Source of the DNA: Cytophagaceae bacterium
GTDB taxonomy: Bacteria; Bacteroidota; Bacteroidia; Flavobacteriales; Flavobacteriaceae
Assembly (NCBI GenBank): GCA_002712765.1
Contig: PAUP01000010.1
Location: forward strand, 1-35,280
Direction: 5' to 3'
DNA: 35,280 nt
Made by a program: the position numbers and the translations under genes. Below are positions 1 through 35,280 of the stretch, piece by piece. The notes beneath the pieces are model-generated. The model worked only from the letters and a program-made list of their open reading frames with translations, ran no database searches and was not told the origin of the DNA. The number at the start of each line of letters is the position of its first letter. The first letter of the stretch is position 1.

Positions 1-461
1 TACACCATTCATTATCAAAAATTGAGTTACCAAGTATCTTATTTTTCTTAGGAATTCTTATGGCGGTTGGCGCCTTAGAAACTCTAGTATACGGATCTAT
101 AGGGGGTCAGGAGGTAGGAACATTGCGCTATCTAGCCGAGGTCTTGCAAGCGGCCATTCCTAATCAGGATATCGTTGTTGCCTTATTGGGAGTTTTCTCG
201 GCCATTATTGACAATGTGCCCTTAGTGGCTGCCTCAATAGGAATGTATGGAGGGGTGCCCCTTGATGCCGATCTCTGGCACGCCATTGCTTTTGCCGCGG
301 GTACTGGAGGTAGTATGTTGATCATAGGATCGGCGGCCGGAGTTGCTGCTATGGGAATGGAAAAGATCGATTTTATTTGGTATTTGAAAAAAATATCGTG
401 GCTAGCAGCTGTAGGTTTCTTGGTAGGTTATATCTATCTCGTGCTGATCTTCTCCATGTAG
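1..461 (+). CDS. nhaD: Na+/H+ antiporter NhaD, C-terminal part (5' truncated by window)
   Basis: The reading frame is open from base 3 and has no start in the window, so this is the 3' end of a longer gene; the ATG at 60 is an internal Met. The roughly 150 visible residues are strongly hydrophobic. They carry the NhaD-type stretches SAIIDNVPLVAA (about residues 70-80 of the fragment), AGTGGSMLIIGSAAGVAAMG and EKIDFIWYLKKISWLA, which are conserved in the NhaD/ArsB ion-transporter superfamily. The family exchanges external protons for cytoplasmic Na+ or Li+ at the inner membrane and is common in marine and alkaliphilic bacteria. The exbB homologue follows after 51 bases on the same strand. Family assignment is confident; full length and start cannot be judged. 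Confidence 0.9.
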   Translation, partial: HHSLSKIELPSILFFLGILMAVGALETLVYGSIGGQEVGTLRYLAEVLQAAIPNQDIVVALLGVFSAIIDNVPLVAASIGMYGGVPLDADLWHAIAFAAGTGGSMLIIGSAAGVAAMGMEKIDFIWYLKKISWLAAVGFLVGYIYLVLIFSM

Positions 462-512
462 TTTATACTTATTTATAAGAATCCCCGTTATCAATCTAAC
501 TAAATAAAAATT

Positions 513-1217
513 ATGTTGAATACGCTTTTACAAGACGGTGCCCAAGAAGCAGCCGATGCTTTGGGCAGTGAAGAACCTGTAGAAAAAACACTTTCCATTA
601 TCGATCTTCTGCTTACTGGTGGTACTGCAGGAATCATTATAATTGCGGTGCTATTTGTGTTGCTGTTTGTAGCGATATACATCTATTTTGAGCGCTTATT
701 CGCGATAAAGGCAGCGTCAAAAATAGACGGTAACTTTATGAATCAAATACGTGATAATGTAAGCGGAGGTAACATTGAAGCCGCAAAAATCTTATGTGCC
801 CAAACCAATTCGCCAGTGGCGCGACTCACCGCCAAGGGTATCTCAAGAATTGGCAGCCCGCTAGAAGACATTAACACGGCTATAGAAAATAGTGGACGAT
901 TAGAAGTCTACCGCCTAGAGCGAAATGTTAGTGTACTCGCTACAATTGCTGGTGCTGCGCCTATGATTGGTTTCTTAGGAACGGTAATCGGGATGGTTTT
1001 GGCCTTTCACACCTTGGCCACTAGTTCTGGGCAAGCCGAAATGGGTACCTTAGCCGAAGGTATTTATACTGCCATGACCACTACTGTAGCGGGATTGATC
1101 GTTGGTATTATTGCTTATATGGGCTATAATCATTTGGTGGTTAGAACCGATAAAGTAGTACACGCTATGGAGGCCAACGCAGTTGATTTTCTGGATCTTT
1201 TAAACGAGCCGATCTAG
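513..1217 (+). CDS. exbB: MotA/TolQ/ExbB proton channel family protein
   Basis: Predicted 234-residue inner-membrane protein. An N-terminal amphipathic stretch is followed by a membrane segment at about residues 33-57, a cytoplasmic domain, and two more membrane segments at about 145-167 and 190-212. The last two contain the family signature (ATIAGAAPMIGFLGTVIGM, then a Thr-rich TAMTTTVAGLIVG). ExbB pentamers conduct protons and power TonB through ExbD. The ATG at 513 is the first start after the upstream stop. exbD begins one base after its stop codon, so the two are almost certainly co-translated. TolQ of the Tol-Pal system is the alternative, but the adjacent TonB-like gene favours ExbB. 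Confidence 0.9.
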   Translation: MLNTLLQDGAQEAADALGSEEPVEKTLSIIDLLLTGGTAGIIIIAVLFVLLFVAIYIYFERLFAIKAASKIDGNFMNQIRDNVSGGNIEAAKILCAQTNSPVARLTAKGISRIGSPLEDINTAIENSGRLEVYRLERNVSVLATIAGAAPMIGFLGTVIGMVLAFHTLATSSGQAEMGTLAEGIYTAMTTTVAGLIVGIIAYMGYNHLVVRTDKVVHAMEANAVDFLDLLNEPI

Positions 1218-1218
1218 T

Positions 1219-1611
1219 ATGAATCTGCGCGGAAGAAATAAAGTGAGCCCAGAATTCAGTATGAGTTCGATGACAGATATTGTATTTCTGTTGTTGGTAT
1301 TTTTCTTATTGACATCTCCGGCTATTACTCCAGATGCACTAGATCTTATTTTGCCGAAAGCAAAAGGGAAAACAAGTAACAAACAAAATTTGTCTGTAAG
1401 TATTACCAAAGACTTGGATTACTACGTCAATAAAGAGCGGGTCACCGAGCGCCGTATAGAAACGTTTATCAAAAGTGAATTAAGCGGTGTCGAAGAACCT
1501 ACCATTATACTGCGGGCCGAAGAAGGCGTCCCTATCGAAAATGCAGGAAAGATCATGTATATTGCCAATAGAAATAAATATAAAATCGTCTTGGCAGTGC
1601 GTCCTAATTAA
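1219..1611 (+). CDS. exbD: Biopolymer transporter ExbD
   Basis: Predicted 130 residues, a normal length for ExbD/TolR. It has a short cytoplasmic N-terminus (NLRGRNKVSPEFSMSSMTD), one membrane helix at about residues 20-40 carrying the conserved Asp of the SSMTDIVFLLLVFFLLTS motif (the proton-responsive residue in the family), and a periplasmic domain ending with the ILRAEEGVPIENAGKIM stretch. It would form the stator with the ExbB homologue just upstream (1-base gap) and energise the TonB-like protein 65 bases downstream. No oddities are seen. Confidence 0.92.
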   Translation: MNLRGRNKVSPEFSMSSMTDIVFLLLVFFLLTSPAITPDALDLILPKAKGKTSNKQNLSVSITKDLDYYVNKERVTERRIETFIKSELSGVEEPTIILRAEEGVPIENAGKIMYIANRNKYKIVLAVRPN

Positions 1612-1676
1612 TAGTAGCGTTTACCTCGGCATTATCCTTGCTCTAATATAATTGCTATTACAAAAGAAAACATCAG

Positions 1677-2510
1677 TTGGCCTATTTAGATACCGTACAT
1701 AAAAGAAAATCATTTACCATCACTTCTATACTGATGGCCTTGATTTTGTTGTTGTTATTCTTTGTAGGGATGACTTATATGGATCCACCTATTGAAGGCG
1801 GTATTGCGGTCAATTTTGGAACATCTGATGTGGGTAGTGGTAATGTGCAACCTACAAAGCCAGTAGCTTCTGCTCCTAAAAATACAGCTCCGCCACCTGT
1901 ACCCACCCCACCGCAACCCGAGGTTAAAGATGAGGTGATCACTCAGGATAATGAGGAGGCTCCTGTAATTGAAGAAAAGCCCAAGGAGACACCCAAGCCT
2001 GAGGTTGAGCAACCCAAAGAAGAACCTAAAGAAACACCTGTAGAAGAAGCCATACCTGATCCTACACCTGATGCCTCGACAACCAATGCCTTAGATGCAT
2101 TGATCAATGGTCCTAAGAATGATGGAGTACAACAAGAAGGACAAGGCGAAGGTGGTGGTCCTGGCGATCAGGGCGATCCCAACGGTGATCCTAATGCCTC
2201 TAGCTATTACGGTACTGGGACAGGACTTGACGGTGATGGCAATTATCAATTGGGAGGACGCAAAGCTTTAGGAAAACCGAAGCGCGTACAAGATTGTAAT
2301 GAAGCAGGTACGGTAGTGGTTAGCATAGAAGTAGATCGCACGGGCAAAGTGATAAAAGCAACTCCTGGGGTTCGAGGGACTACGAATAACTCTCGATGTT
2401 TATTGGAACCCGCAAAAGCGGCCGCTTTGGCTACTAAGTTTAATGCAGATGCTAAGGCTCCTTCTAAGCAAATAGGTAAAATTGTATACCGATTTAGTCT
2501 CTCTGATTAG
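1677..2510 (+). CDS. Energy transducer TonB-like protein with TTG start
   Basis: Predicted 277 residues: a cytoplasmic N-terminus AYLDTVHKRKSFT, one membrane anchor at about residues 14-33, a long periplasmic Pro/Glu/Lys-rich spacer (about 55-140) and a Gly-rich stretch (about 145-190). A TonB C-terminal-type domain follows (about 205-277), with DCNEAGTVVVSIEVDRTGKV near its start. It would carry ExbB/ExbD energy to outer-membrane receptors. The frame has a stop at 1644 and no ATG or GTG before the membrane helix. TTG at 1677 is the only usable standard start, and it falls where homologues as I recall them begin (Met-x-Tyr-Leu-Asp-Thr). Family is confident; the TTG start is an inference from the frame. 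Confidence 0.88.
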   Translation: MAYLDTVHKRKSFTITSILMALILLLLFFVGMTYMDPPIEGGIAVNFGTSDVGSGNVQPTKPVASAPKNTAPPPVPTPPQPEVKDEVITQDNEEAPVIEEKPKETPKPEVEQPKEEPKETPVEEAIPDPTPDASTTNALDALINGPKNDGVQQEGQGEGGGPGDQGDPNGDPNASSYYGTGTGLDGDGNYQLGGRKALGKPKRVQDCNEAGTVVVSIEVDRTGKVIKATPGVRGTTNNSRCLLEPAKAAALATKFNADAKAPSKQIGKIVYRFSLSD

Positions 2511-2631
2511 ATTTGCTCAGACATTCTTAAGTAAATCATAGCTAATCTCTTGAATAGCAATACCGAAGGATTTGCCTTACTGTAAAAGCTGGTGGGTATA
2601 TTGTATCTTTATATTTCAACTCGATAATAGA

Positions 2632-5163
2632 ATGGCCATGAACTCAAAAAAGATTATCATACTTGGCTTTGCCCTTGTCTTAGGTGGGCTACTGTTTTAT
2701 GCAGGATTAGACACTGCCACTACAAATGACAAACCCTCTTCTCACCCGCAAAACAAGGAAAAACTTCCCAACGATTATATGTTTATGCAGCGGGCTTATC
2801 CTACAGGTCAAATAAAATCTGGAGCTTATGCCGTAGCCGCCAAATGGAAGAAGGCACTAAGCAGTCAAAATAAAAATGCAGACGCTGTTTGGGAGTTTAC
2901 GGGTCCCTTAAATACTGGTGGTCGTATTACAGATTTGGAAGTGAGCGCAATCGCTGGCAATCCCATTTTTGTAGGAGCGGCTTCTGGAGGGATATTTAAA
3001 TCTGAAGATGGGGGGGCTACTTGGACTCCGATTTTTGATGAACAACCCATGCTTTCTATTGGAGATATTGCCCTTGCGCCAAGTGATCAAAATATACTTT
3101 ATGTAGGTACTGGTGAAGTAAATGCAGGAGGCGGTTCATTGGCCTATGATGGAGATGGCGTTTATCGCAGTAATGATGGAGGATTGACCTGGCAATCTAA
3201 AGGCCTTACTGAGGTTGGAAGTATCGGAAAAGTTTTGATAGATCAGAACAATCCCGATATAGTCTACGTAGGGGCTATGGGGCCATTGTTTAGAAATGAC
3301 ACCAATAGAGGTGTTTATAAAAGTACAGACGGAGGTGACAGCTGGACACAATCTTTATTTATATCTGATAAAACGGGTATCATCGATATGGCGATAGATC
3401 CGGCCAATGCAGATATTGTATATGCTGTTGCCTGGGAAAGAGAGCGTACCCCAGAAAACAGAAGCTATGGTGGGCCTACCTCGGGTATCTACAAATCAAC
3501 AGATGGAGGTGCCACCTGGAACGAATTGACAAATGGACTACCTACAGCGGGTAATTTAAAAGGGCGTATTAGCATTGATATAGCGGTTTCTAATCCTGAT
3601 GTATTATATGCTTCTTATGCCGATGCCTCTGGAAATATTCAAGGGATCTATAAAACCACCGATGCTGGTACAACTTGGGCCACAGTAAGCTCGGCAGGTT
3701 TAACAAATGTGGGCTTTCACTGGTGGTTTGGTGGCTTATTTATCAATCCTGAAAATGAAAATGAAGTCTATCACGTTGGTTTTGATATGGCCAAGACCAC
3801 CGATGGTGGTGCAAGCTGGCAATCTACTTTTACTAATGTACACGTAGATCAACACGCTCTGGCCTTTCATCCTGACGATGCTAGTGTGGTTTTTCTAGGA
3901 AATGATGGCGGTTTGTATACCAGCTCAAATGCTGGGGCAACTAGTACTAAAGATCTCAATCTTCCAATTACACAATTTTATCGATTCTATGCCGACCCTT
4001 CTAATCCAGACCGCTTATTAGGAGGGACTCAAGATAACAATACCATTTTGACCACTACAGCAGGACTTTCTGATTGGAATCCGATTTTTGGAGGAGATGG
4101 TTTTCAGCCTTTGGTAGACAAAGACGATAGTAATATTGTATATGCTTTATCACAAAGAGGTAATTTGGGCAAGTCCATAAATGGAGGAGCTAGTTTTTCA
4201 AGCGCGCTTAGCGGTGTCAATCCAAGCGACCGAAACAACTGGGATACCCCTATAGCTTTTGATCCTCAAGATAATTCGATAGTGTATTATGGCACCAATA
4301 GACTCTACAGATCTACAGATCAAGCTGCGATTTGGACTGCCATCAGTCCAGATTTGACCAGTGGGCCAAGTACAGGAAATCTTACCTTTGGTACCTTAAC
4401 AAGCATCGATGTTTCTCCTTTAGATAGCGCTGTGATCTATGTAGGTACAGACGATGGCAATGTGTGGTCTTCTGTAGATGGAGGAAGCAGCTATACCAAT
4501 ATTAGCGCTGGGCTCCCCGATCGTTGGGTTACGCGTGTTCAAGCATCGCCCAATGCTCCTGATGAGGTTTTTGTGACCTTCTCAGGCTATCGTTTTGGTG
4601 AAGATGACGGCCATGTATTTATGAGTACCGATCAAGGTGCTAGCTGGACTGATTTGTCTGGAGGTATCCCTGACATTCCAGTTAACGATATTGAGATTGA
4701 CGGCTTTGATAATTTATATATCGCTACAGATATTGGGGTTTTGGCCTCTTCCGATATGGGAGCAAGCTGGCAAGCCTTTGGACAAAATATGCCTTCTGTG
4801 GTTGTGACAGATTTACACATCGATACCAATACCCAAACACTCTATGCCGCTACTTATGGCCGTTCTAGCTATAAGACCGATATAAGTTCAAATCCCTTAT
4901 CGGTTAATGACTTTAGTCAATCTATGGTTGATATGCGTTTATATCCCAACCCAGCTACTACACAGTTTAGCATTAGTTTGGCTCAAAATAGTGGCAAGTT
5001 GGCAATAGTGTCTATTTACAATCAATTGGGGCAGTTGCAGCAGCAGTTTCAAATGAACACCCTAGAACAAACGATATCGCTTGACGGATATGCTAGTGGG
5101 ATGTATATTGTACAACTTCAAATGGGTAGTCATACGCTTTCGCGAAAGCTTTTAAAGAAATAG
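2632..5163 (+). CDS. Secreted Asp-box (BNR/sortilin-like) propeller protein with T9SS sorting domain
   Basis: Predicted 843 residues from ATG 2632 (ATG 2638 is equally possible); the frame extends to a TTG at 2572 but only these ATGs place the hydrophobic signal segment (KKIIILGFALVLGGLLFYAG) at the N-terminus. About eleven Asp-box-like motifs of the form S-x-D-G-G-x-T/S-W are spread through the protein (for example STDGGATW, TTDGGASW, STDQGASW), as in VPS10/sortilin and sialidase-type beta-propellers. The last 85 or so residues, from about MRLYPNPATTQFSIS to LSRKLLKK, match a type IX secretion C-terminal sorting domain. Likely exported by T9SS and attached to or released from the surface. 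Asp-boxes are structural, so enzymatic function cannot be assigned. It lies between tonB and folC, and its stop is three bases before the proposed folC start. Confidence 0.85.
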   Translation: MAMNSKKIIILGFALVLGGLLFYAGLDTATTNDKPSSHPQNKEKLPNDYMFMQRAYPTGQIKSGAYAVAAKWKKALSSQNKNADAVWEFTGPLNTGGRITDLEVSAIAGNPIFVGAASGGIFKSEDGGATWTPIFDEQPMLSIGDIALAPSDQNILYVGTGEVNAGGGSLAYDGDGVYRSNDGGLTWQSKGLTEVGSIGKVLIDQNNPDIVYVGAMGPLFRNDTNRGVYKSTDGGDSWTQSLFISDKTGIIDMAIDPANADIVYAVAWERERTPENRSYGGPTSGIYKSTDGGATWNELTNGLPTAGNLKGRISIDIAVSNPDVLYASYADASGNIQGIYKTTDAGTTWATVSSAGLTNVGFHWWFGGLFINPENENEVYHVGFDMAKTTDGGASWQSTFTNVHVDQHALAFHPDDASVVFLGNDGGLYTSSNAGATSTKDLNLPITQFYRFYADPSNPDRLLGGTQDNNTILTTTAGLSDWNPIFGGDGFQPLVDKDDSNIVYALSQRGNLGKSINGGASFSSALSGVNPSDRNNWDTPIAFDPQDNSIVYYGTNRLYRSTDQAAIWTAISPDLTSGPSTGNLTFGTLTSIDVSPLDSAVIYVGTDDGNVWSSVDGGSSYTNISAGLPDRWVTRVQASPNAPDEVFVTFSGYRFGEDDGHVFMSTDQGASWTDLSGGIPDIPVNDIEIDGFDNLYIATDIGVLASSDMGASWQAFGQNMPSVVVTDLHIDTNTQTLYAATYGRSSYKTDISSNPLSVNDFSQSMVDMRLYPNPATTQFSISLAQNSGKLAIVSIYNQLGQLQQQFQMNTLEQTISLDGYASGMYIVQLQMGSHTLSRKLLKK
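5136..5149. repeat. Palindrome GCTTTCGCGAAAGC, copy 1
   Basis: Perfect 14-bp palindrome inside the last codons of the secreted propeller gene, read as Leu-Ser-Arg-Lys in the T9SS tail. It is one of seven copies in this window. Confidence 0.9.
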
Positions 5164-5166
5164 GTT

Positions 5167-6384
5167 ATTACATATCAACAAACACTTACTTGGTTATTTG
5201 AGCAATTACCCATGTACCAGCGGCAAGGGGCAAGGGCTTATAAGGTCAATCTGGACAATATTGAATTGCTCATGGATTATCTGGAACATCCCGAAAAGCA
5301 ATTTAAAAGCGTACATATTGCCGGGACTAATGGAAAAGGATCGACCAGTCACATGCTCGCCTCGGTCATGCAAGAGGCTGGTTATAACATAGGGCTGTAT
5401 ACCTCTCCGCATCTCAAAGATTTCAGAGAACGAATTAGAATCAACGGCGATCTCGCCTCCAAACAATTTGTGATGGGTTTTGTCAAAAAGCACAAGGCTT
5501 TTTTTGAAAAGCATCAACTTTCCTTTTTTGAAATGACGGTAGGGATGGCGTTTAGTTATTTTGCTCAAAAAAAGGTAGATCTCGCCATAGTAGAAGTAGG
5601 ATTGGGAGGTCGCCTAGATGCCACCAATATTTTGACCCCTGTCTTGTCTATCATAACTAACATTGGTCTAGATCACACCGAGTTTTTAGGGAATACTTTA
5701 GCCGCAATCGCCACCGAAAAGGCTGGTATAATAAAACCAGAGGTACCTGTGGTTATTGGCGAGTATCAGCCAGAAACGGTCACTGTTTTTGAAACGCTTT
5801 CGCGAAAGCAAAAGGCTCCCCTACACAAAGCGTATAACTTTGACTTGATGCCTATGAACTCAGATCTCAAAGGAGATTACCAGCAATTGAACAAACGTAC
5901 GGTACAAGTAGCCATATCGGTGTTACAAGGTTTAGGGTATGCCGTTGGGATACAACATATCGCCATGGGATTAAACAAGGTGACCAAAAATACAGGGCTC
6001 CTTGGGCGCTGGCAGATCATTCAGGAAAAGCCTTTACTTATTGCAGATACTGCTCATAACAAAGAAGGATTACAACTCGTAATGGATCAAATCGCCAATA
6101 CGGCATTTTCAAAGCTGCATCTTGTATTTGGGGTGGTCAAAGAGAAAGACCTTAGCAGCATCCTACCCCTATTACCCACTTATGCCTCCTATTATTTTTG
6201 CGCTCCAGATGTGCCCAGAGCAATGGATGCTCAGCATTTAATGCAACAAGCCCAAAGTTATCACTTGAAAGGAGAAACATATCCCTCTGTAAAAGATGCC
6301 TTAACAGCTGCTCAAAAAGCTGCTAGTGAAACAGATATGATTTTTGTAGGAGGAAGCACTTTTGTAGTAGCAGAAATAATTTAA
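5167..6384 (+). CDS. folC: Bifunctional folylpolyglutamate / dihydrofolate synthase, probable ATT start
   Basis: Mur-ligase-family enzyme that adds glutamate to folates (and to dihydropteroate) using ATP. The P-loop is GTNGKGST, followed by the signature TSPHLKDFRERIRING, an NIGLDHTEFLG segment and a DTAHNKEG motif in the C-terminal domain. The first ATG (5212) gives 390 residues but starts at the internal MYQRQG. The frame is open upstream to the preceding gene's stop at 5161 and encodes ITYQQTLTWLFEQLP, which matches the FolC N-terminus as I recall it in relatives (Met-Thr-Tyr...). No ATG, GTG, TTG or CTG that would include all of it exists; ATT 5167, one base different from ATG, sits exactly at the expected start and would give 405 residues. 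Function is very confident; the start is inferred. The gene carries a palindrome copy at 5796-5809. Confidence 0.9.
   Translation: MTYQQTLTWLFEQLPMYQRQGARAYKVNLDNIELLMDYLEHPEKQFKSVHIAGTNGKGSTSHMLASVMQEAGYNIGLYTSPHLKDFRERIRINGDLASKQFVMGFVKKHKAFFEKHQLSFFEMTVGMAFSYFAQKKVDLAIVEVGLGGRLDATNILTPVLSIITNIGLDHTEFLGNTLAAIATEKAGIIKPEVPVVIGEYQPETVTVFETLSRKQKAPLHKAYNFDLMPMNSDLKGDYQQLNKRTVQVAISVLQGLGYAVGIQHIAMGLNKVTKNTGLLGRWQIIQEKPLLIADTAHNKEGLQLVMDQIANTAFSKLHLVFGVVKEKDLSSILPLLPTYASYYFCAPDVPRAMDAQHLMQQAQSYHLKGETYPSVKDALTAAQKAASETDMIFVGGSTFVVAEII
5796..5809. repeat. Palindrome GCTTTCGCGAAAGC, copy 2
   Basis: Perfect copy inside folC, read as Leu-Ser-Arg-Lys in the segment between the ATPase domain and the C-terminal domain. 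Confidence 0.9.
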
Positions 6385-6403
6385 TTTTTTCTTCAAAACT
6401 TTT

Positions 6404-6432
6404 TTGCAGAGTATATAAATGTCCTATATTTG
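6404..6432 (+). promoter_or_regulatory. Promoter of tRNA-Val (flavobacterial type)
   Basis: TTG (6404-6406), 18 bases, then TATATTTG (6425-6432), fitting the Bacteroidota sigma factor consensus TTG-N19-TAnnTTTG. It lies 36 bases before the mature tRNA 5' end and starts 20 bases after the folC stop, so the tRNA is probably transcribed on its own. Confidence 0.65.
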
Positions 6433-6468
6433 CACCCGCTAACACAAAGAACAGCAGTTCTCACGTTA

Positions 6469-6543
6469 GGGCGCTTAGCTCAGTTGGTTCAGAGCACTTG
6501 GTTTACACCCAAGGGGTCAGGGGTTCGAATCCCTTAGCGCCCA
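6469..6543 (+). tRNA. tRNA-Val (anticodon TAC)
   Basis: Full cloverleaf: acceptor stem GGGCGCT (6469-6475) pairs with AGCGCCC (6536-6542), with A as discriminator. The D arm contains AGCTCAGTTGGTTCAGAGC. The anticodon arm is CTTGG-TTTACAC-CCAAG, giving anticodon TAC. The T arm contains GGTTCGAATCC. The CCA end is not encoded. A rho-independent terminator follows 12 bases later. Confidence 0.96.
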
Positions 6544-6554
6544 CATCAAGCAGC

Positions 6555-6589
6555 ATCCCGATAAACCAGAGGTTTATCGGGATTTTTTT
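6555..6589 (+). terminator. Rho-independent terminator after tRNA-Val
   Basis: A 13-bp perfect stem, ATCCCGATAAACC (6555-6567) with GGTTTATCGGGAT (6571-6583), has a 3-base loop and is followed by a run of T (6583-6589). It would end the tRNA-Val transcript. Confidence 0.9.
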
Positions 6590-6599
6590 ATGCAAAAAA

Positions 6600-6616
6600 C
6601 CCAAGTTTACTTGAGG
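6600..6616 (-). terminator. Terminator-like hairpin facing left
   Basis: Read on the minus strand, CCTCAAGT and ACTTGGG form a stem (with one G-T pair) followed directly by six T. A diverged copy without the T run lies at 6833-6849. No minus-strand gene is known to need it, so its role is unclear. Confidence 0.5.
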
Positions 6617-6622
6617 TTTTAT

Positions 6623-6704
6623 GCATAAAAAAATCCAGATGCGTGTAGCGCATCGGGATGGTATTTGCAGTAGTGGTCGTCATAGGGATCAACGCAGTTA
6701 ATCC
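6623..6704. repeat. 82-bp direct repeat, copy A
   Basis: Nearly identical to 6741-6822 (118 bases offset), differing mainly around 6682. It begins with GCATAAAAAAATCC and contains a hairpin (GATGCG-TGTAG-CGCATC extended by ATCC/GGAT across an A-G mismatch). On the minus strand the hairpin is followed by a T run, so each copy resembles a leftward terminator. No convincing gene is present on either strand. Confidence 0.85.
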
Positions 6705-6740
6705 CCCTCTTAGACCCCGAGCTCGCTCAAGGGATTTTGG

Positions 6741-6822
6741 GCATAAAAAAATCCAGATGCGTGTAGCGCATCGGGATGGTATTTGCAGTAGTGGTCGCAT
6801 TAGGGATCAACGCAGTTAATCC
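6741..6822. repeat. 82-bp direct repeat, copy B
   Basis: Second copy of the repeat at 6623-6704, with the same hairpin and A run. The 36-base spacer between copies differs in sequence from the repeat. Confidence 0.85.
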
Positions 6823-6865
6823 AAAGAGACGACCCAAATTCACTTGAGGTTTTACGTAAAAAGGA

Positions 6866-7222
6866 GAACCCCATAGCTAGTAGAAAAAGTACAGGAAACG
6901 GATCGCTCGATACTGAGTGTTGATTTCATTGAGGAGCTTTTTAGTAATCTCGCTCACCACCCCATAGTGATTTGGGGCAAAAAAGAACCCCATAGCTAGT
7001 AGAAAAAGTACAGGAAACGGATCGCTCGCTACTGAGTGTTGATTTCATTGAGGAGCTTTTTAGTAATCTCGCTCACCATCCCATAGTGATTTGGTGCAAA
7101 AAAGAACCCCATAGCTAGTAGAAAAAGTACAGGAAACGGATCGCTCGCTACTGAGTGTTGATTTCATTGAGAAACTTTTGAGTTATCTCGCTCACCACCC
7201 CATTATGATTTGGGGCAAAAAA
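6866..7222. repeat. Three tandem copies of a 119-bp repeat
   Basis: Copies at 6866-6984, 6985-7103 and 7104-7222 have an exact 119-base period, each starting GAACCCCATAGCTAG. Copies 1 and 2 differ at about three positions; copy 3 differs from copy 2 at about eight, so the leftmost pair looks like the most recent duplication. The end of each unit has CCCCA and TGGGG arms followed by six A. There are no spacers, so this is not CRISPR. On the minus strand a short frame is shared by all three copies (see findings). Confidence 0.92.
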
Positions 7223-7264
7223 GAAAGCCAAGCTAATAGCTTGGCTTTCACCCCAAATCATAAT
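7202..7264 (-). terminator. Long nested hairpin, probable leftward terminator
   Basis: The inner stem GAAAGCCAAGCT / AGCTTGGCTTTC (7223-7234 with 7238-7249, 3-base loop) is perfect, and on the minus strand runs into TTCTTTTTT. An outer perfect 14-bp inverted repeat, ATTATGATTTGGGG (7202-7215) with CCCCAAATCATAAT (7251-7264), encloses it. It could terminate the minus-strand glycosylasparaginase transcript, although that gene ends about 370 bases away. Confidence 0.65.
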
Positions 7265-7621
7265 TGATTATTTAAAGTCAATTACAACAGTCTTAAATAT
7301 TTTTAGCTCGAAAGCGGGTACAAATATAAAAATAATATACAAATAACTGTAAATCAGCGATTTAATTTCAACTAAACTTTATACTTGTATAACGTTGTGT
7401 TCTTGTTGATATTGTAAAAATACGGCAATAATTTTATTCTAAAAATGAAATGATTGGCTTTTATTTAACTGCGCATTTTGGCTATAAAAACATATATTTT
7501 GTCGATTTTTTTTATCAGTTTGTAAGAAGTTTTGATGCAAATCTTGCTGTGGTCTACTCTTTTATTTTGGTTTAATACTAGACACACCCATAGTAAAGGC
7601 TACTGCAGTTCTAAAAAACAT
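7265..7621. other. AT-rich region without a recognised gene
   Basis: About 360 bases lie between the hairpin at 7202-7264 and the stop of the minus-strand glycosylasparaginase gene. No open frame of interest and no RNA gene was recognised. A TAnnTTTG box (TATATTTG on the minus strand, 7321-7328) could start a transcript running left into the repeats, but no TTG lies at the usual distance. Otherwise I see nothing. Confidence 0.5.
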
Positions 7622-8641
7622 TTAATTTTTCTCGGGAAGAGGTAAAACATAGTCTGATAAAAGGTCATTATTAATGCTATTTTGATATTTCATCATGCTA
7701 AAACCTTGGTGTATGCTATAAGATCCAGTTTGTCCACTCTTGTTCATAGCGATATATGCTATTTGAAATTGGGTGTGATCGGATGGACTCTTTACAATTC
7801 GTGCTATTGCCTCCTCACAAGCTTCTTGCGGGCTTTTGCCTTGACGCATTAATTCTACTATTAGAAAACTGCCTACTGTTTTAATCACTTCTTCTCCAAG
7901 CCCAGTAGCCACGGCTCCGCCTATTTCATTATCAATAAATAATCCAGCACCAATAATGGGCGAATCACCCACGCGCCCTTTCATTTTGTATCCCAAACCT
8001 GAGGTAGTGCATGCCCCTGCGATATCTCCGTCTTTATCGAGAGTGAGCATTCCAATAGTGTCGTGATTTTCTATATTAATAACGGGTTGATAGTTGGAGG
8101 TTTTTTTCCATTGTTCCCATTTTTGTTGTTCAGTTTCAGTAAGCAAGTCTTCTTTGGGAAAGCCTTGTGCATAGGCAAACTTTTCGGCTCCATGGCCTAC
8201 TAGTATGACGTGGGGAGTTTCCTCCATCACTTTTCGCGCAAGCGCAGCCACATGAACAATATTTTCTACAGCCATAACGGCACCACAATCTCCATTGGGA
8301 GCCATCACACAAGCGTCTAGTGTTACCGCTCCGTCACGATCTGGGGTGGCTCCTATCCCTACTGTAGTATTGTCAAGATTGGCCTCTTCTACAGCGACAC
8401 CTTCAATAACAGCATCCAGAGCATTAGCGCCTTGAGAGAGCAGCGCCCCAGCTTTGGCAGTGGCTTCTGGAAAGCGCCAAGTGCATATGGCCGTTGGAAT
8501 TATAATAGGACGCCCTTCAGCGCTTTTTGGGGCTATCTGTTGCTGTTCTCCTTGCTTTTGTTGGCATCCAATTAAAGTGGCTCCAGTGGCCATACCTACA
8601 CCTGTGATAGCTGTGCGTTGTATAAAGCTGCGTCTTTTCAT
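7622..8641 (-). CDS. N4-(beta-N-acetylglucosaminyl)-L-asparaginase (glycosylasparaginase)
   Basis: Predicted 339-residue Ntn hydrolase that cleaves the GlcNAc-Asn bond of N-glycans. Near residue 195 the autocleavage site reads NHDTIGML, with Thr195 as the expected nucleophile after processing into two chains. The conserved stretches ACTTSGLGYKMKGRVGDSP and GAGLFIDNEIGGAVATG follow. It closely resembles the Elizabethkingia meningoseptica enzyme as I recall it. The N-terminus has twin arginines (KRRSF) and a Cys at residue 26 after TLIG, so a Tat-exported lipoprotein or periplasmic protein is likely. It starts 34 bases after the GH92 gene on the same strand, indicating one operon. Confidence 0.93.
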   Translation of the reverse strand: MKRRSFIQRTAITGVGMATGATLIGCQQKQGEQQQIAPKSAEGRPIIIPTAICTWRFPEATAKAGALLSQGANALDAVIEGVAVEEANLDNTTVGIGATPDRDGAVTLDACVMAPNGDCGAVMAVENIVHVAALARKVMEETPHVILVGHGAEKFAYAQGFPKEDLLTETEQQKWEQWKKTSNYQPVINIENHDTIGMLTLDKDGDIAGACTTSGLGYKMKGRVGDSPIIGAGLFIDNEIGGAVATGLGEEVIKTVGSFLIVELMRQGKSPQEACEEAIARIVKSPSDHTQFQIAYIAMNKSGQTGSYSIHQGFSMMKYQNSINNDLLSDYVLPLPEKN

Positions 8642-8675
8642 AATTGTATTTTAATAAATAGTGATAGGATGCTTT

Positions 8676-11624
8676 TTATTCATTAATGGCTATTTCGTCT
8701 ACAAAAATCCAGCTCTTGCCATCGTAGGGGTAGCCTAGATGCCACTCGGGAACGGGACCTAATGTTTTGGCCACTAATTTGATGTATCGGATAGAGGTGT
8801 CTTTAAGAGCGACATTAACGTTTTTTACTGCGATCCTGTCATCTTTTTTCCCAGCGTCGTATTGTTGATCCAAAACCTTAGTGTACGATACTCCGTCAGA
8901 AGAGGTGAATATGCTCACTTGCGTGGGGTAGAAAATCCAACTGCGCTGATCTTGTAAAAATCCAACATCAATACCCTCAACATTTGTAATTACTCCTAGA
9001 TCAACGGTAGCTACAACGTCTTGATCTGAATAGCCTTGCCAGGTTCCCGTTCTAAAATCTGGGGTACCTCTTATTCCATCGATCAGGGCGTCATTGCCAC
9101 CCGCAGTATAGGCGTTGGCATAAGTGGCTTCTAATGCTATACTGCGACGCTTGTCAATTTTATAAAATTTAGTTTCTATGGTCGCACTTTTGATACCATT
9201 ACGTTCGGCATAGGCGCGCAACTGACGAGGTTGTGAAATGCTAAGGGTGTCTCTGTATAAATCAAAAGGAGCATCATCCAGCGCATAATAAATGGCACTT
9301 AGCTTATCGCTACTTTGTAAGACTACATCTGTATCATTTTTAAAAGCAATATCGCCACTGGCAATAAAGGGAACAGGGGTAATCAACTCGTCGGTTATGG
9401 CAGTAGCGGGGCTATGGGCGGGGTGTTTGCCCCAGCGTGTAGGTTGATCTGTCATTTCAAATTCTAGATAGCCGCCTTGGGTAATCGTACTGTGATCCAG
9501 ATAAGAATAAGGGTAATTGTCTCCATTTAAGCGGGCTTCTTTGATATAAAAATGGGTGTCGCTCAAGCCATTGGCTTTGATGGTAAATACATTGCCATTT
9601 TCGAGTTGTATGCTCGCTTTATCAAAGAGTGGCGTGCCTATGGCATATCGAGTACTAGCGGGAGTGACAGCGTAGAACCCCATAGCACTTAAGACATACC
9701 AGGCGCTCATTTGACCACAGTCTTCATTGCCCGAAATACCATCGGGAGCATTTTGGTACAATTCGTCCAAAATCTGGCGCACCCGTTTTTGTGTTTTCCA
9801 TGGCTTTTGGACATAATTATACAAGTAGGCCATATGATGACTAGGTTCGTTGCCATGGGCATATTGACCAATAAGCCCTGTGATATCGGCTTGATCTCTA
9901 CCCGAGGTTGTATGATTTGCGGTAAAAAGAGCATCCAATTTTTGATCGACAGCTTTTTTACCGCCCATCAGTTTGATCATGCCGCTAATATCCTGCGGAA
10001 CATAAAAGCTGTACTGCCAGGCATTGGCCTCTGTATAATTAAAATTTACTTCATAAGGGTCAAAAGGCGCAAACCAGGTATTGCGCATTCGCCCTCGCAT
10101 AAAGCCGGTATTTGGATCATAGACGTTTTTATAGGATTGGGCTCTTTGTATAAACCTAGTATATGCTTCAGGTTTATCTAAGGCTTTTGCCATTTGAGCG
10201 ATACTCCAATCGTCAAAAGCATATTCTAAGGTTTTTGATACCGACTCAGACTCTTCTTCTACCGGAATAAAACCATAGGCCTTGTAAGCCTCTAATCCAA
10301 GCTTGTCTTGTTGGGCAGCGTGAATCATGGCTTCAAAGGCTTTTTCGGCGTCATAGCCACGTATGCCTTTCAGGTAGGCATCTGCGATCACGGGTACCGA
10401 GTGATAACCTATCATACACCCTGTATAATTTCCTGCCAAATCCCAAATAGGTAGGATGCCTCCTTCTTGGTGTTTGGCGATAAAGGTATTGATAAAGTCA
10501 TTGGTTCTTTCTTGTTCGATTATTGTATACAAAGGATGCGCTGCTCTATAGGTATCCCATAGTGAAAACACCGTGTAATATTCAAATTCTTTGGTTTGAT
10601 GAATATCCAAATCCATTCCTCTATAGCGGCCATCTACATCTTGGTAGAGGTTAGGTGCGAGCATACTGTGATAGAGCGAGGTGTAGAAGTTAATTTTATC
10701 GTCTAAGTCATCGCTTTCTACTATAATTTTTTGGAGTTGTTTTTCCCAGTTTGCTTGAGTTTGCGCTTTGATCTCTTCAAAGCTTTTAGTGCCTATTTCT
10801 GCTTCCAAATTTTGTTTGGCTCCTTCAATATCTACAGCCGATATACCCACAGATACATAAATTGGCTTATTGTCAGGATTGTCAAATTGAAAGGCGGCTT
10901 TGTGAAATGACAGTGGTTCACTAGCTCCCATATCGCCACTAAAGGCTTGAGAAAATTTAATATAAAAGTACAAACGCTGGTCTGATGCCCAGGCATTAGA
11001 ATGCCGATATCCAGAAATTTCTGTGTTAGACACTTTATTAATTTTGGCCTTCAATACTTGATCGCGATGCTCCAAGTCTAGGATGATATATTGTGGGAGC
11101 CCTTTTTTTGTGGGATCAGCTGTGCTGTTAAAGACATATTTATGCATCCCACTGCGCTTAGAAACCGTTAGGGCTACATCAATATCAACACTGTCCAGAT
11201 GCACTTTATAAAACCCGGGTTCGGCGGTTTCTTTGGCATGCGAAAAAGGAGCTCTATATCCAGGTTTACCGTCGGCACCATTATTAAAAATCACCGTATT
11301 ACTAGGCATGAGTAAAATATCTCCATAATCCGATACACCAGTACCGCTTAAATGTGTATGGCTAAATCCATAGATATAGGTATCGCTATAATGATAACCA
11401 GAACAGCCGTCCCAGCCATCCAGCCTAGTGTCTGGGCTAAGTTGCATCATCCCAAAGGCATGAGAAGCCCCCGGATACGTATGGCCATGCCCACCTGTGC
11501 CTATAAAAGGATTGACCATAGTAATGAGTGGGTCTGTTTGCTTAGCAGGAACAATTACTTGGTCTTGAGAACAGCTCAAAAAAAGGGAAATAATGATTAG
11601 AAGTGGCAGGTAGCCAATACGCAT
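8676..11624 (-). CDS. GH92 family alpha-mannosidase lipoprotein with C-terminal F5/8-type domain
   Basis: Predicted 982 residues. The signal peptide ends in SLFLSC (Cys18), a lipobox. The GH92 N-terminal beta domain starts VNPFIGTGGHGHTYPGASHAFG, and the (alpha/alpha)6 part carries HGNEPSHHMAYLYNY and GNEDCGQMSAWYVLSAMGF (about residues 605-650), typical of Ca-dependent exo-alpha-mannosidases from Bacteroidota. About residues 745-820 resemble a chitobiase C-terminal-like domain, and 825-982 a discoidin (F5/8 C) sugar-binding domain. It would remove mannose from high-mannose N-glycans at the cell surface. It is first in an operon with the glycosylasparaginase and divergent from cutC. Linkage specificity (alpha-1,2 or other) cannot be read from sequence. 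Confidence 0.92.
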   Translation of the reverse strand: MRIGYLPLLIIISLFLSCSQDQVIVPAKQTDPLITMVNPFIGTGGHGHTYPGASHAFGMMQLSPDTRLDGWDGCSGYHYSDTYIYGFSHTHLSGTGVSDYGDILLMPSNTVIFNNGADGKPGYRAPFSHAKETAEPGFYKVHLDSVDIDVALTVSKRSGMHKYVFNSTADPTKKGLPQYIILDLEHRDQVLKAKINKVSNTEISGYRHSNAWASDQRLYFYIKFSQAFSGDMGASEPLSFHKAAFQFDNPDNKPIYVSVGISAVDIEGAKQNLEAEIGTKSFEEIKAQTQANWEKQLQKIIVESDDLDDKINFYTSLYHSMLAPNLYQDVDGRYRGMDLDIHQTKEFEYYTVFSLWDTYRAAHPLYTIIEQERTNDFINTFIAKHQEGGILPIWDLAGNYTGCMIGYHSVPVIADAYLKGIRGYDAEKAFEAMIHAAQQDKLGLEAYKAYGFIPVEEESESVSKTLEYAFDDWSIAQMAKALDKPEAYTRFIQRAQSYKNVYDPNTGFMRGRMRNTWFAPFDPYEVNFNYTEANAWQYSFYVPQDISGMIKLMGGKKAVDQKLDALFTANHTTSGRDQADITGLIGQYAHGNEPSHHMAYLYNYVQKPWKTQKRVRQILDELYQNAPDGISGNEDCGQMSAWYVLSAMGFYAVTPASTRYAIGTPLFDKASIQLENGNVFTIKANGLSDTHFYIKEARLNGDNYPYSYLDHSTITQGGYLEFEMTDQPTRWGKHPAHSPATAITDELITPVPFIASGDIAFKNDTDVVLQSSDKLSAIYYALDDAPFDLYRDTLSISQPRQLRAYAERNGIKSATIETKFYKIDKRRSIALEATYANAYTAGGNDALIDGIRGTPDFRTGTWQGYSDQDVVATVDLGVITNVEGIDVGFLQDQRSWIFYPTQVSIFTSSDGVSYTKVLDQQYDAGKKDDRIAVKNVNVALKDTSIRYIKLVAKTLGPVPEWHLGYPYDGKSWIFVDEIAINE

Positions 11625-11687
11625 ATCTCTGAGTTTTGTGACTAAGATACGTAAAAAGAAAAGTGGGCAGTCTTCAAGATTTCAGTC

Positions 11688-11695
11688 TATTTTTG
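11688..11695 (+). promoter_or_regulatory. Possible -7 box for cutC
   Basis: TATTTTTG matches TAnnTTTG and lies 31 bases before the cutC ATG in the 102-base divergent gap. No TTG is found at the usual upstream distance, so support is partial. Confidence 0.35.
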
Positions 11696-11726
11696 AGCAC
11701 ACCATATTATTTGATTACCTTTTGAT

Positions 11727-12446
11727 ATGCAATTAGAAATTTGTGCGCACTCCTTTAAAAGTGCTCTAGCTGCCCAGCAGTCAGGGGCCCATCGTATTGA
11801 GCTGTGCAGTGAGCTCAGTCTCGGAGGGATTACTCCCAGTCATGGTTTGATAGAAAAGGTGTGTGGCGAGCTTCAAATACCTGTTCATGTACTCATTAGA
11901 CCACGCAGCGGTGATTTTAGATATCATGCAGATGAGATGGCGGTGATGCTTCAGGATATTGCTTTCGCGAAAGCGCAAGGCGCAGCAGGAATTGTCTCGG
12001 GAGTGCTCGACAGTAATTTTCAAATTGATAAGACCCAAACAGCCCGATTAATAGCCGCAAGTAAGGGGCTTGAGTTTACTTTTCACCGCGCCTTTGATTG
12101 GACCCCTCAGCCTTTAGAGAGTATAAAAACCCTTCTGGAATTGGGCGTGCATCGCCTGTTGAGTTCTGGCCAGCAACCTACCGCCTTACAAGGCTTAGCC
12201 TGTTTAAAGCAATGCCTTGACCTAGCTCAGGGACACATGAGTATCATGCCTGGAGGAGGGGTTAGGCCTGTGATGATTCAAGATTTTGTCGAAGCTGGTT
12301 TTACCGATATTCATGCCTCGGCAAGTACAAGCCACCCAGGAGCAAAACACCCATTACCCATGCACGATTTTACCTATGTAAGCGCTGGGCTTCAAACAGA
12401 ATCGGACCCAGAGATCATTGCTCAATTTTTGGAAGCACTGCAATAA
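11727..12446 (+). CDS. cutC: CutC family protein (copper homeostasis protein CutC)
   Basis: Predicted 239-residue TIM-barrel protein of normal CutC length. Family motifs visible: LEICAHSFKSALAAQQSGAH near the N-terminus, RIELCSELSLGGITPS, IPVHVLIRPRSGDF, FHRAFDW and SIMPGGGVRP. CutC was named from an E. coli copper phenotype, but its biochemical role is unsettled. Here it is divergent from a mannosidase-glycosylasparaginase operon, suggesting a sugar-related role. The gene contains the palindrome at 11961-11974, read as AFAKA within the helix QDIAFAKAQGA without disturbing the alignment to the family. A terminator follows the stop directly. Confidence 0.9.
   Translation: MQLEICAHSFKSALAAQQSGAHRIELCSELSLGGITPSHGLIEKVCGELQIPVHVLIRPRSGDFRYHADEMAVMLQDIAFAKAQGAAGIVSGVLDSNFQIDKTQTARLIAASKGLEFTFHRAFDWTPQPLESIKTLLELGVHRLLSSGQQPTALQGLACLKQCLDLAQGHMSIMPGGGVRPVMIQDFVEAGFTDIHASASTSHPGAKHPLPMHDFTYVSAGLQTESDPEIIAQFLEALQ
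11961..11974. repeat. Palindrome GCTTTCGCGAAAGC, copy 3
   Basis: Perfect copy inside cutC, read as Ala-Phe-Ala-Lys-Ala. Confidence 0.9.
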
Positions 12447-12450
12447 AAAA

Positions 12451-12479
12451 GCCATCTTCTAGATGGCCTTTGTATTTTA
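12451..12479 (+). terminator. Rho-independent terminator after cutC
   Basis: The stem GCCATCT (12451-12457) with AGATGGC (12461-12467) has a 3-base loop, is preceded by an A run and followed by CTTTGTATTTT. It lies between convergent cutC and lepA and may work in both directions. Confidence 0.75.
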
Positions 12480-12494
12480 AAAAGAGATGGGGTA

Positions 12495-14291
12495 TTAATC
12501 ATTTAGTTTTAATACCGCCATAAATGCTTCTTGTGGGATTTCTACATTCCCAACAGCGCGCATCCGTTTTTTACCTTTTTTCTGTTTTTCTAATAATTTA
12601 CGCTTACGCGAAATATCCCCCCCGTAACACTTAGCCGTTACATCTTTACGAAGCGCTTTTACGGTTTCGCGAGATATGATTTTGGCACCAATAGCGGCCT
12701 GAATAGGAATGTCAAACTGCTGTCTTGGGATAAGGGTGCGCAATTTTTCACACATCTTTTTCCCGATGTCATAGGCGTTGTCTTTATGCAATAGCGCCGA
12801 TAGGGCGTCTACTTCCTGCCCGTTGAGCAGCACGTCTACTTTGACCAAATGAGATGGACGCATTCCTATTGGCGAATAGTCAAAAGAAGCATAGCCTTTA
12901 GAAACCGTTTTTAGTCGATCGTAAAAATCAAAGACAATTTCGGCCAGGGGCATATCAAAACTCAATTCTACACGTTCAGGGGTGAGATAGGTTTGATTGG
13001 TGATCTCACCGCGTTTTTCGATACACAAAGACATTACAGGTCCTACAAAATCCGACTTGGTAATGATAGAAGCTTTGATAAAGGGTTCTTCTACACGATT
13101 CAAAGAAGAGGGATCTGGTAGGTCTGATGGGTTATTGACCATGATCACGGTATCGGGTTCTTTATTTTTAAAAGCGTGATACGATACATTGGGTACCGTG
13201 GTGATCACCGTCATATCAAATTCACGCTCTAGGCGTTCTTGAATGATTTCTAAGTGTAACATTCCTAAGAAACCACATCGAAACCCAAATCCTAACGCCG
13301 CCGAACTCTCTGGTTCAAATACCAAAGAGGCATCGTTGAGTTGTAATTTTTCCATAGAAGATCTCAGATCTTCGTAATCTTCGGTGTCTACAGGGTAAAT
13401 CCCTGCAAATACCATCGGTTTTACATCTTCAAAACCTTCAATAGCATTTTGGGTAGGATTTTTAGAATCTGTAATGGTATCACCTACTTTAACTTCACGC
13501 GCATCTTTAATACCCGTAATAAGGTAGCCTACGTCCCCCGTATGAATTTCTTGTTTGGGAACCTGAGTTAATTTCAAGGTACCTACTTCGTCTGCGCTAT
13601 AGGTTTTATCTGTAGCGATAAATTTGATTTGCTGATTCTTTTTAATACTTCCATTTAGCACTCTAAAATAGGTTTCGACACCTCTAAACGGATTATAGAC
13701 CGAATCAAAGATCAAAGCTTGAAGCGGCTGTTCGGGATCTCCTTTGGGAGCTGGAATGCGTTCTATGACAGCTTCGAGTATGTCTGCGATACCAATACCT
13801 GTTTTGGCAGAAGCCGGGATCACTTCAGAAGGGTCACAACCTAAAAGATCGACAATATCGTCTGTCACCTCTTCGGGATTGGCACTTGGAAGATCAATTT
13901 TATTGAGCACTGGAATAATTTCCAAATCGTTTTCTAAAGCGAGGTACAAATTTGAAATGGTTTGTGCTTGTATGCTTTGAGCGGCATCAACAATGAGCAG
14001 CGCCCCTTCACAAGCCGCAATACTACGTGATACTTCATAAGAGAAGTCAACGTGACCAGGAGTGTCGATCAGGTTGAGAATATATTGTTCCCCCTTGTAG
14101 GTATACTCCATCTGTATCGCGTGCGATTTGATCGTGATGCCTCGTTCTCGTTCGAGATCCATGCTGTCAAGGAGTTGTGCTTGTTGTTCTCGCTTAGTGA
14201 CAGTAGCGGTTTCGTCCAGAAGACGGTCGGCCAGGGTACTTTTACCGTGGTCAATGTGGGCAATGATGCAAAAGTTGCGAATGTTCTTCAT
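12495..14291 (-). CDS. lepA: Translation elongation factor 4 (LepA)
   Basis: Predicted 598-residue ribosome-associated GTPase. G1 is AHIDHGKST (residues 11-19), followed by DTPGHVDF (G3) and NKIDLP (G4). Then come the EF-G-like domain V and the LepA-specific C-terminal domain ([19 protein letters not shown], and the basic [20 protein letters not shown] near the end). The frame extends to 14351, but MKNIRNF at 14291 is where the family begins, and a TATATTTG box at 14312-14319 sits between the two starts. The product back-translocates or remodels stalled ribosomes. Confidence 0.96.
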
Positions 14292-14311
14292 AGTCAAGGG
14301 CAAATAGACTG

Positions 14312-14319
14312 CAAATATA
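14312..14319 (-). promoter_or_regulatory. -7 box of lepA promoter
   Basis: TATATTTG on the minus strand fits TAnnTTTG and lies 20 bases upstream of the lepA ATG. The upstream TTG is 29 bases away, longer than usual, so only this half is supported. Confidence 0.5.
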
Positions 14320-14392
14320 GGTGTTATCGGGCGCTTTCTCTTTGCAGACAATTAAGAAAATCGGTAATTCGTCAAAAAAGTGGTTACAATTC

Positions 14393-14422
14393 TTGCAAGC
14401 GGTTCGTATTCTGCTATTTTTA
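14393..14422 (+). promoter_or_regulatory. Promoter of the TonB-dependent receptor gene
   Basis: TTG (14393-14395), exactly 19 bases, then TATTTTTA (14415-14422; one mismatch to TAnnTTTG). The start codon follows only 12 bases after the box, predicting a very short leader. Confidence 0.5.
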
Positions 14423-14434
14423 CACTAGCAACTC

Positions 14435-16843
14435 ATGAAAAAACACTACCCCCTAATTGCGCTGTTGTGCCTGTGCCACCTCTTGGTATATGGGCAAGAA
14501 TTTTCTCTTACAGGGAAGGTAGTAGACGTTAATGGCAATGCCGTTGCTTTTGCAAATGTGTTGTTGCTCAACCCCGATAAGTCCATTAGTAAAGGCAGCA
14601 TTTCTCAGGAAGATGGGAGTTTTGTCTTGACAAAACTAGATCAGGCTGCCTATCAGTTACAAGTAGCTTATGTGGGGTATCAGACCTATTTGTCTGATGC
14701 ATTCTCGCTCTCGGCCTCAGAAGAATTACCAGCTATCGTTTTGTTAGAAAGTCTCGAGCGTCTCGATGAGGTTGTACTTACTGCTCAAAAGCCAACAGTA
14801 ACCCGACAGGCCGATAGATTGATATTTACCGTGGCCAATTCTATTGTGTCCAACGGTAGCACCTGGGAGATCTTACAACGCACTCCTGGTGTTGTAAACA
14901 ATAGAGACGAGCTGATGATTAGAGGTCAAAGTGCTACCGTATTTCTCAACGGTACGCGGATGCAGCTAAGCGCCGATGAAGTCAAGACCGTTTTAGAAAA
15001 TTTAGGAGGCGATAACATTCAATCGATAGAGGTGATAGCCAATCCTCCTGCGCAGTTTGACGCCGAAGGCGGCCCAGTATTAAATATTATCACTCAAAAA
15101 AATATCAATGCTGGTTATAAAGGAAACGTTTCGGCGGCAGCCACCTATGCGATCTTTCCAAAATATAGCGTTGGGACTAGTCATTATTTTCAAGGAGAGC
15201 GTCTCAACATATTTGCCAACTATAATTACAACAACCGCAAAGAGCTCAATGATATCGATAGCTACATTAACTTCAAGCAGGGAGGAAGTACCGTAGCACG
15301 TTGGGATATAGATTTTGAGCGCATCACACAGCTCGAAAGTCACAATGCCAATATCATCCTAGACTATGCCCTGGCCAAGGATCATCAGCTCAGTTTTTCG
15401 GCTTTGGGTTTTTTGGCCCCTGATAAATCCTTTCGCAATACCACCTTTACCGATGTGCAGGGGCAATCCAATCTCGATAGTTTTTTTATAGACACCAATA
15501 GCCAGCTCAACACCGATGAGCACAACCTCGCTTTTGATCTCAAATATGAGTGGACACTCCCAAAGGGAAGCCTAAGTGCCAATGGACATTATACCAATTA
15601 CGCCCGCGATCGCACCCAAGAATTGCTTTCAAGATATTCAAATCAGGAGTCTGGTGAATTTGATCGCATCGATTTTTTTACAGACGCAGCACAAGATATC
15701 GATATTTACACCGCCCAGCTCGACTATGTGACTACAGTGGCTCAACTCGACATTAACGCAGGTATCAAAACCAGTGCGATAAGGTCTCGGGCAGCTATAG
15801 ATTTTTTTGATATTGCAGATGAGTCTAGTATTTTTAATACGGCACTTTCAGATGATTTTACCTATGATGAGCAGGTCTTTGCGGGCTATGTCTCTTTAAA
15901 CAGAGATTGGGAAAAGTGGAGTGTAAAAGCAGGACTTCGTGCCGAACAAACCTACTCAGAAGGCGTGTCCTTGGTTTTAGATACCACACAGGATTTGGAG
16001 TACTTAGAATGGTTTCCTACGGCTTATCTCCAATATACCCCAGTAGAGCGTCATAGCTTTTCTATTGATTATGGACGGCGTCTAGCACGACCGCGCTATC
16101 AAGATTTGAATCCGTTTTCGTATTTCCAAACCGAAAATAACTTTTCGCGAGGAAACCCCAATTTGCTACCTTCTTTTGCCCATCGTTTTAACTTGAATTA
16201 CACCCTTAATAGTGCCTATTCTTTTGATATCTACTATGTCGATAATGGAGAGAATATCGTCACCTTACCTTTTCAAGACAATCAAAACTTTGTATTTCGT
16301 ACCGATAGGCAAAACGCAGTAGAAAGCGTTTCCTACGGCTTGGATTTTACTCATGGACGGACTGTGGTAAAAGGCTGGTATGCTTATTTATACTCCTCTC
16401 TTTTTCATGAAGAGGAGACATTTGTGGCCACAGAGAGTAATAATGCTATTGTCACCAATGAGGTGGAGGGGGTATACGTTTCGCTGTCCAACTTTTTTAC
16501 CTTTAACAAGGCCAAAACTTTTAGCGGAGAATTATCCTTGGCTTACTTTTCGCAATTCTTGTCTGGATCCTACAAACAAAAAGCCAATACCAATCTAGTT
16601 GCCGGTCTGAGACATTCGTTTTGGAATAAGCGAGCCGTCTTACAAGTAACGGCAAACGATATTCTTGGAGAGGCCAATGCACTTTTGTTTTCTCGCTATC
16701 TCAATCAAGACAATGGCTACTTTGCAGTTCCTGAAACCCAGCGAGTACGCATAAGCTTTACCTATAATTTTGGTAACTTCGAATTAGAAGATAACAACCG
16801 CAGTATTGACAAGAGAGAGCGAGATCGTTTAAACGACAAATAG
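14435..16843 (+). CDS. TonB-dependent receptor, outer-membrane beta-barrel family
   Basis: Predicted 802 residues with a signal peptide (about 1-20, ending LLVYGQ). A carboxypeptidase-regulatory-like domain (about 23-105, starting SLTGKVVDVNGNAVAFANV) is followed by a plug domain (about 115-215, with LQRTPGVVNN and PAQFDAEGGPVLNIIT). A beta-barrel of the type common in Flavobacteria follows (typical stretch SIDYGRRLARPRYQDLNPF). It would import an unknown ligand across the outer membrane using TonB energy, possibly from the ExbB-ExbD-TonB genes at 513-2510. There is no SusD partner next to it, which argues against a classical polysaccharide utilisation locus. The ligand cannot be inferred. 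The acyltransferase gene follows 28 bases later. Confidence 0.88.
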   Translation: MKKHYPLIALLCLCHLLVYGQEFSLTGKVVDVNGNAVAFANVLLLNPDKSISKGSISQEDGSFVLTKLDQAAYQLQVAYVGYQTYLSDAFSLSASEELPAIVLLESLERLDEVVLTAQKPTVTRQADRLIFTVANSIVSNGSTWEILQRTPGVVNNRDELMIRGQSATVFLNGTRMQLSADEVKTVLENLGGDNIQSIEVIANPPAQFDAEGGPVLNIITQKNINAGYKGNVSAAATYAIFPKYSVGTSHYFQGERLNIFANYNYNNRKELNDIDSYINFKQGGSTVARWDIDFERITQLESHNANIILDYALAKDHQLSFSALGFLAPDKSFRNTTFTDVQGQSNLDSFFIDTNSQLNTDEHNLAFDLKYEWTLPKGSLSANGHYTNYARDRTQELLSRYSNQESGEFDRIDFFTDAAQDIDIYTAQLDYVTTVAQLDINAGIKTSAIRSRAAIDFFDIADESSIFNTALSDDFTYDEQVFAGYVSLNRDWEKWSVKAGLRAEQTYSEGVSLVLDTTQDLEYLEWFPTAYLQYTPVERHSFSIDYGRRLARPRYQDLNPFSYFQTENNFSRGNPNLLPSFAHRFNLNYTLNSAYSFDIYYVDNGENIVTLPFQDNQNFVFRTDRQNAVESVSYGLDFTHGRTVVKGWYAYLYSSLFHEEETFVATESNNAIVTNEVEGVYVSLSNFFTFNKAKTFSGELSLAYFSQFLSGSYKQKANTNLVAGLRHSFWNKRAVLQVTANDILGEANALLFSRYLNQDNGYFAVPETQRVRISFTYNFGNFELEDNNRSIDKRERDRLNDK

Positions 16844-16871
16844 ATAGCAAAAAAGGCCAGACATACCAGAT

Positions 16872-18017
16872 ATGGACATCGATTATTCCCGTAGAATTTT
16901 TGGCTTGGATCTCATGAGGGCTATAGCCATTCTTGGTGTACTAGGCTCTCATATTCTTTGGATTTTTCCAGAGGCCAATAGTGGATGGCTTGTGTATATC
17001 TTACAATTTGGTGGGGTGATGGGTGTTGAGCTTTTTTTTGTTCTTAGTGGCTTTTTGATAGGTCGCATACTCTTACGCCATTTTGTAAATCCACAATTTC
17101 ACAAGGGTCATTTTAACTATTTTCTAGTGAGAAGATGGTTTAGAACATTGCCCAATTATTATGCAGTCTTATTACTCAATATCCTTCTTGTAACTGCGAT
17201 AGGGCGTGAGTTGCCAGATACGATTGCGCGTTATTTTGGTTTTTTGCAAAATTTCTTCTCTGGGATGGATATATTCTTTACAGAATCCTGGAGCCTACCT
17301 ATAGAAGAGTTTGCTTATATCATTGGTCCTGTACTATTGTTGCTTGCTGTTAGCGCTTTCGCGAAAGCAAAAAGAGAAACACTCTTCTTGGTAGTAACCC
17401 TTGTTGTCATACTTTTTTTTATTACTACAAAAATTATATACACAACAGGACTCACTGAGATGAGTTTACAGCATTGGAATATAGAGCTTAAAGCTGTGGT
17501 CTGGTATCGCATAGATGCGATTTATTATGGCGTATTGGCAGGCTATATATCAATGATTTATACCAAGCTATGGAAAAAATATGCAGTATTTTGTCTGGTC
17601 TTGGGTATTGGTTTGTTTTTTCTTGTTCAAATAGTAATGACCCTCAAACAATGGACACCAGAAAGTAATCCTTGGTTTTGGTATGTCGCTTATTTGCCGC
17701 TAATGTCTATGATTTATAGTCTTTTTTTGCCAGCCTTGAGTCAATGGAAAACGCAACCTACGTTTTTAGGTAAAACCATTACGATCATTAGTCTAATATC
17801 CTATGCTATTTATCTTTTGCACTATGGGATCATCTTACAAACCTTGCGTTGGATATGGCCTATAGAAACATTGACCACATCTACAAAGGCAATCTATGTT
17901 GTAGTGTATCTCGTCTTGGTATTTGGGCTCTCTTATTTGTGGTATCGTTATTACGAAAAACCCATGATGGATATTAGAGATAAACCCTATATTAAAAGTC
18001 GTTTTAGCAGGCCATGA
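16872..18017 (+). CDS. Membrane acyltransferase (acyltransferase 3 / OafA-like)
   Basis: Predicted 381-residue polytopic protein with about ten membrane segments. The N-terminus RRIFGLDLMRAIAILGVLGSH contains the family R-x10-H pattern, followed by GVELFFVLSGFLIGRIL and SWSLPIEEFAYIIGP. This family transfers acyl groups (often acetyl) to cell-surface sugars, lipids or peptides in the inner membrane. The substrate is unknown. It probably shares a transcript with the receptor upstream (28-base gap). The palindrome at 17355-17368 encodes SAFAKAK at the end of a membrane segment. Confidence 0.85.
   Translation: MDIDYSRRIFGLDLMRAIAILGVLGSHILWIFPEANSGWLVYILQFGGVMGVELFFVLSGFLIGRILLRHFVNPQFHKGHFNYFLVRRWFRTLPNYYAVLLLNILLVTAIGRELPDTIARYFGFLQNFFSGMDIFFTESWSLPIEEFAYIIGPVLLLLAVSAFAKAKRETLFLVVTLVVILFFITTKIIYTTGLTEMSLQHWNIELKAVVWYRIDAIYYGVLAGYISMIYTKLWKKYAVFCLVLGIGLFFLVQIVMTLKQWTPESNPWFWYVAYLPLMSMIYSLFLPALSQWKTQPTFLGKTITIISLISYAIYLLHYGIILQTLRWIWPIETLTTSTKAIYVVVYLVLVFGLSYLWYRYYEKPMMDIRDKPYIKSRFSRP
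17355..17368. repeat. Palindrome GCTTTCGCGAAAGC, copy 4
   Basis: Perfect copy inside the acyltransferase gene, read as Ala-Phe-Ala-Lys-Ala at a membrane-loop boundary. Confidence 0.9.
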
Positions 18018-18026
18018 CCGGGCGTG

Positions 18027-19148
18027 TTAATCAACCCATTCTGCAATAAAAAGATTAGTATCTCTACCGCCCCCATTATTGCGATTGGAAGAAAAGGCCA
18101 GCTTTTTACCGTCATTAGAAAATACCGGAAAGGCATCAAAGGTTTCGCCGTGGGTTACGCGTTCTAAATTCTTACCATCGATATCGATCATGTACAGATT
18201 AAAAGGAAAACCACGCTCTGCCTCAAAGTTGGAAGAGAATAAGATTTTTTTGCCAGAAGGGTGGAAAAAGGGACTCCAGTTGGCATTGCCCAAACGCGTA
18301 AGTTGACGCATATTGGTACCATCGGCATTACAGATAAACAATTCCATTTCGGTAGGCTCGACAAGACCATCGGCAAGTAGGCCTTTATATTTGGCAATGG
18401 CCTCAGGTGTCTTTGGTCGAGAAGATCTAAAGATGAGTTGTGTGCCGTCTGGAGAGAAAAACGCCCCGCCATCATATCCTAACTCGTCTGTAATTTGCTT
18501 TTTATCACTACCATCAATGTTCATAGTCCAGAGTTCTAAATCTCCGCTTCGGGTAGAAGTAAAAACAATTTTATCACCTTTAGGAGATACTGTAGCCTCA
18601 GCGTCATAACCTGGTTCTTTGGTTAATTGATCTATGATATTGCCCTCAAGATCTGAAACAAAAATGTCAAAAGAGTCATAAACTGGCCAGACGTAATTGC
18701 CGTTTTTACGCAAGGGTACCTCAGGACATTCTTTATTGGCTAGGTGAGTAGAACCGTAAACAAAACTCTTGTTGTCTGGCAGGAAATAAGCGCAGGTGGT
18801 ACGCCCCATACCAGTACTAATCATAGGGGGTTGGCTAGATTTAAAAGTCTGACCTACATCCATTAAAAACATTTGATCACAACCTACACCCCAGTCTTTA
18901 AAATTGGATTGAAAAATCATTTGCTTATCGTCAAAACTCCAGTAAGCCTCAGCATTGTCTCCGCCAAATGTTACTTGCTGGATGCTTTTAAAGTGTTTCT
19001 CTTCAGGATAGATCAAGGTATCATTGGTAATGCCAATGGCTGTATCTTCTTGGGCACTGTTATCAGTGGTTGTAGGATTGTTTTTTTGTTCAGATTCTCC
19101 ACAAGAATATAAAAAGCAACAAAGGATAAAGAGTGAAAAATATTTCAT
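18027..19148 (-). CDS. TolB-like PD40 beta-propeller lipoprotein
   Basis: Predicted 373 residues. The signal peptide ends in CFLYSC (Cys16, lipobox). The mature part contains several PD40/WD40-like blades with the repeated pattern SPDGTQLIFRSSR, SPKGDKIVFTSTRSGDLELW, HPSGKKILFSSNFEAERG and SNDGKKLAFSSNRN. Such propellers occur in TolB and in the N-terminal domains of S9 peptidases, but no peptidase domain is present. The role is probably periplasmic binding or scaffolding. It is divergent from the M28 peptidase gene with only 43 bases between the starts, and a CAAAAATA (TATTTTTG on the minus strand, 19174-19181) is a plausible -7 box. Function beyond the fold is unknown. Confidence 0.8.
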   Translation of the reverse strand: MKYFSLFILCCFLYSCGESEQKNNPTTTDNSAQEDTAIGITNDTLIYPEEKHFKSIQQVTFGGDNAEAYWSFDDKQMIFQSNFKDWGVGCDQMFLMDVGQTFKSSQPPMISTGMGRTTCAYFLPDNKSFVYGSTHLANKECPEVPLRKNGNYVWPVYDSFDIFVSDLEGNIIDQLTKEPGYDAEATVSPKGDKIVFTSTRSGDLELWTMNIDGSDKKQITDELGYDGGAFFSPDGTQLIFRSSRPKTPEAIAKYKGLLADGLVEPTEMELFICNADGTNMRQLTRLGNANWSPFFHPSGKKILFSSNFEAERGFPFNLYMIDIDGKNLERVTHGETFDAFPVFSNDGKKLAFSSNRNNGGGRDTNLFIAEWVD

Positions 19149-19191
19149 ACGATTAGAAATGATTAATTTTGCTCAAAAATACAGTTATTTT

Positions 19192-20451
19192 ATGAAAAAT
19201 ATAATTCTGATTTTGACCATAGTTGGGTTGCTTTCTTGTAAGGAGGAACAACAGCTTGATATACGTATGCAAGACGATGTCGCCTTTCTGGCGAGTGACG
19301 ATTTAATGGGTCGCGAGACAGGAACAGCTGGAGAAATTAAAGCAGCTCAATATATCGCCAAACGCTTTGAAGATCTTGGATTATCACCCAAGGGTAGTGC
19401 TGCAGGTTTTACACAGACCTTTAGCTTTAGTCCTAAAAAAGATCCGCATAGTGATCCAGAATTTAAGGATGGTAGCGCTAAGAGTGATACAAGGGTAGAA
19501 GGAGAAATGATAACCGGAACTAACGTCATAGGGTATTGGGACAACAAGGCGCCTACCACTGTTGTTATTGGAGCTCATTATGATCACTTAGGCATGGGTG
19601 GTGAAGGTTCATTGTATAGAGAAGGTGAGGCTATTCACAATGGTGCCGATGACAATGCTAGTGGGGTAGCTGTGATGTTACAACTTGCCAAAGATTTACA
19701 AGCACCGCAATATACTGGAAACAATTACTTGTTTATTGGATTTTCTGGAGAAGAAATGGGGTTATTAGGATCTAATTATTTTACTAAAAATCCAACTATT
19801 GACCTTTCCAAAGTCAATTATATGATCAATATGGATATGGTAGGCAGGCTAAATAATGAGAAAGCCCTCGCAGTACACGGTTTAGGTACTTCGCCTATTT
19901 GGAATCAAACGGTCTTTGCGGCCAATGATGTCTTTACCCTAGCCGAACATCAAAGTGGTGTCGGGCCTTCAGATCACACCTCTTTTTACTTAAATGACAT
20001 TCCTGTATTGCATTTTTTTACTGGACAGCATGATGACTATCACAAACCTGGCGATGATGCAGAAAAGCTCAATTACGAAGGCATGCAGGCCATAAAGACT
20101 TATATACAAGCTATTATCAAAGAGCTGGATGATAATGGTAAAATAAAATTTACCAAAACCAAAGATGAAAGTGCTGCGGTACCCAGTTTTAAAGTAGGGT
20201 TGGGTGTAGTGCCAGATTACTTATATTCAGGGCCCGGTATGCGAATTGACGGTGTGAGTGAAGGTAAAGCTGCACAAAATGCAGATTTGAAAAAAGGAGA
20301 TATCGTCATAAAAATGGGTGACAGTCTGGTAACTGATATGATGAGCTATATGCGTGTGCTGTCTACCTTTGATCAGGGCGATACCACCACGGTAATAGTT
20401 AAAAGAGACGGAGCCGAAATTGAGAAACAAGTGCAGTTTGTAAAAGATTAA
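19192..20451 (+). CDS. M28 family metallopeptidase lipoprotein with C-terminal PDZ domain
   Basis: Predicted 419 residues from the ATG at 19192; the longer frame back to 19024 runs over the divergent gene and lacks a signal peptide at its start. The signal sequence ends VGLLSC (Cys16). The di-zinc site is complete: HYDHLG (His about 129), GADDNASG (Asp about 153), SGEEMGLLGS (Glu pair about 187-188), NMDMVGR and DYHKPGDD. A PDZ domain occupies about residues 325-419. The product is probably an aminopeptidase anchored in the periplasm or outer membrane. dusB follows after 5 bases, so the two may be co-transcribed though functionally unrelated. Confidence 0.9.
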   Translation: MKNIILILTIVGLLSCKEEQQLDIRMQDDVAFLASDDLMGRETGTAGEIKAAQYIAKRFEDLGLSPKGSAAGFTQTFSFSPKKDPHSDPEFKDGSAKSDTRVEGEMITGTNVIGYWDNKAPTTVVIGAHYDHLGMGGEGSLYREGEAIHNGADDNASGVAVMLQLAKDLQAPQYTGNNYLFIGFSGEEMGLLGSNYFTKNPTIDLSKVNYMINMDMVGRLNNEKALAVHGLGTSPIWNQTVFAANDVFTLAEHQSGVGPSDHTSFYLNDIPVLHFFTGQHDDYHKPGDDAEKLNYEGMQAIKTYIQAIIKELDDNGKIKFTKTKDESAAVPSFKVGLGVVPDYLYSGPGMRIDGVSEGKAAQNADLKKGDIVIKMGDSLVTDMMSYMRVLSTFDQGDTTTVIVKRDGAEIEKQVQFVKD

Positions 20452-20456
20452 GGCTT

Positions 20457-21449
20457 ATGGCAAAAATAGGAGACATAGACGTAGGAGAATTTCCGCTATT
20501 GCTCGCACCCATGGAAGATGTGAGTGACCCACCTTTTCGTGCCTTGTGCAAAGAGCAGGGCGCCGATGTGGTTTATACCGAATTTATCTCAAGCGAAGGT
20601 CTGATCAGAGACGCTGCCAAAAGTGTCATGAAATTGGATATTTATGAAAAAGAACGCCCGGTAGGGATACAGATTTTTGGAGCCAATCTGGACGCTATGC
20701 TCAAAAGCGTAGAGATTGTAGAGGCTAGTGGGCCAGATATCATCGATATCAATTTTGGATGTCCTGTAAAAAAGGTGGTCTCCAAGGGTGCTGGGGCTGG
20801 TATCTTAAAGGATATTGATTTGATGGTAAGTCTCACAAAGGCCATGGTCGAGCATACTCAACTTCCTGTCACGGTCAAAACACGCTTGGGTTGGGATCAC
20901 GATAGTATTCGTATCGTTGAGGTGGCAGAGCGGCTTCAAGATGTGGGCTGTGCAGCCATTTCTATCCACGGTCGTACGCGTGCCCAAATGTATAAAGGCG
21001 ATGCCAATTGGGAGCCTATAGCCCAAGTAAAGAACAATCCGCGTATGCATATCCCAGTTTTTGGAAATGGAGATGTCAATACCCCAGAGCGCGCTGTAGA
21101 AATGCGTGATAAATTCGGGCTAGACGGCGCTATGATAGGTCGGGCAAGTATTGGCTATCCGTGGTTTTTTAAGGAAGTCAAACACTATATAGAAACGGGA
21201 ACTCATTTAGCCCCGCCTACCTTAGAGCAACGCTTAGAGGCCGCCAGGAGGCATCTGGAAATGTCTATTGCTTGGAAAGGCGAAACCTTAGGCGTTTTTG
21301 AAACCCGAAGACATTATACCAACTATTTTAGAGGCATTCCGCATTTTAAAGAATACCGTATGAAATTGGTGACCAGCGATCGCAGTGAGGACGTATTTGC
21401 GGCTATGGATTTGATTGGAGAAAAATTTGCAGGCTATACTTTTGCCTAA
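20457..21449 (+). CDS. dusB: tRNA-dihydrouridine synthase (DusB-like)
   Basis: Predicted 330 residues, a typical length. FMN-binding TIM barrel starting PLLLAPMEDVSDPPFR. The catalytic Cys102 is in DINFGCPVKKV, followed by the GAGAGIL segment, TVKTRLGWD, SIHGRTRAQMY and the FMN-phosphate motif GNGDV...GRASIGYPW. It reduces uridines in the D loop of tRNA. Its stop codon directly abuts the stop of the convergent permease gene (next base), with no terminator visible between them. Confidence 0.94.
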   Translation: MAKIGDIDVGEFPLLLAPMEDVSDPPFRALCKEQGADVVYTEFISSEGLIRDAAKSVMKLDIYEKERPVGIQIFGANLDAMLKSVEIVEASGPDIIDINFGCPVKKVVSKGAGAGILKDIDLMVSLTKAMVEHTQLPVTVKTRLGWDHDSIRIVEVAERLQDVGCAAISIHGRTRAQMYKGDANWEPIAQVKNNPRMHIPVFGNGDVNTPERAVEMRDKFGLDGAMIGRASIGYPWFFKEVKHYIETGTHLAPPTLEQRLEAARRHLEMSIAWKGETLGVFETRRHYTNYFRGIPHFKEYRMKLVTSDRSEDVFAAMDLIGEKFAGYTFA

Positions 21450-22652
21450 TCAAAGATTGTCGATCATACGCTGATTGATCCGGCTAGCCGCCAATCTTGA
21501 AGCGATAAGCCCCAAAGCTAAAATGAGCAGGTAAATAATCAAAAGATTGCCCACTTCTACCTTCATAGGCCAGGGTAGGGTTGCGGTAATCATCTTGAGT
21601 GAAAACGTTTGTTGAAGATAGGCAATCAGTAGTCCTATGAGCATGCCTATCACACCCCCAATCACTATAATCAAAGCACCTTGTAAGAAAAAAGTCATTC
21701 TAATCTCTTTGAGCGAAGCGCCTAGATCAGAAAGTGTTTTTATATTTCTTTTTTTGTCAAGTATGTTAATAATCATGCTTCCTACAAAACTAAAAAGTGC
21801 AATGATCAAAATAAGGGTGCACACAAAATAAAGCATCAGATTCTCTGTGTTGAGCATTTTGTGTAAAGCATCATTGAGTTGGATGCGATTTTTGATCAGC
21901 ATAGGGTCTTTAAAAAGTCCGGCAACTGCCTGGCGTATTTGATTTTCATCGGCAGTAGGACTCAGTTTAAGGTCTATACTGCTAATGCGATCGGCGGGAT
22001 AGTCCAAGAGTTTACCCACAAAATCAATATTGCCAAAAATGTGATCCTGGCTTATTTCTCCTGCCTCAAAAATACCACTAGCAACCGCCTTACTCGAGTT
22101 AAAATCTTGGGTAGGGTCTGTGCTCAAACCTTTGCCAGGTTTGGGAACGAGGATGGTCATAAGGTTGCGGTAATCGCCTATGCCTAAAGATAAATTGCGG
22201 GCAACTCCAGAGCCAATAGCAAAGGCGGGTTCGCCTACTTCTGGCCATTGACCCCATTGCACTGTAGTGTCAACAGGATTAACACGCGTGTAGCGCTCGT
22301 CTACCCCTTTCATAAAGGCCAAATGGGTTTTGCCTTTGAACTCTAAATAGGCGCGTTCTTCGATCACCAAAGTGTATTGGTCTATGCCCGTTATTTTTTT
22401 TAGGGAAGCTTCCTGATTGGCATCAAAGACAAAGGTTTTTCCTTGCTCTGGTAAGATTTTTAAATCGGGATCAATCACAGAGGTAATGGACAAATTAAAT
22501 TCTTTTATCCCCGAAAATCCAGAGAGCACCACAACCAAGACTGCCGTCACTATAACGATAAGAAAGATAGAAACCGCTGTAATGATGTTTACAGCATTTG
22601 TGCTACTTTTTGAAAATAAATATCGCTTGGCAATGTAGAGCGGAAATCCCAC
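21450..22652 (-). CDS. FtsX/LolC-type ABC transporter permease, GTG start
   Basis: Predicted 400 residues with the MacB/LolE architecture: an N-terminal YIAKRYLFS segment, a membrane helix (about 22-46), a periplasmic domain (about 47-265) and three membrane helices near the C-terminus. The last region includes the GASLKEIRMTFFLQGALI segment typical of FtsX domains. It probably transports lipoproteins or another envelope substrate with an ATPase encoded elsewhere (none is in this window). The start is GTG at 22652, immediately after the rbfA stop codon TAA with no intervening base; the frame is closed upstream by that same TAA. Translational coupling is likely. Confidence 0.86.
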   Translation of the reverse strand: MGFPLYIAKRYLFSKSSTNAVNIITAVSIFLIVIVTAVLVVVLSGFSGIKEFNLSITSVIDPDLKILPEQGKTFVFDANQEASLKKITGIDQYTLVIEERAYLEFKGKTHLAFMKGVDERYTRVNPVDTTVQWGQWPEVGEPAFAIGSGVARNLSLGIGDYRNLMTILVPKPGKGLSTDPTQDFNSSKAVASGIFEAGEISQDHIFGNIDFVGKLLDYPADRISSIDLKLSPTADENQIRQAVAGLFKDPMLIKNRIQLNDALHKMLNTENLMLYFVCTLILIIALFSFVGSMIINILDKKRNIKTLSDLGASLKEIRMTFFLQGALIIVIGGVIGMLIGLLIAYLQQTFSLKMITATLPWPMKVEVGNLLIIYLLILALGLIASRLAASRINQRMIDNL

Positions 22653-23045
22653 TTATGACTTTTTTCTAGGTGACAATAGATCGGGATTCTCAATTGGATT
22701 CTCCCCTTCTTTTAAAGAACGATCAATACCGTCAATATATTCTAGAGAGTCGTCAATATAAAATTGTAGCTCGGGCATACGTCGCAATTGATGTCTGGTG
22801 CGTTGCGAAATTTCATGTCGTATAGTGCTACTGGTCTTTTTGACCTCCTCTAAAATCTGACTCGCCTTATCATTTGGGAATACACTGATGTATACCTTTG
22901 CCGCCGAAAGATCGGTGGGTACTTTTACTTTGGAAACAGAAATGATAATTCCCGTTGTCCCATTATCCCGTAATGCGCCTTGAAGCACTTCTGCTAGGTC
23001 TTTTTGGAGTACTCCGGCTACTTTTTTCTGTCTATTTGTTTCCAT
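22653..23045 (-). CDS. rbfA: Ribosome-binding factor A
   Basis: Predicted 130 residues, with the KH-like RbfA fold: METNRQKKVAGVLQKDLAEVL at the N-terminus, the central DLSAAKVYISVF strand, and RHQLRRMPELQFYIDDSLEY near the C-terminus. It acts in maturation of the 16S rRNA 5' end on the 30S subunit. It is followed without a gap by the permease gene. A TATTTTTG box on the minus strand (23050-23057) lies just upstream of the start, suggesting a short leader. Confidence 0.93.
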   Translation of the reverse strand: METNRQKKVAGVLQKDLAEVLQGALRDNGTTGIIISVSKVKVPTDLSAAKVYISVFPNDKASQILEEVKKTSSTIRHEISQRTRHQLRRMPELQFYIDDSLEYIDGIDRSLKEGENPIENPDLLSPRKKS

Positions 23046-23075
23046 AAGGCAAAAATACGATATTCTGATTTGTGT

Positions 23076-23083
23076 TACTTTTG
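23076..23083 (+). promoter_or_regulatory. -7 box for methylmalonyl-CoA epimerase gene
   Basis: TACTTTTG fits TAnnTTTG; no clear TTG lies 19 bases upstream. The palindrome copy at 23100-23113 would fall in the predicted leader. Confidence 0.4.
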
Positions 23084-23099
23084 TTTTGATTAGAATCTC

Positions 23100-23113
23100 G
23101 CTTTCGCGAAAGC
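23100..23113. repeat. Palindrome GCTTTCGCGAAAGC, copy 5 (intergenic)
   Basis: The only copy outside a gene, in the 92-base divergent gap between rbfA and mce. Here the palindrome extends to 16 bp (CGCTTTCGCGAAAGCG, 23099-23114). Confidence 0.9.
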
Positions 23114-23137
23114 GGAATCACCCAAAATCACATTAAC

Positions 23138-23536
23138 ATGGATAAAATTGAACATATTGGTATCGCTGTGAAGGATATAGAAGCCTCCAATGAGATATAT
23201 ACAAATTTGCTAGGGGAAGGACCATATAAGATGGAAGAAGTGCTAACAGAAGGCGTGCGCACCTCTTTTTTTAAGACTGGACCTAATAAAATTGAGCTGC
23301 TTGAAGCTACAGATGACGCGAGTCCTATTGCTAAATTCATAAAAAAGCGGGGGGAAGGCATCCATCACATCGCTTTTTCCGTAAATGATATTGAAGCCGA
23401 AATGCAACGATTAAAAAATGAAGGATTTGTGCTATTAAATGACAAGCCGAAAAAAGGAGCCGACAATAAGTGGGTTGCCTTTGTTCATCCCAAAACGACT
23501 TCTGGTGTTTTAGTAGAACTTTGCCAAGAAAGATGA
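23138..23536 (+). CDS. mce: Methylmalonyl-CoA epimerase
   Basis: Predicted 132 residues, a VOC-superfamily protein of the usual epimerase length. Metal ligands are visible: His in KIEHIGIAVKD near the N-terminus, His in GIHHIAFSVND at the middle, and Glu in LVELCQ at the C-terminus. It interconverts (2R)- and (2S)-methylmalonyl-CoA in propionyl-CoA metabolism, which handles products of Val and Ile breakdown and so may link to the aminotransferase/E1/E2 operon downstream. Confidence 0.9.
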   Translation: MDKIEHIGIAVKDIEASNEIYTNLLGEGPYKMEEVLTEGVRTSFFKTGPNKIELLEATDDASPIAKFIKKRGEGIHHIAFSVNDIEAEMQRLKNEGFVLLNDKPKKGADNKWVAFVHPKTTSGVLVELCQER

Positions 23537-23556
23537 GTTAATGCCAAATAAGTTTG

Positions 23557-23583
23557 TTGGGTAGCGGAATTGTATTAAATTTG
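23557..23583 (+). promoter_or_regulatory. Promoter of tRNA(CAT)
   Basis: TTG (23557-23559), exactly 19 bases, then TAAATTTG (23576-23583). The box is followed by CACCCG, the same as after the tRNA-Val box (TTTGCACCCG in both). Confidence 0.65.
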
Positions 23584-23594
23584 CACCCGTTTTC

Positions 23595-23668
23595 GGTCCC
23601 ATAGCTCAGTTGGTTAGAGCATCTGACTCATAATCAGAGGGTCCTTGGTTCGAGCCCAAGTGGGACCA
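23595..23668 (+). tRNA. tRNA-Met (anticodon CAT; tRNA-Ile2 not excluded)
   Basis: Cloverleaf: acceptor GGTCCCA (23595-23601) with TGGGACC (23661-23667), discriminator A. The D arm is AGCTCAGTTGGTTAGAGC, the anticodon arm TCTGA-CTCATAA-TCAGA, and the T arm contains GGTTCGAGCCC. CCA is not encoded. The acceptor stem starts with a G-C pair and lacks the C1 mismatch of initiator tRNA, so it is elongator Met or the TilS-modified Ile2. Confidence 0.94.
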
Positions 23669-23785
23669 CTTTATTTTAATTGGGAATTTATACCACTAAG
23701 TTGTTATATAAGGTATAAAGGAGTTTGATTTGTTTCGGAATGCACAAATCAACCGTGGGAAATTCGCAAAATAGTCCACGAATTT

Positions 23786-23806
23786 GCATTTTTATCGATA
23801 AAATGC
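23786..23806. other. AT-rich hairpin
   Basis: GCATTTT (23786-23792) pairs with AAAATGC (23800-23806) around TATCGAT, itself nearly self-complementary. No T run follows, so it is not a standard terminator. It lies in the 235-base gap between the tRNA and the small PIDGG-tailed gene, which otherwise shows nothing. Confidence 0.4.
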
Positions 23807-23887
23807 GTATTATTGTCGGTGAAGAGCGTAATATGTTAACATACTATTAAGTTGAATTTAGCGTTTAATGCTTAGACTTGACGGTTG

Positions 23888-23895
23888 TACATTTG
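23888..23895 (+). promoter_or_regulatory. -7 box for the small PIDGG-tailed gene
   Basis: TACATTTG fits TAnnTTTG and lies 8 bases before the ATG at 23904. It therefore supports that start over the ATG at 23868, which is upstream of the box. Confidence 0.4.
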
Positions 23896-23903
23896 CAATA
23901 TTT

Positions 23904-24125
23904 ATGAGCCCCTTAATTAAAAAAGTTTACGTAGCGACCTTACTTACGCTGGCAAGTACTTCGGTATTTGCTCAGCAAGCTGCTGGACCGCCGGCTCCAC
24001 GACGCACCTCACCTGTTGGTCTTCCTATGCCTATTGATGGTGGTGTTTGGATGTTGTTGTTTTTGGGTACTGGGCTTGGACTTTGGTTTTACTTAAAAAA
24101 GCGCAAAAAGTCTGTTTCGGCTTAA
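23904..24125 (+). CDS. Small exported protein with PIDGG / membrane helix / basic tail (PID-CTERM-like)
   Basis: Predicted 73 residues. A signal peptide (about 1-22, ending SVFAQ) is followed by a short Pro-rich middle (AAGPPAPRRTSPVGLPM), then PIDGG, a hydrophobic helix of about 17 residues and the basic tail KKRKK. This tripartite C-terminus matches the small Bacteroidota proteins that I recall being named PID-CTERM sorting-domain proteins; I could not check this. It may be a substrate of a membrane transpeptidase or protease, or simply a small membrane protein. The frame starts at 23868, but the signal peptide and a promoter box favour 23904. The stop overlaps the convergent ribE stop by four bases. 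Function is unknown. Confidence 0.7.
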   Translation: MSPLIKKVYVATLLTLASTSVFAQQAAGPPAPRRTSPVGLPMPIDGGVWMLLFLGTGLGLWFYLKKRKKSVSA

Positions 24126-24709
24126 TAGCCTTGTGTAATTCTTTTTACATACTTACCAATTACATCAAATTCTAGATTGACCATAGTGCCTATTTCAAAA
24201 TTTTTAAAACCCGTATGCTCGTAAGTGTAGGGAATGATGGCCACACTAAATCCACCTTCAAATGAATCTACCACGGTAAGACTAACGCCATTTATGGTGA
24301 TAGAGCCCTTTTCGATAGTCACGTTACCCAAGTCTGGATCATAACCAAAAGTATAACGCCAGCTGCCAGAGGCATCTATGATATCGGTACACTTAGCGGT
24401 TTGATCTACGTGGCCTTGTACTATATGGCCATCCAGGCGAGCACCCAAAACCATAGCGCGTTCCAAATTGACCACATCACCTACCTTTAGGGTGGCGAGG
24501 TTGGTTTTTTGTAAGGTTTCCTCAATGGCCGTAACCCTGTACGTATCACTCTGTTTTTCAACCACGGTGAGACAGACGCCATTATGAGCGACACTTTGAT
24601 CAATTTTTAAAGAGGAGGTAAGACGGCTTTTTACCGTAAAATGTACATTTTCACGCTCCTGTGTTATCTCGGTAATCTGGCCTAAATCTTCAATAATTCC
24701 TGTAAACAT
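24122..24709 (-). CDS. ribE: Riboflavin synthase, alpha chain
   Basis: Predicted 195 residues with the two tandem lumazine-binding barrels of the family. The first begins MFTGIIEDLGQITEI (about 1-95, with VAHNGVCLTVVE); the second begins GHIVQGHVDQTAKC (about 96-190, with SITINGVSLTVVD). It makes riboflavin from two 6,7-dimethyl-8-ribityllumazine molecules. The gene is divergent from pdxA with a 58-base gap. Confidence 0.95.
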   Translation of the reverse strand: MFTGIIEDLGQITEITQERENVHFTVKSRLTSSLKIDQSVAHNGVCLTVVEKQSDTYRVTAIEETLQKTNLATLKVGDVVNLERAMVLGARLDGHIVQGHVDQTAKCTDIIDASGSWRYTFGYDPDLGNVTIEKGSITINGVSLTVVDSFEGGFSVAIIPYTYEHTGFKNFEIGTMVNLEFDVIGKYVKRITQGY

Positions 24710-24767
24710 GAATGATTTTTATTTGGTTACTTTTGTGTGGTAAAAATACGAAACCTCTGGCTACACT

Positions 24768-25841
24768 ATGAAGAAAGAAGAAAAAATAAGAGTGGGTATT
24801 TCTGTGGGTGATCCTAACGGAATAGGAATGGAAGTCATGCTAAAAACGCTTAATGAAGCTATGGTGTTAGACTTTTGTACGCCCATCATTTTTGGAGCGG
24901 TAAAGCCCGTTTCTTTTGTTAAGAAAAATCTCGGGTTGTCACTCAATTTACATGGGGTAGACGCTTTCGCGAAAGTGATTGATGGCAAGATCAATGTTTT
25001 AAATATGACCAAGACACCTCCAGTGATTGCCTTTGGTGAGGAGACTCAGGAAGCAGGGGCCTTTGCAATAGCTTCTTTTGCAGCGGCGGTCAAAGCCTTG
25101 AAGGCAGGACAGATAGATGTTTTGGTAACAGCGCCCATAAGTAAAACCAATATTCAGAGTGAGGATTTTTCCTTTCCAGGGCATACCGATTATTTGGCGC
25201 AAGAACTAGAAGGAGAAGCGATGATGTTAATGGTTACCGATACCTTAAAAGTGGGCTTATTGACAGATCATGTGGCAGTCAAAGACATCGCTCAAACCAT
25301 CACCCCAGCCTTAATAACACAAAAAGTCGAAACCTTATTTACCGCTCTGCAAAGAGATTTTGGGATTAGAAAACCAAAAATCGCACTCTTGGGTATCAAT
25401 CCGCACGTAGGCGATAACGGGGTTATTGGAGATGAGGATGACAAAGTGCTTATTCCTACGCTAGAAAAAATTAGAGCTACGGGTAAGATCGTATATGGTC
25501 CCTATGCTGCCGACAGTTTTTTTGGCACTGGAAATTATAAGAATTTTGATGCGATTCTCGCTGCTTATCACGATCAAGGCTTGATTCCTTTTAAAACCTT
25601 ATCTTTTGGACAAGGGGTAAATTATACCGCGGGCCTTTCAAAAATTCGAACGAGTCCCGATCACGGTACTGCTTTTGAAATAGCTGGAAAAGGCACTGCC
25701 GATGAAAGTTCTTTTAGAGAGGCGTTATTTACAGCCATACAGATTTACAAAAAGAGGCAAGAGTATGATGGCCTTACTGCCAATGTGCTCAAGGTGAGTC
25801 CTAAAAAGACGGGTGGACGCGGAAGGCATTCTCGTAGTTAG
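24768..25841 (+). CDS. pdxA: 4-hydroxythreonine-4-phosphate dehydrogenase
   Basis: Predicted 357 residues, Zn-dependent NAD(P) enzyme of pyridoxal 5'-phosphate synthesis. Motifs: VGISVGDPNGIGMEVMLKTL at the N-terminus, metal-binding His in SFPGHTDYLAQEL and in AAYHDQGLIPFK, ALLGINPHVGDNGVIGDED, and RTSPDHGTAFEIAGKG. A TACTTTTG box (24728-24735) lies 32 bases before the ATG. An imperfect palindrome copy at 24963-24976 encodes DAFAKV. A weak hairpin (GCTACG 25842-25847 with CGTAGC 25855-25860) lies just after the stop. Confidence 0.95.
   Translation: MKKEEKIRVGISVGDPNGIGMEVMLKTLNEAMVLDFCTPIIFGAVKPVSFVKKNLGLSLNLHGVDAFAKVIDGKINVLNMTKTPPVIAFGEETQEAGAFAIASFAAAVKALKAGQIDVLVTAPISKTNIQSEDFSFPGHTDYLAQELEGEAMMLMVTDTLKVGLLTDHVAVKDIAQTITPALITQKVETLFTALQRDFGIRKPKIALLGINPHVGDNGVIGDEDDKVLIPTLEKIRATGKIVYGPYAADSFFGTGNYKNFDAILAAYHDQGLIPFKTLSFGQGVNYTAGLSKIRTSPDHGTAFEIAGKGTADESSFREALFTAIQIYKKRQEYDGLTANVLKVSPKKTGGRGRHSRS
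24963..24976. repeat. Palindrome copy 6 (12-bp core CTTTCGCGAAAG)
   Basis: Inside pdxA, GCTTTCGCGAAAGT: one end base departs from the 14-bp consensus, the 12-bp core is intact. It is read as Ala-Phe-Ala-Lys-Val. Confidence 0.85.
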
Positions 25842-25909
25842 GCTACGGCCAACGCGTAGCAGGAATAAAAATTAATTGACAGAGCGTTTCACTAATATAT
25901 AATTTTATG

Positions 25910-25917
25910 TATCTTTG
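25910..25917 (+). promoter_or_regulatory. -7 box of the DUF177-rpmF operon
   Basis: TATCTTTG fits TAnnTTTG, 21 bases before the DUF177 ATG; no TTG lies at 19 bases. The leader has AAGGAG (25927-25932) six bases before the ATG, a good Shine-Dalgarno that is unusual in this family, within the near-palindrome CTCCTAAGGAG that could hide it. Confidence 0.5.
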
Positions 25918-25938
25918 CGCGCTCCTAAGGAGTGATGT

Positions 25939-26484
25939 ATGAAAGATTTGAAACTATTTACCATTCAGTATGTAGGTTTAAAGGAGGGAGTACATCGGTT
26001 TGATTATCATATAGACCGATCGTTCTTTGAACATTTTGATTATGAAGATTTCAACGATGTAGCTGTAGACGTTGTTTTGACTTTTGTTAAAAAATCGACA
26101 TTGCTAGAATTACATTTTCAGGCCAATGGCTCGGTTAATGTCAATTGTGATGTCACAAACGAACCATATGACGAACCAATTGATAGCACCTATGAATTGG
26201 TCGTAAAGTTTGGGCAAGAGTTTAACGATGATAATGAAGAGTTACTCATATTGCCTTTTGGCGAATACGAACTTAACGTCGCACACTATATTTATGAGCT
26301 CATTGTTTTGGCCATGCCAAATAAGAGAGTACATCCCGGTGTAGCCGATGGTACATTGAAGTCTGAAATATTGGATAAATTGGAAGAATTGAGTATTCCA
26401 AATCAAGATGTAAAAGAACAAGAAGAAGAGACAGAAACGGATCCTCGATGGGATTCATTAAAAAAACTATTAACAGATAAATAA
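25939..26484 (+). CDS. DUF177 (YceD-like) domain protein
   Basis: Predicted 181 residues. The acidic protein has the DUF177/YceD arrangement, with SVNVNCDVTNEPYDEPIDSTYELVV in place of the usual Cys-containing RC-L- motif and the conserved ELNVAHYIYELIVLAMPNKRVHPG segment. In many bacteria yceD lies directly upstream of rpmF and is implicated in 23S rRNA or large-subunit accumulation. The same arrangement is present here, with a 9-base gap to rpmF. Confidence 0.88.
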   Translation: MKDLKLFTIQYVGLKEGVHRFDYHIDRSFFEHFDYEDFNDVAVDVVLTFVKKSTLLELHFQANGSVNVNCDVTNEPYDEPIDSTYELVVKFGQEFNDDNEELLILPFGEYELNVAHYIYELIVLAMPNKRVHPGVADGTLKSEILDKLEELSIPNQDVKEQEEETETDPRWDSLKKLLTDK

Positions 26485-26493
26485 GAGTACGTA

Positions 26494-26694
26494 ATGGCAC
26501 ATCCTAAAAGAAAAATCTCGAAAACTAGAAGAGATAAAAGAAGAACACATTACAAGGCTGCTATTCCACAAATAGCTACAGACCCTACAACGGGAGAAGC
26601 ACATCTTTACCACAGAGCTCACTGGTTTGAAGGTAAACTGTATTACAGAGGACAGGTAGTTATTGACAGAACTGAGGAAGAAGCCGAGGCTTAA
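26494..26694 (+). CDS. rpmF: 50S ribosomal protein L32 (cysteine-free form)
   Basis: Predicted 66 residues. The N-terminus [20 protein letters not shown] is the L32 signature. The C-terminal half, which in many bacteria has four Cys holding zinc, contains none here ([17 protein letters not shown] occupies that region), so this is a zinc-independent form. The acidic tail EEEAEA is longer than in Escherichia. It is co-transcribed with the upstream DUF177 gene and followed by a strong terminator. Confidence 0.95.
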
Positions 26695-26716
26695 TCGACT
26701 CATAATAACATATATA

Positions 26717-26746
26717 AAAGCGCTCATTCTAAGGGCGCTTTTTTTT
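26717..26746 (+). terminator. Rho-independent terminator after rpmF
   Basis: The stem AAAGCGCTC (26717-26725) with GGGCGCTTT (26733-26741), including one T-G pair, has a 7-base loop and a T run to 26746. It separates rpmF from fabH. Confidence 0.9.
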
Positions 26747-26860
26747 ATGAACAATTCATGCAAAAAAAGTTAATTCTTGTCGTGTTTTGTTCAAATTTTA
26801 GTACTTTTCGACCCATTTTGCGGCCTTTTTGCTGTGAAATGATCAAATCAACGGAATCCA

Positions 26861-27856
26861 ATGAATAAAATCTCAGCGGCCATTACAGCTGTAGGGGCAT
26901 ATGTTCCAGAGTTTGTCTTAACCAATCAGATTTTGGCGACTATGGTAGATACCAATGATGAGTGGATTACCTCTCGTACGGGTATCAAAGAACGCCGAAT
27001 TCTTAAAGATCCAGGTAAAGGTTCCTCCTTTATGGCTGTCAAAGCAGCACAAGATCTCCTTTCCAAAAATAACCTTGACCCAAAAGAAATAGACCTCGTC
27101 ATAGTGGCTACGGCAACTCCAGATATGCCTGTGGCTTCGACCGCAGTGTATACTGCAACGCAGATCGGAGCGACCAATGCTTTTGCTTATGATCTGGTGG
27201 CGGCCTGCTCAAGTTTTCTCTACGGGATGTCTACCGCCGCGAGTTATATTGAATCAGGACGGTATAAAAAGGTATTGCTAATCGGGGCCGATAAGATGTC
27301 GTCGATTATAGATTATACAGACAGGACCACCTGCATCATCTTTGGAGATGGCGCAGGTGCTGTTCTTTTTGAGCCTAACCAAGAAGGCTTAGGTTTGCAG
27401 GATGAATACCTCAGATCTGATGGTATTGGAAGAGAGTTTCTCAAGATTGATGCAGGGGGTTCTATCCTACCAGCTTCAGAAGAAACGGTAGCCAATCGCC
27501 AGCACTATGTATTTCAAGATGGACGTACTGTATTCAAATTTGCTGTTTCTAATATGGCAGATGTGAGTGCAAAAATTATGGAGCGCAATGAGCTTAGCCG
27601 CGATGATGTGGATTATCTTATTGCTCACCAAGCCAATAAACGAATAATTGATGCCACCGCTAAGCGTATGGAATTAGACGAGGAAAAAGTGCTAATGAAT
27701 ATACATCGCTATGGCAATACGACATCAGCAACTTTACCACTGCTGATGAGCGATTATGAAACCAAACTTAAAAAAGGGGATAATATCGTATTTGCTGCTT
27801 TTGGTGGCGGATTTACCTGGGGATCTATATATCTCAAATGGGCGTACAATTCCTAA
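26861..27856 (+). CDS. fabH: 3-oxoacyl-ACP synthase III (FabH)
   Basis: Predicted 331 residues with a complete triad: Cys116 in VAACSSFLYG, His256 in IAHQANKRI and Asn286 in YGNTTSATLPL. The N-terminus ITAVGAYVPEFVLTN and the DEWITSRTGIKERRI motif are typical. It condenses a primer acyl-CoA with malonyl-ACP to start fatty acid synthesis; in iso-fatty-acid-rich bacteria it prefers branched primers. accB follows after 29 bases. plsX, which often sits between rpmF and fabH in other bacteria, is not present in this window. Confidence 0.95.
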   Translation: MNKISAAITAVGAYVPEFVLTNQILATMVDTNDEWITSRTGIKERRILKDPGKGSSFMAVKAAQDLLSKNNLDPKEIDLVIVATATPDMPVASTAVYTATQIGATNAFAYDLVAACSSFLYGMSTAASYIESGRYKKVLLIGADKMSSIIDYTDRTTCIIFGDGAGAVLFEPNQEGLGLQDEYLRSDGIGREFLKIDAGGSILPASEETVANRQHYVFQDGRTVFKFAVSNMADVSAKIMERNELSRDDVDYLIAHQANKRIIDATAKRMELDEEKVLMNIHRYGNTTSATLPLLMSDYETKLKKGDNIVFAAFGGGFTWGSIYLKWAYNS

Positions 27857-27885
27857 AATCACCTAATTGACTAATTCAAACACTT

Positions 27886-28377
27886 ATGGATTTAAAAGAA
27901 ATTCAAAATTTAATCAGATTTGTGGCAAAGTCGGGAGCTAGTGAAGTAAAACTAGAGATGGATGATGTAAAAATCACCATCAAAACTGGTGCCGACGACG
28001 ACAAAGGCGCGACTACTATCTTACAACAGATGCCAGCTATGCCACAAATGCAGGCTGCTGCACCAGCACCAGCTGCTCCAGCTGCACCTGAAACTCCAGC
28101 TGCACCAGCTGCTGCCAAAGAAGATGATGATTCTAAATACATTACTATCAAGTCTCCTATTATTGGAACCTTCTACCGCAAGCCAGCACCAGACAAACCC
28201 ACCTTTGTTGAGGTAGGTAAAAGTATTTCAGAAGGAGATGTACTTTGTGTGATCGAAGCGATGAAGTTATTTAATGAGATCGAGAGTGAAGTATCTGGTA
28301 CCATCGTTAAAGTATTGGTAGACGATTCGTCACCTGTGGAGTTTGACCAGCCATTATTTTTGGTAGACCCTTCGTAA
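27886..28377 (+). CDS. accB: Acetyl-CoA carboxylase biotin carboxyl carrier protein
   Basis: Predicted 163 residues: an N-terminal segment [20 protein letters not shown], an Ala/Pro-rich flexible linker (about residues 50-82), and a C-terminal biotinyl domain with [12 protein letters not shown], where Lys127 should carry biotin. It works with biotin carboxylase AccC (downstream) and the carboxyltransferase AccA/AccD (not in this window) to make malonyl-CoA for the FabH reaction. Confidence 0.96.
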
Positions 28378-28424
28378 TCCCTAGCGGGTATTTATAAATT
28401 GTAGTTTTATTTTGCTGATTGTTA

Positions 28425-28441
28425 TTTCGCTTTAAGCGAAA
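28425..28441. repeat. Inverted repeat in the accB-accC gap
   Basis: TTTCGCTT-T-AAGCGAAA is an 8-1-8 inverted repeat in the 99-base gap between accB and accC. It shares the half-sites TTTCGC and GCGAAA with the dispersed palindrome but has five extra bases between them. It could be a regulatory site or a processing hairpin; there is no T run. Confidence 0.5.
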
Positions 28442-28476
28442 AATATCAAGTGAAGACTACCATAAATTGAACACTT

Positions 28477-29823
28477 ATGTTTAAGAAGATACTTATTGCT
28501 AATAGAGGAGAAATTGCCTTGCGTGTTATTCGTACCTGTAAGGAAATGGGCATTAAAACGGTTGCCGTATACTCAACCGCAGATCGCGAAAGTTTGCATG
28601 TGCGTTTTGCAGATGAAGCAGTGTGTATAGGACCGGCTCCAAGTCCTGAGTCTTATCTAAAAATGGCAAACATCATTGCCGCCGCAGAGATTACTAATGC
28701 TGATGCTATACATCCTGGTTACGGCTTTTTATCTGAAAATGCCAAATTTTCTAAAATATGTGAAGAGCATGACATCAAATTTATTGGTGCCTCTGCAGAT
28801 ATGATTAGTAAAATGGGTGATAAAGCTACGGCCAAAGCAACCATGAAAGCAGCCGGAGTACCTTGTGTGCCAGGCTCAGACGGCATCATTGAAGATTTTA
28901 AACAATGTCAAAAATTGGCCAAAGAGGTGGGCTATCCCGTAATGTTAAAGGCTACCGCTGGTGGTGGTGGTAAAGGGATGCGCGCTGTTTGGAAAGAAGA
29001 AGACTTGTTAAAAGCATGGGAGTCTGCCAGACAAGAGGCAAAAAATGCCTTTGGCAATGACGGCATGTATATGGAAAAGCTTATCGAAGAGCCTCGTCAC
29101 ATAGAAATTCAAGTGGTGGGTGATAGCAACGGTAAAGCTTGTCACTTGTCGGAGCGTGATTGTTCTGTGCAACGCAGACATCAAAAACTCACCGAAGAGA
29201 CCCCATCACCTTTTATGACCGACAAATTGCGTGATGATATGGGGAAAGCAGCCGTAAAAGCGGCCGAATTTATCAAATACGAAGGTGCTGGTACTGTAGA
29301 ATTTTTGGTAGATAAACATCGCAACTTTTACTTTATGGAGATGAATACGCGTATTCAGGTAGAGCATCCCATTACAGAGCAAGTTGTCGATTACGATTTG
29401 ATCAGAGAGCAGATATTGGTAGCCGCAGGCGTGCCAATTTCTGGCAAGAACTACCTTCCACAGCTTCATTCAATAGAATGTCGTATCAATGCCGAAGATC
29501 CGTACAATGACTTTAGACCTTCTCCGGGTAGAATTACCAATCTTCATGCTCCAGGTGGGCATGGGGTGCGTATTGATACACATGTATACAGCGGCTATAT
29601 GATACCGCCTAATTACGACAGTATGATCGCCAAATTGATCACTACGGCCCAAACCAGAGAAGAGGCCATCAACAAGATGAAGAGAGCACTCGATGAGTTT
29701 GTTATTGAGGGAATCAAAACCACAATTCCTTTCCACCGTCAGCTTATGGATCACCCTGATTATTTGTCGGGCAATTACACGACAAAATTCATGGAAGATT
29801 TTAAAATGGATGACCCAGAATAA
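28477..29823 (+). CDS. accC: Acetyl-CoA carboxylase, biotin carboxylase subunit
   Basis: Predicted 448-residue ATP-grasp enzyme: [20 protein letters not shown] at the N-terminus, [13 protein letters not shown], the glycine loop [12 protein letters not shown], catalytic-site stretches ECRINAEDP and [13 protein letters not shown]. It carboxylates the biotin on AccB. The ATG at 28477 gives the usual family length and start. A shared terminator separates it from the convergent lrp gene. Confidence 0.97.
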
Positions 29824-29826
29824 ATC

Positions 29827-29857
29827 AAAACCCTCAGTATAAGCTGAGGGTTTTTTT
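29827..29857. terminator. Rho-independent terminator between accC and lrp
   Basis: The stem AAAACCCTCAG (29827-29837) with CTGAGGGTTTT (29844-29854) has a 6-base loop and a T run to 29857. The A run on its left makes it usable in the opposite direction too; it overlaps the last bases of the minus-strand lrp stop. Confidence 0.88.
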
Positions 29858-30329
29858 ATGCTCCCAAAAAAGAGAGATCTACCGCATTGGTTTGTTTGCT
29901 AGTAGAAAGGGTTATATGACTTTGAACGTTGCCCAAATACGGGATTAAGGTCAATTTGGTGATGATAAATTTTTCATAGGCTTCGATGTCTTCAACCACT
30001 AGTTTTAATAAATAGTCAAAATTCCCACTCACCCGATGACACTCCACCACCTCTGGAAAATTATTGATCTCGTTTACAAATTTTTCTAAATAACTACGGG
30101 TGTGGCCTTGAAGAGAAAGGGCAATAAAGACCGTTTGTTTCAACCCTATTTTTTTATGATCAAGAACAGCTGTATACTTTTTGATATACCCTTCTTTTTC
30201 TAGCTTCTTGATACGTTCAAAAACGGGGGTAGTTGAGAGTTTTAGCTCTGCGGCCATACTCTTGACCGTGCGATTTGAATTAGATTGTAACATTTCTAAT
30301 ATAGCGACATCTGTTTTGTCTAGTTTCAT
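29856..30329 (-). CDS. Lrp/AsnC family transcriptional regulator
   Basis: Predicted 157 residues, an ordinary length. The N-terminal winged helix-turn-helix is about residues 4-62 (KTDVAILEMLQSNSNRTVKS, recognition helix around STTPVFERIKKLEKEGYI), and the RAM ligand-binding domain about 68-145 (conserved GNFDYLLKLVVEDIEAYEKF). This family often senses amino acids, especially leucine. It is divergent from the branched-chain aminotransferase/dehydrogenase operon, and a perfect palindrome lies in the shared gap, suggesting local control and autoregulation. Confidence 0.93.
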   Translation of the reverse strand: MKLDKTDVAILEMLQSNSNRTVKSMAAELKLSTTPVFERIKKLEKEGYIKKYTAVLDHKKIGLKQTVFIALSLQGHTRSYLEKFVNEINNFPEVVECHRVSGNFDYLLKLVVEDIEAYEKFIITKLTLIPYLGNVQSHITLSTSKQTNAVDLSFLGA

Positions 30330-30401
30330 ACGGTAATATTTTACTTTTTATTCTGCCTATTTTATTGATGAGCAGCATAAACCTATTGGTTTTTGTCAAA
30401 T

Positions 30402-30420
30402 TAAAGAATATTATTCTTTA
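30402..30420. promoter_or_regulatory. 19-bp palindrome, candidate Lrp operator
   Basis: TAAAGAATA-T-TATTCTTTA is a perfect 9-1-9 inverted repeat in the 171-base gap between lrp and the E2 gene. Its size and AT-rich dyad symmetry fit known Lrp/AsnC sites. It lies about 40 bases upstream of the predicted E2 -7 box. Confidence 0.6.
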
Positions 30421-30437
30421 CATCATAATGCAACTAG

Positions 30438-30467
30438 TTAAATCAAAGGAAGCCGTAGCTAAATTTG
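30438..30467 (+). promoter_or_regulatory. Promoter of the E2-aminotransferase-E1 operon
   Basis: TTA (one mismatch to TTG) at 30438-30440, 19 bases, then TAAATTTG at 30460-30467, 33 bases before the E2 start codon. Confidence 0.45.
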
Positions 30468-30500
30468 TATTTTTACCATCATACAAACACAGACTAGACT

Positions 30501-31811
30501 ATGCCGATTGAATTATTGAGAATGCCTAAAATGGGCGAAAGCATTACCGAAGGAACCATACTCAATTGGTTGGTAGATGTAGGTGAGGCTTTTGATGAGG
30601 GTGACATATTGGTCGAAGTGGCCACAGATAAGGTAGACAACGAAGTACCAGCGCCAATGGCGGGTATTATAAAGACATTTCTCTTTGAAAAGGGAGCTGT
30701 TGTTGCTGTAGGTGAGCCCATAGCCGAATTTGAAAAAACAGCAGCTAAGGCCCTAAAAAACGATAAGCATACAACCGTTGAGCCTGAGGTAAAAAAGACT
30801 ATCAACGAGCCAGTCTCAATGAGCACGCGCGAATTAAAAAAGCCAGCAATAGCTCGCTCATTTCAATTGCCAAGCGCAGCGGTATATATAAGCCCACTGG
30901 TAGATAGTATTGCTAGAAAACATCATATTTCTTACGAAGAGTTAGCACGTATACCTGGAAGTGGTATCGATGGACGATTACGCAAAAGCGATCTTGCGCA
31001 GTACATCGATAGTGGAAGGCCCTATAAATTTGCCCAACCCGCTTCAGCCCCTGATCCAACAGCTTATCGTATCCCTACACTTAATCTAGATAAGGGTAGC
31101 GGTAAAATTGTGGAGATGGATCGCATGCGTCAAATGATTTCTGATCATATGGTGTATAGCAAACACACTAGCCCTCACGTAACTGCTTACGTAGAAGCCG
31201 ACCTAACAGAGATGGTGCATTGGAGAAACGCCAATAAAGTGCAATTCCAGTCCGATTATCAACAAAAACTCACCTTTACACCATTATTTATTGAAGCTGT
31301 CGCCAAAGCCATCTCAGATTTTCCGATGATTAATGTATCGGTAGATGGTAAAAATATTATTGTTAAAGAGGACATTAATATTGGAATGGCTACGGCCTTA
31401 CCATCTGGAAATCTCATTGTCCCAGTTGTAAAACAAGCCGATCAAAAAGATCTTTTGTCACTGGCCTCTGAGGTTAATCGACTAAGTCAACTCGCAAGAG
31501 AGAATAAACTAAAAGGTGATGATATCAAGGGAGGCAGCTTTACCATAAGTAATGTAGGTACTTTTGGAAGTATTATGGGAACCCCCATTATTAATCAACC
31601 AGAGGCTGCGATTTTGGCAACAGGAATCATAAAAAAGCGTGCAGAAGTTATGGAAGGACCCGAGGGAGATACTATAGCGATAAGACATATGATGTATCTC
31701 TCCTTGAGTTTTGATCATCGTATAGTAGATGGATATCTTGGGGGTAGTTTTCTCAGACGCATCGCAGACTATTTAGAACAGTTTGATACCCAACGAACTT
31801 TAAAATTTTAA
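30501..31811 (+). CDS. 2-oxoacid dehydrogenase E2, dihydrolipoamide acyltransferase (branched-chain type likely)
   Basis: Predicted 436 residues. The lipoyl domain (about 1-78) has VATDKVDNEV with Lys44 as the lipoylation site. A peripheral subunit-binding domain is at about 131-170 (YISPLVDSIARKHHISYEEL, then GRLRKSDLAQYI). The catalytic domain (about 200-436) has FTISNVGTFGS and the active-site motif SFDHRIVDG. The neighbouring branched-chain aminotransferase and fused E1 indicate branched-chain 2-oxoacid dehydrogenase rather than pyruvate dehydrogenase, but substrate use cannot be proved from the sequence. The E3 subunit is not in this window. Confidence 0.9.
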   Translation: MPIELLRMPKMGESITEGTILNWLVDVGEAFDEGDILVEVATDKVDNEVPAPMAGIIKTFLFEKGAVVAVGEPIAEFEKTAAKALKNDKHTTVEPEVKKTINEPVSMSTRELKKPAIARSFQLPSAAVYISPLVDSIARKHHISYEELARIPGSGIDGRLRKSDLAQYIDSGRPYKFAQPASAPDPTAYRIPTLNLDKGSGKIVEMDRMRQMISDHMVYSKHTSPHVTAYVEADLTEMVHWRNANKVQFQSDYQQKLTFTPLFIEAVAKAISDFPMINVSVDGKNIIVKEDINIGMATALPSGNLIVPVVKQADQKDLLSLASEVNRLSQLARENKLKGDDIKGGSFTISNVGTFGSIMGTPIINQPEAAILATGIIKKRAEVMEGPEGDTIAIRHMMYLSLSFDHRIVDGYLGGSFLRRIADYLEQFDTQRTLKF

Positions 31812-31815
31812 TCTG

Positions 31816-32898
31816 ATGGAGATCACTATAAAGCGTTGCGCACAGTCCAAATTGGACCAATTAGATTTTGACAATATACCACTAGGACGCACCTTTACAG
31901 ATCATATGTTTGTGTGTGATTATAAAGAGGGTCAGTGGTGCGACCCCCGTGTCGAGCCTTTGGAATTTATCCCAACCCACCCAGCTGCTATGGCCCTTCA
32001 TTACGGCCAGGCTATTTTTGAAGGAATGAAATGTACCCTGCCAGATAGTTCCAATACTACCCAATCCCAACCGCAATTGTTTCGGCCTTATGACAACGCC
32101 AAGAGGCTCAATCAAAGCGCTGCACGTATGGGTATGCCCTCACTTGATGAAGATCTTTTTGTGCAAGGCTTAAAAGCTTTGGTGGTAGTTGATAAGGGTT
32201 GGATTCCGCCGGTAGAAGGGTCGGCACTATACTTAAGACCATTTATGTATGCCGACGAACCCTTTATTGGTATGCGAGCGGCTACGAGCTTTAAATTTAT
32301 CATTATTGCTTCGCCAGCAGGGCCTTTTTTTAGTAAGCCCATTTCCTTGTGGGCAGAACCCACCTATATCAGAGCAGCAGCAGGGGGTACTGGTGAAGCC
32401 AAGGCGGCTGGGAATTATGCTGCAGCAATCAGACCAACAGAGATTGCCAAATCTAAAGGGTATGATCAAGTACTATGGCTAGATGCCCATGAGCATCGCT
32501 ATATACAAGAAGTAGGAACTATGAACATCTTTTTTAAAATAGATGGCACAATCATTACCCCGCCACTAGACGGAGCCGTACTTCATGGGATTACTAGAAA
32601 AAGTGTAATGGAGCTGCTTCAATATAAAGGCTATACCGTTATAGAGCGCCCCATTACTATTGACGAAATATTTGATGCGGCCAAAAAAGGTAAATTAGAA
32701 GAGGCATTTGGTACGGGAACAGCTGTAGGGATCGCCTATATCCATCAAATTGGGTGGGGCGATCAAAAAGTGACCATATCTGATACCTATCCACTTGGGC
32801 TCGAGATTAACGAAACGCTCAATGCTATCAAAACCCGTCGTCATAAGGATCTCTTTGATTGGATGGTTGAGGTAAGCGATAGCGCCGCTACACCTTAG
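31816..32898 (+). CDS. ilvE: Branched-chain amino acid aminotransferase
   Basis: Predicted 360-residue fold-type IV PLP enzyme of the eukaryote-like class. PLP should bind Lys196 in GGTGEAKAAGNYAAAI. Other family motifs are LHYGQAIFEGMKC, RPYDNAKRLNQSAARMGMP and QVLWLDAHEHRYIQEVGTMN. It interconverts Leu, Ile and Val with their 2-oxoacids. It starts 4 bases after the E2 stop, so it is in the same operon, between the two dehydrogenase genes. Confidence 0.95.
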   Translation: MEITIKRCAQSKLDQLDFDNIPLGRTFTDHMFVCDYKEGQWCDPRVEPLEFIPTHPAAMALHYGQAIFEGMKCTLPDSSNTTQSQPQLFRPYDNAKRLNQSAARMGMPSLDEDLFVQGLKALVVVDKGWIPPVEGSALYLRPFMYADEPFIGMRAATSFKFIIIASPAGPFFSKPISLWAEPTYIRAAAGGTGEAKAAGNYAAAIRPTEIAKSKGYDQVLWLDAHEHRYIQEVGTMNIFFKIDGTIITPPLDGAVLHGITRKSVMELLQYKGYTVIERPITIDEIFDAAKKGKLEEAFGTGTAVGIAYIHQIGWGDQKVTISDTYPLGLEINETLNAIKTRRHKDLFDWMVEVSDSAATP

Positions 32899-32957
32899 GA
32901 CTCAAGGCGGCAGAGATAAAGTAGGAATACATAAGTTTAAGATTTTTACAATAGAAT

Positions 32958-35009
32958 ATGAAGAAGGATATCATTATCGAAGGGTTTAAAAATTTGATCA
33001 CCGCCAAAGCGATGACCGAGCTGTATGAGGAACAATTTAAAATTGTATCCAAATATGTGCATGCCACCAGTCGAGGGCATGAAGTAATACAAACAGCTAT
33101 AGGTATGCAATTGCGTCCTCAGGATTATGCCTTCCCGTATTATAGGGATGACGCGATGTTGCTGGCCATAGGGATGAAACCTTATGATTTGATGTTACAG
33201 GTTATGGCCAAGAAAGACGATCCTTTTTCTGGAGGTCGGACCTATTATTCACATCCTAGCCTCAAAGATGACGACAAACCAAAGATACCCCATCAGAGTT
33301 CGGCTACGGGGATGCAAACCATTCCTGCCACAGGTGTAGCGATGGGTTTTTGGTATAAGGAGGCAGAAGGTATAACACAAGACAATACCAACGAATTGCC
33401 TTTGGTAGTATGTTCTCTTGGAGATGCCTCTGTGACAGAAGGTGAGATCGCAGAAGCCTTTCAGATGGCAGCCCTCAAGCAGTTACCTATATTGTATTTG
33501 GTACAGGATAATGGCTGGGATATTTCAGCCAATGCTGCCGAGACCAGAGCTCAAAATGCTTTTGAGTATGCCAAAGGTTTTCACGGTCTAGAAGCCGTCT
33601 CTATAGACGGGACTGATTTTCAGGAGAGCTATCAAACCTTAGAGGGCGTGATAGAAACGATACGAACCGAAAGAAGACCTTTTTTAGTACATGCCAAAGT
33701 ACCGCTGTTAAATCATCATACCTCTGGGGTGCGTATGGAGTGGTACAGAGATGATTTGGATGAGGCTCGCAGTAGGGATCCGTATCCAAAGATGAAGCAA
33801 CTCCTACTCGATCAAGGTGTGACTCAGGCTGATATTGAGCAGATGGAAGCTTTCGCGAAAGCGGAAGTAGCCGAAGCATTTGAAAAAGCGCAACAAGCAC
33901 AAGACCCGCTACCTGAAGATTTGTTTACTCACGACTTTGCGCCCACCCCAATTACCGAAGAAAAAGGGGAGCGCCACCCTGAAAATGGAGAGCAGGTGGT
34001 GATGGTTGATTGTGCCTTATTTGCTATAGAAGAATTGATGCGTAAACATCCAGAGTGTTTGTTATACGGGCAAGACGTAGGGGGGCGTTTGGGAGGAGTA
34101 TTTAGAGAGGCCGCGACCTTGGCGCAAAAGTTTGGCGATAATAGGGTTTTTAATACCCCTATACAAGAAGCCTTTATCGTAGGGTCTACCGTGGGGATGA
34201 GTGCTGCAGGTTTAAAGCCGATTGTTGAGGTACAGTTTGCAGACTATATCTGGCCTGGTCTTAATCAATTATTTACCGAGGTAAGTCGTAGTTGCTATCT
34301 CAGTAATGGCAAATGGCCCGTGTCTATGATTTTGCGCGTGCCTATAGGTGCCTATGGCTCAGGGGGTCCTTATCACTCGTCTTCGGTAGAGAGTGTTGTG
34401 ACCAATATCAGAGGCTTAAAGATAGCCTACCCCTCTAATGGTGCCGATTTAAAGGGGCTGCTAAAAGCCGCCTATTACGATCCAAATCCTGTGGTCATTT
34501 TTGAGCATAAGGGCCTGTATTGGAGCAAAGTAAAAGGTACTCAAGGGGCTACTTCTATTATGCCCGATGAAGATTATGTATTGCCATTTGGAAAAGCATG
34601 GGTATTGCAAGAGATTTGGAAGCAGGAAGAACAGGAAACAGTGACCATCATTACCTATGGTATGGGTGTACATTGGGCGATGAATGCGAGTAAGGAGTTA
34701 GGTATGGAAGATCGTATAGAAGTTGTCGATTTGCGCACCTTACACCCCATAGATTATGATACAATTTTTGCTTCGGTAAAAAAATGTGGTAAGTGTCTCG
34801 TAGTGACCGAAGAACCTTCAGATAATGGTTTTAGTCGCAGCTTGCAGGGTCGTATACAGGAAGAATGTTTTAGAGAGCTCGATGCTCCTGTAATGCTCAT
34901 CGGTTCTGAAAATATGCCCGCAATTCCACTAAATAGTACTTTGGAAGAAACGATGATTCCAAGCACGAAAAAGGTGAAAGAAAAAATAGAATTGTTGATG
35001 TCTTTCTAA
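32958..35009 (+). CDS. 2-oxoacid dehydrogenase E1, fused alpha and beta subunits
   Basis: Predicted 683 residues. The alpha half (about 1-300) has the thiamine diphosphate motif LGDASVTEGE...QDNGWDIS and the conserved YYRDDAMLLAIGMKPYDLML. The beta half (about 345-683) has VDCALFAIEELMRKHPECLL, GGVFREAATLAQKFG and FADYIWPGLNQLFTEV. Fused E1 of this length occurs in Bacteroidota as I recall it. With the E2 and aminotransferase upstream it should decarboxylate branched 2-oxoacids to acyl-CoAs. The palindrome at 33849-33862 encodes EAFAKAE in the linker between the two halves. It is the last gene of the operon; no terminator is seen before the tandem repeats. Confidence 0.9.
   Translation: MKKDIIIEGFKNLITAKAMTELYEEQFKIVSKYVHATSRGHEVIQTAIGMQLRPQDYAFPYYRDDAMLLAIGMKPYDLMLQVMAKKDDPFSGGRTYYSHPSLKDDDKPKIPHQSSATGMQTIPATGVAMGFWYKEAEGITQDNTNELPLVVCSLGDASVTEGEIAEAFQMAALKQLPILYLVQDNGWDISANAAETRAQNAFEYAKGFHGLEAVSIDGTDFQESYQTLEGVIETIRTERRPFLVHAKVPLLNHHTSGVRMEWYRDDLDEARSRDPYPKMKQLLLDQGVTQADIEQMEAFAKAEVAEAFEKAQQAQDPLPEDLFTHDFAPTPITEEKGERHPENGEQVVMVDCALFAIEELMRKHPECLLYGQDVGGRLGGVFREAATLAQKFGDNRVFNTPIQEAFIVGSTVGMSAAGLKPIVEVQFADYIWPGLNQLFTEVSRSCYLSNGKWPVSMILRVPIGAYGSGGPYHSSSVESVVTNIRGLKIAYPSNGADLKGLLKAAYYDPNPVVIFEHKGLYWSKVKGTQGATSIMPDEDYVLPFGKAWVLQEIWKQEEQETVTIITYGMGVHWAMNASKELGMEDRIEVVDLRTLHPIDYDTIFASVKKCGKCLVVTEEPSDNGFSRSLQGRIQEECFRELDAPVMLIGSENMPAIPLNSTLEETMIPSTKKVKEKIELLMSF
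33849..33862. repeat. Palindrome GCTTTCGCGAAAGC, copy 7
   Basis: Perfect copy inside the fused E1 gene, read as Ala-Phe-Ala-Lys-Ala in the interdomain linker. Confidence 0.9.
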
Positions 35010-35115
35010 GCTTTATTTTTATTTCATTCTTTTGAAAGCACTTGCTATTATTATTTATGTACGAGCGCTATGTTCTCCCTTTGGTCCTAGATCTCGCTGG
35101 CCTTGATTAATCCCT

Positions 35116-35280
35116 GTGCTCTCCTTGCGGTCGTGAACCTTGCTACGTTCGGTTTATCGCGTTGCTCTCCCTGCGGTCGTGAACCTCGCTACGTTCGGTT
35201 TATCGCGTTGCTCTCCCTGCGGTCGTGAACCTCACTACGTTTGGTTTATCGCGTTGCTCTCCCTGCGGTCGTGAACCTCA
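35116..35280. repeat. 46-bp tandem repeat, truncated by window end
   Basis: Units at 35116-35160 (45 bases, diverged), 35161-35206, 35207-35252 and a partial unit from 35253. Each reads GTTGCTCTCCCTGCGGTCGT, then GAACCTCGCTACGTTCGGTT and TATCGC. No unique spacers occur, so it is not CRISPR. Each unit contains GAAC and GTTC arms around CTCGCTAC. Degenerate related sequence begins at about 35065. No coding frame is convincing. Confidence 0.9.

What the first reader, a model, noticed from the sequence alone, without database searches (positions are those of the whole stretch)
5161..5214. folC appears to start at ATT
The reading frame of folC is open from the stop codon of the upstream gene (5161-5163) and encodes ITYQQTLTWLFEQLP before the first ATG (5212). 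This is the FolC N-terminus as I recall it in Flavobacteria, where the gene starts Met-Thr-Tyr. No ATG, GTG, TTG or CTG precedes this conserved segment; ATT at 5167 is exactly at the expected position, one base from ATG. ATT starts are very rare (infC is the known example). Alternatives: use of ATG 5212 with loss of 15 conserved residues, or translational reinitiation after the upstream stop three bases away.
Basis: partly seen in the sequence, partly recalled or inferred. Interest (0 to 1): 0.72.

Follow-up and report, generated by a model that had tools for sequence, protein, structure and literature searches.

The report
Folate gene starts without an AUG
In a marine bacterium and many of its relatives, the gene for a central folate enzyme appears to begin with AUU, AUC or AUA instead of a normal start codon, and the weak start looks like an old, kept feature rather than an error.

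Summary
folC (5167-6384) has no in-frame ATG, GTG, TTG or CTG between the upstream stop (5161-5163) and its conserved N-terminus; ATT 5167 sits on Met1 of relatives. In four genera searched as a whole, 51 of 53 folC genes have ATT, ATC or ATA there (Dokdonia 14 of 16). AUH without ATG/GTG/TTG alternative occurs in 15 genera of the family. ATG 5212 is disfavoured: codons 2-15 evolve as coding sequence (pN/pS 0.27; 5' flank 1.04), its context is at the 1st percentile of Dokdonia starts against the 62nd for ATT 5167, and Met of two crystallised homologues aligns with the AUH codon. The third base is C in 40 of 63 sequences, above all 77 fourfold sites compared; this holds in two genera and is weak in the rest. 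infC of the family begins at AUA. Best reading: a genuine weak AUH start, probably limiting FolC and discriminated by IF3, as described for infC and sigR. Initiation and IF3 control are not shown by experiment.

The parts
2572..5163 (+). upstream gene: sortilin/BNR-type protein with a T9SS C-terminal sorting domain, stop TAG 5161-5163
   Evidence: not the upstream neighbour in all AUH relatives
5154..5156 (+). AAA at -13 to -11 relative to ATT 5167; A-12 and A-13 stimulate initiation in F. johnsoniae reporters
5166..5166 (+). T at -1, the commonest -1 base of Dokdonia ATG starts
5167..5169 (+). ATT, proposed folC start codon (AUH start)
5170..5211 (+). codons 2-15, conserved N-terminal segment under purifying selection in relatives
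5212..5214 (+). ATG, codon 16, internal Met; disfavoured as start
5167..6384 (+). folC (dihydrofolate synthase / folylpolyglutamate synthase), 405 codons plus stop
   Evidence: TIGR01499 351.7 bits, cut-off 162.65; single folC match in the held genome

Best explanation
folC translation starts at AUU 5167, read by the initiator fMet-tRNA despite the third-base mismatch, giving a 405-residue enzyme that begins Met-Thr-Tyr. Shown by comparison: the start position, its spread through a group of Flavobacteriaceae, coding conservation of codons 2-15, and an initiation context (A at -13 to -11, pyrimidine at -1, A at +4) placed correctly for AUU and not for ATG 5212. Inferred: the weak codon is kept by selection, the evidence being an excess of AUC at the site. 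Most likely it limits FolC output and puts folC, like infC, under IF3 start-codon discrimination.
For: AUH in 51 of 53 folC genes of four genera searched as a whole; in all, 65 of the 72 rows I drew into the group, 59 of them with no in-frame ATG/GTG/TTG upstream. pN/pS 0.27 for codons 2-15 against 1.04 for the 5' flank, 29 rows. Context score at AUH above that at codon 16 in 34 of 34 rows; offset 0 has the highest mean of offsets -30 to +48. A at -13, -12, -11 in 27, 28, 26 of 31 rows, all three in 20 of 31 against 26 and 31 of 175 ATG genes in two Dokdonia genomes; A-12/A-13 are reporter-tested in F. johnsoniae. Profile position 1 aligns with Met, residue 1 of 1fgs and residue 13 of 1o5z. 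Third base C in 40 of 63 rows; 0 of 77 fourfold, 0 of 14 Ile and 0 of 43 twofold sites reach this; by genus g28 0 of 102, Dokdonia 1 of 93. infC has no canonical start in 16 of 16 Dokdonia genomes with a match.
Against: No proteomic, ribosome-profiling or reporter data for this gene. The NCBIfam FolC model starts near residue 29 and scores the version from ATG 5212 equally (351.9 against 351.7 bits). AUH contexts are not clearly better than ordinary ATG contexts over all 34 rows (p 0.07; Dokdonia alone p 0.0014). AUH is the best in-frame offset in only 12 of 31 rows. Six of 65 AUH rows have an in-frame TTG upstream and three more a CTG. Support for one clade is modest (SH-aLRT 82) and lost in the larger tree. 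Outside g28 and Dokdonia the C excess is weak (6 of 75 fourfold sites reach it), and the rarity of AUG is not beyond drift. ATG-starting genomes that might belong inside the group were sampled only in part. The window's own genome gave no infC match. IF3 control is untested.
Confidence: 0.85

Rival explanations
1. Translation starts at ATG 5212 (codon 16) and the upstream 15 codons are not translated.
For: First canonical start; Met (28) or Val (1) at this residue in 29 AUH rows; the FolC family model does not need the first 28 residues.
Against: Codons 2-15 evolve like coding sequence; residue 16 is also Met in nearly all ATG-starting relatives read; GTG in L009; context at the 1st percentile; Met of 1fgs and 1o5z aligns to the AUH codon.
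Confidence: 0.04
2. AUH is used only because the ribosome reinitiates after the upstream stop (translational coupling), so the start codon hardly matters.
For: In the window the upstream stop ends 3 nt before ATT; gaps are 3-18 nt where the T9SS gene is the neighbour.
Against: Other AUH genes follow a different gene at 11-137 nt, such as L002 at 106 and L309 at 137; the third base is biased to C.
Confidence: 0.12
3. The AUH codon is a tolerated weak start for a low-demand enzyme, kept by drift without any regulatory role.
For: ATG occurs inside the group at least twice (L007/L008; L302/L303/L323); the share of G at the third base is not unusually low (5 of 77 fourfold sites, or 23 of 74 without g28, have as little); outside two genera the C excess is weak. 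That little FolC is needed is general knowledge.
Against: C excess over the fourfold sites of the same rows in g28 (0 of 102) and Dokdonia (1 of 93); the codon changes among T, C and A at least 17 times on the tree.
Confidence: 0.3
4. A base error in this assembly turned ATG into ATT.
For: The held genome is 78% complete in 107 contigs.
Against: ATC, ATT or ATA in single-contig genomes of other Dokdonia and in other genera.
Confidence: 0.01

Closest known systems
infC (IF3) with AUU/AUC start
   Same: Conserved AUH start without canonical alternative; in these Flavobacteriaceae infC itself starts at AUA. AUU in E. coli and AUC in Streptomyces per PMC5472188 (passages).
   Different: IF3 regulates its own gene; FolC is a folate enzyme, so any control would be in trans. 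infC AUA occurs also in folC-ATG species (L330, L348), folC AUH only in part of the family.
sigR of Streptomyces (GTC start, IF3-repressed)
   Same: Lineage-conserved non-canonical start in a gene that is no initiation factor; GTC in 32 of 34 species, GTT in 2 (PMC5472188, passages).
   Different: sigR has an extensive Shine-Dalgarno-type site, a different codon class and experimental proof; folC AUH is seen in 15 genera and has no experiment.
pcnB of E. coli (AUU start)
   Same: AUU start in a gene that is no initiation factor (recalled, no call).
   Different: Different enzyme and lineage.

Membership tests
FolC, TIGR01499 | score above the curated cut-off | tested here: met
   351.7 bits against 162.65; Mur ligase middle and C-terminal domains
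Genes with a conserved AUH start (infC/pcnB kind) | no in-frame ATG/GTG/TTG between the upstream stop and the conserved N-terminus | tested here: met
   window and 58 other rows of 65 AUH rows; three of the 59 have a CTG
Genes with a conserved AUH start (infC/pcnB kind) | AUH aligned with Met1 of homologues and coding conservation right after it | tested here: met
Genes with a conserved AUH start (infC/pcnB kind) | initiation at AUH shown by peptide, profiling or reporter | not testable with these tools
   no expression data
IF3-regulated start codons (infC, sigR) | translation falls with IF3 and rises in IF3 fidelity mutants | not testable with these tools
   needs a bench test
IF3-regulated start codons (infC, sigR) | non-canonical codon maintained by selection | tested here: inconclusive
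   C excess in two genera, weak elsewhere; AUG rarity not beyond drift

The most novel reading that the evidence does not exclude
The AUH start makes folC a readout of initiation stringency: FolC feeds the folate pool from which formyl-THF, and so formyl-Met-tRNA, is made, and the weak start lets initiation conditions (IF3, formylated initiator tRNA) set the FolC level, a feedback loop between one-carbon metabolism and translation initiation.
Probability: 0.1. Interest if true: 0.85.

Novelty: new member of a known kind. Interest (0 to 1): 0.6.

Why it matters
Well-characterised bacterial genes with AUU, AUC or AUA starts are very few. Here a folate gene, single-copy in the window's genome, has one in 15 genera of a phylum said to lack Shine-Dalgarno sites (abstract of PMC6847099), with a partial sign of selection for AUC. 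It is a natural case for testing how such ribosomes accept near-cognate starts and whether IF3 can regulate metabolism. A gene finder limited to ATG, GTG and TTG would truncate this protein, as the ORF list does.

Tried and rejected
Upstream RNA structure: of 200 shuffles of 5127-5226, 194 fold at least as well, so no stem or riboswitch-like element was pursued; I take it as an open start region (one sequence tested). Extended codon-anticodon pairing (U-1 with A37, recalled) looked special against ATG folC genes, but T-1 is the ordinary consensus of Dokdonia ATG starts (0.56), so I do not claim it as folC-specific. A first ortholog control gave 49 candidates of 264, mostly ordinary starts a few codons in and apparent antisense ORFs; the filtered version keeps 238 pairs and flags 33, judged by eye. 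On re-reading them I added the HAD-like gene. Searches for a report of a folC non-AUG start (wider) listed no paper that treats it by title or abstract; the library holds open-licence papers only, and of the papers listed in all searches I opened four: PMC5472188, PMC5622118 and PMC6847099 (passages, the last also abstract and one section) and PMC11497404 (outline with abstract).

Sampling: the 140 family start regions (139 genomes, G163 gave two) are best-scoring rows, which matched 391 of 397 genomes and listed only part; the last eight listed rows were not fetched. They are biased towards Dokdonia relatives, so the share of AUH in the family is not estimated. The 30 genomes were picked as AUH or similar-looking; some ATG rows (for example L172, L216) were not added, so the 65 of 72 is no unbiased share. 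Rows dropped before counts: L022-L025 (same genes as genus rows); L004-L006 as near copies (31-row count); rows not of 405 residues; L126, L154, L214 (in-frame TTG or ATG upstream) in the 32-row count. In one search, 7 of 46 infC loci were not parsed and 3 of the 39 parsed show an in-frame GTG inside the gene.

Full report
OBSERVATION. The window reads TAG (5161-5163) GTT ATT ACA TAT CAA CAA ... with the first in-frame ATG at 5212. The protein is FolC (TIGR01499), with one match in the held genome. The genus is named Dokdonia from record titles of loci (L022-L025) whose start regions agree with genus members.

RELATIVES. In 18 genomes of the genus, 16 have a true folC (G008 has no match and G012 only a weak Mur-ligase-like one). 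At the position of ATT 5167 they have ATC 11, ATT 3, ATG 2. Across the family I read 140 further starts from the best-scoring rows. With the genus rows the 156 starts are ATG 110, ATC 23, ATT 9, GTG 5, ATA 3 and six others; 32 of the 35 AUH rows have no in-frame ATG/GTG/TTG upstream. These 32 lie in 15 genera by the tool's group codes. Three further genera searched as a whole gave AUH in 26 of 26, 7 of 7 and 4 of 4 folC genes (28, 9 and 5 genomes). In the group of 72 rows as I drew it: ATC 45, ATT 14, ATA 6, ATG 5, AAT 1, TCC 1; 59 AUH rows have no in-frame ATG/GTG/TTG, three of these have a CTG, and six AUH rows have a TTG. In 76 folC loci from public genomes outside Dokdonia (L026-L101, mostly Bacteroidales, six with Flavobacteriaceae or Winogradskyella titles; the best 80 of 218 were kept) none has AUH at this position; 66 have ATG, GTG or TTG there and 10 another codon, several of them with ATG one or two codons up.

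HISTORY. On a FolC tree of 49 rows AUH needs five class changes; the group of 41 rows that holds every AUH gene has SH-aLRT 82. The simplest reading is one origin, with ATG regained in L007/L008 and in L302/L303/L323, and other escapes in L320 (TTG four codons up) and L322 (GTG one codon up). In the 77-row tree the deep branches are unresolved, so one origin is likely and not shown.

WHY THE START IS THERE. (i) Codons 2-15 have pN/pS 0.27, like codons 2-405 (0.34), while the 5' flank read in frame gives 1.04 (29 rows). (ii) In 14 FolC sequences from Dokdonia to Prevotellaceae and other Bacteroidales, Tyr3 and Leu10 are invariant, and the eight non-Dokdonia ones begin with Met. With that profile, position 1 aligns to Met, residue 1 of 1fgs and residue 13 of 1o5z (Lactobacillus and Thermotoga are recalled as the sources). 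(iii) A weight matrix from 175 ATG starts of one Dokdonia genome, held against 175 starts of another, places ATT 5167 at the 62nd percentile and ATG 5212 at the 1st; in 34 of 34 AUH genes the AUH context beats codon 16. Against this, AUH is the best in-frame offset in only 12 of 31 rows, although its mean is the highest of all offsets, and over all 34 rows AUH contexts do not clearly exceed ordinary ATG contexts (p 0.07). (iv) A at -13, -12 and -11 occurs in 27, 28 and 26 of 31 AUH genes, AAA in 20 of 31, and AAA in 26 and 31 of 175 ordinary genes in two genomes. Reporter tests in F. johnsoniae name A-12 and A-13 as most critical of that run (PMC6847099; abstract, passages and one section read).

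RARITY. Of 238 orthologous pairs between 400-kb stretches of two Dokdonia genomes, three genes lack a canonical start at their conserved N-terminus by my reading of 33 flagged pairs: folC, for which the stretch was chosen; a DUF2064 gene beginning ATC; and a HAD-like gene with ATA codons at the expected start, frameshifted in G005. A published reconstruction found 1 AUG-to-AUU switch among 61,358 ancestral AUG starts (PMC5622118, passages). infC is another AUH gene: no canonical start in the 16 Dokdonia genomes with a match (of 18; the window's own genome has none). Of 30 other genomes 23 were parsed and all 23 carry the same Ile-Ala-Ile start region, with AUA-GCA where the codons were printed, three with a GTG further inside; they include folC-ATG species (L330, L348).

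SELECTION ON THE CODON. In 63 rows with AUN the third base is C 40, T 13, G 5, A 5. In the same rows none of 77 conserved fourfold sites (mean C 0.19), 14 Ile sites (mean ATC 0.19) or 43 twofold sites (mean C 0.25) is as C-rich. These sites share the tree, so relatedness alone does not explain it. Taken apart: genus g28 alone 21 of 25 C, 0 of 102 fourfold sites as high; Dokdonia 8 of 13, 1 of 93; without g28 19 of 38, 1 of 74; without both 11 of 25, 6 of 75. So the preference for AUC is strong in two genera and weak in the rest. The rarity of AUG is not beyond drift (5 of 77 sites have as little G; 23 of 74 without g28). The codon changes among T, C and A at least 17 times.

MECHANISM. Shown by comparison: position, spread, context. 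Inferred: initiator tRNA decodes AUH as fMet; the A-rich, weakly folded leader supports a weak codon; [quoted passage not shown] The link from FolC through formyl-THF to formyl-Met-tRNA is general knowledge and makes a feedback loop conceivable; no data here support it. Coupling to the upstream gene cannot be the general cause: that neighbour is either the T9SS sortilin-like gene (3-18 nt away) or another one, often with a TonB-like C-terminus by my reading (11-137 nt in AUH rows).

VERDICT. A real, conserved AUH start, not yet proven by experiment; a new member of a small known kind, unusual in being a metabolic gene and in being spread over 15 genera.

Noticed in passing
5136-5149, 5796-5809, 11961-11974, 17355-17368, 23100-23113, 33849-33862 (and 24963-24976 with one mismatch): The palindrome GCTTTCGCGAAAGC recurs six times exactly and once with one mismatch, inside folC and its upstream neighbour among others; shuffles expect 0.00. 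Function unknown to me.
   Followed up: no
L102-L117 and the parsed loci of L328-L355: infC of these Flavobacteriaceae starts at AUA (AUA-GCA-AUH) with no canonical start before it, in folC-AUH and folC-ATG species alike.
   Followed up: partly
L358-L364 (G005:C1:636215 and relatives): A DUF2064 gene starts at ATC two codons after a stop in seven Dokdonia genomes; other copies show ATA, GTG or ATG nearby.
   Followed up: partly
G007 stretch and G005 stretch (HAD-like gene): A HAD-like gene (TIAVDFDGTIVENAYP) has ATA codons but no canonical start before the conserved motif in G007; in G005 the reading frame shifts a little further on.
   Followed up: partly
L084 upstream of folC: An uncultured Bacteroidales folC reads TAA AAA TTA AAA ATT ACG before Asn-Tyr, without a canonical start; possibly an independent non-AUG start.
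   Followed up: no
window 6469-6544: tRNA-Val (TAC) follows folC.
   Followed up: no
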